From positions 310,001 to 374,000 of the forward strand of contig NZ_PYAS01000006.1 of the NCBI RefSeq assembly GCF_003014695.1: a DNA stretch of 64,000 nt, given 5' to 3'. The notes beneath the pieces were generated by a model, which did no database searches, was not told the origin of the DNA, and saw only the letters and a program-made list of their open reading frames with translations. Position numbers and translations under genes: made by a program. The DNA is from Dyadobacter jiangsuensis (GTDB taxonomy: Bacteria; Bacteroidota; Bacteroidia; Cytophagales; Spirosomataceae). Shown here one piece after another: positions 1 to 64,000 of the stretch (the stretch's first letter is position 1; each line of letters opens with the position of its first letter).

Positions 1-1
1 C

Positions 2-205
2 AAAATTTTCGCACACTACACATTCAATTCTGAGGGTACAAAATCTACACGGGAAGTGGCTTTTCTGAAAAAGGGTGAAGGCTGGGTAGAGGGATTTGGA
101 GAAGTAAAAGATTCCGCCGGTATCCTGATTTTTAAGGACCGTTCGAAACTGGATTTCGAAAAAGGCCTTTACTTCGAACCGGTCGAATGCCCGATGGAGC
201 CATAA
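2..205 (+). CDS. C-terminal end of an unrecognised protein
   Basis: An open frame runs in from the left edge and stops at TAA 203-205, leaving 67 residues. The fragment is rich in Lys, Glu, Phe and Gly and ends in CPMEP. It shows no motif I can name. The reading frame agrees with the direction and spacing of the next gene, so it is probably a real 3' end, but the family cannot be judged from this piece. Confidence 0.55.
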   Translation, partial: KIFAHYTFNSEGTKSTREVAFLKKGEGWVEGFGEVKDSAGILIFKDRSKLDFEKGLYFEPVECPMEP

Positions 206-285
206 ATTTTCCGGGGTTACTGTCATACTGTTGTCAATAGGTGGCCATTAATTGCGGTTATTATCAACCTGAAACCAACAGAGCC

Positions 286-909
286 ATGGAAAAACTGGAT
301 CTTATCAAGCATTTCAAAAGTTATTACACCGCGAAAACCAAACCCGAAGTGCTGACTATTGGCAGGGCGCGATACCTGTCTATTACCGGTAAAGGAGATC
401 CTTCCGGGAAGGATTTCGCTCAGAAAATTCAGGCCATTTACCCGGTGGCATACGCATTGAAATTTGCATTTAAAGCCCAGGGCAAGAATTTTGTCGTGGC
501 CAAACTGGAAGGCTTGTGGTGGTATGACGAAGAGCGTTATGCAGGTATTTCAATAGCCGATTCTCCCAAGGCCATTCCCCGCAGCGAATGGGAATACCGG
601 CTCCTCATCCGCATTCCTGACTACGTGGAGAAAAACGACGTGCAAGCCGCCGTAGAAGCCAGTTACGTTTCAAAAGGTCAGGCGGCGATCCGGGAGGTCG
701 CCTATTTTGAAATGGAAGAAGGAAAAGTGGTGCAAATGCTGCATACCGGGCCGTTCGACACCGAACCCGAAACGCTGGCGAAGCTGAACGATTTCATTTC
801 GGCCAATGCATTTGGGCGCAACGGGCTCCACCACGAGATATATCTGTCTGATTTCCGCAAGACGCCATCCGACAAATTAAAAACCATTCTACGCGAGCCG
901 GTTAAATAG
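286..909 (+). CDS. GyrI-like small-molecule-binding domain protein
   Basis: The protein has 207 residues from ATG 286. An in-frame GTG at 241 would add 15 residues, but MEKLDLIKHFKSYYTA is the usual beginning of this family, so ATG 286 is preferred. The whole chain looks like a GyrI-like (SOUL/effector-binding) domain without a DNA-binding part: the N-terminal KSYYTAKTKPEV segment, the central WWYDEERY stretch and the C-terminal HHEIYLSDFRK are typical of the stand-alone cytosolic form. Family members bind hydrophobic or cationic small molecules, and some hydrolyse toxic compounds. The ligand here is unknown. It is a single gene between an unknown gene and the M16 peptidase. Confidence 0.8.
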   Translation: MEKLDLIKHFKSYYTAKTKPEVLTIGRARYLSITGKGDPSGKDFAQKIQAIYPVAYALKFAFKAQGKNFVVAKLEGLWWYDEERYAGISIADSPKAIPRSEWEYRLLIRIPDYVEKNDVQAAVEASYVSKGQAAIREVAYFEMEEGKVVQMLHTGPFDTEPETLAKLNDFISANAFGRNGLHHEIYLSDFRKTPSDKLKTILREPVK

Positions 910-964
910 ATTATTTCAATATCTTTCGCCCCTCCTGAATTTCATCAAAATTAAAATTAGAAAA

Positions 965-3775
965 ATGAAAAAGGCGTTCATAGCATTATGCTTGGCCGGA
1001 TGGGGTGTGGTTTCTGTCGCGACAGTGCACGCGCAAAACATGAGCACTCAAAAAATCCCTCTTGATCCCAGTGTAAAGACCGGTAAACTGAAAAACGGAA
1101 TCACCTACTACATCAAAAAGAACACGGAACCTAAGAACCGGGCAGAACTCCGGCTGGCGGTAAAAGCAGGTTCCGTGCTCGAAACCGATGCGCAGCAGGG
1201 TTTGGCACACTTCATGGAGCACATGAATTTCAATGGTACTACGCATTTCCCTAAAAATGAGCTGGTCAATTTCCTGCAAAAAACGGGAGTGCGCTTCGGT
1301 GCCGACCTGAATGCCTATACTGGTTTTGATGAAACCGTTTATATGCTCCCCATCCCGACAGATTCTGCCGGGTTGCTCGAAAAAGGCATTCAAGTGCTGG
1401 AAGACTGGGCTCATGGCGCATTGCTCGATCCTTCCGAAATTGAAAAAGAACGCGGTGTGGTACTCGAAGAGTCGCGCATGGGGCGTGGCGCGCAGCAGCG
1501 TATGCGTGATAAGTTTTTGAAAGTAATCCTCAACAATTCGCGTTACGCCGAGCGGTTGCCGATCGGTAAAGACAGCATTCTGAAAAGCTTCAAACCCGAG
1601 ACCATCAAGGCATTTTATCAGGACTGGTATCGCCCCGACCTGATGGCCGTAATTGCCGTCGGTGATTTTGATGTAGCCAAAGTGGAAGCTATGATTTCCC
1701 AGAAATTCGGTTCCATTAAGCCGCCGGTGAATCCAAAAAAACGCATTCGCTATGATATCCCGCTGGATGGTTCTACCAAAGTGGCCATCGTAACCGACCC
1801 GGAATATCCGCAGAACCTTATCCAGCTGATTTACAAACAGCCCAATATCAAAGAGAAGTCGTTACAGGATGTGCGGAACAACTTCGCGCAGGAACTGTAT
1901 AATGCCATGATGGGCCAACGCATGCAGGAGCTTACCCAGAAGGCCAATCCGCCATTCCTCTACGGCGCCAGCCAGTACGGCGATTTCCTCGGTAACCTCG
2001 ACTCCTACACCTCCATTGCCCTTGCGAAGGATGCCGCTTCAATGAAAACCGCATTGACGACGCTTCTGGAAGAAAACGCGCGGGTGCAAAAGTTCGGTTT
2101 TACGCAACCTGAGCTCGATCGCGCCAAGAAAGACTTTTACAACGCCGTTGAGGAGGATTACAAAGAGCGGGACAAGACCAAATCCGCCAACCACGTGCAG
2201 GAATACCTTGACCATTTCCTGCATGACAAAGCATTCATGGGTGCAGATGCCTACTTTGAGTTTGTCAAAAAACACCTCGATGGCGTGACGCTGGCGGAAA
2301 TCAATGGCCTGGCCAAAAAATACATTACCGACAAAAACAGGGCGGTGGTAATCATGGGCCCTGAAAAAAGTAAGGATGCGCTCCCCACCGAAGCGGACAT
2401 ACGCACATTGCTGAACGAGGCGGGTAAAGATGTGACGGCTTACGTGGACGACGTAGTAGACGCACCGTTATTGAAATCCGAACCGGTCGCCGGTAAAATC
2501 ACGGCCGAAAAGACACTCGACAAATTGGGGGTGACCGAGCTGACGCTTTCGAATGGCGTGAAGGTGCTCTTAAAGCCTACCGATTTCAAAAACGACGAAA
2601 TCCTGATCAAGGCAACTGCGAAGGGCGGATATTCGCTCTTCCCGGGTGAGCGCGAGACAGGCATTTTCACAAGTTACCTTGTTCAATCGGGCGGTGTGGG
2701 GCCTTACAATCAGACGCAGCTGCAAAAGTTCCTCGCAGGTAAAACTGCCAGCGCAGGCCCGTATCTCAGCGAACTCACCGAAGGCGTGGGAGGTAATACC
2801 AATCCGAAGGACCTGGAAACGACCTTGCAGCTGATCTACGCCTATTTCACGGAGCCTCGCAAAGATGCGGACGTGGTAACAGGCATATTGGCTAATCAGA
2901 AAGCCTACCTGGAAAACATGCAAAAGACTTTGACTCCGGAAAAAGTCTATTCTGATTCCTTGAATGCTGTACTGACGAGCCACAATCCGAAACGGCAGCC
3001 GCTGAAACCCGAGAGCATCGACAAAGTGAACCTGGACCGGGCATTTGAAATTTACAAAAACCGCTTCGCCGACGCGTCGGACTTTGTATTTACGATTGTA
3101 GGCGCATTCAAGCCGGAGACAATCAAACCATTGATCGAAAAATACCTGGGCAGCCTGCCGTCCAGCGACCGCGACGATACATTCAGCCATCCGAATATTT
3201 TCCCACCGAAAGGACATATCGAAAAGGTGATTTACAAAGGTTTGGAGCCTAAAAGCCGGGTAACCCTCGTTTCGAGCGGGGAGTATGACTATAACCCGGA
3301 AAACAATATTCAAATCGAGGCATTGCAGGAAATTTTGCAGATCAAACTCATCGAATCGCTGCGCGAGGAAGAAAGCGGTGTGTACGGAGTAAGTGTTTCA
3401 GAAGGAACCGACAAATTCCCGACCGGCCATTACCGATTCTCCATCGGCTTCGGCTGCGCGCCCGAGAATGTGGACAAACTGGTAAAAAGAGCACAAGAAG
3501 AGATCAACAAGATCAAAACCAATGGCGCAGATCAGAAGGATATCGAAAAATTCGTCGCAGAAACCCAGCGCAAAACAGAAACCGCTCTTAAAACCAACGG
3601 CTTCTGGCTCGATTACCTCGACGATAACACATTCCTGGGCGATGACCTGAATGAAATTTTCGAGCAAGACCGGCTGCTGAAATCAGTAACCGTGGCCAGT
3701 ACCAAAGCTGCCGCGCAGAAGTACTTCAATGATGACAATTTCATCAAAGTGGTGCTCATGCCGGAGAAGAAGTAA
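965..3775 (+). CDS. M16 family zinc metallopeptidase (PqqL-like)
   Basis: A 936-residue exported protein. It begins with a signal peptide (hydrophobic to about residue 22, ending VHAQ) and carries two M16 halves, as in PqqL/pitrilysin-type enzymes. The inverted zinc motif HxxEH is present as H82-F-M-E85-H86 inside GLAHFMEHMNFNGT, and the third ligand Glu is expected in the segment VVLEESR about 80 residues on. The second half, from about residue 520, lacks a zinc site, which is normal for the family. It probably degrades peptides in the periplasm. The sequence TATCTTTC at 920-927 resembles a Bacteroidota -7 box with one mismatch. The gene ends at a strong bidirectional terminator. Confidence 0.9.
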   Translation: MKKAFIALCLAGWGVVSVATVHAQNMSTQKIPLDPSVKTGKLKNGITYYIKKNTEPKNRAELRLAVKAGSVLETDAQQGLAHFMEHMNFNGTTHFPKNELVNFLQKTGVRFGADLNAYTGFDETVYMLPIPTDSAGLLEKGIQVLEDWAHGALLDPSEIEKERGVVLEESRMGRGAQQRMRDKFLKVILNNSRYAERLPIGKDSILKSFKPETIKAFYQDWYRPDLMAVIAVGDFDVAKVEAMISQKFGSIKPPVNPKKRIRYDIPLDGSTKVAIVTDPEYPQNLIQLIYKQPNIKEKSLQDVRNNFAQELYNAMMGQRMQELTQKANPPFLYGASQYGDFLGNLDSYTSIALAKDAASMKTALTTLLEENARVQKFGFTQPELDRAKKDFYNAVEEDYKERDKTKSANHVQEYLDHFLHDKAFMGADAYFEFVKKHLDGVTLAEINGLAKKYITDKNRAVVIMGPEKSKDALPTEADIRTLLNEAGKDVTAYVDDVVDAPLLKSEPVAGKITAEKTLDKLGVTELTLSNGVKVLLKPTDFKNDEILIKATAKGGYSLFPGERETGIFTSYLVQSGGVGPYNQTQLQKFLAGKTASAGPYLSELTEGVGGNTNPKDLETTLQLIYAYFTEPRKDADVVTGILANQKAYLENMQKTLTPEKVYSDSLNAVLTSHNPKRQPLKPESIDKVNLDRAFEIYKNRFADASDFVFTIVGAFKPETIKPLIEKYLGSLPSSDRDDTFSHPNIFPPKGHIEKVIYKGLEPKSRVTLVSSGEYDYNPENNIQIEALQEILQIKLIESLREEESGVYGVSVSEGTDKFPTGHYRFSIGFGCAPENVDKLVKRAQEEINKIKTNGADQKDIEKFVAETQRKTETALKTNGFWLDYLDDNTFLGDDLNEIFEQDRLLKSVTVASTKAAAQKYFNDDNFIKVVLMPEKK

Positions 3776-3790
3776 CTGATTAGTGTAAAC

Positions 3791-3826
3791 AAAAGGCCCG
3801 GTTCCACATTCGGAACCGGGCCTTTT
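3791..3826. terminator. bidirectional intrinsic terminator
   Basis: A perfect 15-bp stem (AAAAGGCCCGGTTCC with its complement) and a 6-nt loop ACATTC. T-rich ends lie on both strands, so it can end both the M16 gene and the convergent DUF3820 gene, whose stop codon lies 3 bp beyond. Confidence 0.9.
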
Positions 3827-3828
3827 GT

Positions 3829-4062
3829 TTATGCGACTTTTCGCAAACCCTGAATCAGGGACTCCAACCCATTCATCTTGATTTCCAGCATGGTCCCCAG
3901 CAACATGCCGAGCTTGCCGGATGGAAAACCCTCACGATAAAACCATTCGAGGTAGGATACCGGGAGATCGGCGATCACTTGATCCTTGTATTTCCCAAAT
4001 GGCATTTTGTAGCTGATCAGATCTTTGAGGATCTCACTGTTCGGATGTGTTAACTCTTGCAT
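3829..4062 (-). CDS. DUF3820 family protein
   Basis: A 77-residue cytosolic protein. The segment YKMPFGKYKDQVIADLPVSY followed by LEWFYREGFPSGKLG is the DUF3820 signature (Phe-Gly-Lys-Tyr then Leu-Pro-x-x-Tyr-Leu-x-Trp). The biochemical role of the family is not known. It starts 10 bp after the stop of the nicotinate phosphoribosyltransferase gene, so the two are probably co-transcribed. Confidence 0.8.
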   Translation of the reverse strand: MQELTHPNSEILKDLISYKMPFGKYKDQVIADLPVSYLEWFYREGFPSGKLGMLLGTMLEIKMNGLESLIQGLRKVA

Positions 4063-4072
4063 ACTCGTGTTT

Positions 4073-5542
4073 TCACGCCTGATTACCTGCGCGAAGTTTA
4101 AAAATCAGGTTCGTTTTTAAATCAAATAATTCCTCTTCAAGCCCTACCGGGTAGGTGTGCGGGTTTACAAAGCGTTTAATTCCCTTATAAAAATGTGCCA
4201 GCTGCTGTTGCAAACGCTTCCGCGTGTCATGTACGGACGGCAATTTGTAGATCAGCTGACCTTTTGCGAAAACGGGGACGAGCAAATCCTCGTAATGCAC
4301 TGACTCATCGAATGACCTATTTTTTGTAAAATCATACGGGTCCACCATCGTAGCCTTGCCGATCAGCGGGGTTTCAATGTCGAATATCATATCCGAAACA
4401 AAGCCGCTGGCATCTCTGAACCGCCTTACCTGCTGAATCCCTGGCGTCGATACCTTGATCGCCTGCTCTGATAATTTCAGTTTATAATCCCATTCACCCG
4501 AATCGGTCCTGATCGCGGCCAGCTTGAAGACACCGCCTAGTGCAGGCTGATCGAATGCTGTAACCAGTTTGGTACCAATCCCCCACACATTGATTTTCGC
4601 TCCCTGGATTTTCAAGCTGTCCATAATGTACTCGTCGAGGTCGTTGCTGGCTACAATGCTGGTCTTTTCAAAGCCGGCTTCATCCAGGATTTTCCGCGCT
4701 TCGATACTCAGGTAGGCAAGGTCGCCCGAATCGAGGCGAATCCCTGCGAGATCGTGCCCCTGTGCGCGCAAACGCTTCCCCACTTCGACCGCGTGCCGGA
4801 CCCCATTCAGCGAGTCGTAAGTATCCACCAGCAAGGTCACATTGTTGGGCATGTGCTTCGCATAGGTTTCAAAGGCTTCCAGTTCGCTGTCGAACGACAT
4901 TACCCAGCTATGCGCGTGGGTTCCTTTCACGGGAATATCGTACAATTTTCCGGCAAGCACATTGGAGGTTGCATCGAACCCGCCAATATAAGCAGCCCGG
5001 CTGGCCGTCACGCCCCCGTCGGGTCCCTGTGCGCGGCGTAAGCCGAATTCGAGCAGTGCGTCGTCTTTGGCTACCAACCGCATCCGGGCCGCCTTGGTAG
5101 CAATCAGCGACTGAAAATTGATCAGGTTCAAAAGCGGCGTTTCGAGCAGCTGACATTGCAGAATCGGTCCCTGAATGCGGAGTAACGGCTCATTGGGAAA
5201 TACGACTGTACCTTCGGGGATGGCATCGATACTGCATTGAAGCTCCATTTTACGGAGGTAATCGATAAATCCGTCGTCAAAAAGCCGGTTGCCGTCACCG
5301 CCGGTAAGCGAAGCAATGTAAGCCAGATCTTCTTCATTGAAACGGTATTCCTGCAAATACTCGATCACGCTGCTGAGCCCGCAGGCGACGGTAAATCCTC
5401 CCTGAAATGGATGTTTCCTGAAATAGAGATTAAAAACGGCCTCCTGCTCCGCCTTACCCGACTTCCAGTAGCCATAAGCCATGGTGAGTTGGTACAGGTC
5501 GGTCAGAAGACTCATCGAAGTATCGTATAGCTGGTTGATCAT
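4073..5542 (-). CDS. pncB: nicotinate phosphoribosyltransferase
   Basis: 489 residues, the usual length for the longer bacterial form. It makes nicotinate mononucleotide from nicotinate, PRPP and ATP in NAD salvage in the cytosol. Diagnostic segments in order are LLTDLYQLTMAYGYW near the N-terminus, the Arg-rich EFGLRRAQGPDGG, GTHAHSWVMSF holding the phosphorylatable His region, IRLDSGDLAYLS, and VWGIGTKLVTAFDQPALGGVFKL around the phosphate site. It is the first gene of a two-gene unit with the DUF3820 gene. Upstream on the minus strand TAATTTAG (about 5580) is a one-mismatch -7 box. No other NAD gene is nearby. Confidence 0.95.
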   Translation of the reverse strand: MINQLYDTSMSLLTDLYQLTMAYGYWKSGKAEQEAVFNLYFRKHPFQGGFTVACGLSSVIEYLQEYRFNEEDLAYIASLTGGDGNRLFDDGFIDYLRKMELQCSIDAIPEGTVVFPNEPLLRIQGPILQCQLLETPLLNLINFQSLIATKAARMRLVAKDDALLEFGLRRAQGPDGGVTASRAAYIGGFDATSNVLAGKLYDIPVKGTHAHSWVMSFDSELEAFETYAKHMPNNVTLLVDTYDSLNGVRHAVEVGKRLRAQGHDLAGIRLDSGDLAYLSIEARKILDEAGFEKTSIVASNDLDEYIMDSLKIQGAKINVWGIGTKLVTAFDQPALGGVFKLAAIRTDSGEWDYKLKLSEQAIKVSTPGIQQVRRFRDASGFVSDMIFDIETPLIGKATMVDPYDFTKNRSFDESVHYEDLLVPVFAKGQLIYKLPSVHDTRKRLQQQLAHFYKGIKRFVNPHTYPVGLEEELFDLKTNLIFKLRAGNQA

Positions 5543-5661
5543 TTCACTTCGGATTGGTGTCTAAAAACCGCCTAGTTACTAAATTATAGGCATTATAGCT
5601 ACCAAAACTGATTTACCTGCCCGATCATTGACCGAATGGCAAATGGGCCCGCTGGTAAAAT

Positions 5662-5694
5662 AAAAAAGCGGGGCTGCCATGTAGCAACCCCGCT
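5662..5694 (-). terminator. terminator of glyS
   Basis: Reading the minus strand, AGCGGGGTTGC pairs with GCAGCCCCGCT across a 6-nt loop with one G-T pair, and a run of six T follows. It lies 20 bp after the glycyl-tRNA synthetase stop codon. Confidence 0.85.
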
Positions 5695-5714
5695 CATACT
5701 GCTATTTAAGCTGA

Positions 5715-7199
5715 TCAGATTGCTTCGAGAATGCGCTCGATCGCTACCTGATAACCGATCTTTTCTTTCAATTCGCTGATATGCACGCGCTCCTGCTCCA
5801 TCGAATCGCGGTGACGAATGGTAACGGTTTCGTCCTCCATGGTCTGGTAATCTACCACGATACAGAATGGCGTTCCGATCAGGTCCTGGCGGGTATACCG
5901 CTTACCGATCGCTGCATTGTCGTCGTAAACCGTGCGGAATGACGATTTCAATGAGTTAGCCAGAGCCTGGGCTTTTTCTGCCAGACCATCCTTCTTCACT
6001 AATGGCAACACCGCTGCTTTGAATGGCGCCAATGCCGGGTGCAGTTTAAGGAACGTACGTTCTTTAGCGCTATCACCCTCCCCTACCGATTCCACGGTGT
6101 AAGCGTTGCAGAAGGTTGCGAGGAAAAGACGGTCGGCGCCCACAGACGTCTCCACCACGTAAGGGATGTAGTTACCGAACGGCTTGCCATTTTCATCCAG
6201 GTCGGCATCGAAATACTGTTGCTTTTTCTTCGAAAGCTCCTGGTGGTTGCGCAAATCGAAATCGGAACGGGAGTGGATACCCTCGATTTCGCGGAAACCG
6301 AATGGGAATTCAAATTCGATATCCACAGCGGCTTTCGCATAATGCGCCAGCTTTTCGTGGTCGTGGTATTTCAATTTTTCAGCAGGAAGACCAATCGCCT
6401 TGTGGAATTTCAGCCGCGCTTCTTTCCATTTGTTATACCATTCTTCTTCCGTACCAGGGCGCACGAAGAATTGCATTTCCATTTGTTCGAACTCGCGCAT
6501 ACGGAAGATGAACTGGCGCGCGACAATTTCGTTACGGAATGCCTTACCGATCTGTGCGATACCGAAAGGCACCTTCATCCGGCCGCTTTTCTGCACATTC
6601 AGGAAGTTCACGAAAATACCCTGCGCGGTTTCCGGACGGAGGTAAATCATATTGGCGTCCTCAGCCACGGAACCTACCTGCGTGCTGAACATCAGGTTGA
6701 ACTGACGAACTTCTGTCCAGTTGCTGGTACCCGACACCTGACATTTAATACCTTCCGCGATGATCAGCTCGCGAACGCCATTCAGGTCTTCGGCGCTGAG
6801 CAAGCGGCCCATTTCAGCCAGCAATGCTTTGGCTTTTTCGGGTTCGCCATCTTTTTCATATTGTTCAGCCTTGCCTTCCAGCAACTGGTCGGCGCGGTAA
6901 CGTTTTTTCGAATCCTTATTGTCGATCATCGGATCGTTGAACCCGTCGACGTGGCCGGATGCTTTCCAGGTAAGCGGATGCATGAAAATCGCCGCGTCGA
7001 TACCCACGATATTGTCGTGCAGCTGCGTCATAGCCTTCCACCACGCCGCTTTCAGGTTGTTTTTCAATTCAACACCGTTCTGACCATAATCGTAAACGGC
7101 TTGTAATCCATCATATATTTCGGAAGACGGGAATACAAAACCGTATTCCTTCGCGTGCCCAACAATGTCTTGCAGAGAGGTAGCAGGTGCCTGGCTCAT
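5715..7199 (-). CDS. glyS: glycyl-tRNA synthetase, alpha2 type
   Basis: 494 residues, the single-chain dimeric class II form used by Bacteroidota. It charges tRNA(Gly). Visible class II features include FRNEIVARQFIFRMREFEQMEMQFF (motif 2, Arg-rich loop), YLRPETAQGIFVNF, and SVGADRLFLATF (motif 3 region), followed by a C-terminal anticodon-binding domain from about residue 385 (TPFCIVVDYQTMEDETVTIRHRDSMEQERV). On the minus strand TAATTTTG at 7261-7268 is a perfect -7 box 60 bp upstream of the start, but I do not see a good -33 TTG. Single gene with its own terminator. Confidence 0.95.
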   Translation of the reverse strand: MSQAPATSLQDIVGHAKEYGFVFPSSEIYDGLQAVYDYGQNGVELKNNLKAAWWKAMTQLHDNIVGIDAAIFMHPLTWKASGHVDGFNDPMIDNKDSKKRYRADQLLEGKAEQYEKDGEPEKAKALLAEMGRLLSAEDLNGVRELIIAEGIKCQVSGTSNWTEVRQFNLMFSTQVGSVAEDANMIYLRPETAQGIFVNFLNVQKSGRMKVPFGIAQIGKAFRNEIVARQFIFRMREFEQMEMQFFVRPGTEEEWYNKWKEARLKFHKAIGLPAEKLKYHDHEKLAHYAKAAVDIEFEFPFGFREIEGIHSRSDFDLRNHQELSKKKQQYFDADLDENGKPFGNYIPYVVETSVGADRLFLATFCNAYTVESVGEGDSAKERTFLKLHPALAPFKAAVLPLVKKDGLAEKAQALANSLKSSFRTVYDDNAAIGKRYTRQDLIGTPFCIVVDYQTMEDETVTIRHRDSMEQERVHISELKEKIGYQVAIERILEAI

Positions 7200-7354
7200 T
7201 CTATTCGTTTAAAATCAATAAGAAAAAAGACTATTAAATCCATCAAAATCATGAATTTGGCAAAATTAGGGATTTTGACGGCATTGCGCATTCTTCGCCT
7301 GATGGAAATCCCGCGTTAATTTTTCGCTGCCGTGCGTGCGCCGCTGAACAGGAA

Positions 7355-7437
7355 TGTCCGTTAGCGAACATCCGGACACACATTAATTAACATAAATCAC
7401 TAATAATCAACCAAAAACACCATTGGCATATAATTTA
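7355..7437 (+). promoter_or_regulatory. GTCCG/CGGAC inverted repeat plus TTGGCATA element
   Basis: TGTCCG at 7355-7360 is matched by CGGACA at 7372-7377, with a GCGAACA insert between them. About 46 bp further on is TTGGCATA (7423-7430), which looks like the -24 half of a sigma-54 promoter. The expected GC of the -12 half is missing at the right distance, so the promoter class is unproven. The same combination precedes two other ABC genes in this window (20601-20730 and 61816-61893). Confidence 0.4.
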
Positions 7438-7472
7438 TTTGTTTAGGATCACTGACTAACAAACCTGGACTT

Positions 7473-9869
7473 ATGCTATTCAACTACCTCAAAATATCGA
7501 TCAGGAACTTCCGCAAGCAGCGATTGTTCAGCGGGCTGAATATACTTGGACTCGGGATCGGCATCGCCGCCGTGTGGCTCATGGTGCTTTATGTAGCCGA
7601 CGAACTGAGCTACGACCGCTTCCACGCCAAAGCCGACCGCATTTACCGCGTGACGCAGGAAGCCGAATGGGCAACCGGCAGTTTCAAACTCGCGCCTACT
7701 TCGCCACCATTCGCGCCGGCATTACAAAATGAATATCCTGAAATCGAAAAGACTGTGCGCATTAGTGCGGAGGGTGGCGGCAAGATCCGGTTTGGCGAAA
7801 AGCAGGTCGACGCGCACGACATCTTTTTCACCGACGCTACCGTTTTCGACATATTCTCTTACCCATTTCTATACGGTAATCCCGCAACGGCGCTCCGCGA
7901 GCCTCAGAAAATCGTGTTGACCAAAACCCTTGCCACCACCATATTCGGGAATGCTTCGAAGGCGATGGGACAGACCGTCTTTTTCTCCAACAACTTCCCC
8001 AATGTCGTAAGCGGCGTAATCGACGACATCCCTACCAACTCACACCTGGTTTTCAGCGCATTGCGGTCGCTCCCCCCGGATTTTACCGGCGGCTGGCAGG
8101 AAGGTGACATGTACACCTACCTCCTTTTGAAAGAAGGCACCGACGCGAAGAAACTGGAAGCGAAATTCCCCACTTTTTATACCAAATACCTCCAAAAATA
8201 CATCGCGGATACAGATTACCACATGAACCTGCAACCGCTGACGTCCATTCACCTGCATTCGGACCTGGAATTCGAGATCGGCGCCAAAGGAAATATCAAA
8301 ACAGTCTACATTTTCTCGGCCATTGCCTTGCTGATCCTCGTTATCGCCTGCATTAATTATATGAACCTCTACACCGCCCGCTCGCTCAAACGGGTACGTG
8401 AGGTAGGCGTACGCAAGGCCATCGGATCGCAGCGTTTCCAGCTGATCGGACAGTTTCTGACAGAGTCGTTCATGATGACAATCCTCGCTGGTTTCGTGGG
8501 TTTTCTTTTGGCAAAAGCCGCATTACCTTTTTTCAACCAGCTTGCCGAAAAATCACTGAGCCTGGATTTCCATGATAACAGCATTGCGACAGTCGCTATC
8601 GGTGCCGCATTCCTGCTGCTGATCGGCTTGTTAAGCGGGTTGTACCCTGCATTAATGCTCTCGGGTTACCGGCCGGTTGTCGCATTGAAAGGTCAGCTCG
8701 GCAGCCAAACGGGCGGAACGGGTTTCCGGCAATCATTGGTAGTATTCCAATTCGCTGCCACAGTGGTGATGATCGCCTGTTCGGGCATTGTGTACCGGCA
8801 GATCCGCTATGTGAATCATAAAGATTTGGGTTTTAATAAAGACCAGGTCCTTACTTTCCACGTCGATAAAAACGAGGTACGCACGCAAGTAGGCGCATTG
8901 AAAGGGAAGCTCGAACAAAACCCCGTTATCGAAAGCGCCGCAGCTGCCAGCAACCCGATCGGCAACAACAACATCGGATCGGCCGCATTGTTTGTAGAAA
9001 CCAATCAGGGCGAAATCCCTTCCACCACACAGATGACGCAGCGCTTCATGGCTGATGCAGATTACCTGCGCACGATGGAGATCAAATTGCTCCAAGGCCG
9101 CGACTTCGACAAAAATTCCGCAGCCGACCTGTCCGGTTCTGTCCTCGTCAATGAAGCGCTTGCCCAAAAACAAGGCTGGGCAAACCCGATCGGCAAAAGG
9201 CTGCGCTACCCGGCGGATAAAGATGGTAATATGAAAGAGCTGACGGTTGTGGGCGTTACCAAAAACTTCCATATCTATTCGTTGCAACACAAAATTGAGC
9301 CGCTGCTGATTCAGCTTGCCCCGCCGCAGGAGCAGGACAATATGTATGTGCGCATTAATGCAGCCAAAACAACCGAGGCACTCGCTTACATCCGCGAGGT
9401 TTACAAGACTTTCGACGCCGAAGCCCGCCCGGAATTCCAGTTCCTCGACGAGAATTTTGCCAAACAATACCAGGCAGAGCAGCGCCAGGGTAATGTGCTG
9501 CTGGCATTCGCGATACTCGCTATCCTGATCGCCTGCCTGGGTTTGTTTGGGCTTGCCGCATTTGCTGCCGAGGCGCGTACAAAAGAAATCGGCGTCCGCA
9601 AAGTGCTTGGTGCCAGTGTGCAGGATGTGGTACTGATGCTTTCCAAAGATTTTGTCAAACTCGTACTCGTTGCCATTGTCATCGGTACGCCCGTCGCTAT
9701 TTACGCGATGAACAAATGGCTGCAAAATTTCGAATACCGCGAAACACTATCCTGGTGGGTGTTCGCCCTGGCAGGCATCATAGCGATCGTCATCGCGCTC
9801 GCAACTGTGAGCTCGCAGGCTTTGAAATCGGCGCTGACGAATCCGGTGAAGGCTTTAAAAGCGGAATGA
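7473..9869 (+). CDS. ABC transporter permease, MacB/FtsX type (copy 1)
   Basis: 798 residues, made of two MacB_PCD-FtsX halves as in the long Bacteroidota permeases. The N-terminal membrane helix is at about 18-44. A periplasmic domain runs to about 280. Three helices follow, with the conserved cytosolic stretch KRVREVGVRKAIGSQRFQLIGQFLTES. A second periplasmic domain spans about 445-680, then three C-terminal helices carrying EARTKEIGVRKVLGAS. The final NPVKALKAE is the usual end. The protein should couple to a MacB-like ATPase. None is adjacent, the nearest being at 20.8 kb. A purine-rich foldback repeat starts right after its stop. Substrate unknown. Confidence 0.9.
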   Translation: MLFNYLKISIRNFRKQRLFSGLNILGLGIGIAAVWLMVLYVADELSYDRFHAKADRIYRVTQEAEWATGSFKLAPTSPPFAPALQNEYPEIEKTVRISAEGGGKIRFGEKQVDAHDIFFTDATVFDIFSYPFLYGNPATALREPQKIVLTKTLATTIFGNASKAMGQTVFFSNNFPNVVSGVIDDIPTNSHLVFSALRSLPPDFTGGWQEGDMYTYLLLKEGTDAKKLEAKFPTFYTKYLQKYIADTDYHMNLQPLTSIHLHSDLEFEIGAKGNIKTVYIFSAIALLILVIACINYMNLYTARSLKRVREVGVRKAIGSQRFQLIGQFLTESFMMTILAGFVGFLLAKAALPFFNQLAEKSLSLDFHDNSIATVAIGAAFLLLIGLLSGLYPALMLSGYRPVVALKGQLGSQTGGTGFRQSLVVFQFAATVVMIACSGIVYRQIRYVNHKDLGFNKDQVLTFHVDKNEVRTQVGALKGKLEQNPVIESAAAASNPIGNNNIGSAALFVETNQGEIPSTTQMTQRFMADADYLRTMEIKLLQGRDFDKNSAADLSGSVLVNEALAQKQGWANPIGKRLRYPADKDGNMKELTVVGVTKNFHIYSLQHKIEPLLIQLAPPQEQDNMYVRINAAKTTEALAYIREVYKTFDAEARPEFQFLDENFAKQYQAEQRQGNVLLAFAILAILIACLGLFGLAAFAAEARTKEIGVRKVLGASVQDVVLMLSKDFVKLVLVAIVIGTPVAIYAMNKWLQNFEYRETLSWWVFALAGIIAIVIALATVSSQALKSALTNPVKALKAE

Positions 9870-9974
9870 AAAGGGGGGAGGAAGGAGGAAAGGGAGAAGG
9901 GAAGAAAGGGATTTTCGTATTCTACATCCTCCCCTTCCTCCTTCCTCCCTTTCCTCCCTTTCCTCCTTCCTCCC
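9870..9974. repeat. polypurine/polypyrimidine foldback repeat 1
   Basis: A purine-only arm (about 9870-9912) of G and A runs is followed by a 15-nt spacer and a pyrimidine-only arm (9928-9974) of CCTCC/TTCC units. The arms can pair imperfectly. The repeat fills the gap between two permease genes and ends 14 bp before the next ATG. The copies at 12365 and 63519 have the same form. Confidence 0.75.
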
Positions 9975-9988
9975 AAACCCCCAAAACC

Positions 9989-12361
9989 ATGCTCAAAAGT
10001 TATATCAAAATCGCCATCCGCAACCTCTGGAAGCACAAATTGTTCTCTTTCATCAACATTACCGGTTTGGGCCTGGCGATGTCGTTTTGCTTCATGCAAC
10101 TCGTCCAGGTGCAAAGCAGTTTTGAAAAGGACTCCTTCCACCCCTATCCGGAGCGAACATTCCGGATCCTTACCGACGCGACGGACAATGTCGGCGAAAA
10201 GCATTCACTCGCTTCTACCCCGTTTCCTTTGGGCCAGAAGCTGGCAGACGGGCAAAGTGTCATCGAAAAGACCGTGCGCATTAACCGTTCCTTCGGTGCG
10301 AATCTGAGCAATGGCATTAAGACGCTCCGCACCTACGGACTTTACGTAGAACCGGCCTACTTTGAGGTTTTCGGATTCCCCCTCGAAAAAGGGAAACCGG
10401 CCACCGAGCCATGGACCGCCGTGCTCACGCATGATATGGCGGAGCGGTATTTCGGCGACGCCAACCCGATAGGAAAGACACTCACCAATAGCGAAATAGG
10501 CACATTTACCATCACCGGCGTTTTCAAACCCCTTAAAAAATTCCGGACGCATTTGGATGCCGACATCGTGATATCGATGGCTACCCTCCCGTTGGTGAAC
10601 AAGGACATTAAAACCGACGACTGGCTCAGCTACAACACCTACACTTTTGCATTTCTCACCAAAGGTTCTTCCCGTGCCGATCTAGACCAGGCGCTCGCCC
10701 GTGTTTCCGCCGAAAACCAAAAGACTGTCCGTTTCAAAGACATTAAAACACATTCATTCCGCAGCCAGGCGTTGTCGGAGATTTCGCCGGACTGGGAAGG
10801 ACTGCTGGATAATCCGAACGTGGAGCCGATCTGGAAAATGGGCGTCAGCCTGCTTATTCCACTGGTAATTATCATATTGGCGGGTTTTAACTACATTAAC
10901 CTCACACTTACGCGATCGCTCAGCCGCGCACGTGAAGTGGGTGTACGCAAGGTCGCGGGCGCGAAAAAATTCCAGTTGATCAGCCAGTTTTTGGTCGAAA
11001 CGATCGTGATCGCATTGCTAGCATTCGGGCTCGGGTATCTCGGCCTGGTGTTTTTGCAGGAATACATCCATGTGGGCTGGCTCACGTGGGAGGTGAGCGA
11101 TACGCGCATGCTTTGGGCTATTTTCATCGGGTTTACACTGTTTACGGGCTTTCTGGCGGGTATTCTGCCCGCACGGATACTATCGTCCTATCAGCCTGTG
11201 CAGATCCTGAAAGGTGAAATGGCACCTACCGGGCTAGGCAAATTCGGTTTTCGGAAGACGCTCACTATTATCCAGTTCGTGGTCGCGCTGGTGTTTATGA
11301 CCGGCACGGGTATTATGAACAGCCAGTTTGAGTTCATGGCGAACGATAACCAGAATTTCAACCGGAAAAACATCCTGAATGTCCCGCTGGCACCCGATAG
11401 CGATTTCAAACTGCTTGCCAATGAAATGAGCCGGGAAGCGGGCGTCAAACGCGTAGGCCTCACCTCCGCCACCTTGAATGAAGGTGCAGGAAAAGCAAAA
11501 CTCGCGCCATTATCAGGCCAAAGTACGGCCAATCCGTTGGAAACCTTCATTTACGCCGCTGACCGGAATTTTATCGAGAATATGCGATTGCAATTCGTAG
11601 CGGGTGAAAATGTACCCGCTACCACCGACACCACCGTCCATTTCGTGGTCCTGAACCAGAAAGCGGCGCAGTCGTTGGGTTGGAAAAACCCCAAAGAGGC
11701 CGTAGGACAAACCATCCTGCTGAATGAAACGCAGGTGATCGTATCGGGGATTGTGAAAAACTTTTGCTTTATGCGTTACGAACTGCCGGTGGCCCCGCTG
11801 GTACTTGCATTCGATCCGCGGGAAATCAAGGTACTTTCGCTGGAAGTAGCCGCAGGAACCGACCGTGAACACCTGGCTGCGGCGTTGGGCAAAACCTGGA
11901 AACAATATCATCCGCATGAGTCATTTGTGTATTCCTGGTATGAAGACCAGCTTTACGAGGATTATTTGGAAAATGAGGATCAAAAAATCACCGATTTGCT
12001 AGTATTCGTCGTGTTTACGATCGCGGCGATGGGCTTGCTGGGAATGGTTACCTATTCCACCGCCAAGCGTGTAAAGGAGGTAGGTGTGCGAAAAGTAATG
12101 GGCGCCAGTACTGCCCAGATCATGCGGCTGCTGTCCGGGTCATTTGTAAAACTGATCCTGATTGCGGCCATCATCGCGATGCCGATCGGCTATGGGCTTG
12201 GCGCGTTGTTTCTCAATATTTTCACCTACCATCCCAGCCTTGGCCCCGGTGTATTCCTCACTTGCATCGGCAGCCTCGGGCTTATCGGCCTGCTTACCAT
12301 CGGCATACAGACTTACAAAGCCGCAAGCACCAATCCGGCCGAGACATTGCGGAATGATTAA
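9989..12361 (+). CDS. ABC transporter permease, MacB/FtsX type (copy 2)
   Basis: 790 residues from ATG 9989. The frame stays open to 9716 but the extra part is the end of the previous gene plus the polypurine repeat read as Gly/Lys/Glu, so it is not coding. MLKSYIKIAIRNLWKHK is the standard start of this family. Two MacB_PCD-FtsX halves are visible. The conserved loops are SRAREVGVRKVAGAKKFQLI at about residues 308-327 and AKRVKEVGVRKVMGASTAQI near the C-terminus. The first periplasmic domain begins SSFEKDSFHPYPERTFRI. It is clearly a divergent paralogue of copies 1 and 3 rather than a recent duplicate. Confidence 0.9.
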   Translation: MLKSYIKIAIRNLWKHKLFSFINITGLGLAMSFCFMQLVQVQSSFEKDSFHPYPERTFRILTDATDNVGEKHSLASTPFPLGQKLADGQSVIEKTVRINRSFGANLSNGIKTLRTYGLYVEPAYFEVFGFPLEKGKPATEPWTAVLTHDMAERYFGDANPIGKTLTNSEIGTFTITGVFKPLKKFRTHLDADIVISMATLPLVNKDIKTDDWLSYNTYTFAFLTKGSSRADLDQALARVSAENQKTVRFKDIKTHSFRSQALSEISPDWEGLLDNPNVEPIWKMGVSLLIPLVIIILAGFNYINLTLTRSLSRAREVGVRKVAGAKKFQLISQFLVETIVIALLAFGLGYLGLVFLQEYIHVGWLTWEVSDTRMLWAIFIGFTLFTGFLAGILPARILSSYQPVQILKGEMAPTGLGKFGFRKTLTIIQFVVALVFMTGTGIMNSQFEFMANDNQNFNRKNILNVPLAPDSDFKLLANEMSREAGVKRVGLTSATLNEGAGKAKLAPLSGQSTANPLETFIYAADRNFIENMRLQFVAGENVPATTDTTVHFVVLNQKAAQSLGWKNPKEAVGQTILLNETQVIVSGIVKNFCFMRYELPVAPLVLAFDPREIKVLSLEVAAGTDREHLAAALGKTWKQYHPHESFVYSWYEDQLYEDYLENEDQKITDLLVFVVFTIAAMGLLGMVTYSTAKRVKEVGVRKVMGASTAQIMRLLSGSFVKLILIAAIIAMPIGYGLGALFLNIFTYHPSLGPGVFLTCIGSLGLIGLLTIGIQTYKAASTNPAETLRND

Positions 12362-12364
12362 TTA

Positions 12365-12474
12365 GGAAAAAGGGAGGAAGGGGAAAAAGGGAGGAAGGGG
12401 AGGAGGAAGGAGGAAAGGGAAATCCCCCTCCATCCTCCCCTTCCTCCCTCCTCCCTTTCCTCCCTCCTCCCCTC
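12365..12474. repeat. polypurine/polypyrimidine foldback repeat 2
   Basis: Starts 3 bp after the stop of permease copy 2. The purine arm 12365-12422 is built of GGGAGGAAGG-like units. The pyrimidine arm 12423-12474 is built of CCTCCC/TTCC units. There is almost no spacer, so a long imperfect hairpin is possible. Confidence 0.75.
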
Positions 12475-12549
12475 ATTCCTTTCTGTTAAAAATAGTTAAA
12501 CAACCCAATACTGATAATCAGCACTTTGAGAAACTGTTAGTTTTGAAGC

Positions 12550-14952
12550 ATGCTGAAAAACTACTTCAAAACTGCCTGGCGGAATCTTTGGAAACGCCGG
12601 TTTTACTCCCTGGTTACAATCCTCGGTTTGGCCGTCGGAATGACCTTCTCGTTTCTGATAATGAGCTACGTTTGGGGTGAATGGCAGGTCAATCGTCATT
12701 TGGCCAATGCCCGCAATCAGTACATCATCCGCAGCAAATGGACCGACCCAGGCATGGGCCTCGACCTGACTACCCTCGGACCGCTCGGAAAAGCATTGAA
12801 AGCAGATTATCCCAATCTGGTTGCCAACTACTACCGGTACGACGCTATTACCGTGGCGGTTTCACATGGCGATAAGCATTTCAGGGAGGACGTGCAGACG
12901 GGCGACTCCACCCTGCTGGGCATGTACGGCTTCCCACTCCTGCACGGGCATACGGAAACCGCATTAAACGCCCCCAACTCAATTGTTATCACAGAAAATA
13001 AGGCAATGAAGTACTTCGGCCGGACGGATGTCGTAGGCGAATCGCTTACGCTGCACAATTTCGTGGGAGGCAAGCAGGAGTACCAGATCACCGCGGTCAT
13101 GAAAAAGCCGCCCTTCAATTCCGTAACGCATTTGCTGGCCAGCGAGGCGGAGATATTCTTCCCGTTCAGCAGTCTCGAAGGCCGTAAAGGTTCGGAAGAT
13201 AACTGGGGCTTTGCCTTCATGGTGAACTACATCGAACTGAAAGACGGTGTTACCCCTGCCGACCTCGCCAAGCCCATTGCCCGGGAAGTTGCAACGAATG
13301 CGCCGGAAGCTATCAAAGCCAACCTCCAAGTGTACCTGACCCCACTCAGTGAATATTACCGCGAAGCTAACAATGGGATTGTCAATAAAATGATCCTGAC
13401 GCTTTCGAGCATTACGCTGTTCATTTTGCTGATGGCAATTGTCAATTTCGTCAACATCTCCATCGGCAGCTCCTCGTCACGTTTGAAGGAAATAGGTGTA
13501 CGAAAAGTGCTGGGCAGCCAGAAACGACAGCTTATCGGGCAGTTTCTGGCGGAATCCATTCTCCTGGCGCTTCTGGCAATGCTCATTTCCCTCGGATTGT
13601 ATCAGTTAATGCGACCGTTTTTCAGTGATATACTGGGTAAAGAAGTGGCGTCCCTCTGGTCGTTGACACCCTACGCACTCCTCGCTCCGATATGGATTAC
13701 CGTGCTCGTAGGACTGCTGGCAGGACTGTATCCCGCGCTGGTACTTTCGCGGGTACCTTCGGTGGAATCGATGAAGGGCAAATTCAAATCGGTCGGAGGC
13801 AATATCGCATTCAGGCGATCGCTCATCGCGGTGCAGTTTGTCATTGCATTGTTCGTCTTTGCCGGAGCTGGTATTGTAGCCCGGCAGGTCGATTATTTTT
13901 TCAACAAAAATCTCGGGTACAACAAAGAATCACTGGTTACGCTGGGCGTCCCGCGCGATTGGACACCCGACGGACTAACCAAAATGGAACAGTTACGCGA
14001 CGGCCTCGGCCGACTTAGCGAGATCAAAAGCATTTCGCTTTCTTACGAAATCCCGAATGGGAATGGCGGCTATTTTGGCTTCTACAAACCCGGCCAGGAT
14101 TCTACCGAAGCCGTTTTGGCCACCCTGCTGCGCACCGACGTATCCTATGCAGAAACCTACGGCGTCAAGCTCATGGCAGGCGAATATCTTCAACGCTCCA
14201 ACACCGCCTACCAGCCCGACCGTATCGTCATGAACGAAACGGCGATCAGATCGCTCGGGTACGCAAGCGCGCAGGAAGCTTTGGGTCAGCAAGTGCGAGT
14301 GCATTTTTATCCCAAACCACTGACCATCGTCGGCGTGGCGCAAGACTTTCATTTCGAATCGATGCATGAGACTATCAAACCGCTGGTATTTGCTGACGTC
14401 CGGGGCACCAACACCTACCGATACCTGAGCATTCGGCTAAACCCGGGCAATATCGGGAGCGCGATGGCGGCCGTCGAGCAAAAGTGGCGCGAGCTTATGC
14501 CCGATGCCCCCTTCGAATACGTATTCATGGACGAAACCCTGCAAAAACTGTATCAGTCTGAAATCCAGCTCAAAAAGGCATCCCGGATCGCGACATTCCT
14601 TTCGGTTGTGATTGTAATGCTGGGGATTCTGGGAATGGTTTCGCTCAACGTGGCCCGCCGTACCCGCGAAGTAGGGATCCGCAAAGTACTGGGCGCTACC
14701 AGTGTGCATGTGGTAATGCTATTTTTGAAGGAATTCCTGGTAATTCTGGCCGGAGCCATTCTCATCGCATTTCCACTGGCGATGCTATTGGGAGATCAAT
14801 GGTTGAAAACCTACGCTTACCGCGTTGCCATCGGGTGGGACGTATTTGTTGGAATTGCGATAATCTTTGGAATGATGATTACCACACTAGTCGGTGCACA
14901 AACGTACAAGGCCGCTATCACCAATCCAGTTGAGAGTTTGAAAAGTGACTAG
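12550..14952 (+). CDS. ABC transporter permease, MacB/FtsX type (copy 3)
   Basis: 800 residues with the same two-half plan: N-terminal helix at about 20-42 (YSLVTILGLAVGMTFSFLIM), a first periplasmic domain, helices around 275-410 with the loop SSRLKEIGVRKVLGSQKRQL, a second periplasmic domain, and the C-terminal block with ARRTREVGIRKVLGATSVHV. It ends NPVESLKSD. It is the third permease in a row with no ATPase between them, and its 3' end converges on the DUF433 gene with only 16 bp between the stops. Substrate unknown. Confidence 0.9.
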   Translation: MLKNYFKTAWRNLWKRRFYSLVTILGLAVGMTFSFLIMSYVWGEWQVNRHLANARNQYIIRSKWTDPGMGLDLTTLGPLGKALKADYPNLVANYYRYDAITVAVSHGDKHFREDVQTGDSTLLGMYGFPLLHGHTETALNAPNSIVITENKAMKYFGRTDVVGESLTLHNFVGGKQEYQITAVMKKPPFNSVTHLLASEAEIFFPFSSLEGRKGSEDNWGFAFMVNYIELKDGVTPADLAKPIAREVATNAPEAIKANLQVYLTPLSEYYREANNGIVNKMILTLSSITLFILLMAIVNFVNISIGSSSSRLKEIGVRKVLGSQKRQLIGQFLAESILLALLAMLISLGLYQLMRPFFSDILGKEVASLWSLTPYALLAPIWITVLVGLLAGLYPALVLSRVPSVESMKGKFKSVGGNIAFRRSLIAVQFVIALFVFAGAGIVARQVDYFFNKNLGYNKESLVTLGVPRDWTPDGLTKMEQLRDGLGRLSEIKSISLSYEIPNGNGGYFGFYKPGQDSTEAVLATLLRTDVSYAETYGVKLMAGEYLQRSNTAYQPDRIVMNETAIRSLGYASAQEALGQQVRVHFYPKPLTIVGVAQDFHFESMHETIKPLVFADVRGTNTYRYLSIRLNPGNIGSAMAAVEQKWRELMPDAPFEYVFMDETLQKLYQSEIQLKKASRIATFLSVVIVMLGILGMVSLNVARRTREVGIRKVLGATSVHVVMLFLKEFLVILAGAILIAFPLAMLLGDQWLKTYAYRVAIGWDVFVGIAIIFGMMITTLVGAQTYKAAITNPVESLKSD

Positions 14953-14968
14953 TCAGAATTTAAAGACT

Positions 14969-15226
14969 TCATAAATATCGAAATCCGTATTTTGGATGAA
15001 GTCCTTGATTGTTGAGTGTTCTTTTCAGTTGATCCGCGGAGAATTCCAGCGCGACGATAATATCTTCTCTGGTCAACTCGGAAAAATCCTTTAATATATC
15101 ATCAAATGACATCCCCGAAGCCAGCCATCGCAAAATATCTTCGACTGTGATACGCATGCCTCTGATACAGGGCTTACCACTTCTTTTCCCAGGTTCCAGC
15201 GTTATAATATTTTTGTAGATATACAT
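14969..15226 (-). CDS. DUF433 family protein (antitoxin-like)
   Basis: 85 residues. GKPCIRGMRITVEDILRWLASGMSFDDILKDFSELTREDI is the DUF433 core, a small winged-helix-like fold found in VapB45-type antitoxins. In many genomes it is followed by a DUF5615 PIN-like toxin gene. Here the frame after it is the convergent permease and no PIN-like protein is present, so it stands alone. The 18-residue tail after the core (LNNQGLHPKYGFRYL region) is not part of the domain. Function as an antitoxin is therefore uncertain. Confidence 0.8.
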   Translation of the reverse strand: MYIYKNIITLEPGKRSGKPCIRGMRITVEDILRWLASGMSFDDILKDFSELTREDIIVALEFSADQLKRTLNNQGLHPKYGFRYL

Positions 15227-15291
15227 ACTGAGTAGCCTGTCTGGTGCTTAACGAAAATAACGATTTACCGCCGCATTAACCAAAGTGCTCC

Positions 15292-16536
15292 CTAACTCAA
15301 CCTGACCGAAAACAAATCCTTCGAACGCAAATACACCCATGACACGACTACGAGCGTCAGCACGCCTCCCATCATGACGGAGGGTACCGTGCCGAATGCT
15401 TTGGCCATTACGCCCGATTCGAATGCGCCTAGTTCGTTGGAAGAGCTGACGAATATGCCGTTGACGGCTGCTACCCGGCCGCGCATTTCGTCGGGCGGGT
15501 AGATTTGCAGGATCGTCTGACGGATGATGACGCTCACGCTATCGAACACGCCGGTCGCGAAGAGGGCACCGCAGGAGAGCATGAAGTTGGTGGAAGCCGC
15601 AAACACCAGCGTGAATATGCCGAAACCGGCCACCGCTACGAGCATATTGCGCCACGCATTATGCGTAGGCGGGAAATAGGCCATCGCAAACATGGTCAGC
15701 ATGGAACCGATCGAAGGCGCCGCACGTAGCAAACCCAATCCCTCCGGCCCGACTTTCAGGATATCCTCCGCAAAAATTGGAAGCAATGCGATTACCCCGC
15801 CGAAAAGCACCGAGAACAAATCCAGTGTCATGGCGTACAGGACAATGCGCGTTTTAAATACGAATTTGAAACCCTCTTTCAGGCTTTCCATGATCGGCGT
15901 CACGAGCTTCGGAAACTCAGGGCGCGTTTTGATCATCCCCAACAGCACCCAGCATACCAGAAAGTTGACAATCACGATCAGCAAGGTATGCGTAAGCCCC
16001 ATGTAGGCGTACAGGAAACCCGCAGCCGCCGGACCGATAATCGCTCCTGCCTGCGAAAAGGAACTGCTCCAAGTAGACGAGTTATGGTAAATCGCCCGCG
16101 GTACGAGAAAGGGTTTGAGCGAACTTGCCGCCGGGGAATAGAACCCTTTTGCAAAACCTATCAACCCAAATACCGCATAAATGACAGCCAGATGCTGCCA
16201 CTCAGCCAGCCTGTTGTAAACCCCGGGCTGGAAGGCGGTGTATAATATCCCCGAACCCAGCAAAATCACCACCAGACTGACGTGCATGATCGTGATCTTG
16301 TTCTTCTGATCGGCCACATAACCCCCAAACAACGACGTAATAATAAACGGAATCGCCTCCGCCAACCCGACCAGACCCAATGCAAGCGGGTCGTGGGTGG
16401 TTTTGTACAGTTCATACCCCACAATCACTTCCTGAATGCGGATAGTGGCGGAAAAAAGAAAGGAGTTGGATACAAAAAACCGGAAATCAGAATAGCAGAG
16501 CGCTGCGTACGGATCGTTGGTTGCTACTGTTTTCAA
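15292..16536 (-). CDS. MFS transporter, EntS-like exporter family
   Basis: 414 residues, about twelve predicted membrane helices. The early stretch FGGYVADQKNKITIM between helices 2 and 3 matches the MFS loop motif G-x-x-x-D-x-x-x-R/K in relaxed form, and PPDEMRGRVAAVNGIFVSSSNELG near residue 345 is typical of the MFS_3/EntS (enterobactin exporter) group. Such proteins usually export siderophores or drugs. There is no siderophore gene nearby, so the substrate is open. It is a single gene divergent from the exported protein at 16766. Confidence 0.85.
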   Translation of the reverse strand: MKTVATNDPYAALCYSDFRFFVSNSFLFSATIRIQEVIVGYELYKTTHDPLALGLVGLAEAIPFIITSLFGGYVADQKNKITIMHVSLVVILLGSGILYTAFQPGVYNRLAEWQHLAVIYAVFGLIGFAKGFYSPAASSLKPFLVPRAIYHNSSTWSSSFSQAGAIIGPAAAGFLYAYMGLTHTLLIVIVNFLVCWVLLGMIKTRPEFPKLVTPIMESLKEGFKFVFKTRIVLYAMTLDLFSVLFGGVIALLPIFAEDILKVGPEGLGLLRAAPSIGSMLTMFAMAYFPPTHNAWRNMLVAVAGFGIFTLVFAASTNFMLSCGALFATGVFDSVSVIIRQTILQIYPPDEMRGRVAAVNGIFVSSSNELGAFESGVMAKAFGTVPSVMMGGVLTLVVVSWVYLRSKDLFSVRLS

Positions 16537-16658
16537 GTGAGTGTTTTGGTGTTACAAAAAAACAACACCGGCGCCCGTGGAGAATGTTCTGCTTTAACTG
16601 AAAATTAATGCCATTTACTACCCCAATACTATAAAATACTGTTAAAGTCCCAAAACCA

Positions 16659-16728
16659 ATGTTTTACATTTTGTTTACAATGTTTTACAGCCAATTATTC
16701 CCGGAGAGGGGCGGGCTCGGTACTTTTG
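16659..16728 (+). promoter_or_regulatory. 10-bp-phased direct repeats and -7 box upstream of 16766
   Basis: AATGTTTTACA occurs at 16659-16669 and again at 16679-16689, with TTGTTTACA between them at 16671-16679, so a TGTTTTACA-like unit recurs about every 10 bp. TACTTTTG at 16721-16728 is a perfect TAnnTTTG -7 box 38 bp before the ATG at 16766. No good -33 TTG is present, which fits an activator-dependent promoter. Phased direct repeats are what OmpR/PhoB-type winged-helix proteins bind, and one is encoded two genes downstream. Confidence 0.5.
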
Positions 16729-16765
16729 GATCAAGCAGTCGCATTCATCCAAAACACATTCGGAC

Positions 16766-17227
16766 ATGAACTTCAAAGCAGTCAAAATCATCCCGGCGAT
16801 ACTCCTGTTGTTCGCCCTGCAAGCGTCAGTAGCATTGCCAAAATCGGCCAATGCGCCCGACGAGAATTCTTTGCTCATCAACGGCCGCGTGGTCACAACG
16901 GAACAGTTTGCATATGTTACCAACGGCATTCTTACAATCGCGAAAAGTAATTCTGGTTCAAATCAAAAAACGGCACTCCCTTTCCTGATTTACCTGAAAC
17001 GCGGTAGTATGATCGTGAACCCGGAATCCCATGGACATAATTTTGCAGTATGGAGCTCCGATGTTCACGATATTCTGGAATACGCAGAGGCCGGTGACCA
17101 GCTTATCATCGATCCTGTCAAACCTCATAATACTTCCGCGAGGAAAGTTATCACCATCAAAAAGACGCAAATTGTTCCGCGATTCCAGTGGTTTTATATT
17201 TTAAAGCCAAAAAAGGACAATTGCTGA
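16766..17227 (+). CDS. exported protein of unknown function
   Basis: 153 residues with a signal peptide (MNFKAVKIIPAILLLFALQA, cleavage near ALPKSANA). The mature part has alternating short beta strands (LPFLIYLKRGSMIV, DQLIIDPVKP, RKVITIKKTQI) and ends in KPKKDNC with a terminal Cys. I do not recognise the family. It lies 34 bp upstream of the membrane-bound winged-helix regulator, in the same direction, so it is likely the first gene of that operon and may be an accessory periplasmic protein for the sensor. That role is inference from position only. Confidence 0.7.
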   Translation: MNFKAVKIIPAILLLFALQASVALPKSANAPDENSLLINGRVVTTEQFAYVTNGILTIAKSNSGSNQKTALPFLIYLKRGSMIVNPESHGHNFAVWSSDVHDILEYAEAGDQLIIDPVKPHNTSARKVITIKKTQIVPRFQWFYILKPKKDNC

Positions 17228-17261
17228 AATTCGCTAAATTTGATCATTGGTTCGAGACTTT

Positions 17262-18149
17262 ATGGCGGAGTATTTCAAAGCGATTTTCAAAGGATTCCTC
17301 CTCGCGACATACATATGCGCGGCGTGTCCAGTCATGGCCAACAGCGACGCGGTGCGCTTCTCCGAAAATGTCAACCTGTCGCTCCGGCGGACGGTCGACC
17401 TGCTGTTACGGGCCAATGGCGATTCGCTCTCACAGATCCCCCCGGTGAAGCAGGTGGATGCCAACACGTTCTCGGTGCAAATGGAGCATATGTTCGACTA
17501 CGATAAACTGCCCGAAACGTTACAGCGCTCATTCGATTCCTATCATATCGACCGGCCATACAGCGTCGCCGTGCTCAATTGCGAAACCGGCGAAGTAAGC
17601 CTAGGGTACCAGTTCTTCGACCTGAACCAGCCCGGCGGCGTGCCGTGCAGGGGCCGCTCGCGCGAGGAGGGTTGCTATATGCTCCAAGTCCGCTTCACAC
17701 CGGAAGCCGCCAAACCCCAGGCTACGGGTAACACCTGGTTGTTGATTACCGTGGGAGGTACGCTGGCAGGCCTGGGATTCATTACCTGGACGCGGTCACG
17801 CCATAAAAAAAGGCCGGACGCCGAACCGCAGGAAGCGGCGGCCCCGCATTCGCGCATTGCATTCGGCAACTCCTGGCTGGATACTACCAACCAGGCACTC
17901 TACAACGGCCAATCCACGCAGAAACTGACATTCCGCGAGGCTAAGTTACTCACCCTATTTGTCCGAAATGCCAACCAGGTTCTCGAACGCGACGCGATCT
18001 TGAAATCGGTTTGGGAGGATGAAGGCGTCACCGTGGGAAGAAGCGTCGATGTATTCGTTTCGCGGCTTCGTAAAATGCTGGTCGCCGACCCCCAAGTTAA
18101 AATCACCGCCATTCACGGCGTAGGCTACAAAATGGAAGTCCATTGCTGA
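17262..18149 (+). CDS. membrane-anchored winged-helix transcriptional regulator
   Basis: 295 residues from ATG 17262 (a TTG at 17247 is also in frame). It has an N-terminal signal-like helix at about 5-27, a predicted periplasmic domain to about residue 155, one membrane helix (TWLLITVGGTLAGLGFITW, about 157-176), a basic stop-transfer (RSRHKKRP), and a C-terminal OmpR/PhoB-type DNA-binding domain at about 195-293. The helix-turn-helix is in LTFREAKLLTLFVRNANQVLERDAIL, and the wing ends IHGVGYKMEV. The order is reversed relative to ToxR/CadC, in which the DNA-binding domain is N-terminal. No receiver or kinase is present, so it is a one-component sensor. The next permease starts 7 bp after its stop. 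Confidence 0.85.
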   Translation: MAEYFKAIFKGFLLATYICAACPVMANSDAVRFSENVNLSLRRTVDLLLRANGDSLSQIPPVKQVDANTFSVQMEHMFDYDKLPETLQRSFDSYHIDRPYSVAVLNCETGEVSLGYQFFDLNQPGGVPCRGRSREEGCYMLQVRFTPEAAKPQATGNTWLLITVGGTLAGLGFITWTRSRHKKRPDAEPQEAAAPHSRIAFGNSWLDTTNQALYNGQSTQKLTFREAKLLTLFVRNANQVLERDAILKSVWEDEGVTVGRSVDVFVSRLRKMLVADPQVKITAIHGVGYKMEVHC

Positions 18150-18156
18150 AAAATCC

Positions 18157-20565
18157 ATGTTCAAAACATTTCTGAAAATAGCAGCGCGTCAGCTCTGGCA
18201 GGGACGGCTGTATGCGGTGATCAACGTCATCGGTCTGACAGTTGGCACCGCATGTATGCTTTTTGCTGTGATCTACATGAGCGACGAACGCAGTTTCGAC
18301 GGCTTTCATCAACAGAATGCCCATCTCTACCGCATTACCAGCTCCTACCGCGAGCGCGGTGAACTCATTTCGTCCGGCGGTACCGGTCAGGTACAGGGGC
18401 CGGCATTTCAGGCACGCATGCCCGAGATCATGCATTATGTACGTGTAATGGGCGGGGACATTTACGGCGACGTGCGGCACGGGCACAATGCATTCAAATT
18501 GCAGCTACTATTTGCGGACACATCGTTTTTCGATGTATTCACCTTCCCGCTATTACGTGGAAACGGTAGTAATGCATTGCAAGAGGTCAATTCGGTGGTG
18601 ATTACCAGGCGTACGGCGATGAAACTCTTTAACCGCACCGATGTACTGGGGGAATTGCTGCAAATGGACGCCGACCCTTCGGCGATGCGGATCGGGAAAC
18701 CGCTGGTCATTACCGGTGTAGCAGAGGACCCACCTGCCAATTCCTCCGTTCAGTTCGACATCCTTTTTCCTTTCGAGTTTATGAAGGTGTCGTTCGACGA
18801 CAACAGCTGGTTGAATGCCTATCTGGGAACGTTTGTCGTGCTCCGCCCGGATGCTCAGCCAGGCCAGGTAATCCGGAAATTTAACCGCATTGCTACCGTA
18901 TTATCCCAAACCCAGCGGAAAGATCATCCCGAAGCCTCCCCCATCACTTATGGTCTGCAAAAAATGACCGACATTCATCTGAATACGCAGGCCATTCCCA
19001 ACCAAAACGGCGAATCCGGCATTGTGAACACGAGCAGACCCATCTACTCATACATTTTCATTGGTATGGCCGGGTTTATTCTATTGATGGCCAGCATTAA
19101 CTTTATCAATATTCACATTGCTTCCTCAATGAAGCGTGCGAAGGAAGTCGGGATACGGAAGGCCACGGGCAGCGGCAGCGGGGCGATCGTCATGCAGTTT
19201 CTCGGCGAATCGGCGATTCTGGTAGCTATTTCGATGTTTTTTGCATGCTTGCTTGTGGCATTGCTGTTACCGGCATTCAATTACCTGTCTCAAAAGCAAA
19301 TCTTACTGAATCAGCTATGGAGCCCGGAACTGATGGGCTGGCTGGCATTTATTTTCGTGGCAAACATCGCATGCGCCGCGCTCTACCCGGCGTGGCTGAT
19401 TTCCAGGCTAACCCCGGTTGAAACGCTCTATTCCAAAGTCCGGCTTGCAGGCAGGAATCCGGCCGGAAATGTGCTGATGGTCTTCCAGTTTGCGATGGCT
19501 GTGTTGCTGGGTATCGGTAGCGTGGTATTTTACAGGCAAATGCATTTTATCAGGTCCAAAAGCCTGGGTTATAACCCGGATCAGATCGTCACAATCACCA
19601 TTCAGGGTGTGCGGGATGTTCATCAGGTGCATACCCGCTTTCAGAACGAGCTCTCGGGCGATCCCGCGTTCGGGGCGATTTCGCTTGCGGGCGAATTTGG
19701 TAACGGTGATGTAGTGGTGAAGGGGCAAAAATTCCTTGCAAATGTGCGTACGGTAGATACTGATTATCTCCCGATGCTGGAAATGAAACTGCGTCAAGGC
19801 CGTAACTTCTCCCGCGCCTTTTCCTCGGACGAGAAATTCGGTGTTTTGGTAAATGAAGCATTCGTCAAAAAAGCGGGGCTCGCTAACCCGATCGGTAAAA
19901 CATTGATTCCCGACGACCATTTTGGCAAGCAGGGCCTGACCATTCTAGGCGTCGTCGGCGACTTCCATTTCAATTCCCTCAAAGAACGCATCGGGCCCAT
20001 GATCATGCCCATGAGTACCCATTACGGAGGTGGGGAGTTGTGGATCAAAATTGCCCAAAACCGCGAACAATATGCTATTAGCAAGCTTGAAACGACGTTT
20101 AAAAAGGTTTTGCCCGACGCCGTTTTTGAATATAACTTCCTGCACGACGCCAACGCCCGCGCCTACGCGACGGAGCTTCGCTGGCAACAGATCATCACGG
20201 TCGCTACGATTGTGGCTATCATTATTTGCAGCCTGGGGCTATTTGGCCTCGCGCATCTCGCTATCGCACAACGCCGGCGCGAGACGGGCATACGCATAGT
20301 GCTGGGCGCGACGGATTATGATATTGCCCTGGCCTTTTCCGGAAACTTTATCCGCATCATTTTCATCGCCATACTTATTGCATCCCTCGCCGGCCACTAC
20401 CTGATGCTATCGTGGCTCGGTCAGTTTGCGTACCATGCCGGCCTGCCGTGGTGGGTATACGCCTGCCCCGGAGCTGTGGCACTCGCATTGGCATTGTTTA
20501 CGGTATTCACCCAGGCTTTAAGAGCCGCCGCGGTGAATCCGGTGAAGGTTTTAAGGGCCGAATAG
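18157..20565 (+). CDS. ABC transporter permease, MacB/FtsX type (copy 4)
   Basis: 802 residues with the two-half MacB_PCD-FtsX plan. The start is MFKTFLKIAARQLWQGRLYAV. The loop SSMKRAKEVGIRKATGSGSGAI is at about 323-344, and QRRRETGIRIVLGATDYDIAL is near the C-terminus. It ends NPVKVLRAE. The conserved C-terminal loop departs from the usual E-I-G-V-R-K-V-L-G-A by having T-G-I-R-I. It starts 7 bp after the membrane-bound regulator and must be co-transcribed with it, so that regulator is the obvious candidate to control this transporter. The ATPase and TolC genes follow 230 bp later. Confidence 0.9.
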   Translation: MFKTFLKIAARQLWQGRLYAVINVIGLTVGTACMLFAVIYMSDERSFDGFHQQNAHLYRITSSYRERGELISSGGTGQVQGPAFQARMPEIMHYVRVMGGDIYGDVRHGHNAFKLQLLFADTSFFDVFTFPLLRGNGSNALQEVNSVVITRRTAMKLFNRTDVLGELLQMDADPSAMRIGKPLVITGVAEDPPANSSVQFDILFPFEFMKVSFDDNSWLNAYLGTFVVLRPDAQPGQVIRKFNRIATVLSQTQRKDHPEASPITYGLQKMTDIHLNTQAIPNQNGESGIVNTSRPIYSYIFIGMAGFILLMASINFINIHIASSMKRAKEVGIRKATGSGSGAIVMQFLGESAILVAISMFFACLLVALLLPAFNYLSQKQILLNQLWSPELMGWLAFIFVANIACAALYPAWLISRLTPVETLYSKVRLAGRNPAGNVLMVFQFAMAVLLGIGSVVFYRQMHFIRSKSLGYNPDQIVTITIQGVRDVHQVHTRFQNELSGDPAFGAISLAGEFGNGDVVVKGQKFLANVRTVDTDYLPMLEMKLRQGRNFSRAFSSDEKFGVLVNEAFVKKAGLANPIGKTLIPDDHFGKQGLTILGVVGDFHFNSLKERIGPMIMPMSTHYGGGELWIKIAQNREQYAISKLETTFKKVLPDAVFEYNFLHDANARAYATELRWQQIITVATIVAIIICSLGLFGLAHLAIAQRRRETGIRIVLGATDYDIALAFSGNFIRIIFIAILIASLAGHYLMLSWLGQFAYHAGLPWWVYACPGAVALALALFTVFTQALRAAAVNPVKVLRAE

Positions 20566-20590
20566 CCTGCATTTAGCACCCGAATCCCCG

Positions 20591-20730
20591 TGTCCGGAAC
20601 GCGTCCGATTGCGTACACATTTTGTACGGTATCGGACGCACACCTATGACGTTTATTTTAAAACAATATGAAAATCAATTACTTACACTTCTGGCAAGGC
20701 TTTTTAAAATAGGACTGGCATAAGAGACGC
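20591..20730 (+). promoter_or_regulatory. long GTCCGAT inverted repeat plus candidate sigma-54 promoter
   Basis: GCGTCCGAT (20601-20609) pairs with ATCGGACGC (20631-20639), and CGTAC with GTACG inside, giving a 39-bp inverted repeat. An extra TGTCCG is at 20591. About 75 bp on, TGGCATAAGAGACGC (20716-20730) has GG and GC separated by exactly 10 nt, the spacing of a -24/-12 promoter, although the -12 half is ACGC rather than TTGC. The ATP-binding gene starts at 20800. The inverted repeat lacks a T-run, so it is unlikely to be a terminator. Confidence 0.5.
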
Positions 20731-20799
20731 GGATGTAAGCATTTGTTTTTAAAACAGGTTGTCCGTAATTACATACCAAATCTCAAACTCCCAATTTTT

Positions 20800-21462
20800 A
20801 TGATCCAGTTAGAAAAGATATCCAAATATTACCCTGCAGGTTTTGGCAAAACATACGTGTTGCGCCACATTGATTTGAACATTAAAGAAGGTGAGTTTGT
20901 GTCAATTATGGGACCTTCCGGTTCCGGCAAATCCACCCTGTTACATATATTGGCCTTGCTTGAAGAGCCGTCCGAAGGGGAATACCTCTTCCTCGACGAG
21001 CCGGTTCAGAAGCTCTCCGAAAAGAAGCGTACCGAATTGCACCGCCACCACATCGGTTTTGTGTTCCAGGCCTATCACCTGATCGACGAACTGACGGTTT
21101 ATGAAAACATCGAGACGCCGCTTTTGTACAAAGGCACGTCGTCGTCGGAGCGCAAGAGCCGCGTGGCGGAATTGCTCGACCGCTTCAATATGGTAGCAAA
21201 GAAAGACCTGTTCCCGCACCAGCTTTCGGGCGGCCAGCAGCAGCTCGTGGGTGTTGCCCGCGCGATCGTACACAACCCGAAAGTGATTTTCGCCGATGAG
21301 CCGACCGGCAACCTGCACTCGGAACAGGCGATCGAGATCATGGAATTATTTCAAAAACTTAACCAGGAAGACAAAGTCACCATCGTTCAGGTAACCCACT
21401 CGGAATTAAATGCGGGTTACGGCAACCGGATCGTACGGTTGAAGGACGGATGGCTGGCGTGA
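20800..21462 (+). CDS. ABC transporter ATP-binding protein, MacB/LolD type
   Basis: 220 residues from ATG 20800. A TTG 57 bp earlier is in frame, but [12 protein letters not shown] is the normal start of the family. Walker A is GPSGSGKST, the Q-loop is [11 protein letters not shown], the signature is LSGGQQQ (the usual R after LSGGQQ is Q here), Walker B is [11 protein letters not shown], and the H-loop His is in VTHSELNAG. It is the only ATPase of this class in the window, so it may serve several of the permeases. TolC-type channel 20 bp downstream, same operon. Confidence 0.92.
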
Positions 21463-21482
21463 CCTAACTCAATCTATTAGCC

Positions 21483-22796
21483 ATGAAACGTTTTATTTTT
21501 CTTTTCTGCCTCCTGCCATTGCTCGGGCAGGCACAATCGAAGCTGAGCCTCGCCGATTGCGTGGAACTGCTGGCCAAAAACAACCTCATTTACCAGCAAG
21601 GCACATTGCAGGCGGAAGCGGCGCAGGCGCAGCTGCGGCAGACAAAGTCTCAGATCCTCCCTCAGATTTACATTTCGGCCAATCAAAGCCTTAACCTTGG
21701 GCGGAGTATCGACCAGTACACCAATACGTATATAGATCAGCTTTATACCTATAACTCGGTGAGCACCGGTTTTCAAATGCCCGTTTTTCAATTCGGCAAG
21801 CTGCAAAACCAGGCGCGCCAGGGAACGTTGCTCAAAGAGTCGGCCATGGAGAACCGGACCGCCGTATTGAATGCACAAACCATTCTGCTCATGCAGGGAT
21901 ATGTGAATGTGCTTGCGACCAAAGCATTGCTCGAAGCGGCCGACCAACAGGTGGCGTCGTCGCAGCAGCAGGTGGATAAGGTGCAGAAACAGGTAGACGC
22001 CGGAACCGCCGGAAACAACCTGCTTGCGGAAATCAAGGCGCAACTCTCGAACGATAAGTACTTGCAGGTAAATGCACTTAGCAATTATCGTACGGCACGC
22101 CTTGCGTTATTTCAGCGGATGAATATCACGCCCGATGACAATGTCGATTTCGAGCCACTACTGCCCAAAGAAAACGTCACGCCCTCTGCCGCCAACGCAA
22201 CAGAGCTGTTTGACAATGCCACGAAATCTTTCCCGGAGATCCGCAGCGCGGAGCTGAACCGGCAGAGCTATAAATATCTTGTCAAGTCGATCCAGGCATC
22301 CAACTATCCTTCGCTCGACCTTAACACCAATGTCAGGGCGTTCTACGCTTCGACCAACAGGAACCTCGACTATTTCAATCAGCTGAATGCAACGCGAAAT
22401 GGCTCCATCACCCTTGGCCTGAACATCCCGATCATGGGCCGCTGGGTAACCCGGCCGCGTGTAGAGTTGGCCAAAGTGCAGGAGCGTCAGGCTCAAAATA
22501 CACTGGACATTACCAACCAGCAGCTCCGTCAGGCCATCGAAACTGCGGTGCTGAACCTGAACGCCATGGCCGACAAACATGCTGCGGCCGAAGGTCAGGT
22601 AGAATCACTCGGAGCGGCATTCGCGGTGGTGGAAAGCAAGTTCAATGCGGGGGTATCGAGCATTTTCGAATACACCCTTTCCAAAGCGAAGCTCGCACAG
22701 GCCCAGGGCATCGCTATTCAGGCAAAATATGATTACCTGATGCAACAAAGACTATTACAATACTACCGTCAGGGCGACTGGCAGGGGGTATTTTAA
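21483..22796 (+). CDS. TolC family outer-membrane efflux channel
   Basis: 437 residues with a signal peptide (MKRFIFLFCLLPLLGQAQ). The body shows two TolC/OEP repeats of long amphipathic helices rich in Gln and Ala, for example EAAQAQLRQTKSQILPQIYISANQSLNLGRSIDQYTN and its second copy around residue 255 on. It forms the trimeric outer-membrane duct of a tripartite pump. It is co-transcribed with the ATPase. The periplasmic HlyD/MacA-type adaptor that should join the two is not encoded here. Confidence 0.9.
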   Translation: MKRFIFLFCLLPLLGQAQSKLSLADCVELLAKNNLIYQQGTLQAEAAQAQLRQTKSQILPQIYISANQSLNLGRSIDQYTNTYIDQLYTYNSVSTGFQMPVFQFGKLQNQARQGTLLKESAMENRTAVLNAQTILLMQGYVNVLATKALLEAADQQVASSQQQVDKVQKQVDAGTAGNNLLAEIKAQLSNDKYLQVNALSNYRTARLALFQRMNITPDDNVDFEPLLPKENVTPSAANATELFDNATKSFPEIRSAELNRQSYKYLVKSIQASNYPSLDLNTNVRAFYASTNRNLDYFNQLNATRNGSITLGLNIPIMGRWVTRPRVELAKVQERQAQNTLDITNQQLRQAIETAVLNLNAMADKHAAAEGQVESLGAAFAVVESKFNAGVSSIFEYTLSKAKLAQAQGIAIQAKYDYLMQQRLLQYYRQGDWQGVF

Positions 22797-22840
22797 AATA
22801 TGAAAGACTGTTAGGTTAAATTTGGTATCGGTAATTCTTA

Positions 22841-22874
22841 GAGGCAGCCAGGCGCATTGGCTGCCTCTTTTTGT
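22841..22874 (+). terminator. terminator after the TolC gene
   Basis: A perfect 10-bp stem GAGGCAGCCA with its complement TGGCTGCCTC, loop GGCGCAT, followed by TTTTTG. It closes the ATPase-TolC operon. Confidence 0.9.
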
Positions 22875-22944
22875 TAAATAAACCTAAATGATTAGGTGGT
22901 TACATTATGGTTTGTAAATTAGGTGCAAACTAATTTTATGGACC

Positions 22945-23607
22945 ATGAAAAAACTTTTTCTATTGTTACTGCCGGGGATGCTGTTTCTGGCAGGAAGAGC
23001 GGAGGCGCAATTGCAGAAAGGGACGGCGCACTTCGGAGCGACGATCAGTGCAGACGGCAGCGCGATGAAAAGCAAAGGGCTTTCAAGCGCCCACCAAACC
23101 AAAGGGAGCAACAACATGCACAACATTTCGCCGTCCGTTCAAACCGGATGGATGATCAGGGACAACCGGATGTTCGGCTTTGAGGTGAACTCTTATTTCG
23201 CATGGAGGAAGATCACTTCCAAATCGACCTCAGATTACAAATACATCGATAACTATTCGTCCGTCGGCCTGTCGCCATTCATCCGGCACTACAAGCCGAT
23301 CAATAGCAAGTGGGCACTCTTCCTCCAAAGCGGTGTCGACGGCGCATATATGTGGACGAAAAAAGAAGATTCTGGTATCACAAAAAAGGACAACGGTTTC
23401 GCCGCAGGTGTCAGCGCTCACCCGGGAATCGTATATTGGGTTTCTCCCCGGTTTGCGATCGAGTCGGATCTGCAATTGCTTTCGCTGCGCCTGGCCTACA
23501 CCGACTTCAACAGTTCTAAAAATTTCAATTTCAAGGCTGGCATTACATCCGGCATCGGTAATTATTTCGGAGTACGCGCAGCCTGGTATCTTCAAAAATC
23601 AAACTAA
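22945..23607 (+). CDS. outer-membrane beta-barrel protein
   Basis: 220 residues, signal peptide to about AEAQ (residue 22). The mature chain alternates short amphipathic strands ending in aromatic residues (HNISPSVQTGWMIRDNRMFGFEVNSYFAW, YSSVGLSPFIRHY) and finishes with GVRAAWYLQKSN. This is the small 8-to-10-strand porin-like pattern of Bacteroidota. No enzyme motif is present. The next gene, 5 bp downstream, is of the same kind, so the two are one unit. Confidence 0.75.
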   Translation: MKKLFLLLLPGMLFLAGRAEAQLQKGTAHFGATISADGSAMKSKGLSSAHQTKGSNNMHNISPSVQTGWMIRDNRMFGFEVNSYFAWRKITSKSTSDYKYIDNYSSVGLSPFIRHYKPINSKWALFLQSGVDGAYMWTKKEDSGITKKDNGFAAGVSAHPGIVYWVSPRFAIESDLQLLSLRLAYTDFNSSKNFNFKAGITSGIGNYFGVRAAWYLQKSN

Positions 23608-23612
23608 AAGCC

Positions 23613-24290
23613 ATGAAAATCATTTACTATACATTCCTTCTGATTTTTTGCTCGGCAACAATCGCATTCGCTCAACTCGAAGGCAAACGGTTCATTTCCG
23701 GCGCCGTTTCAACCAACTTCGACACCTATAAACCAGAAACGGGCAAAAGTACAAATGGCTATGCCTATGGCGTAAGTATCGGGCTGGGCAAGTTCAAAAC
23801 AGCTACCCGCGCAGGAGAATGGTCGATATTCAGCAATATGAATGGATCCAAAAAGAACTTCAATCTCGGCACGGATACTACTACGCTTAAGGGGATCGAC
23901 GGTTTTGGTATCGGAACGGGTTACCGGTGGAGTTTCTACAAACATTTCAGCGACAAATTCGGGGTGTTCGGCGGGCCCGGCATATCCGTGAGGTACAACT
24001 ATATCAAACAGTTTCAGAGCGACGGCCAAGAACTTTTCGAACAAAAGTCCAATGAAATATCCGCATCTCTGGACCTGAGTGCAGGGGCCTATTATGCGCT
24101 GAACGACCGGTGGTGGTTGACGGCCTCGCTGGCATTTTCCAATCCTGTCTATGCTACTTACTCATTCGGTAAGTCCAAAGGCCGGACAACTGCGACCAGT
24201 TATGACAATTCCGGATTGAGATATCAGCTCTCGCCGTCGTTCAATTTCCCGTCGGTGGGCATCGGTCTTCGCTATTTTTTTAAGGACTAA
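23613..24290 (+). CDS. outer-membrane beta-barrel protein
   Basis: 225 residues, signal peptide ending TIAFAQ. Strand pattern and glycine-aromatic turns (GIGTGYRWSFYKHFSDKFGVFGGPGISVRYNYI) point to a small barrel, and the last strand is SVGIGLRYFFKD, with Phe near the end as expected for BAM recognition. It is related in style to the gene just upstream but not a close copy. Function unknown. A hairpin with a T-run follows. Confidence 0.75.
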   Translation: MKIIYYTFLLIFCSATIAFAQLEGKRFISGAVSTNFDTYKPETGKSTNGYAYGVSIGLGKFKTATRAGEWSIFSNMNGSKKNFNLGTDTTTLKGIDGFGIGTGYRWSFYKHFSDKFGVFGGPGISVRYNYIKQFQSDGQELFEQKSNEISASLDLSAGAYYALNDRWWLTASLAFSNPVYATYSFGKSKGRTTATSYDNSGLRYQLSPSFNFPSVGIGLRYFFKD

Positions 24291-24329
24291 TATTCCAAAT
24301 ATCCTTACGTTTATCATTAAAATCCCCGT

Positions 24330-24365
24330 GGATATGGCTTTTAAGGCCATATCCATTTTTTATTT
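24330..24365 (+). terminator. terminator-like hairpin directly before the SGNH gene
   Basis: The 9-bp perfect stem GGATATGGC/GCCATATCC has a 7-nt loop and is followed by ATTTTTTATTTA. It should end the barrel-protein operon. The next ATG is at 24369, only a few bases after the T-run, so it may also act as an attenuator for that gene. Confidence 0.8.
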
Positions 24366-24368
24366 ATA

Positions 24369-25064
24369 ATGAAAAAACACTTTCTGCTAGTCCTCTTCGC
24401 TGCATTCAGCGCTTGCCATAAACCACAAACTTCCAACCTTGCCGGCCCGTGGGAACCCGACTACGAGATAACCCGTTCGGAGAATGCCATCAAGGAATTC
24501 GAGAAAAAGGATGCTGAAAATATGCCTGCGCCCGGCGGGATAGTTTTCACAGGCAGCTCTTCATTTACCAAATGGCCGAATGCCTACAAGGATTTGGCAC
24601 CGCTGCCGATCATTAACCGCGGCTTCGGAGGCTCGACTTTGCCGGAGGTGATCTATTACACCGATCGCACGATCACCAAATACAAGCCGAAGACCGTCGT
24701 GATCTATTGCGAGAATGATATGTTCGGCAAAAAACCGAAGTCGCCCGAGCAGGTGCGCGATGCGTATGTGACGCTCGTGAAAAAGATTCGTGAGAAGCAG
24801 CCCGATGTGCAATTGTATGGCGTATCTCTGAAACCATCCCCATCCCGCTGGGCGAAGCGTGAGGATGTGATCAAAGCGAATAAGCTTATTCAGGATTACA
24901 TTAAAAAAGACAGGAATCACCACTACATTGATGTGTGGCCGGTCATGCTCAAAAACGGACGGCCGGATGGCGCTATCTTCGTGAGCGACAGCCTGCATAT
25001 GAATGAGGAAGGTTACAAAAGATGGACGAAAGTGTTCCGCCCGATACTGGAAAAATCAGTCTGA
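24369..25064 (+). CDS. SGNH/GDSL hydrolase lipoprotein
   Basis: 231 residues. A lipobox (FSAC, Cys16) marks a lipoprotein. The SGNH blocks are all visible. Block I is GSSSF (nucleophile Ser in 63-65). The block II Gly is in INRGFGGSTLPE. Block III is CENDMF, with Asn as in GxND. Block V is SDSLHMNEEGY, with the catalytic Asp and His. It should be an acetylesterase or lipase of the cell envelope. The ATG lies just after a terminator hairpin, so how it is transcribed is unclear. Confidence 0.88.
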   Translation: MKKHFLLVLFAAFSACHKPQTSNLAGPWEPDYEITRSENAIKEFEKKDAENMPAPGGIVFTGSSSFTKWPNAYKDLAPLPIINRGFGGSTLPEVIYYTDRTITKYKPKTVVIYCENDMFGKKPKSPEQVRDAYVTLVKKIREKQPDVQLYGVSLKPSPSRWAKREDVIKANKLIQDYIKKDRNHHYIDVWPVMLKNGRPDGAIFVSDSLHMNEEGYKRWTKVFRPILEKSV

Positions 25065-25191
25065 AAGTATCCTGCACTTTACGGTTTTTTACAAAGATTT
25101 TAAAAGAACAGATAAGGGTATTGGTTTTAACGTAAAGTCACTATATTGACCGAAAAAATACATTTCCGGGTAAAAAAGTGATATTCCAGTA

Positions 25192-26535
25192 ATGAAAGTA
25201 ACAGCGGTTTTTGATATTGGCAGGACCAATAAGAAGTATGTACTTTTCAACGAGAAGTATGATATCGTTCATGAGTTTTCAGAATCCCTCCCAGAAACAG
25301 TTGACGAAGACGGCTTCCCTACCGAAGATTGTGAATTGTTGACCAAATGGGTGCAGGACCGCTGGGCCGAGCTTTTGGCCAATCCGGAATTTGACATCAA
25401 GGCCGTGAATGTGGCCGGCTATGGGGCCAGCCTCGTGCACCTCGACGCTGCCAACCGCCCGCTTACACCGTTGTATTCTTACCTAAAACCATTCCCGGAA
25501 GATCTATTAAAGCAGTTTTACAGCACCTACGGCGACCCTACCCGCATTTCGCTTCAAACCGGCTCGCCGGCGATGGGTATGCTCAACTCGGGGATGCAGC
25601 TGTATTGGCTCAAACATACCAAACCGGAGATTTACAGTCAGATCGCTACGACGTTACATTTGCCGCAATATATCCTGTATCTGCTGACAGGCCGCAAAGT
25701 GAGCGATTACACCTCGCTGGGCTGCCATACCGCGTTGTGGAGCTTCGAAATGTGGGACTATCATGAATGGGTGAAGCAGGAGGCTATTCACAAGAAACTT
25801 GCGCCGGTACTCGCTTCGTCTTCGTTCATTTACCGCCATGGCGACAAAGGCATTCAATCGGGTTTCGGCTTGCACGACAGTTCGTCGGCGCTGATACCTT
25901 ACCGAATGGCCGTTAAAAAGCCATTTGTACTGCTTTCGACGGGCACCTGGTGTATCAACTTCAACTCATTCGCGTCAAAGCCGCTGACTTCCTACCAGCT
26001 CGAACGCGACTGCATGAACTACCTCACGCCCGAGGGTAGCGGCGTTACGGCTTCGCGATTGTTTATGGGTCGTGAGCACGATTACCAGGTGGCGCGCATT
26101 GTAGAGTACTTTAAGGTGGCGCCTGATTTTTACAAAAAAGTTGCATTTGATGAAGCCATCCTGCAACAGGACACGCCGAAGTTTTACTCGGCTTGTATGA
26201 CCGGCAACGGCCCGTTCCCTGAACCCAACACCCAGGAATGGCAGGTCAGCGCATTTGCTTCGGCAGAAGCCGCATATCATCATTTGATCAAAGGTCTTTG
26301 CGAACTGCTTTACGTATCGCTGGATCTCGTAAATATCAATGATGTACACGCCATTTATGTCGACGGCGGATTTGCCCGGAACGAAATATTTACAAGGCTA
26401 CTCGCGCGGCGCTATCCTAACCACAAAGTGTACGTATCGGATCTGCCATACGCGACTTCGCTCGGTGCTGCATTGCACGTGACGCGCCCGCAGACGTATG
26501 AGTTTGCCAACGAAATCCGTGAAATAAAACCTTGA
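25192..26535 (+). CDS. FGGY family carbohydrate kinase
   Basis: 447 residues. The N-terminal phosphate-binding loop is AVFDIGRTNKKYVLFNE. The second domain has VLLSTGTWCINFN and the C-terminal adenosine motif IYVDGGFARNEIFTRLL, ending YATSLGAALHV. The overall pattern is that of the L-rhamnulokinase/L-fuculokinase side of the FGGY family. No isomerase, aldolase or sugar transporter accompanies it, so the sugar is not determined. Its stop codon is directly adjacent (no base between) to the stop of the convergent recG. Confidence 0.88.
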   Translation: MKVTAVFDIGRTNKKYVLFNEKYDIVHEFSESLPETVDEDGFPTEDCELLTKWVQDRWAELLANPEFDIKAVNVAGYGASLVHLDAANRPLTPLYSYLKPFPEDLLKQFYSTYGDPTRISLQTGSPAMGMLNSGMQLYWLKHTKPEIYSQIATTLHLPQYILYLLTGRKVSDYTSLGCHTALWSFEMWDYHEWVKQEAIHKKLAPVLASSSFIYRHGDKGIQSGFGLHDSSSALIPYRMAVKKPFVLLSTGTWCINFNSFASKPLTSYQLERDCMNYLTPEGSGVTASRLFMGREHDYQVARIVEYFKVAPDFYKKVAFDEAILQQDTPKFYSACMTGNGPFPEPNTQEWQVSAFASAEAAYHHLIKGLCELLYVSLDLVNINDVHAIYVDGGFARNEIFTRLLARRYPNHKVYVSDLPYATSLGAALHVTRPQTYEFANEIREIKP

Positions 26536-28656
26536 TCAGCTGATCCGGCTCCAGTTGGTTTCTTCCTTGCGCAGATTTTCAAGATGGTTGCGTATGGGGT
26601 GGTGAACCGGCTGGAGCAGATCGGGATCGGCAGTAAGAATTTCTTCCGCGGACGCCCGCGCTGCCTTCAATATCTCCCCGTCCTGGGCCAGATTGGCCAC
26701 CAGTAAATCCACCAGACCACTTTGTTGCGTACCGGAAATGTCGCCGGGCCCGCGCAGCTGCAAATCCACTTCGGCTATTTCGAAACCGTCGTTGGTATTG
26801 CACATAGTATCAATGCGCAGCTTCGTGTCCTTGCTGAGCTTGTAATCCGTCATTAGAATACAATAAGACTGCTCCGCGCCGCGTCCTACCCTGCCCCGCA
26901 GCTGATGCAACTGCGACAGCCCAAACCGCTCCGCATTCTCGATCACCATTACGGATGCATTCGGCACATTCACGCCGACTTCGATCACCGTCGTCGCGAC
27001 CATGATCTTCGTCTCGCCGCGCACGAAGCGGCCCATTTCAAAATCCTTATCCTGCGAGCGCATTTTACCATGCACGATGCTCAGCGGCACACCGGGAAAA
27101 GCCCGCGCAACGCTTTCGTAGCCATCCATCAGATCTTTCAAATCCATTTTTTCGGATTCTTCAATCAGCGGATACACCATATATACCTGCCGCCCCTTGG
27201 CAATTTCTTCTTTCAAAAACCCGAACACCGACAAGCGGTGCTTATCGAACCTGTGCACCGTTTTGATGGGCTTCCTACCGGCCGGTAGTTCGTTAATGGC
27301 CGAAATATCCAAATCGCCGTACAACGTCATCGCAAGTGTGCGCGGGATGGGCGTGGCCGTCATCACGAGCATATGCGGGTTAATGCGCGAGTTTTTGGCC
27401 CAAAGTTTGGCACGCTGGGCAACGCCGAAGCGATGCTGCTCATCGATAATGCAAAGGCCAAGGTTTTTGAACTGTACCGCATCTTCGATCAATGCGTGCG
27501 TACCGACAATAATATGCAGGGTACCATTCAGCAATTCGCGGTGGATCACGTCCCGCTCCTTTTTCTTGGTGGAGCCCGTCAATTTGGCAATGTTGACGCC
27601 AAGGAGGTCCGCAAACTTTTTCAGGCCCTGGTAATGCTGGTCAGTGAGGATTTCGGTAGGCGCCATGAGGCAGGCCTGCGCGTCGTTATCCAATGCAAAA
27701 AGCATCGTGATAAATGCCACGATCGTCTTCCCCGAACCCACATCGCCTTGCAGCAGGCGGTTCATCTGCTTGCCGGTTTTAAGGTCTTCGTGGATCTCAT
27801 GCAGCACGCGTATCTGCGCGCCCGTAAGCTTGAAAGGCAAATGCTGTTCGTAAAACTCCTTTACCAGCATTGTTTTATCAAAAATCAATCCCGGGTACTG
27901 CGTCTTATGCAGGAGCTTATTCTTGATCAGCCTGAACTGATTGTAGAACAACTCTTCGAATTTCAACCGCCGCTGTGCCTGGTGCAGCGTCCGGGCGTCC
28001 TGCGGCAAATGGAAATGCCAGAGTGCCTGCGCCTTGGAAACCAGCCTGTATTTATCGACGAGTGGCGCCGGCAGCGTCTCGCGTATATGTGTATGCGCGA
28101 TTTCGAGCAGGCTCCGCATCATCTTACTGAGCGCCTTGCTATCGAGAAATTTCTTGCGGAGCTTTTCGGTGAGCGGATAGATGGGTTGCCAGTAGCCGGC
28201 CGTCGCGTTTTCCTGTGTCAATACCTCTATTTCAGGATGGGTAATGCTCCATTTTCCTCCGAAAAGCACAGGGTTACCATAGACTATATATTCCCCGCCA
28301 GGCCTCAGCCACTTTTCATACCATGAAATACTCTGAAACCAGACGAGTTCCATATATCCAGTCCCGTCCTGAAATGTACCCACCAATCGCTTCTTACTTC
28401 CCTCTCCGATAACCGTAAAGTCACGCAGCCGCCCTTTTACCTGAGCCGCCGGCATTTGCTCGTTCAATTCACTGAGTTTATGAAAGACACTACGGTCCTC
28501 GTGCCGGAATGGGTAATGCTGAATAAGGTCTCCGAAGGTAAAGATATTCAGCTCCTGGTTCAGCAATGCGGCCTTTTGCGGCCCAACGCCTTTCAGGAAT
28601 TCGATCTTGGTGTCGAAAAAACGGGTTCTAACAGATGGGTTTGTTTCAGAAGTCAT
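26536..28656 (-). CDS. recG: ATP-dependent DNA helicase RecG
   Basis: 706 residues, normal length. The N-terminal wedge/OB region (about 60-160) is followed by helicase domain 1 with Walker A LLQGDVGSGKT at about 300 and box II IIDEQHRFGV (DEQH), then motif III TATPIPRTLAMTLYGD. Helicase domain 2 has VATTVIEVGVNVPNASVM and motif VI QLRGRVGRG. The C-terminal TRG-like segment is near ELQLRGPGD-type residues (VDLQLRGPGDISGTQQSG). It remodels stalled forks and recombination intermediates. On the minus strand TATATTTG at 28661-28668 is a perfect -7 box only 5 bp before the start codon, which would give a leaderless or very short-leader mRNA if used. Confidence 0.95.
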   Translation of the reverse strand: MTSETNPSVRTRFFDTKIEFLKGVGPQKAALLNQELNIFTFGDLIQHYPFRHEDRSVFHKLSELNEQMPAAQVKGRLRDFTVIGEGSKKRLVGTFQDGTGYMELVWFQSISWYEKWLRPGGEYIVYGNPVLFGGKWSITHPEIEVLTQENATAGYWQPIYPLTEKLRKKFLDSKALSKMMRSLLEIAHTHIRETLPAPLVDKYRLVSKAQALWHFHLPQDARTLHQAQRRLKFEELFYNQFRLIKNKLLHKTQYPGLIFDKTMLVKEFYEQHLPFKLTGAQIRVLHEIHEDLKTGKQMNRLLQGDVGSGKTIVAFITMLFALDNDAQACLMAPTEILTDQHYQGLKKFADLLGVNIAKLTGSTKKKERDVIHRELLNGTLHIIVGTHALIEDAVQFKNLGLCIIDEQHRFGVAQRAKLWAKNSRINPHMLVMTATPIPRTLAMTLYGDLDISAINELPAGRKPIKTVHRFDKHRLSVFGFLKEEIAKGRQVYMVYPLIEESEKMDLKDLMDGYESVARAFPGVPLSIVHGKMRSQDKDFEMGRFVRGETKIMVATTVIEVGVNVPNASVMVIENAERFGLSQLHQLRGRVGRGAEQSYCILMTDYKLSKDTKLRIDTMCNTNDGFEIAEVDLQLRGPGDISGTQQSGLVDLLVANLAQDGEILKAARASAEEILTADPDLLQPVHHPIRNHLENLRKEETNWSRIS

Positions 28657-28840
28657 TATTCAAATATAAACCGAAATCATAAAAAACACGGTTTAGGCGC
28701 TGCAATTGTTAATCTCTGTTAATGGAGTAGCTAATCTACCGGTTTTGGCTACAAGCCGCTTGATTCGCAACTTCCGAATGCCTTACTTGCTGCTTCGTAT
28801 TTCTTAGACCACCAATCATTTACCAAAATTTACACGACTT

Positions 28841-29353
28841 ATGAAAACCACTTTGTTGTCGCTTTTCCTCACCCTGATCGCATTCACCTGGGCCTCCGCG
28901 CAAGAAAAGAAGGCAAGCCCGCACGTTACCACAGACGGAACCAATATGAGCATCAAATACGGCCAGCCATCCAAAAAGGGCCGTGTATTATTCGGCAAAG
29001 CCGGAAGCGGCAGTCTCGAACCGTATGGCAAGCCATGGCGCATCGGAGCTGACGAGGCGACCGAGATCACTTTCAAAAAAGACGCTACCTTCGCCGGCAA
29101 GGCCGTTAAAGCCGGAACTTATACATTGGTAGCCGTTCCTAACGAAAAAGAATGGACGCTGATCCTGAATAGCCAGCTCGGCCAATGGGGCGCTTACGAC
29201 TACGAAAAGCACAAATCTAAAAACGTACTCGAAGTAAAAGTTCCTAACAAAAACTATCCTGCTTCCGAAGAAAAGCTGACTTTCCATGTGAAAGACACTG
29301 CTTTGGATTTCCAATGGGATAAGGTGGGTTTCTCGGTGCCTGTGAAGTTTTAA
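28841..29353 (+). CDS. DUF2911 family exported protein
   Basis: 170 residues, signal peptide ending ASAQ (residue 21). The body matches DUF2911: SIKYGQPSKKGRVLFG, YGKPWRIGADEATEITF, AGTYTLVAVPNEKEWTLILN and WGAYDYEKHKSKNVLEVKVP. The family is common in Bacteroidota and has no known activity. It is a single gene with a strong terminator behind it. Confidence 0.85.
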   Translation: MKTTLLSLFLTLIAFTWASAQEKKASPHVTTDGTNMSIKYGQPSKKGRVLFGKAGSGSLEPYGKPWRIGADEATEITFKKDATFAGKAVKAGTYTLVAVPNEKEWTLILNSQLGQWGAYDYEKHKSKNVLEVKVPNKNYPASEEKLTFHVKDTALDFQWDKVGFSVPVKF

Positions 29354-29367
29354 AATCAGATTGTAAT

Positions 29368-29412
29368 AAAAGGAACGGGGTGTCACTTTTGGTGGCACCC
29401 CGTTCCTTTTTT
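29368..29412 (+). terminator. terminator of the DUF2911 gene
   Basis: An 18-bp stem beginning AAAAGGAACGGGGTG and closing with CACCCCGTTCCTTTT, loop CTTTTGG, then TTCC. A pyrimidine-only tract of CCTTCCTCC units follows to 29436, resembling one arm of the foldback repeats at the permease genes. Confidence 0.85.
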
Positions 29413-29441
29413 CCTTCCTCCCTGCTCCCTTTCCTCCTAAA

Positions 29442-29738
29442 TTATAAATTCTGCTTGATCATATTCTCCAACACCTGCAAATGCTCGGTAAATGCCCGAT
29501 GCCCGTCCTCGGTAGCTTTGTAGGTAGTAAGCGGTTTACGGCCGTTGAATTGCTTCTGGAATTCGATGTATTTGATTTCTTCCAATGCCTTTAAATGCGA
29601 GGCGAGGTTACCGTCGGTGAGCTGTAACAGTTCTTTCAGTTCATTAAAACTCAGGGAATCGTTGACCACGAGCACGGACATAAGCCCAAGCCTGATCTTG
29701 CTTTCAAATACCTTGTTAAACTTTTCTAACCACTCCAT
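29442..29738 (-). CDS. winged-helix transcriptional regulator (HTH_34 type)
   Basis: 98 residues. The helix-turn-helix is in LSFNELKELLQLTDGNLASHLKALEEI, followed by a wing (EFQKQFNGRKPLTTYKATEDGHRAFTEHL), the pattern of the small ArsR/MarR-like HTH_34 family. It lies about 106 bp downstream of a four-to-six-helix membrane protein in the same direction. Such pairs are common in Bacteroidota, and the regulator probably controls the pair. Signal unknown. Confidence 0.85.
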   Translation of the reverse strand: MEWLEKFNKVFESKIRLGLMSVLVVNDSLSFNELKELLQLTDGNLASHLKALEEIKYIEFQKQFNGRKPLTTYKATEDGHRAFTEHLQVLENMIKQNL

Positions 29739-29761
29739 TACAAGTTCCTGTTACTGGGTAC

Positions 29762-29840
29762 GACGGCTGACCGTCGACCGCTGACGGCCGATTGTTCTCT
29801 AACGGTTTCCGGGTCGCCGGACCGCCGGGTCGCCGGACCG
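29762..29840. repeat. GC-rich short repeats between two genes
   Basis: A block GACGGCTGACC GTCGACCGCTGACGGCC (29763-29790) is followed by two perfect head-to-tail copies of the 16-mer CCGGGTCGCCGGACCG (29809-29824 and 29825-29840). Each 16-mer is itself nearly palindromic. The first block resembles the arms of the inverted repeat at 59261-59364. Confidence 0.7.
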
Positions 29841-29844
29841 GCAT

Positions 29845-30972
29845 TTATTGATTGGCTTCCAAAAACAGCATGGCATCCCTGTTACGGATCCAAACTGCCT
29901 GGTCACGTTGATTGTTGGCGGCCATCGTAAATCCGGAGCCCACGAGGCCCGTTCCGACCGATATCCAGAAAAAGGTCTTTAAATTATCGCGGTTGCCCGA
30001 GAGCAGCGATATCACCGAACCCGCCGACCCGGCCAGCGAAATAACCAGCCCGATGCTACGCGTTCTTCTCGATTTCAAATAGAGGCCGAGGCCTTCCGGC
30101 GAAACCATAAATTCATTCCGCAAAGCCTTTTGTCCGGCATAAACGACATTGTTTTTGACAAAACTATTCCCATTTCTCAAATAAATAGTCTCCTTGTCAT
30201 ACCATTTTCGCGCTTTTGAAGCAGTGCTGTCCGAAGGCATCCGTACTTGCGCCGAACAAAACGAGCCCGAGGCCAGTATTAACAGCACCACTGCAAGGCC
30301 CGATTTCCCTCCGGGTACCTGGCCACCTGGCAACTTTTCCCTTTCGTACCGGTTATACATAGTAAGGCCATAAACAATGTGTAAAACACCAAAGCCTATT
30401 GCCCAGAATATCAGCGAATAGCCCGTCAGGAATAATGCGATGCAACCTATGCCGATTTCGGAAACACCCATGTAAAATACTTCCGGGTAAGTAAACCGGC
30501 TGGCATTTACGAGTGCCAGACCGTAAAATAGCAGTGTTACCGGAAAGACCAGCCAGATGAACCCGTAATGCAGCATCGCCAGAGAGAATATACCACCTGT
30601 TGCCAGCGGGATCAGCATTGCGATCAGCAACCGCTTTGAACTGCCGTTCCAAACGGTGAGACCCTTTTTACGCCCTCTCCGTACTGTAAGAATGATCCCC
30701 ACCGCAAGCGACGATACAAGCACGCAAAGGCCGTCGATAAACAAAAAATCGATCACATCCTGGCGCGAATGCCCCTGGTATGTACCCAACGGGGCCAAAA
30801 TATCGGTCAGCCAGTCGGTTTTAAAGCGAATATAGGCTGCTCCGGCGCCGATGAGCGCGAAGATACCGGCAAAAACCCCGCTCAAACCACTGAGGGATAG
30901 AAACTTGGACGAGCGCTCCATCAGGTCGCGGATCTCGTTCAAAGTATGCAAAGAATCCTGATTCGGGTTCAT
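29845..30972 (-). CDS. integral membrane protein of unknown function
   Basis: 375 residues. The N-terminal part (MNPNQDSLHTLNEIRDLMERSSKFLSLSGLSGVFAGIFALIGAG region) is a cytosolic helix then the first membrane helix. About six helices follow to residue 220 (GLCVLVSSLAVGIILTV, LFLTGYSLIFWAIGFGVLHIVYGL), with a second hydrophobic pair after 300. The first half resembles membrane proteins that sit beside HTH_34 regulators in this phylum. An internal hydrophobic stretch followed by AQVRMPSDS near 240 looks like an embedded signal-peptide sequence, so the protein may be a fusion of a membrane domain with what was once an exported protein. Confidence 0.7.
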   Translation of the reverse strand: MNPNQDSLHTLNEIRDLMERSSKFLSLSGLSGVFAGIFALIGAGAAYIRFKTDWLTDILAPLGTYQGHSRQDVIDFLFIDGLCVLVSSLAVGIILTVRRGRKKGLTVWNGSSKRLLIAMLIPLATGGIFSLAMLHYGFIWLVFPVTLLFYGLALVNASRFTYPEVFYMGVSEIGIGCIALFLTGYSLIFWAIGFGVLHIVYGLTMYNRYEREKLPGGQVPGGKSGLAVVLLILASGSFCSAQVRMPSDSTASKARKWYDKETIYLRNGNSFVKNNVVYAGQKALRNEFMVSPEGLGLYLKSRRTRSIGLVISLAGSAGSVISLLSGNRDNLKTFFWISVGTGLVGSGFTMAANNQRDQAVWIRNRDAMLFLEANQ

Positions 30973-31029
30973 AAGCGTATCAAAATGTAAAAATAACGGT
31001 CAGTGATTGTCAGAAATAGTCAAGTTTGG

Positions 31030-31416
31030 TCAGGCGTGGTATTGAAATAGCAGCAGGATTTTTGGAATAAATACAATTCCTCCGACAATGACCGCCGAAA
31101 TCGCCAGCAGCAACACGCCGGCGGCCGCCGTATCTTTCACCACTTTAATGACCGGATGGTAGTCGGCCGACACGAGATCGGCCAGTTTTTCGATTGCCGT
31201 ATTGAATGCTTCCGCCGCCCACACGAGCGCGATCTGGATCACTATAATGCACCATTCGGTGGCTGATATGTTAAAAAACACGCCTGCAATGGCTACCACC
31301 ACGCAGGCGATCAAATGAATGCGGGCATTGTTTTCGTAGCGGAACAGGCTGTAAATCCCAGCGCCTGCGTAACGGAAGCTTCGGACGGCTTTAAGAATAT
31401 CGATGGGTCCGTTCAT
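31030..31416 (-). CDS. dgkA: diacylglycerol kinase family protein
   Basis: 128 residues with three membrane helices. ENNARIHL precedes helix 1, and EAFNTAIEKLADLVSADYHP with its catalytic Glu and the Asn-Thr-Ala-Ile-Glu motif is the DgkA/undecaprenol-kinase signature, followed by VVKDTAAAGVLLLAI. In Bacteroidota such proteins may phosphorylate diacylglycerol or undecaprenol. The start codon lies inside the upstream DUF1361 gene (26-bp overlap), which implies translational coupling. Confidence 0.88.
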   Translation of the reverse strand: MNGPIDILKAVRSFRYAGAGIYSLFRYENNARIHLIACVVVAIAGVFFNISATEWCIIVIQIALVWAAEAFNTAIEKLADLVSADYHPVIKVVKDTAAAGVLLLAISAVIVGGIVFIPKILLLFQYHA

Positions 31417-32071
31417 GTTGTTTCAGTTCGGCAAAAATATGGAACGCAAAGTACAACAACATGAGCACGAACGAAAACGTAATAGTATGTTTGATCGCCA
31501 GCGGATCCTTTAAACTATGGTAGATCCCCTTCGCGAGCGCGCCCGGCTGCGTGACGATATCCCAGCTGTTCCAGCGGCCATAACGCCCCAGAAAGATCCC
31601 GAAGCCGCTCAAAATCATTGAATTGAAAATTGCAAACCATGCCAGGCGCTCATTCCAGCGGTGTGCGATAATGCGGTGAACGATGCGGATGCTGTAAAGG
31701 CCGGTCATAAAACCCGCCAGCGAGAATGTGAAGATCATCAGCGCATCGTACCACAGCATGTTTTCAGGCACAAAACGGAGATGCTTCAAATCCGTAATAA
31801 TGTAAGGTGCATTAGGAAAAAACAGCAGCCAAACCGCCAGATAGATCATCAGAATACCAAACGGCGCCGACTTGCGCTTCTCCATTTCCCACACCCATTT
31901 AATGAAAAGCAGTGGTATCCACGCCAGAAAGAGGTTCCAGGCAAGGAACACAAAATCCCAGTTTTGCAGGGTAATCCTGACAGTCAATAACGCCATCGCA
32001 GCGGCGGAAACAAATGCAAGGAGCGCTACTTTCAAATTGCCCTCCAGATAGTTGACCAGGTTTCTCAGCAT
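31391..32071 (-). CDS. DUF1361 family membrane protein
   Basis: 226 residues and about seven membrane helices. WLLFFPNAPYIITDLKHLRFVPENMLWYDALMIFTFSLAGFMTGLYSI is the DUF1361 core (F-P-N-A-P-Y-I-x-T-D). The activity of the family is not known. It overlaps the start of dgkA by 26 bp, so the two proteins are made together and may both act on lipid carriers. That is an inference. Confidence 0.85.
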   Translation of the reverse strand: MLRNLVNYLEGNLKVALLAFVSAAAMALLTVRITLQNWDFVFLAWNLFLAWIPLLFIKWVWEMEKRKSAPFGILMIYLAVWLLFFPNAPYIITDLKHLRFVPENMLWYDALMIFTFSLAGFMTGLYSIRIVHRIIAHRWNERLAWFAIFNSMILSGFGIFLGRYGRWNSWDIVTQPGALAKGIYHSLKDPLAIKHTITFSFVLMLLYFAFHIFAELKQHERTHRYS

Positions 32072-32182
32072 CGTTCAAGTTTTTTTTAAAGTACTTTGAA
32101 ATACAAAGTTAATGTAAAACAGTTTATAACTCCAAGCAAAAGAGTCTGATTAAATCCAGGAAAGGTTACTTTGATTAAACGG

Positions 32183-33094
32183 TTACTTTTTGTTGTTGGC
32201 AGCGAAAGCTTTCATCATCGCCCATTCACGGCCAGCAGTTTTGGCTTTAAAGGTTTCCAGGCAGCCGCGGTCCTGCAAGGTAATGTAGCAGGTTTTGCCA
32301 TTCTTGCCCCCGAAACAGATGTTCGAAACCTTCTTTCCGATTGTGTGAATGGTATGAATTACTTTTCCTTCGGGGGAGACCACTGCTACTTCTCCTTTAC
32401 CATGACGGGTGATGTAGAGGTTGCCGTGCACATCGCAGCGCATCCCGTCCATGCCGCCGTCTTCGAAATGATGTAACAGTTTTTTGTTGGATAATGTACC
32501 ATCTGCCGCCAGGTCGAACACCCACACATTCCGCTGCACGCTTTCATTGACGTACAGTTTCTTCTCGTCGGGGCTTACGTCGATGCCGTTGGTGGTTCCC
32601 ATATTACCAAAGGCAAGATTCACTTTTCCTTCGGGTGTTATGTGCCAGATTTGCCCCGTTCCGTCTTTCCAGTTGGGGTCGGAGGCGAAAACGTGGCCGG
32701 AAGCGGTTACGGCGAGATCATTCGGCTGGTTCATTTTCGGCTCGTTCGCGAATACGGATACATCCTTGGTGATCATATCCACTTTCAGGATATTGTGCCC
32801 CGTGAAATCGGCTACGTAGAACGTATTTTTATTCACAAACCGAATTCCGTTACCGGTGCTGCCTTTCGGCAAAGTCACGAAAAAGCTCGCATTACCTTTC
32901 TTGCTGAGCTGCGCGATCGTGCCGTCCCGCGCAAAGTTCACGGCGTAGACGTTGCCGTCCTCATCCACCGCAGGACCTTCGCAGTTGGCAGTAAACTCCC
33001 CTTCGTTGGAGAATTTTTTACTTTTAGTCTGAGCCAGACTGATTCCCGGCGACAACAGCGCCACGGTGAGGAGGATTGCTAAAATTCTGGTCAT
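32183..33094 (-). CDS. SMP-30/gluconolactonase-like beta-propeller
   Basis: 303 residues, signal peptide to about residue 22 (ISLAQ). The six-bladed propeller pattern shows EGPAVDEDGNVYAVNF at blade 1 with the metal-ligand Glu, MNQPNDLAVTASGHVFASDPNW with the Asn-Asp pair, GTTNGIDVSPDEKKLYVNES with the catalytic-type Asn, and GGMDGMRCDVHGNLYITRHG with the Asp. These are the four acidic/amide positions of the SMP-30 site. It probably opens a lactone in the periplasm. It starts 15 bp after the thioredoxin-like gene, so they form an operon. Confidence 0.88.
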   Translation of the reverse strand: MTRILAILLTVALLSPGISLAQTKSKKFSNEGEFTANCEGPAVDEDGNVYAVNFARDGTIAQLSKKGNASFFVTLPKGSTGNGIRFVNKNTFYVADFTGHNILKVDMITKDVSVFANEPKMNQPNDLAVTASGHVFASDPNWKDGTGQIWHITPEGKVNLAFGNMGTTNGIDVSPDEKKLYVNESVQRNVWVFDLAADGTLSNKKLLHHFEDGGMDGMRCDVHGNLYITRHGKGEVAVVSPEGKVIHTIHTIGKKVSNICFGGKNGKTCYITLQDRGCLETFKAKTAGREWAMMKAFAANNKK

Positions 33095-33109
33095 GGGGTA
33101 ATATCTTAA

Positions 33110-33736
33110 TCACTGATTTTTCCACTTGATGGCGCAGCCCACCGGCTTTGTAATGGTGGTTACCACGGGTTTCCCGCCCACGAGGTTCGTCACTGCCTCG
33201 TCCACGTAGAGTTTCGTTACGCCGGCGGCATCCTGCGGGTTATCGTCGATCATACCCATATACCGCACCGAAAACTGTGCACCGCTTTTTTGCAGCACAA
33301 ATGCCTGTGGCGTACGACCCGCCCCGAATTTGCGGGCCACCTGCTGCATATCATCGACAAGATAAGGATAACCGTAATGCTTGGCCGTAGAACGCTCCTT
33401 CATTTTTTCGAAAGTATCGTCCTGATGCGTGCCGGGATCGCTGGGGTTAATGGCGATAACCGGATACCCCTGCCCCGCGAATTTGTTATTAAGAGCAATA
33501 ATGCGGTCCTCATAAGCCTTCGCAAACGGACAATGGTTGCTGGTAAAGACCACGATCACGCCTTTGGAGTTGGCAAAATCCGAAAGCGACACCATACTTC
33601 CATCGGTATTCTTCAAACGGAAATTCGATACGGCATCACCCACCTGGTACCCACCCTGGCCTTGCGCGCGAGCGAAGTGCCCGAACGATGCAAGAAACAG
33701 GACCATCAAAACCCACCGACTAACTTTTATCTTCAT
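33110..33736 (-). CDS. thioredoxin-like (AhpC/TSA-type) exported protein
   Basis: 208 residues, signal peptide ending HFARAQ. The redoxin fold is shown by SNFRLKNTDGSMVSLSDFANSKGVIVVFTSNHCPFAKAYEDRI. The active site has a single Cys in NHCPFAKAYE rather than CxxC, so disulphide oxidoreductase activity would have to use another Cys (Cys near the end, VGCAIKW) or be lost. A cis-Pro region is at GRTPQAFVL. It belongs to the group often found beside secreted propeller proteins. First gene of a two-gene operon with the SMP-30-like gene. Confidence 0.85.
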   Translation of the reverse strand: MKIKVSRWVLMVLFLASFGHFARAQGQGGYQVGDAVSNFRLKNTDGSMVSLSDFANSKGVIVVFTSNHCPFAKAYEDRIIALNNKFAGQGYPVIAINPSDPGTHQDDTFEKMKERSTAKHYGYPYLVDDMQQVARKFGAGRTPQAFVLQKSGAQFSVRYMGMIDDNPQDAAGVTKLYVDEAVTNLVGGKPVVTTITKPVGCAIKWKNQ

Positions 33737-34013
33737 GTTTTCTAAATCTACTGTCTCTAAGACCCCAATAATAGGTAAAAGTAAAAGCGCGACCTGTTAA
33801 ATTTTGTTAAGGCAATCTTCCATGCTCCATGTCTAAACGCGGGAGTTGTTCCGAAACATATAAAGGTAACTTTTTGCACATTTTTAACTACATCGGCCAT
33901 TTATAATTCAAACACAGGCAAGCCTACTGATGACAACCGAATAGCGCCTTACCCTGAATACCGGCCCGGTTCCTGCGAGATATTAAAAAAACTGGAATAT
34001 TCCGCTTAATACG

Positions 34014-34044
34014 TTGTAATTCTGTCACTCTCTTTTTATCTTTG
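34014..34044 (+). promoter_or_regulatory. promoter of rplU-rpmA
   Basis: A -33 TTG at 34014-34016 and a perfect -7 box TATCTTTG at 34037-34044, 20 nt apart, match the Bacteroidota housekeeping promoter. The predicted start is about 34051, leaving a leader of about 33 nt before the L21 start codon. Confidence 0.75.
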
Positions 34045-34083
34045 CACCTCAAATTTTGAATCCAGTTTAATATAATTATTAAC

Positions 34084-34395
34084 ATGTACGCAATCGTAGA
34101 AATCGCAGGTCAGCAATTTAAAGTTGAAAAGGGTCGCGAAATCTTCACGCATAGGCTTGAAGGTGACGTGAACGCTGCACTTGTATTTGACAAAGTCCTT
34201 CTCGTTGATAACGGAGGCACAGTACAGGTAGGTCTTCCGACAGTAGCAGGTGCTTCTGTAAAAGCAACTGTTCTCGAACACCTGAAAGGTGAGAAAGTGA
34301 TCGTTTTCAAAAAGAAACGCCGCAAAGGATACCGTGTGAAAAACGGTCACCGTCAGTATCTGACCAAAATCAGCATCGACGAAATCGTTGCCTAA
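34084..34395 (+). CDS. rplU: 50S ribosomal protein L21
   Basis: 103 residues, full length. [17 protein letters not shown] and the C-terminal [23 protein letters not shown] are diagnostic. It binds 23S rRNA early in 50S assembly. rpmA follows 61 bp later in the normal order. Confidence 0.97.
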
Positions 34396-34456
34396 TCATT
34401 GGGCGGAAGCCTGAAACAGTTCAAAACAGGAAACTACAATTTAAGTATAAGATATC

Positions 34457-34735
34457 ATGGCACATAAGAAAGGTGTAGGTAGCTCGAAAAACGGACGTGA
34501 ATCGGAAAGTAAACGTCTTGGCGTAAAATTATTCGGTGGCCAGTTGGCAAAAGCAGGTAACATCCTGGTTCGTCAGCGTGGAACCAAGCACAACCCAGGT
34601 AAGAACGTAGGCATCGGCCGCGACCACACATTGTTCGCATTGGTTGATGGTAACGTAGTGTTCCGTAAGACCCGTGAAAACAGATCTTACGTTCACATCG
34701 AGCCGATCGCTGTTGAAGCTGCTGCGGAAGCGTAA
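34457..34735 (+). CDS. rpmA: 50S ribosomal protein L27
   Basis: 92 residues. [29 protein letters not shown] and [24 protein letters not shown] are typical. The N-terminal tail reaches toward the peptidyl-transferase centre. The N-terminus begins directly with MAHKKG, so the cleaved leader seen in Firmicutes is absent. Second gene of the rplU operon, followed by a terminator. Confidence 0.97.
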
Positions 34736-34772
34736 TCAAGGCACCGTTAGTACTTCCCCAAGAAGCTAAAAG

Positions 34773-34805
34773 AACCCGTCAGGCACTAGTTTGACGGGTT
34801 TTTTA
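34773..34805 (+). terminator. terminator of rplU-rpmA
   Basis: A 9-bp stem AACCCGTCA with TGACGGGTT, loop GGCACTAGTT, and a following T-run of six. Confidence 0.9.
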
Positions 34806-34897
34806 TTGGCTAATACACCCGCCGCCAAACCAAAAGGCTGCATTCGGTGTTCTCTAAACCGGAAAGTTGTTTTACCCTATCAATATCGACCATCCCA

Positions 34898-35494
34898 ATG
34901 TTGTCACGACCTATTTTTGTATATACCGAATTGAGCCCTAACCCCAACTCGATGAAGTTCGTCCTGAATTTCGAGCTGGTACCCGACGGGCTTTCGTTTG
35001 ATTACCCTTCGCTGGAAGCAGCGCTTGAAGAGGGGAAATCGTCACCGCTTGCTGCCGACCTGTTCCAGTTCCCGCACGTGAAGCGTGTGTTCATCGCGAG
35101 CAACTTCATTACCATTACCAAGGGCGACGACATTGCCTGGGAAGAAGTGCTGCGCGATACGAAGCAGTTCATCAAGATCTATTTCGAAGAAAACCATCCG
35201 GTATTCGAGCAAAAAACGATCGATAGCAACACGCTGATCGTCGATGCGCGGGATTCCGACACGGTACAGAAAATTAAGGCTGCATTGGATCAATATGTAC
35301 GTCCGGCAGTTGAATCGGACGGCGGCGCGATCAACTTCCACTCCTTCGACGAAGGCTCGGGAGTGGTGAAAGTACTTTTGCAAGGTTCTTGCAGCGGCTG
35401 CCCGTCGTCAACATTGACTTTGAAGGCCGGTATTGAAAACCTGCTCACCCGCATGGTCCCCGACGTGAAAGAAGTAGTAGCGGAAGGCGTTTAA
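34898..35494 (+). CDS. Nfu-type iron-sulfur cluster carrier
   Basis: 198 residues from ATG 34898. The frame is open to 34847, but MLSRPIFVYTELSPNPNSMKF is the normal start. An N-terminal Nfu domain (PNPNSMKFVLNFELVPDG, about 1-90) is followed by a NifU C-terminal domain with the cluster-binding pair Cys165 and Cys168 in GSCSGCPSSTLTLKAGIE. It hands 4Fe-4S clusters to target enzymes in the cytosol. Single gene with its own terminator. Confidence 0.93.
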   Translation: MLSRPIFVYTELSPNPNSMKFVLNFELVPDGLSFDYPSLEAALEEGKSSPLAADLFQFPHVKRVFIASNFITITKGDDIAWEEVLRDTKQFIKIYFEENHPVFEQKTIDSNTLIVDARDSDTVQKIKAALDQYVRPAVESDGGAINFHSFDEGSGVVKVLLQGSCSGCPSSTLTLKAGIENLLTRMVPDVKEVVAEGV

Positions 35495-35514
35495 TGCCTC
35501 ATACATATATATTG

Positions 35515-35547
35515 GAAACCCTGTCGCGCCCCGGCAGGGTTTCTTTT
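35515..35547 (+). terminator. terminator of the Nfu gene
   Basis: A 9-bp stem GAAACCCTG/CAGGGTTTC with loop TCGCGCCCCGG, followed by TTTTTAT. Confidence 0.88.
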
Positions 35548-35574
35548 TATAATGTGTTTTGTTAGTTTCGGCGC

Positions 35575-36687
35575 ATGAAGCCACCGCTGGAAAAGTTTAT
35601 CGACCGCATTGAGGCATTACAATCGACCGGTAATGCATTGTTCCCCAAGGGCATTTTCCCGGCACAGCGGTCCAACTCCATGATAGGCTACCGGCGGCCC
35701 GACACGACGATGTTCTTCTCGGCGATCATCACCTTCACGCTGCAATCCATTCGCAGATATTGCAGTACCGAAAGTCAGGCACAAATCGATGGGATCCGCA
35801 GGCAGGTCATCGCCAATTACCCCGATTTTCAGAACAAAGACGGTTTAAAAACCTATAATTTTTGGAAAACAAAGCCCTCGCGTCATTTCCCGAATGGCCG
35901 CTGGTTTCGCCGTTTCGAGCATTTCCGCATTCCCGACGATATTGATGACACCGCATTCGCCTATTTAACCACAGATCCTTCACAAGAGGAATTGCTTTGG
36001 TTAAAAGAAAAACTGACGCTCCACGCCAATGGTACTAAACTCTGGATCAGAAATACTTATCCTGAATACAAGTCATTGAGGGCCTATTCCACCTGGTTTG
36101 GCAAGAATATGTATGTGGAATTCGATGTGAGTGTGTTGAGCAATATGCTTTACTGCATTTTGCATTACCAACTCCCGCTGAATGCACACGACGAAGCAAG
36201 CTTTGAATACATCCGCTCGGTCATTGAAACACGCCGGTATATCGATGCATCATTTCGATGCGCCCACCAGTACCCGCGCACCCCACTGATCATTTACCAC
36301 GTTTCAAGGCTCATGGTAGCATTCAAACCGGCTGCATTGGTTCCCGTTTGGGAACAGTTGGCGAACGACACCGAAAACCTTCTGAAAAACACCCGCAACC
36401 GCATGGATCGGGTTCTGCTTGCTACGTCACTTATCCGGCTCGGCCGCGCCACAGAGCGCATCCCTGTCGAGGATTTTTCTGCCACGGATTTCAAAGGCTT
36501 TTACTTTTTTATAGCCGGCCTGCTGACTGCCTATGAAAACCCGGTGCTTTACAGGCTGTCGGTTAACCCGCTAGTGCACATGCATTGGACGTGCGAGGCC
36601 CATTGCTGGACGCTACTGGCAGAATACCAGGCGCTTTGGAACCAGCAGCAGCCCAATGGCGCTTTACCGTTATCCAACCCCACTTAG
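35575..36687 (+). CDS. unknown protein with a DxDDTA motif, possibly a terpene-cyclase-like toroid
   Basis: 370 residues, no signal peptide, no strong membrane helix. It is helical throughout with repeated aromatic positions. At residues 121-127 it has D-D-I-D-D-T-A, within FRIPDDIDDTAFAYLTT. This is the Asp-rich acid motif form used by class II terpene cyclases of the squalene-hopene/copalyl diphosphate fold. The typical QxxDGxW repeats are not evident, and the protein is shorter than those enzymes, so function is not established. Other notable segments are YNFWKTKPSRHFPNGRWFRRF and YPRTPLIIYHVSRLM. The next gene, a PaaE-type reductase, starts 4 bp after its stop. TAGTTTCG just upstream (about 35558) is a one-mismatch -7 box. 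Confidence 0.6.
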   Translation: MKPPLEKFIDRIEALQSTGNALFPKGIFPAQRSNSMIGYRRPDTTMFFSAIITFTLQSIRRYCSTESQAQIDGIRRQVIANYPDFQNKDGLKTYNFWKTKPSRHFPNGRWFRRFEHFRIPDDIDDTAFAYLTTDPSQEELLWLKEKLTLHANGTKLWIRNTYPEYKSLRAYSTWFGKNMYVEFDVSVLSNMLYCILHYQLPLNAHDEASFEYIRSVIETRRYIDASFRCAHQYPRTPLIIYHVSRLMVAFKPAALVPVWEQLANDTENLLKNTRNRMDRVLLATSLIRLGRATERIPVEDFSATDFKGFYFFIAGLLTAYENPVLYRLSVNPLVHMHWTCEAHCWTLLAEYQALWNQQQPNGALPLSNPT

Positions 36688-36691
36688 GCAA

Positions 36692-37744
36692 ATGGCAGAC
36701 CACACCATATCATTGAAGCTACGCGAGGTTATCCGCGAAACCGACGACGCCAAAACCTTCGTTTTCGAAACATCCGACGGTAGCCCGCTAAACTACAAGG
36801 CAGGTCAATTCCTGACCTTTCTCATTGATATGCACGGCCACGAGGTACGTCGCTCCTATTCGATGAGTTCGGCGCCGGGCGTGGACGCATTTCCTGCCAT
36901 AACCGTCAAAAGAGTGCCCAACGGCGAGATTTCACGGTTCTGGATCGATACGGTCAAAACCGGTGATACATTCAACGTGCTGGCGCCGTCTGGAAGGTTT
37001 GTACTGGAAAAAGAAGACACAGGTGCCCGCGACATCATACTGATCGGCGCAGGAAGCGGCATTACCCCGCTTTTCTCCCTTTTAAAACAAACACTTACTC
37101 AGGATCCCGAGAGCCAGGTAACGCTGATTTACGCGAGCAGGAATGTGCGCAATACGCTTTTTTGGAATAACATTATCGAATGGCAGCAACGCTTTCCCGA
37201 ACGAATGAATGTGATTCACATTCACAGCCAGCCCACCGAGGACTGGACCGGCATCCAGGGGCGCATTAACAACACCCGGCTCGAACAGCTTGTAAATAAA
37301 TCCATTCGCTTTCAGCGAGAAGACGCCCGCTTTTTTATTTGCGGGCCGTTTGAACTGATGCGTTCTGCGGGCATTACGCTGCATTTCATGGGTTTCCGGA
37401 GCGAGCAGATCCGCAAGGAGAACTTCGTGATCCCCTCCCCGCCTCCTCCGCCACCCGTTTCGTATCCGCATCGCATTATGCTCGATTTCCGCGGTTCGAT
37501 GTACGACTTGCTCGTTCCTGCGCACTCGACCGTGCTGGATGCTGCATTAGCCGAAGGAATATCGCTTCCATACAGCTGCAAAGGCGGGCGCTGCGCCTCA
37601 TGCGCGGCCGTTTGTACGAGCGGGAAGGTACATATGAGCGTGAATGAAGTCCTCACGGATCGGGATCTCGCAGAAGGCTGGATATTAACCTGTTCGTCCT
37701 ATGTCGACAGCGACGATGTGGCGATCGAATTCAGGCAGGAATAA
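36692..37744 (+). CDS. PaaE-type ferredoxin reductase with 2Fe-2S domain
   Basis: 350 residues from ATG 36692. The frame opens at 36656 inside the previous gene, but the 4-bp gap and MADHTISLKLREV favour ATG 36692. The FAD-binding barrel has RRSYSMSSAPG (Arg-x-Tyr-Ser). The NAD(P) domain has ILIGAGSGITPLFSLLK and FFICGPFELMRS. After a proline bridge (SPPPPPPP) comes a plant-type ferredoxin domain with ligands Cys296, Cys301, Cys304 and Cys334. This architecture (FNR then ferredoxin) feeds electrons to a partner oxygenase. No oxygenase is adjacent, so the partner may be the coupled unknown protein's pathway. Confidence 0.92.
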   Translation: MADHTISLKLREVIRETDDAKTFVFETSDGSPLNYKAGQFLTFLIDMHGHEVRRSYSMSSAPGVDAFPAITVKRVPNGEISRFWIDTVKTGDTFNVLAPSGRFVLEKEDTGARDIILIGAGSGITPLFSLLKQTLTQDPESQVTLIYASRNVRNTLFWNNIIEWQQRFPERMNVIHIHSQPTEDWTGIQGRINNTRLEQLVNKSIRFQREDARFFICGPFELMRSAGITLHFMGFRSEQIRKENFVIPSPPPPPPVSYPHRIMLDFRGSMYDLLVPAHSTVLDAALAEGISLPYSCKGGRCASCAAVCTSGKVHMSVNEVLTDRDLAEGWILTCSSYVDSDDVAIEFRQE

Positions 37745-37751
37745 AAACAAA

Positions 37752-37783
37752 GAAGCGTACAGACGATGCCGTACGCTTCATTT
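37752..37783 (+). terminator. terminator after the reductase gene
   Basis: A 9-bp stem GAAGCGTAC/GTACGCTTC with loop AGACGATGCC, followed by ATTTAGG. The T-run is short, so efficiency is uncertain. Confidence 0.7.
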
Positions 37784-38167
37784 AGGTTTAGGATTAGAGG
37801 AATTTCAATGAATGAATTCCTGAAAAGGTTAAGTGTTAGGAATATTAAAGAATAAAATTTTCTTTCTTATCTTATTTACAAAATTACTTGCCAAATTGGT
37901 TTTTCCTAGCAAAATTTAAAAAAGTGTTCGAGCACGCATTAAAAAAAGTACATTGGGCTCGTGCACGCATGGGGTCACCAATAGTGGTTTTTAGTCAGGT
38001 AAAACTAATGTGCAGCGCCAATAATCTCAAATTTATTATAAAAAAAATTTGAAAAATTTTGTTCAGCATAGTTGCCTTTCACTAGAAACACGCTATTTAA
38101 CCCATCTTCATAATTACTTGTTAGATTTGCTGAACGGAACCGAAAAATCCCTGAATAATAGTCGAGT
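37784..38167. other. AT-rich intergenic region with candidate LacI operators
   Basis: A 384-bp stretch with no gene. It holds two similar sites 31 bp apart: TTCGAGCACGCAT (37927-37939) and CTCGTGCACGCAT (37958-37970). The second has the palindromic core CGTGCACG, and the first is an approximate GTG-N6-CAC palindrome. TAGATTTG at 38122-38129 is a perfect -7 box 38 bp before the regulator's GTG start, without a clear -33 TTG. The sites may be autoregulatory operators of the LacI-type gene that follows. Confidence 0.45.
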
Positions 38168-39232
38168 GTGAAAAAGAAAATTGTCAGAATCAAAGATATT
38201 GCGGAAAGGGCACAAACCTCCAAAGGCACCGTGGACCGCGTGTTGCACAACCGCGGCAGAGTGGCCGACGATGTCCGGGAGCGCATCCTGGCCATCATCA
38301 AAGAATTGAATTACGAGCCGAACCTGATTGCCCAATCGCTGAAATCGCAGCGGGCTTTCAACCTGGCAGCCCTTATCCCCGACCCCAACCTCGACTCCTA
38401 CTGGGAAGCACCACACAACGGTCTTGAAAAGGCCGAAAAGGAACTCCGGCAATACGGGGTACGTATTACCAAGTTTATTTTCAATTCCCATTCCGACACT
38501 TCTTTTATCGCCAAAGCGAAGGAAGTTGGCCGCGAACATCCCGACGGCCTGCTTATCGCACCGATATTTTACAAAGAAGCACTACCGTTCTTCAAAGAGT
38601 GGGCGGAAATGGGCATTCCTTACGTGCTTTTCAACACGCAGATCGAGCATGTGAACCCGCTCTGCTATATTGGTCAGGATTCGTACCGGAGTGGCTCGCT
38701 GGCTGCGAAAATCCTGCGTTTCGGGCTGCATTCACCGGGTACTGTACTGGTGGCGCACGTGAATGAGGACATCTCCAACTCGGCGCATTTGATTACCAAG
38801 GAAGAAGGCTTCCGCGATTTTTTCAAAAGTGAGCAACTTGAAGATACGTTCAAGGTGATCAGTAACGAAATCAACTTCCCGGACGAGGAAGGGCCCGATA
38901 AGCAGCTGGATGAACTCCGTAAGCAATATCCCGACCTAAGTGCGATATACGTCACCAACTCAAAAGCATTTGAAGTAGCGGCTTATCTTGAAAAGAATGC
39001 ATTGAAGGATATCAAACTGATCGGTTATGACCTCATCGGCCGTAACCAGCAATACCTCAACAAAGGCATTATCGATTTCCTGATTAACCAGAATCCATTA
39101 GGACAAGGTTACTGGGGCATTCACCAGCTGGCCAACCATTTGATTTTCAAAAAGGAGATCCCGGCGATCAAATTCCTGCCGCTCGATATTATTACCAAGG
39201 AGAATCTGGATTACTATCTCGATCCGCAGTAA
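38168..39232 (+). CDS. LacI family transcriptional regulator
   Basis: 354 residues with a GTG start at 38168 (no ATG nearby). The N-terminal helix-turn-helix is VRIKDIAERAQTSKGTVDRVLHNRG (about residues 6-30), and the hinge helix is PNLIAQSLKSQR. A periplasmic-binding-protein-like effector domain follows, with FNLAALIPDPNLDSYWEAP and the dimer-type region LIGYDLIGRNQQYLNKG. The effector is likely a sugar, but no sugar genes are adjacent. A gene-free stretch and repeat cluster follow, so the target may be remote. Confidence 0.9.
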   Translation: MKKKIVRIKDIAERAQTSKGTVDRVLHNRGRVADDVRERILAIIKELNYEPNLIAQSLKSQRAFNLAALIPDPNLDSYWEAPHNGLEKAEKELRQYGVRITKFIFNSHSDTSFIAKAKEVGREHPDGLLIAPIFYKEALPFFKEWAEMGIPYVLFNTQIEHVNPLCYIGQDSYRSGSLAAKILRFGLHSPGTVLVAHVNEDISNSAHLITKEEGFRDFFKSEQLEDTFKVISNEINFPDEEGPDKQLDELRKQYPDLSAIYVTNSKAFEVAAYLEKNALKDIKLIGYDLIGRNQQYLNKGIIDFLINQNPLGQGYWGIHQLANHLIFKKEIPAIKFLPLDIITKENLDYYLDPQ

Positions 39233-39260
39233 TGCGACGACGTGCTGGATTGTCAGATGT

Positions 39261-39580
39261 GGTCAGGTATTGTCATGTATTGACGGGCCAGATCAAAGGT
39301 TGTGAGGTGCATTCAGTTATTAAATTGATCGGGAGGCAAATGCCGTCAGGCATGTAACACCGGTAGGAAACGTAACCCGATGGATTATGTCAGAAATGCC
39401 GTCAGGCATGCAACAACAGCTCATTGTTGTTACATGCCTGACGGCATTTCTCAAAATACATCATTCGCTTCGATTGCTACCTATGTTTCATCGCTACGCG
39501 ATTTATCCTCTGCATTATCTTACGTTATACAAATGTACAATCTCTGACTTCCTATCTACAACAATTGACAATACCTGACC
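39261..39580. repeat. compound repeat bounded by perfect 15-bp inverted repeats
   Basis: GGTCAGGTATTGTCA at 39261-39275 is repeated exactly in inverted orientation at 39566-39580. Between them lies the REP-like hairpin described separately. The outer arms are part of short GTCAG/TTGTCA-rich runs, and a similar run occurs at 31003-31035. No coding sequence fits inside, and the whole lies between two convergent genes. Confidence 0.7.
39338..39450. repeat. REP-like palindromic repeat (three copies)
   Basis: The 14-mer ATGCCGTCAGGCAT occurs directly at 39340-39353 and 39396-39409 and inverted at 39434-39447. The second and third copies form a hairpin with 25-bp arms (39393-39417 with 39426-39450), one mismatch and an 8-nt loop. 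The first copy is followed by GTAACACCGGTAGGAAACGT. This is the structure of a REP/BIME unit. No REP-associated transposase is in the window. Confidence 0.85.
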
Positions 39581-39610
39581 TCTCTCCTCACGGTGCGAAA
39601 TACCATATCG

Positions 39611-42202
39611 TTACAAATCCCCAAACTGACTATACATTTCTTTCAGCTTCGGTTCGGTTTCTTTCGCGCGGATGTCTTTCCGGAGTGCTGTCACACCCTG
39701 GATGTCAGTAAGCAGTCCCAGCGCCTGAAAAGCACCGAAACGGACGAAATAGGAAGAGTTGTCGCGCGCGAGGCCTTCCAGGATCGGAATGCTTTTGCGT
39801 TGGATATCCTGCTTCGATTTGATCAGGTATTTACCAAAAACTTGCAGGAAGTTGTATTTCTCCGTCGGCTTCATGGCCTTCATTTTCGCTAGGAACCATT
39901 CGAACCGCTCGGGCTGCGCTAAGCCTGCGTAATAATTGCCTACCGATGTAATAATGGCATCATTAGGCGAATTTTCGAATTGCGCCGCTACTTCCGCCGC
40001 GTCGTTGGGCTGGCTCATCAGGTATTTCTCAATCGCTACCGACGCTACGAGGTAAGAGCTGTCCGTCAGCGCCGCTTTGAAAATCGGATCGCTGTTATTG
40101 TCGCCGAATGAAGCCAGCGTGATGATCGCTTCGGAGCGCACCTGCGGATGCGGGTCCTTCTGCGCGCGATTCTGGATTACCTTCTCAATATCTGCAAACC
40201 CTTCTCCCGCATATTCCGCGAAATTACTGATCGCCATTTGACGCAGCTTCCAGAACGGATCGTCCATCGCCTTCACGAGGATTTTGCGGGCCGTGGTGTC
40301 AGCCAACGCACCTTCGAGAGAAGATAATGCCTCATACTTGTGCAGGAACCGGTCGGAATTGACATACTGAAACTCCATTTCCGGTCTGTTTTTATCGTGC
40401 TCGACAACCGCCAGCAGGTTCGCATCGGCATCAAATATCACCAGATCAGGTTTTTTCGCGGCCGGGAATTCAAGGGTCTGGTTTACTTTATCCACCACCA
40501 CATCGTAACGGCTCTTTTTACCGGAAACCCACACATCGACTTTTGTGGGCAGGCGATAAACCGTTGTGGCCAGCGTGTCCTGCGTTTGTTTTATTTTCAA
40601 AACCACTTTTGACTGCGCCGGCACAAACTGCTGGTCGATCTTCAACGACGGGTGTCCGGGGCGGAGGAACCACTGATCAAAGAACCAGTTCAAATCCTGC
40701 CCGGTCACTTTTTCGAAAGCAATACGCAATTCATCGATTTCGGCCGTTCCAAACGCGTGCGATTTGAGATACAGCTGCAATGCCGCGAAGAATGCATCAT
40801 CCCCCACCAACGACCGAAGCATATGCAAAATGCGGCCTCCCTTGGCATAGGAATGCGCGTCGAACATATTCTCGCGATCCTTATAAAAGTAACGGATCAT
40901 CGGCACCTGCTTGGTTTCCGATTCCGCCAGGTATTCTTTCGTTTCCTGCAAATTACCCCAGTCAGCCTCAAAGCGACCATCGTTATACTCACTCCAAAGG
41001 TATTCGGCATAATTGGCAAACGACTCGTTCAATGGGAGTTGCCCCCATTCTTCCGCCGTTACATAATCACCGAACCAGTGGTGCGCCAGTTCATGCGCGA
41101 TCACAGCGTCGGAATTCCCGTCAACGAGCGAGCGGGCATCGTTCTGCACGCCTTCCTCATGAACCGTCGCCGTGGTATTTTCCATAGCGCCGGCCACAAA
41201 ATCGCGTACGGCAATCTGTGCATATTTCTCCCACGGATATTCCACGCCGAAGATATTGGTAAAGAAACCCATCATTTCCGGTGTCCGCCCGAAGATCGCG
41301 TGCGCATCGGCACCGTATTTCGGCTCAACGTAATAGCTCAGTTCCAGTCCGTTTGGCATCATATCCTTAGCCACCGCAAAATCGCCTACCGCAATCATAG
41401 CAAGGTACGGAGCGTGCGGCCGGGTTTGTTTCCAGTGATCGGTGCGCAGGCCCTTTTTGCCTTCCTCCTGCCCGACGAGCAAGCCATTGGAAAGGGTTTT
41501 ATAAGTGCTGTCAACCGTAATGTAGATGTCCTGGGTAAACTTCTGGTTCGGTGCGTCGATCGTCGGGAACCAGCAAGAACTGCCCTCGGTCTCGCCCTGC
41601 GTCCATACCTGCCGCGGTTTGCCTTCGTCGAGGCCGTCGGCATTAATAAAGTACAAGCCTTTATCGGAAGCGCTGTCGTCCTCCTTGCCTCTCGGCACGT
41701 CGTTTGGTTTCGCGATGTAGTCGATTTTTACAAACAGCGTGTCCTTACGGGTGTATTCCTGACCGAGTTTAATGGTGAGCTTGCGCTTGTCGTAAGTGAA
41801 TTCCAGCTTCTTTTTAACCTTCCCGGCAATTTCCTCACCAGTCAGGTCGCCATATTCGCCGGCAGCATCCAGCATTGAAATACCTTTTATTTCAAACCCT
41901 TTTGCATCGAGTTCGAGCGTATTCTGCGGATAAAAATGGGGCTTGAACTTCAAAATCGCGGACGCGGGCACCTGCTGTTTGACCCAATCCAGCTGCACAT
42001 CCAGCCGGGTATACAAAATATCGCTCTTGCGAACTCTTTCGGGCCGGTAAGGTCCCTGCTTGGTGACCGTGCCTGGATTTCTTCGGTAGAGTGTGTCAGC
42101 ATCGACGCCGGCCAATGCCGGAGCGCTGAATGAAAGAGAAAGTATGCCAAAAATTGTAAAGATCAATCGGTTCAAAGAAGGCCTTTTAATATCACCGGTC
42201 AT
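39611..42202 (-). CDS. M1 family zinc aminopeptidase with C-terminal HEAT-like repeats
   Basis: 863 residues from the ATG at 42202. The frame is open to 42391, but the extra 63 residues overlap the upstream permease end and are not protein-like, whereas MTGDIKRPSLNRLIFTIFGILSLSFSAPALAG is a signal peptide. The exopeptidase motif GAMEN is at about residue 336. The zinc site HELAHHWFGD with the downstream Glu in WGQLPLNESFANY is near 368. The C-terminal 250 residues form HEAT-like helices (KDPHPQVRSEAIITLASFGD). It should remove N-terminal residues from peptides in the periplasm. It is the last gene of the rbfA-permease-M1 run. Confidence 0.92.
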   Translation of the reverse strand: MTGDIKRPSLNRLIFTIFGILSLSFSAPALAGVDADTLYRRNPGTVTKQGPYRPERVRKSDILYTRLDVQLDWVKQQVPASAILKFKPHFYPQNTLELDAKGFEIKGISMLDAAGEYGDLTGEEIAGKVKKKLEFTYDKRKLTIKLGQEYTRKDTLFVKIDYIAKPNDVPRGKEDDSASDKGLYFINADGLDEGKPRQVWTQGETEGSSCWFPTIDAPNQKFTQDIYITVDSTYKTLSNGLLVGQEEGKKGLRTDHWKQTRPHAPYLAMIAVGDFAVAKDMMPNGLELSYYVEPKYGADAHAIFGRTPEMMGFFTNIFGVEYPWEKYAQIAVRDFVAGAMENTTATVHEEGVQNDARSLVDGNSDAVIAHELAHHWFGDYVTAEEWGQLPLNESFANYAEYLWSEYNDGRFEADWGNLQETKEYLAESETKQVPMIRYFYKDRENMFDAHSYAKGGRILHMLRSLVGDDAFFAALQLYLKSHAFGTAEIDELRIAFEKVTGQDLNWFFDQWFLRPGHPSLKIDQQFVPAQSKVVLKIKQTQDTLATTVYRLPTKVDVWVSGKKSRYDVVVDKVNQTLEFPAAKKPDLVIFDADANLLAVVEHDKNRPEMEFQYVNSDRFLHKYEALSSLEGALADTTARKILVKAMDDPFWKLRQMAISNFAEYAGEGFADIEKVIQNRAQKDPHPQVRSEAIITLASFGDNNSDPIFKAALTDSSYLVASVAIEKYLMSQPNDAAEVAAQFENSPNDAIITSVGNYYAGLAQPERFEWFLAKMKAMKPTEKYNFLQVFGKYLIKSKQDIQRKSIPILEGLARDNSSYFVRFGAFQALGLLTDIQGVTALRKDIRAKETEPKLKEMYSQFGDL

Positions 42203-42282
42203 ATCCGCTTTCTGATTGATTGCTAGGAAGTAAGTCAATGTAAATAAGTTAATAAACGATTTTCTGGCGTTTTCGGGCCATG

Positions 42283-43509
42283 CTACACCCGCAGCAGCGC
42301 ACCCGCCTCTGCGGCCCTTCTGGCCGGGATGTACGAAACAACCATAGTTATCATAACGACAATTACGCCTGTGTAGAGTATGTCTTCCCAAATTAATTTA
42401 ACAGGATAAGCGTCTACCAGCGAGGTGGTCATACCCATCGAAACAAAGCCGTACCGCATTTGCAGCCAACAGATGATAATACCGCCCAAAAGCCCCGCAA
42501 TGGCGCCCGAAAATGCCACGATCGCCCCTTCGGCCAAAAAGATCCGCCTCACCAGCGACTGCGTTGCCCCCATCGCGAACAGCATCGAAACATCCTTCTT
42601 TTTCTCTATCGCTAACATGCTGAGCGAGAAAAAGATATTGATTGCAGCTACTAAAATAATCAGCGAAAGGGTGACTGCCACAAAAAGCTTTTCCAATTTT
42701 ATTGCCCGGAGCAAATCCGCATTCAGCGAATCCCGGTCTTTCACTACAAAAGTCTTGCCCAGCTTCCCACCGATCTCCTCACTCACGTCCTTCTCTGTAT
42801 AACCCGGCGCAATGTAAACTTCCAACGCAGTAAGCTCCCCGTTGTACCCCATCAGGCTTTCGACCTGCTTCAACGGGGCAATAATGTAGTCGTCGTAGCG
42901 CGATTCGATGGAAAACACACCACCCGGGCGCAGGTTCAACTGATTGAATGCCTCGGGGGACGTCAGGTTGAGCGTCTTCGTGCCGGTACGCGGGTAAAGG
43001 AGTTCAAGTGGCGTGAATATGTCTTCGAGAGAAATAGATAATGCATTCCGGATACCTTCCGCAATAATCGCGTAAGGCGTGCCATTCTCCCCGACGAGTT
43101 TCACCGAGCCTTCAATAATGGCTGTATCGAGCTGTTTCTGTTGTTCGAAGGTACTGTCGACGCCTTTCAGACGAATAATGGTTTGCTGACTTCCATAACG
43201 GGCCAATGCATTGTCTTCAATCACCTTCGTGACCAGCTTTACGCCCTTTACGGCTTTCAGTTCAGCCATCAATGCAGGCGTCATCTTGAACCGCTTACCT
43301 TCCGCGGGAACGATGCGTACATCCGAATCGAAAGTTTGGAAGATCTTGCGGTTGAGATCCTCCATCCCGTTGAACACCGACAATACCACCACCATTGCCA
43401 TCGTCCCGACCGCCACGCCGGCCATAGCAATGCGTGCGATCAGACTGATGAAACTCCTTTTGTTACGCGAAAAAAAGTAGCGAACGGCAATCCGGTAGGA
43501 AATGTCCAT
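42283..43509 (-). CDS. ABC transporter permease, LolC/LolE type
   Basis: 408 residues with four membrane helices. An N-terminal helix is followed by a periplasmic domain of about 220 residues, and three C-terminal FtsX helices carry AIEKKKDVSMLFAMGATQSLVRRIFLAEGA. The start MDISYRIAVRYFFSRNKRSFISLIARIAMAGVAVGT is typical of lipoprotein-releasing permeases. The ATPase is not adjacent. It starts 16 bp after rbfA and ends 80 bp before the M1 peptidase start. The rbfA-permease order is shared by many Bacteroidota. Confidence 0.9.
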   Translation of the reverse strand: MDISYRIAVRYFFSRNKRSFISLIARIAMAGVAVGTMAMVVVLSVFNGMEDLNRKIFQTFDSDVRIVPAEGKRFKMTPALMAELKAVKGVKLVTKVIEDNALARYGSQQTIIRLKGVDSTFEQQKQLDTAIIEGSVKLVGENGTPYAIIAEGIRNALSISLEDIFTPLELLYPRTGTKTLNLTSPEAFNQLNLRPGGVFSIESRYDDYIIAPLKQVESLMGYNGELTALEVYIAPGYTEKDVSEEIGGKLGKTFVVKDRDSLNADLLRAIKLEKLFVAVTLSLIILVAAINIFFSLSMLAIEKKKDVSMLFAMGATQSLVRRIFLAEGAIVAFSGAIAGLLGGIIICWLQMRYGFVSMGMTTSLVDAYPVKLIWEDILYTGVIVVMITMVVSYIPARRAAEAGALLRV

Positions 43510-43525
43510 GGGCTCGAACTTGAAA

Positions 43526-43909
43526 TCAGTAGCTATCTTCCTCCTCGTCGGGCTGTGCAGGCGGGATCACCAGATCCGCAAACAACTGATCCATTTTGGC
43601 TGCGTACTCCGCAGTGTCGTCGATATAGAATTGCAGGTGCGGAACGATCCTCAACTGGTGACGGACGCGTTCGGCGAGCTTCTGGCGGATAAAACGGGTA
43701 TTTTCCCGGATCGTTTCCAGCAGCATGGTTTTGTTTTTATCGGGCAGGAAGCTCAGGTACGCACGCGCAATGCTGAGGTCGGGCGTTACGCGCACGGCGG
43801 TGATCGTCACAAACGACCCGTGGGTAAGGTGCTGCGCATCTTTCTGAAAAATTTCTCCCAGGTCTTTCTGTATTTGCCTGCCTACTTTTTGTTGTCTTTT
43901 CGATTCCAT
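43526..43909 (-). CDS. rbfA: 30S ribosome-binding factor RbfA
   Basis: 127 residues from ATG 43909. The frame reaches 43990, but MESKRQQKVGRQIQKDLGEIFQKD is the normal start. The KH-like fold shows FVTITAVRVTPDLSIARAYLSFLP and LRIVPHLQFYIDDTAEYAAKMDQL, and the C-terminal tail is acidic (DEEEDSY). It helps mature the 5' end of 16S rRNA. It is the first gene of the unit with the permease and M1 peptidase. Confidence 0.93.
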   Translation of the reverse strand: MESKRQQKVGRQIQKDLGEIFQKDAQHLTHGSFVTITAVRVTPDLSIARAYLSFLPDKNKTMLLETIRENTRFIRQKLAERVRHQLRIVPHLQFYIDDTAEYAAKMDQLFADLVIPPAQPDEEEDSY

Positions 43910-44043
43910 GTCTTGAATGTTAAACGGAGGGGTTTTGCCGGTCCTGACCGCACATCCTGGTTCACCAGTTAGGCTGATGTAAACTAACATCTCCTAAATC
44001 ATTCCCTCTCTCCTTTCAATAAGTACAAATATCCATACTTATT

Positions 44044-44075
44044 TTGTTTTTGTAGAACCCGGCATTGTAATTTCG
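44044..44075 (+). promoter_or_regulatory. candidate promoter of the DUF6427-like gene
   Basis: TTG at 44044-44046 and TAATTTCG at 44068-44075 are 21 nt apart. The -7 box has one mismatch to TAnnTTTG. The predicted start of transcription is about 33 nt before the TTG start codon at 44115. Confidence 0.4.
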
Positions 44076-44114
44076 TGAAACTTATTCCCGTAAGATACCT
44101 AATCCACCAGCCGC

Positions 44115-45527
44115 TTGCTTAGTTTTTTTCGCGTAAATGCACGGTACCAGACCATCAGTTTAGTAGTATTCTTCCTGCTGCTCCGTCTCCCTTTTTTCCT
44201 GGGCGGCGCACCGTTGCTGATACCCGAGCTGAGCTGGATGCTCGTAGGCGAGCAAATGGGTCGTGGGTTTATGCTCTACCGCGATGTGTGGGACAACGTC
44301 AGTCCGTTCTCTGGCCTTACCTACTGGCTTATCGACAGCCTCTTTGGCCGTACGCAATGGGTGTACCAGCTGGCGGCCATGGGCGTTTCACTGGTACAGA
44401 TATTGTATTTCAACTACGTTATCCACTCCCGCGATGTGTTCCCCGAGCGCACATTCCTACCCGGTGCATTATACGCGCTGTTCCTGAATATTTCTTTTGA
44501 TATGGGCACATTGTCGCCTATGCTGCTGGCCAATACCTTCCTGCTTTTCGCATTCGGCTCGATTGTTAAAATGCTGGTCAGAAGAGAGGTAACCACGCAG
44601 GTTTTTGAGCTGGGGCTTTACATCGGTATCGCCACCCTTTTCTACCTGCCGGCGTCGCTTTTCATGGTATGGGCGTTTCTCGCATTGCTGTTCTATACGG
44701 GTTCCACTTTCCGCCACCATCTGCTTGGCCTGTTCGGTTCGATATTCCCGTTACTGATGGTCGTGTTGTTTTTCTATCTTAACAACGGCATGGAGAGCCT
44801 GAACCGAAACCTGCTCACGTCGGTATTCCAGGTAAAACAATACAACCTCAACGACTTTTCTTCCCTACTTGCGTCGCTATTGCTGCCGCTAGGCTTCGGG
44901 ATCATGGGTTTTATGCGGATTTTCACGACGCTCCGCTTTGTGAACTACCAGACGCGCATTCAGCAGGTAATGGCGCTATGGTTTATCGCCGCGGTATTTA
45001 CGATCCCATTGATGCAGTTCCTCGCTCCGATGCAATTCGTAATATTCATTCCGCCTGCTGCATTCTTCGCCACGCATTACTTCCAGAGTTTCAAAAAGAA
45101 CAGCTGGGCGGACGAGTTGCAGTTTACCCTCATGGGCGCGATGATCGTTTTGATACAGTATCAGGGATTAAGGGGCGTATTACCCGGCGTTTCCATGGGC
45201 AAGCTGGAAAACCTGCGGGCCAAACCCGCCAGTTTACCCGAGCAGATCCAGAACAAACGCATTCTGGTTTTAGGGCAAAATTCAGGAGAGTATATCAATA
45301 ATTTCACGGCCACCCCCTATCTCAACTGGGAACTGGCGAGCTACGATTTGCAGAATCTCGACAATTTTGACAGTGTGATCCACGTCTATGACAACTTCCG
45401 CAAGGATCCGCCCGAATATGTGATCGACAAGGTGAATATCATGCCGAAACTCCTGAACCGGGTTCCGGCATTGAAAAAGCAATATATTTTAAGCCCCTGG
45501 AAAGGTATTTACCAAAGAGCTTATTAG
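44115..45527 (+). CDS. integral membrane protein, DUF6427-like
   Basis: 470 residues with a TTG start at 44115. The first in-frame Met is about 40 residues later and would cut into a membrane helix, so TTG is preferred. About ten helices are predicted (ISLVVFFLLLRLPFFLGGAPLLI, FLPGALYALFLNISFDMGTLSPMLLANTFLLFAFGSIV, LASLLLPLGFGIMGFMRIFTTL). A soluble C-terminal domain of about 110 residues (KRILVLGQNSGEYINNF to the end) follows. It resembles the DUF6427 family of Bacteroidota, whose role is unknown. Its stop overlaps the stop of the convergent rpiB by 4 bp. Confidence 0.75.
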   Translation: MLSFFRVNARYQTISLVVFFLLLRLPFFLGGAPLLIPELSWMLVGEQMGRGFMLYRDVWDNVSPFSGLTYWLIDSLFGRTQWVYQLAAMGVSLVQILYFNYVIHSRDVFPERTFLPGALYALFLNISFDMGTLSPMLLANTFLLFAFGSIVKMLVRREVTTQVFELGLYIGIATLFYLPASLFMVWAFLALLFYTGSTFRHHLLGLFGSIFPLLMVVLFFYLNNGMESLNRNLLTSVFQVKQYNLNDFSSLLASLLLPLGFGIMGFMRIFTTLRFVNYQTRIQQVMALWFIAAVFTIPLMQFLAPMQFVIFIPPAAFFATHYFQSFKKNSWADELQFTLMGAMIVLIQYQGLRGVLPGVSMGKLENLRAKPASLPEQIQNKRILVLGQNSGEYINNFTATPYLNWELASYDLQNLDNFDSVIHVYDNFRKDPPEYVIDKVNIMPKLLNRVPALKKQYILSPWKGIYQRAY

Positions 45528-45955
45528 CAGGAAATCTTGTCGACGCGCGTCTGGTGACGGCCTCCTTCGAACTCGGTACTTAAAAAAGCTTCCAGGCTGG
45601 CCAACGCCGTTTCCAGCTCAATAAACCGCACAGGAAAACAAATCACGTTCGCATCGTTATGCTGGCGGGCCAAAGGCGCGAGCGGCAAATCCCACACGAG
45701 CGCAGCACGCACGCCCTGGTGCTTGTTCGCGGTAATGCACACGCCCTGTCCGCTTCCACAAAGCAGTACACCCTTTTCAAATTCCTTGCTTTCCACACCA
45801 CTGGCCACCGGGTGTGCGAAATCCGCGTAATCCGCCGAGTCAGCACTATATGTTCCAAAATCCTTTACTTCGAAACCATTGGTGGTAAGCCAGTCGATAA
45901 CCGGCTGCTTGTAGGGGAAACCTGCGTGATCGGAGCCGATAGCAATTTTTCTCAT
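45524..45955 (-). CDS. rpiB: ribose-5-phosphate isomerase B
   Basis: 143 residues, full length. IAIGSDHAGFPYKQPVIDWL holds the substrate-binding Asp-His, and GVLLCGSGQGVCITANKHQGVRAAL has the catalytic Cys and the anion-hole loop. It interconverts ribose-5-phosphate and ribulose-5-phosphate in the pentose phosphate pathway. A matching promoter is seen on the minus strand at 46038-46069. Confidence 0.93.
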   Translation of the reverse strand: MRKIAIGSDHAGFPYKQPVIDWLTTNGFEVKDFGTYSADSADYADFAHPVASGVESKEFEKGVLLCGSGQGVCITANKHQGVRAALVWDLPLAPLARQHNDANVICFPVRFIELETALASLEAFLSTEFEGGRHQTRVDKISC

Positions 45956-46037
45956 TACTTTTTTGTTAATTACAGTCCACCGTTCGTTAACGAAAGCGGA
46001 CAGAGTGAAAAGTTTTTTATTATTGGTGTTAATGGTA

Positions 46038-46069
46038 CAAAGTTACCATTATACTGATCAACAACTCAA
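46038..46069 (-). promoter_or_regulatory. promoter of rpiB
   Basis: On the minus strand TTG (46069-46067) and TAACTTTG (46045-46038), a perfect -7 box, are 21 nt apart. The start codon is 83 bp downstream. The promoter abuts the start of the divergent LOG-family gene at 46074. The palindrome TTCGTTAACGAA at 45983-45994 lies in the leader. Confidence 0.6.
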
Positions 46070-46073
46070 TTGA

Positions 46074-46856
46074 ATGCTAAATATGAGTGAAGAAGAAGTA
46101 AAACCTACCAATGGAGAATTAGTGGATGTTTCTCTCCTCAATCCGGCGGTCCCGGAAGATGAGAAAAGGATCAAGGAGGCGTTTGAAGACCGCAACTGGA
46201 ACGAAATCAAGAGTGCTGATTCATGGGTTGTATTCAAAGTAATGGCCGAATTCGTAGAAGGTTTTGACAAACTGGCCAAAATCGGCCCGTGCGTTTCGAT
46301 TTTCGGTTCTGCCCGTACTTTGCCCGACAATCCTCACTATAAAACCGCGGAAGAAATTGCGGCAAAGCTGGTACGTCACGGCTATGGCGTGATCACCGGT
46401 GGCGGTCCCGGTATTATGGAAGCCGGTAACAAAGGTGCGTTCCAGCAGGGCGGGAAATCCGTCGGGTTAAATATCAAACTGCCGTTCGAGCAGCATAGCA
46501 ACCCGTACATCGACCACGACAAGAGCATTAACTTCGATTTCTTCTTCGTGCGGAAAGTGATGTTCGTGAAATACTCGCAAGGCTTCATCGTAATGCCCGG
46601 CGGGTTTGGTACGCTCGATGAACTTTTCGAAGCGATGACATTGATCCAGACCAAAAAAATCGGCCGTTTCCCGATTGTACTCGTGGGTACCGCCTACTGG
46701 TCGGGGCTGATCGACTGGATCAAAGGAACCATGCTGACCGAGCACAATATCAATCCGGAAGACCTGAAATTGATCAGCCTGGTGGATACCCCCGACGAGG
46801 CGGTGAAAGTGATCGACACGTTCTATTCGAAATACCTCCTGAAACCCAACTTCTAA
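46074..46856 (+). CDS. LOG family (TIGR00730) protein
   Basis: 260 residues from ATG 46074, with a second ATG at 46083 (MSEEEVKP) equally possible. The Rossmann-like LOG fold is shown by CVSIFGSARTLPDNPHY, VITGGGPGIMEAGNKGAFQQGGKSVGLNIKLPFEQ and the signature PGGFGTLDELFEAMTLIQ. Members are cytokinin-riboside-5'-monophosphate phosphoribohydrolases, or general nucleotide-ribose hydrolases in bacteria. The acidic 75-residue N-terminal extension is typical of the longer Bacteroidota form. Single gene, divergent from rpiB. Confidence 0.92.
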   Translation: MLNMSEEEVKPTNGELVDVSLLNPAVPEDEKRIKEAFEDRNWNEIKSADSWVVFKVMAEFVEGFDKLAKIGPCVSIFGSARTLPDNPHYKTAEEIAAKLVRHGYGVITGGGPGIMEAGNKGAFQQGGKSVGLNIKLPFEQHSNPYIDHDKSINFDFFFVRKVMFVKYSQGFIVMPGGFGTLDELFEAMTLIQTKKIGRFPIVLVGTAYWSGLIDWIKGTMLTEHNINPEDLKLISLVDTPDEAVKVIDTFYSKYLLKPNF

Positions 46857-46871
46857 CAACCGATATTCTCC

Positions 46872-46916
46872 AAGCCGGGCCAGACCATCAGAACGACAGG
46901 TATGGCCCGGCTTTTT
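46872..46916 (+). terminator. terminator of the LOG gene overlapping the next gene's 3' end
   Basis: An 11-bp stem AAGCCGGGCCA/TGGCCCGGCTT with a 20-nt loop, then TTTTTG on the plus strand. The right arm lies within the last codons of the convergent helix-hairpin-helix gene, whose stop codon is in the loop. Confidence 0.8.
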
Positions 46917-47853
46917 GTATCATCGCCTCATCCAGCACTTTTACATTCCGCAATTCTTCCAGGGAACGGAACGGCCCGTGCTGTGTGCGGTAGTTGACCA
47001 GGATTTGCAACTGCTTCCGGTTTCGCAGGTAAGGATGCCTGCCAAGCTCCTCGATGGTTGCCGTATTGATATTGATCTTTTTAACCCCATTACCTACCCT
47101 CGCAAAACGCTTCAACTCGGATAACGCAACGGAATCGAGTCCGTAAACTTCATTAAACTGGTCGACGGAATGAAATCCGCCCAGCCCGTCACGAAACTTC
47201 AAAATACGCAACGCGAGCTTGCTCCCAATCCCGTTCAGGCGAATCAGCGCCGTCGTGTCGCATTGATTAATGTCGAATGCCTGAATGGTGTTTTTTACCT
47301 CGTATCTGCGGGTTGTGCTTGAATAAGGCTTGGAAAAACTCTGCTGTGCTGCCTCAAAACCCGGTTTCTGATCCCGAATCATAATATACTTTTCCAAACG
47401 TGCATACAGATCAGGCGGGAAATCGTAAATCTTCATCAGATCTTCCTTCCGATTGAAGCGCCCGCCCTTGCTCCTGAATCTTTCAATGCGCCCGGCCAGG
47501 AACCCTGAAATACCAACCCCCATCAGCTCACGCTCCGAGGCAGTATTGGGGTCAAATCTGACGAGTTTTATTTGTTCAGGCCTCAATGCAGCCGGCTCAT
47601 TGGAGGCAGCGTTTCGCTTGCGAGGCTTGTATGAGGCTGCCTGCTGTTTTTCCAAAAGCAATGCAATGCTATCCAGCACCCTACGCTCAGGCCGCGGGCT
47701 ACCAACAGGCACGAAGGGCAGTATCCAGCGCCGGAAAACGAAGGGCATCCACATGATCACCGCGCAGCCAAGCATCATCACCAAAGCACCGCGCGCCTCT
47801 TTTCGGGATATTCCGAAAAAGTCCTGTAATCCATTTAAAATTTTCTGATACAT
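46888..47853 (-). CDS. helix-hairpin-helix protein with N-terminal membrane helix (ComEA-like)
   Basis: 321 residues. A membrane helix at about 24-44 (ALVMMLGCAVIMWMPFVF) is followed by a basic linker and three helix-hairpin-helix units. They begin at RFDPNTASERELMGVGISGFLAGRI (about 98), AFDINQCDTTALIRLNGIGSKLALRI (about 190) and INTATIEELGRHPYLRNRKQLQIL (about 262). ComEA-like proteins bind double-stranded DNA during uptake. The three-unit Bacteroidota form is usually annotated only by domain. Single gene, role in DNA uptake not shown. Confidence 0.85.
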   Translation of the reverse strand: MYQKILNGLQDFFGISRKEARGALVMMLGCAVIMWMPFVFRRWILPFVPVGSPRPERRVLDSIALLLEKQQAASYKPRKRNAASNEPAALRPEQIKLVRFDPNTASERELMGVGISGFLAGRIERFRSKGGRFNRKEDLMKIYDFPPDLYARLEKYIMIRDQKPGFEAAQQSFSKPYSSTTRRYEVKNTIQAFDINQCDTTALIRLNGIGSKLALRILKFRDGLGGFHSVDQFNEVYGLDSVALSELKRFARVGNGVKKININTATIEELGRHPYLRNRKQLQILVNYRTQHGPFRSLEELRNVKVLDEAMIQKAGPYLSF

Positions 47854-47922
47854 ACGTCGGGATTGTTTTCTCCTTTTGACGCTGCACCTGCATTTTGGTA
47901 ACAGGTTTTAAAACACAAATGA

Positions 47923-47942
47923 GCAGACGGTAAGCCGCCTGC
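47923..47942 (-). terminator. possible terminator of the DUF4097 gene
   Basis: On the minus strand GCAGGCGG-CTTA-CCGTCTGC forms an 8-bp stem with one G-T pair and a 4-nt loop, followed by TCATTTGTGTTTT. The T-run is interrupted. Confidence 0.5.
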
Positions 47943-47970
47943 CCATTTTGAACCTTAATTATATATGTAA

Positions 47971-49014
47971 TTACTGATTTACGTAAACACCACCCGCGTT
48001 GGCCGACAATGTTACCGGAACACCTCCGCCATTCATTTTGCCCTGAACACGGTCTTTTTCCGCCGAACCATCAAAGTTTTTAAGCGGAATAGCCACTTTG
48101 TTACCTCTCAGGTTCAAGTCGACACCTTTATCCAGCGGCATGGTCACGCGCACGCTGCCTGCGGAAGTGGAAAGATCTACATATTTACCCAGTGATTTCA
48201 GTTCCAGCTCAATGCTGCCGGCGCTGGTACTAGCACGCACGCTGCCCGAAACATCGGCCAACCGCACCGAACCACCCGAAGTACCGGCGTCGAGTGAACC
48301 GTCTACACCCTCGCCACGGATGCTTCCGCCACTGGTGTGTGCCAAAATGTCTCCATTCAATTTGTTCAGTTCAATGCTGCCGCCGGAGGTTTTGAGCTCG
48401 ATTTTTCCTTTCAATTCATTGGCTTTAATGCTACCGCCGCTGGTATGCAGGTTAATTTCCTTGCTGCAATGCGCCACATCGATGCTACCGCCGGAAGTTC
48501 TGCCATGGATTATGCCGTCGAGGTCGTCGATTTTCAAGCTTCCTCCACTTGTCTGGAAGTTTTGCGATCCGGTCAATGCAGCGATTTTAATGCTTCCGCC
48601 GCTGGTTTTAAGGTTAGTGGCTACGTTACGCGGGGCCGTCACTTTGAATGCGATGGAAATGCTCTTTTTCTCATTCCATTGCAGATTGCTCTTTCTTTTT
48701 GCGGTGGCGATCACCTTGTTGCCTTCGGTGCCGATCAGGATATCGTAATCTTCGAGGCGATCTTCAATTTCCTCTTTACTCAATTCCTTGTTCCCGTTCC
48801 AGCCATTGCTACGTATGTACATTTCCACCTTGAAACCGTCGGATTGGCCGCCCAGAACAGAAATCGAGCCCCCGGAAGTTTCTACCTGTAATTCTTTCAG
48901 AGATGAACCGTTGAAGTTTTTTGTAACGTAAGGTTTGTCATCATCGCCTTGTGCACACGCACTTACGAAACACAGCGCGGACAGGACGAAAGTTAGTAGT
49001 TGTTTAATTTTCAT
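47971..49014 (-). CDS. DUF4097-type repetitive beta-helix protein
   Basis: 347 residues from ATG 49014. The frame continues to 49056, but MKIKQLLTFVLSALCFVSACAQ is the signal peptide, with a possible lipobox ending in Cys at VSAC. The mature part is a run of about eight to ten short units of about 18-20 residues containing TSGGSI or TSAGSI, as in the DUF4097 beta-solenoid family. It is an envelope protein with a long repetitive strand-turn structure. Its activity is not known. Confidence 0.85.
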   Translation of the reverse strand: MKIKQLLTFVLSALCFVSACAQGDDDKPYVTKNFNGSSLKELQVETSGGSISVLGGQSDGFKVEMYIRSNGWNGNKELSKEEIEDRLEDYDILIGTEGNKVIATAKRKSNLQWNEKKSISIAFKVTAPRNVATNLKTSGGSIKIAALTGSQNFQTSGGSLKIDDLDGIIHGRTSGGSIDVAHCSKEINLHTSGGSIKANELKGKIELKTSGGSIELNKLNGDILAHTSGGSIRGEGVDGSLDAGTSGGSVRLADVSGSVRASTSAGSIELELKSLGKYVDLSTSAGSVRVTMPLDKGVDLNLRGNKVAIPLKNFDGSAEKDRVQGKMNGGGVPVTLSANAGGVYVNQ

Positions 49015-49134
49015 GGGATCTGTGATTTGTTTGCCCAATGATGTAAAAGCCGGCACCCAGGTTGCATGCAGTCTCCTTAAAAGTTACAACCCGGTACAAT
49101 TTTTGCTATTTTAGATTCAAAACCAGCTAAAACC

Positions 49135-49389
49135 ATGAAGACATATCGCGTAAAAGCCGTCCGGGAATCCGAGGAACAATTGGTGTTCGAAATCCTTCAA
49201 AACCTCCAGAGAAAAGGAACCATCGTATTTGAAGAAGAGCAAGCCGATCCGAATGCAACGCTGCCGGACTCAAAACGCCCTAAAGCAGCTACACCTGCCA
49301 CAGAGGAGCAGGTGCAGGAGATTATTGATGAAGCGGAGTTAATACCTTATTATTCCGAACAGGAGGCGAAAAAAATCCTCCATTTGTAA
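49135..49389 (+). CDS. small acidic protein of unknown function
   Basis: 84 residues. It has an N-terminal MKTYRVKAVRESEEQLVFEILQNLQRKGTI beta-alpha start, then a long acidic stretch with EEEQADPN and a C-terminal helix EEQVQEIIDEAEL ending in ILHL. The shape resembles the small antitoxin-like proteins that carry a C-terminal tail, but no toxin gene follows. TATTTTAG at 49107-49114 is a one-mismatch -7 box close to the ATG. I do not recognise a family. Confidence 0.65.
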   Translation: MKTYRVKAVRESEEQLVFEILQNLQRKGTIVFEEEQADPNATLPDSKRPKAATPATEEQVQEIIDEAELIPYYSEQEAKKILHL

Positions 49390-49392
49390 GGA

Positions 49393-49749
49393 TTATTTTT
49401 TGCGGATTTCGACGACCTTGATTTCGTCATACGTTGCGGTGCGGCCCCAACCACACTGTACGGTACTTTTTGACCCTGTCAGGCTATATTTCAAATGGAC
49501 CGGTGTGAAGCTGTAATAATCTTCAATTTTCCCCAGTTCCTTCTCTATTTTAGCACGGGACGCTTCGTTGGGCAGCACCGAATAGGTCGAATCCTTCGAA
49601 GCGATCGAGAAATGCCATGAACAACCGTCGGTAGCGAGCATGTTTGTCCAGGTTGCGTCTGTTTCGTAAACCTGTTCATTCACGTCGCCACTTTCATCAT
49701 GGCAGCCTATCCAGGCCAGCAAACCGAATAAAACAATCAGTACTTTCAT
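49393..49749 (-). CDS. small lipoprotein of unknown function
   Basis: 118 residues. The start MKVLIVLFGLLAWIGCHDESG has a lipobox-like Cys16. The rest is a small beta-rich domain (CSWHFSIASKDSTYSVLPNE, YSFTPVHLKYSLTGSKSTVQCGWGRTATYDEIKVVEIRKK) with two further Cys that could form a disulphide. No family recognised. It is convergent with the small acidic gene (3 bp between stops). Confidence 0.7.
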   Translation of the reverse strand: MKVLIVLFGLLAWIGCHDESGDVNEQVYETDATWTNMLATDGCSWHFSIASKDSTYSVLPNEASRAKIEKELGKIEDYYSFTPVHLKYSLTGSKSTVQCGWGRTATYDEIKVVEIRKK

Positions 49750-49793
49750 GGTTAAAGGGGTTTAATCTGAGGTTAGACACACCCGTTTCCGAA

Positions 49794-51212
49794 TTAGTTG
49801 GAAGCAAAATCACTTTTCTGCTTTTTAAGGAATCCGGCAAACCACTTCCCCGACTCCTTCACCGTGCGCTCCTGGGTTTTAAAGTCCACAAATACCAGAC
49901 CAAAACGGGCGGAGTAACCATGCGCCCATTCGAAGTTATCCAGTAACGTCCATGCGAAATAACCGGTAACATTGACGCCATCGTTCTTCGCCCTTAGAAC
50001 GGCATCGAGGTAATCCTTGTAATATGCCTTCCGCCCCTGGTCATCCACTTTCCCATCCTGCGGCTTGTCTTTGAATGCCGCCCCGTTTTCAGTAATCACC
50101 AACTCACGAACGCCCTTGTACCGCTGAAACTGCTTTAATATCTCGTACATTCCGTTAGGGCTGATCTCCCATCCCAGGCCAGTCGTGGGAACATTCCTGA
50201 GCGTGGCCGGCACTTCTTTCAGCCACATTACCGGCGCGAGGTACGAATGCTGTACCACCACACTGAAATAGTTTTGCAGTCCCCAGAAGTCAAAATCGAA
50301 TTTCAGCCTCTCACGGTCGCCCTCGCGCATGAACCGTTTGATATTCGATAGAAACGGAAATGCGTCTTTGGGATAACCCAGCCCTAATGCCGGCTCGATA
50401 AAAAGCCGGTTCATAAGTGCATCCGCCCGGCGCGCCGCACGAATATCCGCCGCACTCTGGCTATTAGGAACCACGTAGGAGCAGGAAATCGCATTACCAA
50501 TGCGTGCTTCGGGCAATAGTCGCCGCAGTACCCGGCCGCCTTCTGCCTGGCTGAGAGCCAGGTGGTGCACCACCGGCAGGAAATTGTGTATACCCTTGTT
50601 TCCCGGAGCATGCTCGCCGGTAGTATAGCCAAGCCCGGCCACCGCCATGGGCTCATTGAGCACAATCCAGTGCCTTACGCGATCCCCAAATGCATGGGCG
50701 CATACGGCGGTGTATTCCGCAAACCACTCCACAATGCGCCTGTTCTTCCAGCCGCCGGACTTCTCCAATACCTGCGGTAAATCCCAATGGTACAGCGTAA
50801 TCCACGGTTCTATACCCAACGCAATGCATTGATCAATCAGCCGGTTATAATAATCGATGCCTGCCTGGTTCACACGCCCGTGCCCATCAGGCAATATGCG
50901 CGACCACGAAATTGAAAACCGGAACTGCTCAAACCCCAGCTCCTTCACCAGTCCGAGGTCCTGCTCGTAACGGTGGTAGAAATCACAGGCATGCCGCGCA
51001 TGATCGCCATTCCGGATCTTGCCTTTCTTTCTTGCAAAAACATCCCATACGCAATCGCTCCGGCCATCATGATGCACGGCCCCCTCGATCTGGTATGCTG
51101 CCGTTGCTACCCCCCATTTGAAATCACTCCCAAAATCCTCCCGCGACAAAGGGGCCGCCGACGAAGGCCGGTACCCCGATTGTTTTATATGTTGATTAAT
51201 AACTGTTGTCAA
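49794..51212 (-). CDS. glycoside hydrolase family 1 (beta-glucosidase type)
   Basis: 472 residues. It has the GH1 TIM barrel with the acid/base Glu in VLNEPMAVAGLGY at about 187 and the nucleophile Glu in LVITENGAAFKD at about 370. The start WGVATAAYQIEGAVHHDGRSDCVWD is diagnostic. There is no signal peptide, so it is cytosolic, splitting short beta-glucosides after uptake. TAACTTTC at about 51240-51247 on the minus strand is a one-mismatch -7 box. A single gene, not part of a SusC/SusD locus. Confidence 0.93.
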   Translation of the reverse strand: MTTVINQHIKQSGYRPSSAAPLSREDFGSDFKWGVATAAYQIEGAVHHDGRSDCVWDVFARKKGKIRNGDHARHACDFYHRYEQDLGLVKELGFEQFRFSISWSRILPDGHGRVNQAGIDYYNRLIDQCIALGIEPWITLYHWDLPQVLEKSGGWKNRRIVEWFAEYTAVCAHAFGDRVRHWIVLNEPMAVAGLGYTTGEHAPGNKGIHNFLPVVHHLALSQAEGGRVLRRLLPEARIGNAISCSYVVPNSQSAADIRAARRADALMNRLFIEPALGLGYPKDAFPFLSNIKRFMREGDRERLKFDFDFWGLQNYFSVVVQHSYLAPVMWLKEVPATLRNVPTTGLGWEISPNGMYEILKQFQRYKGVRELVITENGAAFKDKPQDGKVDDQGRKAYYKDYLDAVLRAKNDGVNVTGYFAWTLLDNFEWAHGYSARFGLVFVDFKTQERTVKESGKWFAGFLKKQKSDFASN

Positions 51213-51263
51213 GTCTGTGTACCGGTTACTTTCAGATACGAAAGTTAAAACTAATATGTAAAC

Positions 51264-51301
51264 AAAAGCCCTTCGCCCGGAAACTGCGGACGAAGGGCTT
51301 T
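51264..51301 (-). terminator. terminator of the T9SS-sorted protein gene
   Basis: On the minus strand AAAGCCCTTCG pairs with CGAAGGGCTTT across a 15-nt loop, followed by TGTTT. It lies 31 bp after the stop. Confidence 0.85.
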
Positions 51302-51331
51302 CACGAATGCCGATCCAGGGGCTTTGGGAGC

Positions 51332-53290
51332 TTATCTTACGACCAGGATTTTACGCATCAGCGGACCATTGTTGATTTTCACGTAGTAGGTTCCCTGCGT
51401 CAGTTTCGTCAGGTCTACTTCGTTGGCCGAATCCGGCGTCGCATTCAGCACCAATGCACCTGTCTGAGCGTAAACCTTCACATTCGTGACCTGCTGGTTG
51501 CTGCTCACTTTGATGCGGTCCACTGTCGGGTTTGGATAAACATTCAGCTGCTCCTGGCCGTCGAAATTGAGGCTCTTGATCGCGCTGTAAGCGAATGTTT
51601 CGTCCAGATCCACCATTTTCAACCGGTAAAGATTCACGGCAAATGGATTAGTGTGGGTATAGGTGTATGTTTCGAGTTCCTTGCTTTCACCTTTTGCCTC
51701 AACCTGTGCAAGTGCTGTCCAATTTTTACCGTCCTGGCTGTGCTGCACCTCGAAGTAAGCCGAGTTGGTTTCAGCGGTAGTAGCCCAAGCCAGTTGCGCA
51801 ACCGACCCTTCTTTTTTCGCAGAGAATGCGGACAGCGTTACAGGCAATGGAGGACCTGAGAAAGTAAGACATGCGTTGTCTGCAAGCAGGTCATTCCCAT
51901 TCGATGAGAGCAACACGCGCACAAATTTGCTACCCGAAGGAACTGTTCCTGCCAATGTATATTTTTCGAGGCCCCACGTTCCGCTGTTAAGCTGCTTTGT
52001 TATCTCCTTGGTGATCTGGCCAAGTTCTGTCTGAGCTTCGCTAAGGAACACCAGTTGGATCTTCTGACTATTGGAGGTGCTGAATGCAGCATAGATATTC
52101 AAAGTAACCTGGTTTCCGGTGGTGGTCTGCAATTCTACATCCTGCCAGAATTTGCCGGCACCGCTCAATTTTGCTCCGTTTACACCGCATACTGCGTAGG
52201 TCGGCTCAACTGTCAATGTACCTGTTACGTTCCAATTGTTCGTACCGTTTTCGAAGCTAGGGTTCTGTAATGTGTTGCCATTACACTCCTGGCAGGTAGC
52301 CGGCTGAGTGACAGTCGTACAGATTGCATCTACCTTGAAATAATCTCCCGACGAATAGAGCGAGAAGCGAACTTTTGTAGCTCCCGCCGGTGCAGTAGCA
52401 GAAATCGAGAATTGTTTCAGTTTACTGTCGACCACTTTATAATCCATTTCCACAACCGCTTCACCGGAATTAATCTTGTTTCCAGCACCATCATAGAAAG
52501 TAAGCTTGAACTGGTGTGTCGCGCCCGTATTATGTGTGCCACCGTAGGCAGTCACATCCACTTTCGCACCGGCCACCACATTAATATCCTGCCATATCGA
52601 ACCTGTGCCAGTGATCAATCCATTTTTGCTGCCGCACATTTCGTATGAATCGTCAGTACCAAAGTTTGTTCCGCTGGATTTAGACCAATCGTTTGTACCG
52701 TTTTCGAAACTTGCATTTTTAATATATTGGTTGGAGTTCACGCAGTCGCAGTCCACCGGGGTTGCAGGAGGTGTGATCTTCATACATGCCGCATCCACTT
52801 TGAAATAGTTACCACTTGAATACAGCAGGAAACGAACTTTTGCAGTATTCGCAGGCGCAGTTGCCGACATCGTGTAAAGTTGCAACTGATTTCCACTGCC
52901 TACTTCGTAGTTCATTGACTTCACAATCGCATCACCGATCTGGTTTCCGCCTGATGTAAAGAAAATCAGTTTGAACTCGTGCGTTTTGCTATTATCGTGC
53001 GTACCACCATATACGCTCAGGTTGATTGTACTTCCGGCAGCCACGTTGTTAATGTCTTGCCACACAGATCCTGAACCGGTGATCAACCCATTCTTGTCGC
53101 CGCACATGTTGTATGCGTCGTCCGTACCGAAGTTGGTGTTGGTTGATTTCGACCAGCCCGTAGTTCCGTTTTCGAAACTGGCGTTGGTCAGCACGTTGTT
53201 CTCACAACCACAACTGGTTGTGGCATGGGCCTGGAAGGCGAAGCCCAGGCTTAAGAGTAAAAGGCTTAAGAGAAACGTAAAATTTTTCAT
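51332..53290 (-). CDS. secreted protein with three repeated domains and a T9SS sorting domain
   Basis: 652 residues. A signal peptide ends AFQAHA. Three related domains of about 150 residues follow, starting at about 26, 180 and 336. Each opens with Cys-rich LTNASFENGTTGWSKS-type sequence and contains DDAYNMCGDKNGLITG and SVWQDI. They look like carbohydrate-binding-module (jelly-roll) domains. A fibronectin-like linker (LSAFSAKKEGSVAQLAWATTAE, from about 488) and a T9SS type A sorting domain (LNVYPNPTVDRIKVSS to the terminal KILVVR) complete it. It is exported through T9SS and either anchored or released. Repeats 1 and 2 are nearly identical in places, so they probably arose by duplication. 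Binding target unknown. Confidence 0.88.
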   Translation of the reverse strand: MKNFTFLLSLLLLSLGFAFQAHATTSCGCENNVLTNASFENGTTGWSKSTNTNFGTDDAYNMCGDKNGLITGSGSVWQDINNVAAGSTINLSVYGGTHDNSKTHEFKLIFFTSGGNQIGDAIVKSMNYEVGSGNQLQLYTMSATAPANTAKVRFLLYSSGNYFKVDAACMKITPPATPVDCDCVNSNQYIKNASFENGTNDWSKSSGTNFGTDDSYEMCGSKNGLITGTGSIWQDINVVAGAKVDVTAYGGTHNTGATHQFKLTFYDGAGNKINSGEAVVEMDYKVVDSKLKQFSISATAPAGATKVRFSLYSSGDYFKVDAICTTVTQPATCQECNGNTLQNPSFENGTNNWNVTGTLTVEPTYAVCGVNGAKLSGAGKFWQDVELQTTTGNQVTLNIYAAFSTSNSQKIQLVFLSEAQTELGQITKEITKQLNSGTWGLEKYTLAGTVPSGSKFVRVLLSSNGNDLLADNACLTFSGPPLPVTLSAFSAKKEGSVAQLAWATTAETNSAYFEVQHSQDGKNWTALAQVEAKGESKELETYTYTHTNPFAVNLYRLKMVDLDETFAYSAIKSLNFDGQEQLNVYPNPTVDRIKVSSNQQVTNVKVYAQTGALVLNATPDSANEVDLTKLTQGTYYVKINNGPLMRKILVVR

Positions 53291-53347
53291 AACGTATTTG
53301 ATTTGTAATTGATTAGCTGCACTGGCTTGTCAACAAAATGTACGTCA

Positions 53348-53355
53348 CAAAGGTA
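53348..53355 (-). promoter_or_regulatory. -7 box upstream of the T9SS protein gene
   Basis: TACCTTTG on the minus strand, a perfect TAnnTTTG, 58 bp upstream of the start. A TTG partner is only 15 nt away (53373-53371), shorter than the usual 19-21, so the full promoter is uncertain. Confidence 0.45.
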
Positions 53356-54297
53356 TAGATTAGATTCTCTCAAAATAGCACTTTTTTTATATGACAAGTG
53401 CGTAAAAATTATGTTTATATCGAATTTTCAATTATTTCTAATCTATTTTTAAGAAATATTTCTACAAAAAAATGCGCATTTATTTTCATTTCTAAGCACT
53501 TATCCAATAAAAACAATTCTAACATTCCTGCTAACTGGTTGCACATGCGCTTAAAATTAGTAATAGTACTTTTTCAATAAACCCAAACTATCACCCACCT
53601 ATTTACAACACCGGTTGGTTACATCAAAACAGAAGAAAATTTTGTCCACTCCCGGGTCACAAAGGCTTTTTATCCAGACACCCCAATACCATCTTCGTTC
53701 ACCCCGAAATCATCGCATAGTCACAATGGTGACGGCCGTACAAGTAAAACTTCTACACCTGTAAATGATGTATGAGTCGATTTTGGGTACCAAATGCCCA
53801 TTTTGACCAACTAACGGCATTCATGAAAAATGATCGGAGATGTGGATATCGATGAGTTTTCACTGAAGAATTTCGACAAAACTTTTTTTTGCCTAAACCG
53901 CGGGTTCTACAAGATTTCTATTGACTGCGAATAAAATACAACCATTTTATGGCTGTCTTACAGCAATTTAGCTACATTCTATTCGGATTTATCGACAATA
54001 GCCTCCAAATAAACCTAGACCAAATTTCAGTATTACGATAGAAAATACTGCTCAGTAGGCAAGTTCACAAAACAAACAGCGCGGGAACCAGCCTGTAAAC
54101 CAAATAACTCTCGAGTTATTTTTACAAAGAGAATCGAACCTGAAATAGGATTCCAGGTCATTTTTCATTGCATTTTAGGCTCAAAACGTGCGAAAAAAGG
54201 CCGGGAAGGTTCTTAGAGCATACCATTTTCCGCTAGTTCCCAAGATTTTCTGAGTAACCTGTGTATTTTAGCTGTTAAGGCCTCAGACTACAACATT
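53356..54297. other. 1-kb stretch without a supportable gene
   Basis: AT-rich, low coding signal on both strands. The only frame above 50 codons (53398-53580) has no protein-like composition. It holds a weak 8-bp stem AAATAACT/AGTTATTT with a 4-nt loop at 54102-54121, followed by only two further T. TATTTTAG at 54264-54271 is a one-mismatch -7 box that may serve the DUF885 gene. I see no RNA gene, repeat or pseudogene that I can name. Confidence 0.5.
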
Positions 54298-55614
54298 ATG
54301 CTTAAACGATACCTTAAAATACTGACGCTCGCAGTCCTTGCCGGGTCGTGCAGTACACGCGAAACGGCTACCAATCATAATAGCAACCTCGACAGTATTG
54401 CCAGAGAATACGTCACGCTCGGGCTCTCGATAGGCCAGTACGACGGCGATTTTGTCGACGCCTATTATGGCCCTGATTCGCTGCGACCGGCAAAAACGGA
54501 CACTTCGCAATTTCCGAAAGACGCATTCCTGCAAAAAACCAGCTCTCTGAAAAAGGCGCTGGCTGCATTGGCAACGGGTAACCAAAACGACACCCTCACA
54601 CGCCGTGCCGCCTGGCTAACCGCCCAGCTGACGGCATTTGAGAGGCGCATACACTTGTTTTCAGGCACACTCGTGCCCTTTGATAGCGAATCCAAAGAAC
54701 TCTTCGACGCTGTGGCGCCGGTGTACGACGAGAAGCATTTCCAGGACCTCATTGCAAAGCTCGACCGCCTTTTACCCGGAAAGGGACCTATTCCCAACCG
54801 CTACCAGCAACTGGCGAGCCGCTTTCTGATACCCCAGGGCAAGATCGATACCGTTTTCCGGACTGCCATCGCAGAGGCTCGCAAGCGTACGCTGGCGCAT
54901 TATGCACTACCTGCGGGCGAAGATTTCAAGCTCGAATATGTGCGCGACAAGCCGTGGTCGGGGTACAACTGGTATAAAGGCAATTACAAAAGTGTGATCC
55001 AGATCAACGTAAGTCAGCCGATTTATATCGAGCGGGCCATCGATCTGGCTTGCCACGAAGGATACCCGGGGCATCACGTGTACAATGCATTGCTGGAAAA
55101 GAACCTTTACCGCGACAAAGGCTGGCCTGAGATTTCGCTTTACCCGTTATTCAGCCCGCAGTCGCTGATCGCCGAGGGGAGCGCCAACTATGGTATTTCC
55201 ATGGCCTTCCCCGGTAATGAGCAGCGGGAGTTTTGCAAAAATGTGCTGATCCCGCTCGCGGGCCTCGATACCACCATGGCCAACGTCTACTTCGAAGCCC
55301 TGGCGATCCGCTCGGCATTAAACTACGCCCGCAACGAAGTCGCCCGCGGCCTGCTCGACCACGGCATGAGCGACCAGGAAGCCAAGCGCTGGCTTACCGA
55401 TTATAGCCTGCTGCCCGAGAAAGGCGCATCGGATTACCTGCGGTTCATTCGCAAATACCGGAGCTACGTTATCAACTACAATTACGGGCAGGACATTATC
55501 CGGAAATACATCGAAGCACAAGGAGGCACGCCCGATGCCACAGATAAACGATGGACGCTTTTTGAAACATTACTGAGCAACGAAAACAAAGCCAGCGACC
55601 TGCTCAAACCGTAA
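54298..55614 (+). CDS. DUF885 family metallopeptidase-like lipoprotein
   Basis: 438 residues. Lipoprotein signal with LAGSC (Cys19). The DUF885 zinc-site motif is HEGYPGHHVYN with His253, Glu254 and His259/260, and the downstream Glu is likely in LIAEGSANYGISMAF. DUF885 proteins resemble carboxypeptidase-like M32/M3 folds and are often annotated as unknown. The length is shorter than the common 550-600 residues, the missing part being in the N-terminal half. It probably acts in the envelope on peptides. Separate from the next gene by 123 bp. Confidence 0.85.
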   Translation: MLKRYLKILTLAVLAGSCSTRETATNHNSNLDSIAREYVTLGLSIGQYDGDFVDAYYGPDSLRPAKTDTSQFPKDAFLQKTSSLKKALAALATGNQNDTLTRRAAWLTAQLTAFERRIHLFSGTLVPFDSESKELFDAVAPVYDEKHFQDLIAKLDRLLPGKGPIPNRYQQLASRFLIPQGKIDTVFRTAIAEARKRTLAHYALPAGEDFKLEYVRDKPWSGYNWYKGNYKSVIQINVSQPIYIERAIDLACHEGYPGHHVYNALLEKNLYRDKGWPEISLYPLFSPQSLIAEGSANYGISMAFPGNEQREFCKNVLIPLAGLDTTMANVYFEALAIRSALNYARNEVARGLLDHGMSDQEAKRWLTDYSLLPEKGASDYLRFIRKYRSYVINYNYGQDIIRKYIEAQGGTPDATDKRWTLFETLLSNENKASDLLKP

Positions 55615-55737
55615 AAAAACAACAGGTAAAGCGCAAACGAACGACGGGATGAATCTTGCCAAAACTGGCTATTTCGCTTCAAAATGCGGGAAAAATGACC
55701 TATATTCAGCATTTTGAACTACTCCCTTTTACCAATC

Positions 55738-56622
55738 TTGAAAAATTTTAATTTACTCACTAAAAAGAACAGCCCTGACATTTTCCAAACCGGCGCCGCG
55801 CTGACACTGGCTGCCCTGATCACCGCCGGCGCACAAGCACAAACGCCTCCTTCCCCCCAAACCTACACTTGCTACCGCGCTGAAAAAAGCATTACGATCG
55901 ACGGCCGTATGAACGAGCATTCGTGGAAGAAAGCCGCCTGGACCTCCTCGTTCGTGGACATTGAAGGGGACAAAAAGCCGCTACCGCTGCAAGAGACCCG
56001 CGTGAAAATGCTTTGGAACGACCAATACCTTTACATTGCCGCGCAAATCGAGGAGGAGCATATATGGGCGTATCAGGACAAAAAGGATCAGATTGTATAC
56101 CTGGAAAACGATTTCGAGGTATTTCTCGACCCGGATGGCGATACAGAGAATTACTATGAGCTCGAAATCAATGCCATCAACAACACATTCGACCTCTTTT
56201 TGCCGAAACCTTACCGCAAAGGCGGCAAGGCGCAACTCAAATGGGACATCAAGGGCCTGAAATCGGCAGTGTCGGTGAATGGTACCGTCAACAATGCGAA
56301 GGACAAGGACAAGCGCTGGACGCTGGAAATCGCCATCCCTTTCGAGTCATTATCTACCGAAAATGTAAAACCGGTCATGCCCGCAGACGGCTCCGAGTGG
56401 CGGATCAACTTCTCACGCGTGAACTGGCAGCACGAAATCGGCGAGGATGGTCGCTATAAACGCAAGCGTAATGCGGAAACCGGCAAGATCATTCCTGAAT
56501 ACAACTGGGTATGGTCGCCGCAGGGCATTATCAATATGCATTACCCCGAGTACTGGGGGAAACTGGTTTTCAGCAAAGCGAAGGCCGGGAAGATCAAGGA
56601 AGTAACCACCGCTCAAAACTGA
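55738..56622 (+). CDS. exported CBM9-like family protein
   Basis: 294 residues if started at TTG 55738 (MKNFNLLTKKN). A TTG at 55714 is also in frame and adds 8 residues; no ATG is near. A signal sequence ends TAGAQAQ. The family 9 binding-module-like fold is shown by KSITIDGRMNEHSWKKAAWTSSFVDIEGD, MLWNDQYLYIAAQIEEEHIWA, DFEVFLDPDGDTENYYELEINA and WTLEIAIPFESL. It is likely a secreted carbohydrate-binding protein. It runs into the serine hydrolase gene 6 bp later. Confidence 0.82.
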   Translation: MKNFNLLTKKNSPDIFQTGAALTLAALITAGAQAQTPPSPQTYTCYRAEKSITIDGRMNEHSWKKAAWTSSFVDIEGDKKPLPLQETRVKMLWNDQYLYIAAQIEEEHIWAYQDKKDQIVYLENDFEVFLDPDGDTENYYELEINAINNTFDLFLPKPYRKGGKAQLKWDIKGLKSAVSVNGTVNNAKDKDKRWTLEIAIPFESLSTENVKPVMPADGSEWRINFSRVNWQHEIGEDGRYKRKRNAETGKIIPEYNWVWSPQGIINMHYPEYWGKLVFSKAKAGKIKEVTTAQN

Positions 56623-56628
56623 TAAAAC

Positions 56629-57558
56629 ATGATCAGGTCCGCTATTTTACTTTTCCTCACACTGCTTACAGTGGGCATATCCGCCCAACCTCAGACAACC
56701 GGCAAAACGGTGGTTGATAAAAAACTGACAGCCCAGCTCGAAGCCGCGCTCGCGGGCTTCCACGGGCAGGTGGGTGTGTATGTGCGCAACCTGAAAACCA
56801 ACCGCATTGCAGCCGTCAATGCCGATTCCCTCTACCCCACTGCCAGCATGGTGAAGGTACCGATCATGTGCGGCATTTTTGACAAAATCGAAAAAGGAGA
56901 AATCACATTCAATCAGGAACTCGTTTACCGTGATTCGCTGAAATACGACAACGGCATCGTCGGCTCTTTCCGGGACAGCACGAAAATTGCCCTGCCCAAA
57001 GTCGTTCATCTGATGATCTCCCAAAGCGACAACACCGGCAGCTTGTGGTTGCAGGCCATGGCCGGTGGCGGCACGGCGATTAACCAATGGCTGGATGGAA
57101 ACGGGTTTGCAAACACGCGTGTAAACTCCCGTACACCCGGGCGTAAGGAATTTCAGGCGCGTTACGGGTGGGGTGTCACTACACCGCGCGAAATGGCCGA
57201 GCTGGTAGCGATGATCCGAAACGGGAAGGCCGTTAGCCCTGCGGCCAGCGACAGGATGTACCGCTACCTCGGAATGCAGTTCTGGGACGACGAGGCCATT
57301 TCCCAGTTACCATCTAATGTAAAAATCGCTGCCAAAAGCGGAGCGGTAAATCAGGCGAAATCGGAGGTACTGGTCGTACACGCGCCGCACGGCGATTACG
57401 TGTTTTGCATTGCAACCAAAAACCAGGAGGATCAGCGTTGGCAGAAAGACAATGAGGGCTATGCATTGATCCGCAAGGTATCGGCCATCATCTGGAAACA
57501 TTTTGAACCGAAAAGTGAATGGAAACCGGTACAGGGCTCCGAAAAATTCTGGTTCTGA
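56629..57558 (+). CDS. serine hydrolase of the class A beta-lactamase fold
   Basis: 309 residues, signal peptide ending ISAQ. The active site Ser73-x-x-Lys76 is in TASMVKVP, the Ser133-Asp-Asn motif in SQSDNTG, and Lys236-Ser-Gly in AKSGAVNQAK. The KTG position is KSG, and I cannot find a clear Glu166 omega-loop, so penicillinase activity is doubtful. It may be a peptidoglycan-related or unknown serine hydrolase. Last gene of a two-gene unit with the CBM9-like gene. Confidence 0.83.
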   Translation: MIRSAILLFLTLLTVGISAQPQTTGKTVVDKKLTAQLEAALAGFHGQVGVYVRNLKTNRIAAVNADSLYPTASMVKVPIMCGIFDKIEKGEITFNQELVYRDSLKYDNGIVGSFRDSTKIALPKVVHLMISQSDNTGSLWLQAMAGGGTAINQWLDGNGFANTRVNSRTPGRKEFQARYGWGVTTPREMAELVAMIRNGKAVSPAASDRMYRYLGMQFWDDEAISQLPSNVKIAAKSGAVNQAKSEVLVVHAPHGDYVFCIATKNQEDQRWQKDNEGYALIRKVSAIIWKHFEPKSEWKPVQGSEKFWF

Positions 57559-57594
57559 AAAATCCCGGCAAGTCGGGCGCCTGCCGGGATTTTT
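57558..57594. terminator. bidirectional terminator
   Basis: A 13-bp perfect stem AAAAATCCCGGCA/TGCCGGGATTTTT with an 11-nt loop. T-runs lie on both strands, so it can end the hydrolase gene and the convergent beta-propeller gene. Confidence 0.9.
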
Positions 57595-57598
57595 AGCA

Positions 57599-58807
57599 TT
57601 AATGCCCTTCGCTGGATTCGAAGCCCAGGATAGCCAGGCGGTAAGGCGTAGCAGACACTTTTACCTTATTGCTTTTGGACAAATTGGCCGCATTTACCAC
57701 CAGCAATTCGCCCGTCTTGGGTTGGGTGATGTAAATGTATCGGGAAGTCGCTTCCAGTTGCGGCTTCTGTGTCTCATCCTTGGCCGTCGCACCGATCACC
57801 GACCCGCTTGTTTTCAGCGCATTAGCTTTCAAATCGTAAATCCTCACTTCTCCGCTGTGCAGCAGTATCACGACATTGTTCCCCGCGTAATCCACCTTCG
57901 CCTGCATAATATCGGTACTGGCGAGCACCGGCGTCACGGATTTCGAGGCAACATCAATGATATAAACACCTTTTGCAGCTGTGTAACCCAGGAACTTACC
58001 TGCACCCTTCGCTTCCAGGATTGATCCAAACCATGCTTCACCGAAGTCGGCAGGATGCGGAATAAGCTGCTGCTTGCCGGTAGGCTCCACAGCCAGAATG
58101 CCGCTCGATGATCCGAAGAGCGAAATGCTGCCGTTGGTTGCATTGCCGTGAATGCCTTTGGTTTGAATCGTCGAAGCGAAAAGTGTCTTACCGGAGGCGT
58201 CGATGATCTTCACGCGTTCCGGCAATGTTCCGGCCGCTGATCCGTCTTTTTCGGTAATCGCATAGGTGCCGTTATCGAATTTCGTCATTGCGCCGTGGTG
58301 CGCCACGTTCCCGGCATTGATATGCGTCATTTTCTTGCCGGCGGTGTGAAAATCCGCCTCTTTGGCAATGCTCAGGGTACCGTCGCCGTCGTTGAAAGTG
58401 ATGATCTCGTCGCCCTTGCTTTTGAAATGCGTCGGCTTATTACCGTCGCCCGTCAACGCACCGAACTTCGGCGTTCCTTTTACATCCACATGATCGCCGT
58501 GGCCCTCAAAACCGGTATCAAAAAGTTGTACGAAGTTATTGGCCCCATTCAAAATAGCCCCAAAGCGCCCACCTTGCGTGCCGTACAATGTCGATTTGGC
58601 AAACTGTGCCTCAAACTTCTCTGCTGTGAGTTTCACCGGATCCACCAATGAGAGTTCCTTCGAAACTTCGTCATTCACCATCACGCGGATGAACTTGTAC
58701 TCGGTCTCCTCCACCGGTGTTACATCGTCTTTCTCCTTGTCGTCGCAGGCCAGCAGCAATGCGCCGAATGCCATCGATAGTACTACTTTGAATAAATGCT
58801 TTTTCAT
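57599..58807 (-). CDS. AztD-like beta-propeller lipoprotein (zinc-related)
   Basis: 402 residues, lipoprotein signal with LLLAC (Cys21). The body is a beta-propeller with the order of His-containing motifs I associate with the periplasmic zinc chaperone AztD: GFEGHGDHVDV near residue 100, KPTHFKSKGDEIITFNDGDGT, NAGNVAHHGAMTKF, and TKGIHGNATNGSISLF. These would place several His near a metal site. No AztABC zinc importer is adjacent. The gene has a dedicated promoter bracketed by two palindromes (58822-58878), which suggests repression by a metal-sensing regulator. Identity as AztD-like is inferred from motif pattern and not confirmed. Confidence 0.65.
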   Translation of the reverse strand: MKKHLFKVVLSMAFGALLLACDDKEKDDVTPVEETEYKFIRVMVNDEVSKELSLVDPVKLTAEKFEAQFAKSTLYGTQGGRFGAILNGANNFVQLFDTGFEGHGDHVDVKGTPKFGALTGDGNKPTHFKSKGDEIITFNDGDGTLSIAKEADFHTAGKKMTHINAGNVAHHGAMTKFDNGTYAITEKDGSAAGTLPERVKIIDASGKTLFASTIQTKGIHGNATNGSISLFGSSSGILAVEPTGKQQLIPHPADFGEAWFGSILEAKGAGKFLGYTAAKGVYIIDVASKSVTPVLASTDIMQAKVDYAGNNVVILLHSGEVRIYDLKANALKTSGSVIGATAKDETQKPQLEATSRYIYITQPKTGELLVVNAANLSKSNKVKVSATPYRLAILGFESSEGH

Positions 58808-58821
58808 AAAAAAATCTTTAC

Positions 58822-58878
58822 ATGCAACAATGATGCAAATGTAGTTTCAGGAAAACCACAAATGCAACAATGTTGCAT
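58822..58878 (-). promoter_or_regulatory. promoter of the AztD-like gene flanked by two palindromic operators
   Basis: On the minus strand TACATTTG at 58843-58836 is a perfect -7 box, and TTG at 58867-58865 is 21 nt upstream. Around them are ATGCAACAATGTTGCAT (58862-58878), a perfect 17-bp palindrome overlapping the -33, and ATGCAACAATGATGCAA (58822-58838), the same with two mismatches, overlapping the -7. The two lie 40 bp apart, close to four helix turns. Confidence 0.7.
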
Positions 58879-58921
58879 ATAAAGATTAAAAAAGAATTAA
58901 AACAGTCCCCTGAGACCAGTA

Positions 58922-59209
58922 TCAGGCTATTGCTTCCCGCAACAGGTTCCTGCTTTCCTTTTTCACAAATGTGATGGGCACAAACTCGTCGTTCGGTGCC
59001 CCGATATAATAGACCGTCCATTCGGGATCGTGATGCGCCAGCATTTCACTGATACAGTCGGCACGATGCGCAACCGGATTGGTACAATCTTCCCAGTAGA
59101 ACAGCTCGACCCTGTAAAACAGGTTCTGCTTGATTCCGTTGATCGTTACCTCAACTTTGATCTCCTGCTTACCTTGAAGCGGCGGGATAGGGATTGCAAT
59201 GTGGCTCAT
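58922..59209 (-). CDS. small protein of unknown function
   Basis: 95 residues, no signal peptide. It contains IKVEVTINGIKQNLFYRVELFYWEDC and HDPEWTVYYIGAPNDEFVPITFVKK. It has a mixed beta and alpha look, with two Cys. No family recognised. It is upstream of the AztD-like operator but reads away from it in its own right, so no functional link is implied. Confidence 0.65.
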   Translation of the reverse strand: MSHIAIPIPPLQGKQEIKVEVTINGIKQNLFYRVELFYWEDCTNPVAHRADCISEMLAHHDPEWTVYYIGAPNDEFVPITFVKKESRNLLREAIA

Positions 59210-59260
59210 GGGATTATCTGGTTAAAATTCAAATCATTGGTGCTGGGTCGTTGTTGTTTT

Positions 59261-59378
59261 TGACCACCGACGGCTGACCACCGACGGCCGATCTCATTAT
59301 TTCCGGATGTTATCGGATCTTGCCTTTACACCCTCGGCCGTCAGTGGTCGGCTGTCGGCGGTCAGGGCCGCAGGCCCT
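59261..59378. repeat. GC-rich inverted repeat of tandem 14-mers
   Basis: Two direct copies of a 14-mer GACCACCGACGGCT/C (59262-59289) form the left arm. The right arm 59335-59364 reads approximately as the inverted complement (GGCCGTCAGTGGTCGGCTGTCGGCGGTCA). A short hairpin AGGGCC-GCA-GGCCCT (59364-59378) reaches the stop codon of the permease. The arms resemble the sequence at 29763-29790. Confidence 0.7.
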
Positions 59379-61773
59379 ATTCCGCCCGAAGACTCTTAAC
59401 AGGGTTCATCAGTGCTGCTTTGATACTCTGAAAACTGATCGTGAACAATGCTACGAGCACTGCCAGTGTGCCCGCCAGGAGGAACATCCACCATTCGACA
59501 TCAATGCGGTAGGCAAAGTCGTTCAGCCAGCTGCGTACGGCCCACCAGGCCACCGGCGTGGCGATGAGGATGGCTACAAGCACGAGTTTGAGAAAATCCC
59601 GGGACAGTAATGCCACAATCCCCGCTACGGATGCACCCATTACTTTCCTGACCCCTATTTCCTTGATGCGCCTTTCTGCCGAATACGAAGCCAATCCGAA
59701 GAGGCCCAGGCAGGATATAAAAATCGCCAGCCCGGCCAGTATGCCCACGATTTCGCTTACCTGGCTGTCGGCGCGGTACATTTCGTTGAAATGCTCGTCG
59801 AGAAATGAGTAGGTAAATGGCTCTTCGGGGAGTATTTTGTTCCATGCCGCCTGCATCGCCGCCACGGCCTGCTGTGCATTCTTACCCTTTACACGTACCG
59901 ATATTTCGGAGTAATTCCAGTCCTTCTGATTGAAAATGCACAACGGCTCGATCTTGTGATGAAGTGAATTGAAATTAAAATCCTCCACGACACCTACAAT
60001 ACGCGACAGTGAATCCATCCCGTAGAAACCAAACTGCTTACCGATCAAAGATTGAAGGGTAAGACCCGGTTCATTTTTCAGGAGCTCCTGCGCCAGCGCT
60101 TTGTTGATAATGTAGGTTTTTGCATTATCGGCCCGGCTATCGGTAAAATCACGACCTGCGATCAGTTTAATTTTATACAAACTCAAAAAGTCGGGATCGA
60201 CAATGATTTGAGACGACGTAAGCTCTCTTTTGGGGCCCGTTCCCTGAAAATGGATAGCCGTTTGATGGAGGTTGTTACCCAATCGCTGCTGCGAACCCGT
60301 GACGCCACTAATGAACGCACTGCGGAGCATTTCTCCTTTCAAAGCTTCGTATTTGGTGTCCGATCGCGAATCCAGCGGGATAATTACCACCTGCTCCTTG
60401 TCAAAACCCGGATCCTTGTTAATCATATAATTCAATTGTCGCGCAGCGAAAGCGGTAGCAACGATCAGGAAAACGGCACTGGAAAATTGCGCTACAACCA
60501 ATGCATTCCTGAAACGGCTTTTGCCCGAACGCACAACGCCTTTGAGCACTTTGACAGGTTCGAATGCTGAAAGGAAAAAGGCAGGATAAATGCCGGAGAT
60601 TACGCCGATCAAAATGGTACCGGCCAGTAGTAACGGCAACAATCCAGGGGTTTCGAGAAAAGAAAAATTGAGGGATCGCTGGCTGAAATTCGCCACTGCC
60701 GGCATCATCAGCCACACCATTCCGAGCGCAAGCACCAATGCCAGCAGCGCCAGCAGCACCGACTCTCCGATAAACTGCCTGGCGAGTTCTGCACGCCTAG
60801 CCCCGATCGATTTACGGATTCCTACCTCTTTTGCGCGCGATGCCGAACGGGCGGTAGAGAGGTTCATAAAATTCACACACGCGATGATCAGCACCACCGC
60901 GGCTATGATTGAAAACACATAAGTATACCTGATATCGAACTTCTGAAAATTGACGTAGTCATGAGTGATATTCGTCGAACCCGCATGGATATCCGTTAAC
61001 GGCTGCAAGAAGAGCTGGAAATGCTTCCAATGCTCGTCTTTCATATGTCTTTTCAGGTAAGCCGGAAATTTCTTCTCCAAAGCAGCCACGTCGGTCTGGT
61101 CGGCCAGTTGGAGATAGGTATTGAGCCAGTTACTCCCCCAATTATCCATAAAATCCGGCTTGGAGATCGTATTGAACGACACCAATGCATCAAATTGCAA
61201 ATGCGAATTACCCGGCACGTCGGCCATAATTCCGGTAACTTTGAGAGTCAGTGTGTCGTTGCCATATACCTGGATAGTTCGCCCCATCGGAGCCTCGCTG
61301 CCAAAAAGATTCGAGGCGGCCTTATGCGTTAGCACCACAGAGTTAGGGTCGGTGAGCGCTTGGTTACGGTCACCTTGTTCAAGTGGAAAATCGAACATCC
61401 TGAAAAAATCCGGGTCGGTCAGGAAAGACTGCGCCAGCTCCACCCTTTTGCCTTTATAGAATATTGGAATCTTGCCTGTTCCGTTGATCCTTACAAAGCT
61501 TTTGACCTCGGAAAATTCTTGCTTTAACGTCGGCCCCATGGGATACATGGAAAGCGCCACATTCTGCGCTGTCATGCCATCGAATGTCTGTACTTCATTC
61601 AGCCGGTAGATATTTCCGGAATGCATCCGGTCAAAACTACGTTCGTAAAACACGAACAGCATGATCACGATACAGGCTGCCATTCCGACGGCCAGTCCCA
61701 CGATATTAATAGCCGAAAAAACCTTGTTCTTCCAGATGTTCCGGAGGGCGATTTTGAGGTAGTTTTTGAGCAT
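59377..61773 (-). CDS. ABC transporter permease, MacB/FtsX type (copy 5)
   Basis: 798 residues from ATG 61773. The frame is open to 61812, but MLKNYLKIALRNIWKNK is the standard family start. Two MacB_PCD-FtsX halves are visible: NIVGLAVGMAACIVIMLFVF as helix 1, SRAKEVGIRKSIGARRAELARQFIGES in the middle, and AERRIKEIGVRKVMGASVAGI near the end. It ends NPVKSLRAE. A palindrome-plus-TGGCATA element like those at 7.4 and 20.7 kb lies upstream. No ATPase is adjacent. Confidence 0.9.
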   Translation of the reverse strand: MLKNYLKIALRNIWKNKVFSAINIVGLAVGMAACIVIMLFVFYERSFDRMHSGNIYRLNEVQTFDGMTAQNVALSMYPMGPTLKQEFSEVKSFVRINGTGKIPIFYKGKRVELAQSFLTDPDFFRMFDFPLEQGDRNQALTDPNSVVLTHKAASNLFGSEAPMGRTIQVYGNDTLTLKVTGIMADVPGNSHLQFDALVSFNTISKPDFMDNWGSNWLNTYLQLADQTDVAALEKKFPAYLKRHMKDEHWKHFQLFLQPLTDIHAGSTNITHDYVNFQKFDIRYTYVFSIIAAVVLIIACVNFMNLSTARSASRAKEVGIRKSIGARRAELARQFIGESVLLALLALVLALGMVWLMMPAVANFSQRSLNFSFLETPGLLPLLLAGTILIGVISGIYPAFFLSAFEPVKVLKGVVRSGKSRFRNALVVAQFSSAVFLIVATAFAARQLNYMINKDPGFDKEQVVIIPLDSRSDTKYEALKGEMLRSAFISGVTGSQQRLGNNLHQTAIHFQGTGPKRELTSSQIIVDPDFLSLYKIKLIAGRDFTDSRADNAKTYIINKALAQELLKNEPGLTLQSLIGKQFGFYGMDSLSRIVGVVEDFNFNSLHHKIEPLCIFNQKDWNYSEISVRVKGKNAQQAVAAMQAAWNKILPEEPFTYSFLDEHFNEMYRADSQVSEIVGILAGLAIFISCLGLFGLASYSAERRIKEIGVRKVMGASVAGIVALLSRDFLKLVLVAILIATPVAWWAVRSWLNDFAYRIDVEWWMFLLAGTLAVLVALFTISFQSIKAALMNPVKSLRAE

Positions 61774-61815
61774 GCTGCTGTTCTGAATAGAGTTAAAAAC
61801 ACGTGGCAACAAATT

Positions 61816-61893
61816 TATGCCAACTCAAACAACAGACTGGTATTCAATATTTTAATACTTAAAAAAGGAGAAACACTGTCCGAATTCGGACAG
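61816..61893 (-). promoter_or_regulatory. perfect CTGTCCG palindrome plus TTGGCATA element
   Basis: CTGTCCGAATTCGGACAG (61876-61893) is a perfect 18-bp palindrome, and a weaker TTGTTCG/GGACAA pair follows at 61896-61913. On the minus strand TTGGCATA is at 61823-61816. TTGC follows, but 12 rather than 10 nt after the GG. The permease starts at 61773. Confidence 0.45.
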
Positions 61894-61938
61894 CCTTGTT
61901 CGCCGATGGACAATGCGGAAAATACTTTGCGGAAACCT

Positions 61939-63456
61939 TTACCAGTTCTTGCGGATACCGATGTAGCCACCGGTCCTTCTCGTAAAAATATCGCCCTGAT
62001 CGGTAGCCACGCGGGCGACAACGCTGGTGCGTTTCAAACCCGGAACTGCATATTGTGCTCCTAAAACCGATGAAAACTGGCCTCTCGGCGGATCGAAATC
62101 GGCACCTGGTGTTCCGAAGTTTTTGCTGTAAGAGAGTTTCAATGTAAGCGCCAGCGAACGGCCGATTCTCCCCTGTGCACCCAGGTAACATACATTCACC
62201 CGGTTATTGGGAAAATACCTGTAATTCCCGAGTTTCGACTGGTCCATATCCTTGCCGGGAATAATAAACGGCGTGCCCACCGTCCGGCCCTGATACGACC
62301 AGCCTTCGGAATACTGGGTGTGGTTGAAATAGTTGTCGGCCCCCTGGTATTTACTTCCGGGGATGTAAAATTCTGAGCCGGATTGATCTTTGGTCGTGAG
62401 GAATTCCAATGTCAGATGCGTAAGTGCCGCTCCATTTTCCGGCCCCGGCAACAGTTTCAGGTTTACGCCGTAGAGCCCATCAGGAATATTTTTGAAAAGC
62501 ATACTCGAAACATCCTCGAAAGGATGCTGGTGGTATACAAAAAGCCGGTAATGATCGAGTTTTGTCTCGAAAGCGATATCATAACTGCCCAGGTGATTCC
62601 CAACCCGATAGCTGTCAAACGCCCCGTACCCATTCCTCTCGAACCAGTTTTTGGAAGTGAATGCCAGCACCACATTCGGGTAAATAGACCACGACGATGG
62701 CAGCTCACCATTCACGGCCAGTTCGGGATGAAGTTTCAGGTAATCCGAATGCCCCGCCCACATCACATTGTGATTCAGGCCAAGGAAAAACTTGTTTTTG
62801 TGTTTGCCCAACCTCAGATACAAAAACTTCTGATGCAACCGCACCCCCTGGATGTAGTCCGTATTGAACCACCCATGCGCGAATCCCGCATGGACAGCCA
62901 CGAAGTTCCCGGTGAATTTCAGCGGGGAAAAGCCCACGGTACCGATCTGCACTTTGGGTATCGGTAACGAATTCCCCGAAACTGCATAAAAGCCCGACGA
63001 CATAGTGGTATCGCCCAGCCCCATTACCTCGCGCCTGCGCCCTACCCACAGCTCCACGCGCTTGAAGCGCACGCTCGCATGCGCCTCGGGCAGTACGAAC
63101 TCGAACTTGTTTGCTTTGTTATACACCCCTACCGGGCTCACACCGGCACTCCAATCGAATTTTCGCGGTCTGTTAGTAAGGCTATCGTAGAAAACATAAT
63201 TCCTTCGCGCACTCGCCTGTAACACGCCTGCCGTAGCGCGGTCGGGAACCGCCCCGAACTGGTTGGTCCGAAGCCAGAACGGCGTTTCGCCGTTGGAAGA
63301 CAGGTACGCCCCTGCCTCCACACTCGCTTCGAGGTTGGACACAACCATACTTTTCTGGGCAAAAAGCTGCCCTGAAATAATTGCAAAAACCGCAACGAAA
63401 CTGAAAGTAAAGGTTCTGCGCAAGTGATTCGGATCGATAAAAGTTTCCCTCTGCAA
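61939..63456 (-). CDS. capsule assembly Wzi family outer-membrane protein
   Basis: 505 residues. A basic start and signal peptide end GQLFAQ (about residue 34). It shows the many-stranded barrel of Wzi-like proteins: ASVEAGAYLSSNGETPFWLRTNQFGAVPDRATAG at the start, LWVGRRREVMGLGDTTMSSGFYAVSGNSLPIPK, LGLNHNVMWAGHSD and the C-terminal strands with RGQFSSVLGAQYAVPGL. Wzi anchors capsule polysaccharide to the outer membrane in enterobacteria. In Bacteroidota the family is wider and its ligand unknown. No capsule genes are near. Confidence 0.88.
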   Translation of the reverse strand: MQRETFIDPNHLRRTFTFSFVAVFAIISGQLFAQKSMVVSNLEASVEAGAYLSSNGETPFWLRTNQFGAVPDRATAGVLQASARRNYVFYDSLTNRPRKFDWSAGVSPVGVYNKANKFEFVLPEAHASVRFKRVELWVGRRREVMGLGDTTMSSGFYAVSGNSLPIPKVQIGTVGFSPLKFTGNFVAVHAGFAHGWFNTDYIQGVRLHQKFLYLRLGKHKNKFFLGLNHNVMWAGHSDYLKLHPELAVNGELPSSWSIYPNVVLAFTSKNWFERNGYGAFDSYRVGNHLGSYDIAFETKLDHYRLFVYHQHPFEDVSSMLFKNIPDGLYGVNLKLLPGPENGAALTHLTLEFLTTKDQSGSEFYIPGSKYQGADNYFNHTQYSEGWSYQGRTVGTPFIIPGKDMDQSKLGNYRYFPNNRVNVCYLGAQGRIGRSLALTLKLSYSKNFGTPGADFDPPRGQFSSVLGAQYAVPGLKRTSVVARVATDQGDIFTRRTGGYIGIRKNW

Positions 63457-63518
63457 GATAGGGACGCGCAGAGGAATATTTGTTACCGATGGCCGCGTTT
63501 TAACTTAACGTTAATCGT

Positions 63519-63608
63519 GAGAAAAGGGAGGAGGGAGGATGGAGGAAAGGGAGGATGGAGAAATGACATTCTATTAGGGGCCCTTCCTCCCCTTCCTTCC
63601 CTTCCCCT
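63519..63608. repeat. polypurine/polypyrimidine foldback repeat 3
   Basis: The purine arm is 63519-63563 (GGGAGG/GGATGG units) and the pyrimidine arm 63580-63608 (CCTTCC/CCTCCCC units), with a spacer of 16 nt. It touches the stop codon of the next permease and has the same position (3' end of the gene) as repeats 1 and 2. Confidence 0.7.
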
Positions 63609-64000
63609 CACTCCGCCCGCAAACTCCTGACCGGGTTAATCAACGCAGCCCGGATAGCCTGGAAACTCACGGTCAATAAAGTGATCAACAGCGCTCCCAG
63701 GCCTGTACCTGCGAAAATCCACCAGGATATCTCGGTGCGGTAATAGTAGTTTTGCAGCCAACCGCTCATAAAATACCAGGCGATCGGCCCTGAAATGACG
63801 CACGCCAGCATGACCAACAGGATAAAATCCGTAGAAAGCAGCTGCCACAAATTCGCAATGGATGCGCCCAGTACCTTTCTGATCCCGATTTCCTTGGTAC
63901 GCTGCTCCGCCACGAAAGATGCCAGCCCGAATAGCCCCAGGCAGGAAATAAATATGGCCAGTGCCGTAAAAAAGGAAGCCAGCTTGCCGATCCGCTCCTC
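63608..64000 (-). CDS. ABC transporter permease, MacB/FtsX type (C-terminal part)
   Basis: The last 130 residues of a permease that continues beyond the window. AIFISCLGLFGLASFVAEQRTKEIGIRKVLGASIANLWQLL is the C-terminal FtsX block, followed by two helices and the usual end NPVRSLRAE. The reading frame is open from 64000 to the stop at 63608. It is a sixth MacB-type permease in this window. Confidence 0.88.
   Translation of the reverse strand, partial: EERIGKLASFFTALAIFISCLGLFGLASFVAEQRTKEIGIRKVLGASIANLWQLLSTDFILLVMLACVISGPIAWYFMSGWLQNYYYRTEISWWIFAGTGLGALLITLLTVSFQAIRAALINPVRSLRAE

Follow-up and report, generated by a model that had tools for sequence, protein, structure and literature searches.

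A stand-alone class II terpene cyclase-like protein of Dyadobacter jiangsuensis and its predicted relation to HAD-TC-beta enzymes

Described relatives and the locus

Squalene-hopene cyclases and copalyl diphosphate synthases are mostly two-domain chains with QW repeats, and they share their acid motif with the protein reported here (gene A). The nearest described relatives of gene A are the HAD-TC-beta enzymes, namely the drimenol synthase AsDMS of Aquimarina spongiae (PDB 9mhs, 9mlo, 9m7d-f) and the fungal AstC. D331, D333, and Y427 are indispensable in AsDMS, in which Y427 hydrogen-bonds the catalytic Asp (PMC12365925), and D271, D273, N324, and Y361 are indispensable in AstC, in which N324 orients the catalytic Asp and Y361 hydrogen-bonds it (PMC13244436). 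Y373, R378, R380, R425, R513, and Y426 are the AsDMS residues that touch the diphosphate of FPP; the Y373A and Y426A variants were dead, R378A lost 96%, and the productivity of R380A, R425A, and R513A went up (PMC12365925). Since these last three substitutions raised productivity, loss of the corresponding residues says little, and only Y373, R378, and Y426 are critical. In AstC, K314 is described as critical (PMC13244436). An origin of AsDMS by fusion of a HAD phosphatase to a stand-alone TC-beta enzyme has been proposed (PMC12365925; PMC9128629). Diterpene synthases from Chitinophagaceae are the subject of one report (PMC12723471), and no publication describing the gene A family was found in the literature, mostly outside subscription journals, on class II terpene cyclases or terpene synthases of Bacteroidota or of the periplasm.

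The window, that is, the whole stretch of DNA analysed, covers 64,000 nucleotides (positions 310,001 to 374,000 of contig NZ_PYAS01000006.1) of the 8.27-Mb genome of D. jiangsuensis, which belongs to the family Spirosomataceae. The following features were assigned.

35575..36687, + strand: gene A, free-standing protein of 370 aa resembling class II terpene cyclases (TC-beta domain), start not signal-peptide-like (open reading frame, model, structure and profile matches)
35935..35955, + strand: codons of DDIDDTA, residues 121-127, with D122/D124 corresponding to AsDMS D331/D333 (alignment)
36094..36096, + strand: W174, at the column of the diphosphate-binding AsDMS Y373 (alignment)
36109..36111, + strand: M179, at the column of the diphosphate-binding AsDMS R378 (alignment)
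36142..36144, + strand: N190, corresponding to AstC N324, the residue that orients the catalytic Asp (alignment and PMC13244436)
36271..36273, + strand: Y233, corresponding to AsDMS Y427 and AstC Y361, both hydrogen-bonded to the catalytic Asp (alignment and literature)
36692..37744, + strand: gene B, PaaE-like FAD/NAD(P)/2Fe-2S reductase of 350 aa, paired with gene A in Dyadobacter-labelled loci only (Pfam/NCBIfam, locus comparison)

The initial annotation had described a 370-aa frame with D-D-I-D-D-T-A at residues 121-127, and the translation of 35575-36687 agreed with it. One loose QW-type pattern, not taken from a library, gave no match in gene A, in line with the QW repeats having been noted as absent. 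No credible Pfam or NCBIfam match was obtained for the gene A protein, either alone or among 22 family members including that of the window, and a PDB search with the single sequence returned nothing up to an E value of 1.

Predicted fold, homology, and catalytic residues of gene A

The AlphaFold2 model of gene A, built with 71 sequences as input, showed an alpha6-alpha6 barrel with a pLDDT of 86.7 and a pTM of 0.88; the underlying alignment took 70 of the 80 fetched loci after 10 close copies were dropped. The weak stretches of the model were residues 97-99, 115-117, and 362-370, and the pLDDT fell below 50 at 97-99 and 115-117, just ahead of the acid motif. The chain had been described as all-helical, which is nearly correct: the model contains 17 helices of at least 4 residues and four short strands. 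In the Foldseek search, all 10 chains with E values up to 0.001 were AsDMS, followed at rank 11 by the class II synthase Tpn2 (E = 6.7e-3). The VIA-align comparison gave a Z score of 28.6 for AsDMS 9mhs (rmsd of 2.7 Å over 286 residues), 22.2 for the Actinoplanes protein 6ij1, 22.1 for MstE (rmsd of 3.6 over 291 residues, 8% identity), 21.1 for squalene-hopene cyclase 1sqc, 20.6 for ent-CPS, 17.1 for cellobiose 2-epimerase, and about 16 for GH105; absence from the VIA-align listing was not counted against family membership. The fold predicted for gene A is thus the alpha-alpha toroid on which the cyclase proposal depended, with the cyclase domain of AsDMS nearest. The part of AsDMS covered by the model was residues 227-526 only, so that the HAD-like phosphatase domain is absent, and the single barrel in 370 aa leaves gene A without the beta-gamma double domain of squalene-hopene and oxidosqualene cyclases.

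Consistent homology was found by profile searches of the PDB. The E value of AsDMS improved from 0.0048 to 1.2e-4 and 3.2e-7 as the gene A family profile was widened from 22 to 28 and 39 rows, and AstC entered at 0.0027 with the 39-row profile. The widest profile matched four PDB sequences with E values up to 0.01, all of them HAD-TC-beta enzymes, and MstE, squalene-hopene cyclase, and copalyl diphosphate synthases were not among the PDB matches of any of the three profiles. The AsDMS match spanned profile positions 112-285, leaving the N-terminal third outside, which counts against the cyclase reading; so do the many polar residues kept in the family, which are unusual for a hydrocarbon pocket.

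The residues required for catalysis in the HAD-TC-beta enzymes were retained. AsDMS D331, D333, and Y427 aligned with gene A D122, D124, and Y233 by both HMMER and MAFFT, and AstC N324 and Y361 aligned with N190 and Y233. Identity at D121, D122, D124, D125, and T126 was complete in 50 of 50 family sequences including that of the window. In a wider set of 98 distinct core sequences (window included) and four remote relatives, D122, D124, and Y233 were each kept in 98/98 and 4/4, whereas N190 was found in 97/98 core but 1/4 remote sequences. The invariant columns among 39 diverse family sequences were L56, D122, D124, Y233, Y241, and R245. The motif first noticed in the window is therefore not a chance occurrence, and the suggestion that the protein has lost its reaction does not agree with the invariance of its catalytic residues. 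The fourth Asp of DxDD was replaced by Cys in two of the 98 core and three of the four remote sequences, in keeping with the Thr at this position in AsDMS. The remote relatives (L064-L067), which come from another family (f29), carried PDADCT, ADADCS, or PDADDT instead of PDDIDDT and had no signal-peptide-like start.

A different pattern was seen at the diphosphate site. The columns of AsDMS Y373, R378, and Y426 are occupied in gene A by W174, M179, and Q232, and R380 and R425 are likewise not kept; the alignment stops short of the R513 region. Throughout the core set, the Y373 column was W in 96/98, the R378 column M in 95/98, and the R380 column E or D in 95/98, and the variable Y426 column held Tyr in 4/4 of the f29 sequences and 2/6 of those from f5, another Bacteroidia family. 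The phosphate-binding K314 of AstC aligned with Y180. R32 was conserved in 97/98 core and 4/4 remote sequences, and the R41 column was R or K in 97/98; either residue might serve as an alternative phosphate ligand. Gene A lacks a HAD domain and the residues on which AsDMS and AstC depend for the diphosphate, so its substrate probably carries another head group than a diphosphate, or none, as judged from the alignments. The earlier idea of a changed reaction is plausible in this respect, namely for the head of the substrate.

In summary, the predicted fold and the alignments of gene A show the tested features of class II terpene cyclases, and the TC domain of the HAD-TC-beta enzymes is nearest to it; yet it is not itself a HAD-TC-beta enzyme, as it lacks both the HAD domain and the residues that are critical at the diphosphate site.

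Distribution and gene neighbourhoods

Relatives of gene A were detected in 158 of 200 Spirosomataceae genomes (146 of the 168 good ones), and the closest four of the fetched records, each carrying a Dyadobacter label, encoded proteins 88-92% identical to that of the window. A phylum-wide sample contained relatives in 19 of 395 genomes, in overlapping groups: four from the same family, ten strong ones from f5 and f13, four remote ones from f29, and two single weak hits (E values of 0.002 and 0.01) that each contain stop codons, one of them being the sole hit in its family. The AsDMS fragment, used as a query against 395 genomes of the class, matched three of them at E values of about 5e-4 to 8e-4. 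No relatives were found in viral contigs, and the window protein gave no tblastn match to plasmids. No neighbour genes were conserved across the genera of Spirosomataceae, and synteny was confined to the genus level. Some individual loci had features of their own: the record titled Flavobacterium sp. SUN052 (L148) has gene neighbours like those of a Rudanella locus (L141), and its label may be wrong; L207:3158-5556 contains a tandem pair of cyclase relatives; and an Acyl_transf_3 gene of an f13 genome (L163:6788-7927) ends 5 bp ahead of the cyclase relative.

Two pathway links were rejected. For carotenoids, the phytoene-synthase family PF00494 was present in 195 of 200 Spirosomataceae genomes, including the listed genomes of two cyclase-less genera (g2 and g13), and four genomes carried the cyclase without a PF00494 match (G023, only 78% complete; G073, a single-contig genome at 99%; G088; and G101). 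Within the window genome, the carotenoid cluster includes its own Lycopene_cyc gene. For hopanoids, no SQHop_cyclase_C match was found in the window genome at E values up to 0.001, and this model gave one match among 22 gene A family members, at a chance-level E value of 0.2.

In f5, 27 of 37 distinct relatives had a signal-peptide-like N-terminus by a simple home-made rule (not SignalP), and nine of the remaining ten had a hydrophobic start by eye. By the same rule, no such start was found in 108 relatives from the family of the window, 5 from f13, 4 from f29, or 47 partner proteins. The partner gene adjoined the cyclase gene in 10 of the 23 f5 loci first viewed; its product has about 330 residues and carries DDxxD-like and NDxxD..KD motifs; its family, exemplified by L201:6849-7835, L213:6917-7918, and L161:9056-10108, looks new. 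Among 195 f5 genomes, 48 carried the cyclase and 69 the partner (two by very weak matches); 40 carried both, and 8 cyclase genomes gave no partner match; the two genes were adjacent in 19 genomes (16 on the same strand and 3 convergent). This co-occurrence gave a Fisher p of 2.6e-15, uncorrected for relatedness and for a partner that was itself discovered through adjacency. The Pfam families most frequent among 31 diverse partners were SQS_PSY (5 members, best E = 0.024), polyprenyl_synt (4, 0.014), and Terpene_synth_C (3, 0.0036), all weak and equalled in single members by unrelated models such as AbiGii_2 (0.0035). NCBIfam returned nothing useful for the partner, and its profile matched octaprenyl-diphosphate synthase chains best in the PDB, at E values of 0.0037 and up. 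These matches are suggestive, and the partner is probably a relative of class I isoprenoid synthases. The query that matched in f5 did not detect the partner gene in 150 Spirosomataceae genomes, so the terpenoid context comes only from the relatives. Two further arrangements of these genes were observed, a UbiA prenyltransferase gene directly ahead of the partner and cyclase genes (L213:5987-6913) and a cyclase relative with two tandem partner genes on one strand (L247:5645-8879).

Gene B can start at ATG 36692, 4 bp past the TAG of gene A, and ends at 37744. Its reading as a complete FAD/NAD(P)/2Fe-2S electron donor was confirmed by Pfam matches to FAD_binding_6, NAD_binding_1, and Fer2. The gene is like PaaE in domain order and matched TIGR02160 over nearly the full length, but its score of 246.8 bits falls short of the curated threshold, 420.8 bits. 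All 33 loci labelled Dyadobacter had the gene A-gene B pair, with open frames abutting or overlapping, against none of 47 other loci within the fetched stretch (three of these contigs end less than 0.9 kb downstream). As the linkage is confined to loci with the Dyadobacter label, we take gene B for a general electron donor and genus-specific partner that became operon-linked in Dyadobacter only and lies outside the conserved function of gene A.

Possible function and comparison with known enzymes

The predicted fold, the profile homology, and the catalytic residues together support the view of the DxDDTA protein as a class II cyclase. We consider it fairly likely that gene A encodes a class II terpene cyclase of one domain, which corresponds to the TC-beta domain of HAD-TC-beta enzymes but stands alone, and that its substrate is not a diphosphate. 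In such an enzyme, a linear isoprenoid would enter the alpha6-alpha6 barrel, and D124, positioned by Y233 and N190, would protonate its terminal double bond. A cation cascade would then close one or more rings, and the last proton would be taken by D122 or a water. Activity, ring closure, and a non-diphosphate substrate are all features that we infer. On the best reading, the gene A family is a new clade within the class II terpene cyclases, one whose members have a single domain.

An ordinary prenyl-diphosphate class II cyclase, converting FPP or GGPP to a drimenyl- or copalyl-type diphosphate held by R32, R41, H104, or H242, is the less probable account. FPP is the substrate of both nearest relatives, AsDMS (PMC12365925) and AstC (PMC13244436), AsDMS itself can do without several arginines of its site (PMC12365925), and R32 is nearly invariant in the gene A family; however, the Trp and Met at the Y373 and R378 columns, the variable Y426 column, and Y180 in place of AstC K314 argue against this reading. 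The signal-peptide-like starts of the f5 relatives speak against it too, as the periplasm is not known to contain an FPP or GGPP pool. It is more doubtful still that the two genes make up a pathway of their own, with the reductase of gene B feeding an unseen oxygenase that acts on the cyclised terpene from gene A, because the constant pairing in Dyadobacter and the 4-bp gap in the window are set against the lack of a reductase in the fetched stretch of the 47 other loci and three further reductase-like matches in the window genome.

Two other readings depart from an active cyclase altogether. Gene A could be another alpha6-alpha6 barrel enzyme, such as a sugar epimerase or a glycoside hydrolase, with two aspartates transferring protons on a glycan; the fold shared with cellobiose 2-epimerase and GH105, the signal-peptide-like starts of some relatives, and the many conserved polar residues would suit it. 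This is nevertheless very unlikely, since the epimerase lies 11 Z units under AsDMS, the PDB matches of the widest profile below an E value of 0.01 are exclusively HAD-TC-beta enzymes, the AsDMS catalytic trio is invariant in the family, and the f5 neighbour gene resembles class I isoprenoid synthases. A catalytically dead cyclase fold retained as a binding protein would fit the fact that no product or pathway of gene A is known, but loss of D122, D124, and Y233 would then be expected; their retention in every core and remote sequence makes this the least credible explanation.

If the single-domain cyclase reading is taken further, the family may tentatively belong to a Bacteroidota terpenoid system not described before, a broader proposal that we regard as possible rather than probable. 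A stand-alone class II cyclase would act on a non-diphosphate isoprenoid; in f5 it would be exported to the periplasm and fed by new cytosolic class I prenyl-/squalene-synthase-like enzymes, with the rings closed outside the cytoplasm, and the clade would be a present-day equivalent of the free-standing TC-beta enzyme whose fusion is proposed to have given rise to the HAD-TC-beta synthases. If active, gene A would represent a widespread unnamed cyclase of Spirosomataceae with new products for Bacteroidota, and the signal-peptide-like relatives raise the question of whether class II cyclisation is possible in the periplasm. The gene A clade is the closest stand-alone TC-beta lineage met in this work, which was not a systematic survey, and it makes the idea of a HAD-TC-beta fusion testable.

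Compared with known systems, gene A shares the barrel fold with squalene-hopene cyclase and the copalyl diphosphate synthases (Z scores of about 19 to 22) without a sequence-profile match to these beta-gamma enzymes. The merosterolic acid synthase MstE is, like gene A, a single-domain class II cyclase with one TC-beta domain (Z = 22.1), but it is only 8% identical and gave no profile match either. AstC is linked by sequence profile (E = 0.0027) and by the correspondence of N324/Y361 to N190/Y233, and it differs from gene A in its HAD domain and in the phosphate-binding K314, which is replaced by Y180. Gene A lacks the HAD phosphatase domain of AsDMS and its residues Y373, R378, R380, R425, and Y426, and it has DxDD where AsDMS has DxDT, but the two are alike in TC-beta fold, in sequence, and in the catalytic trio.
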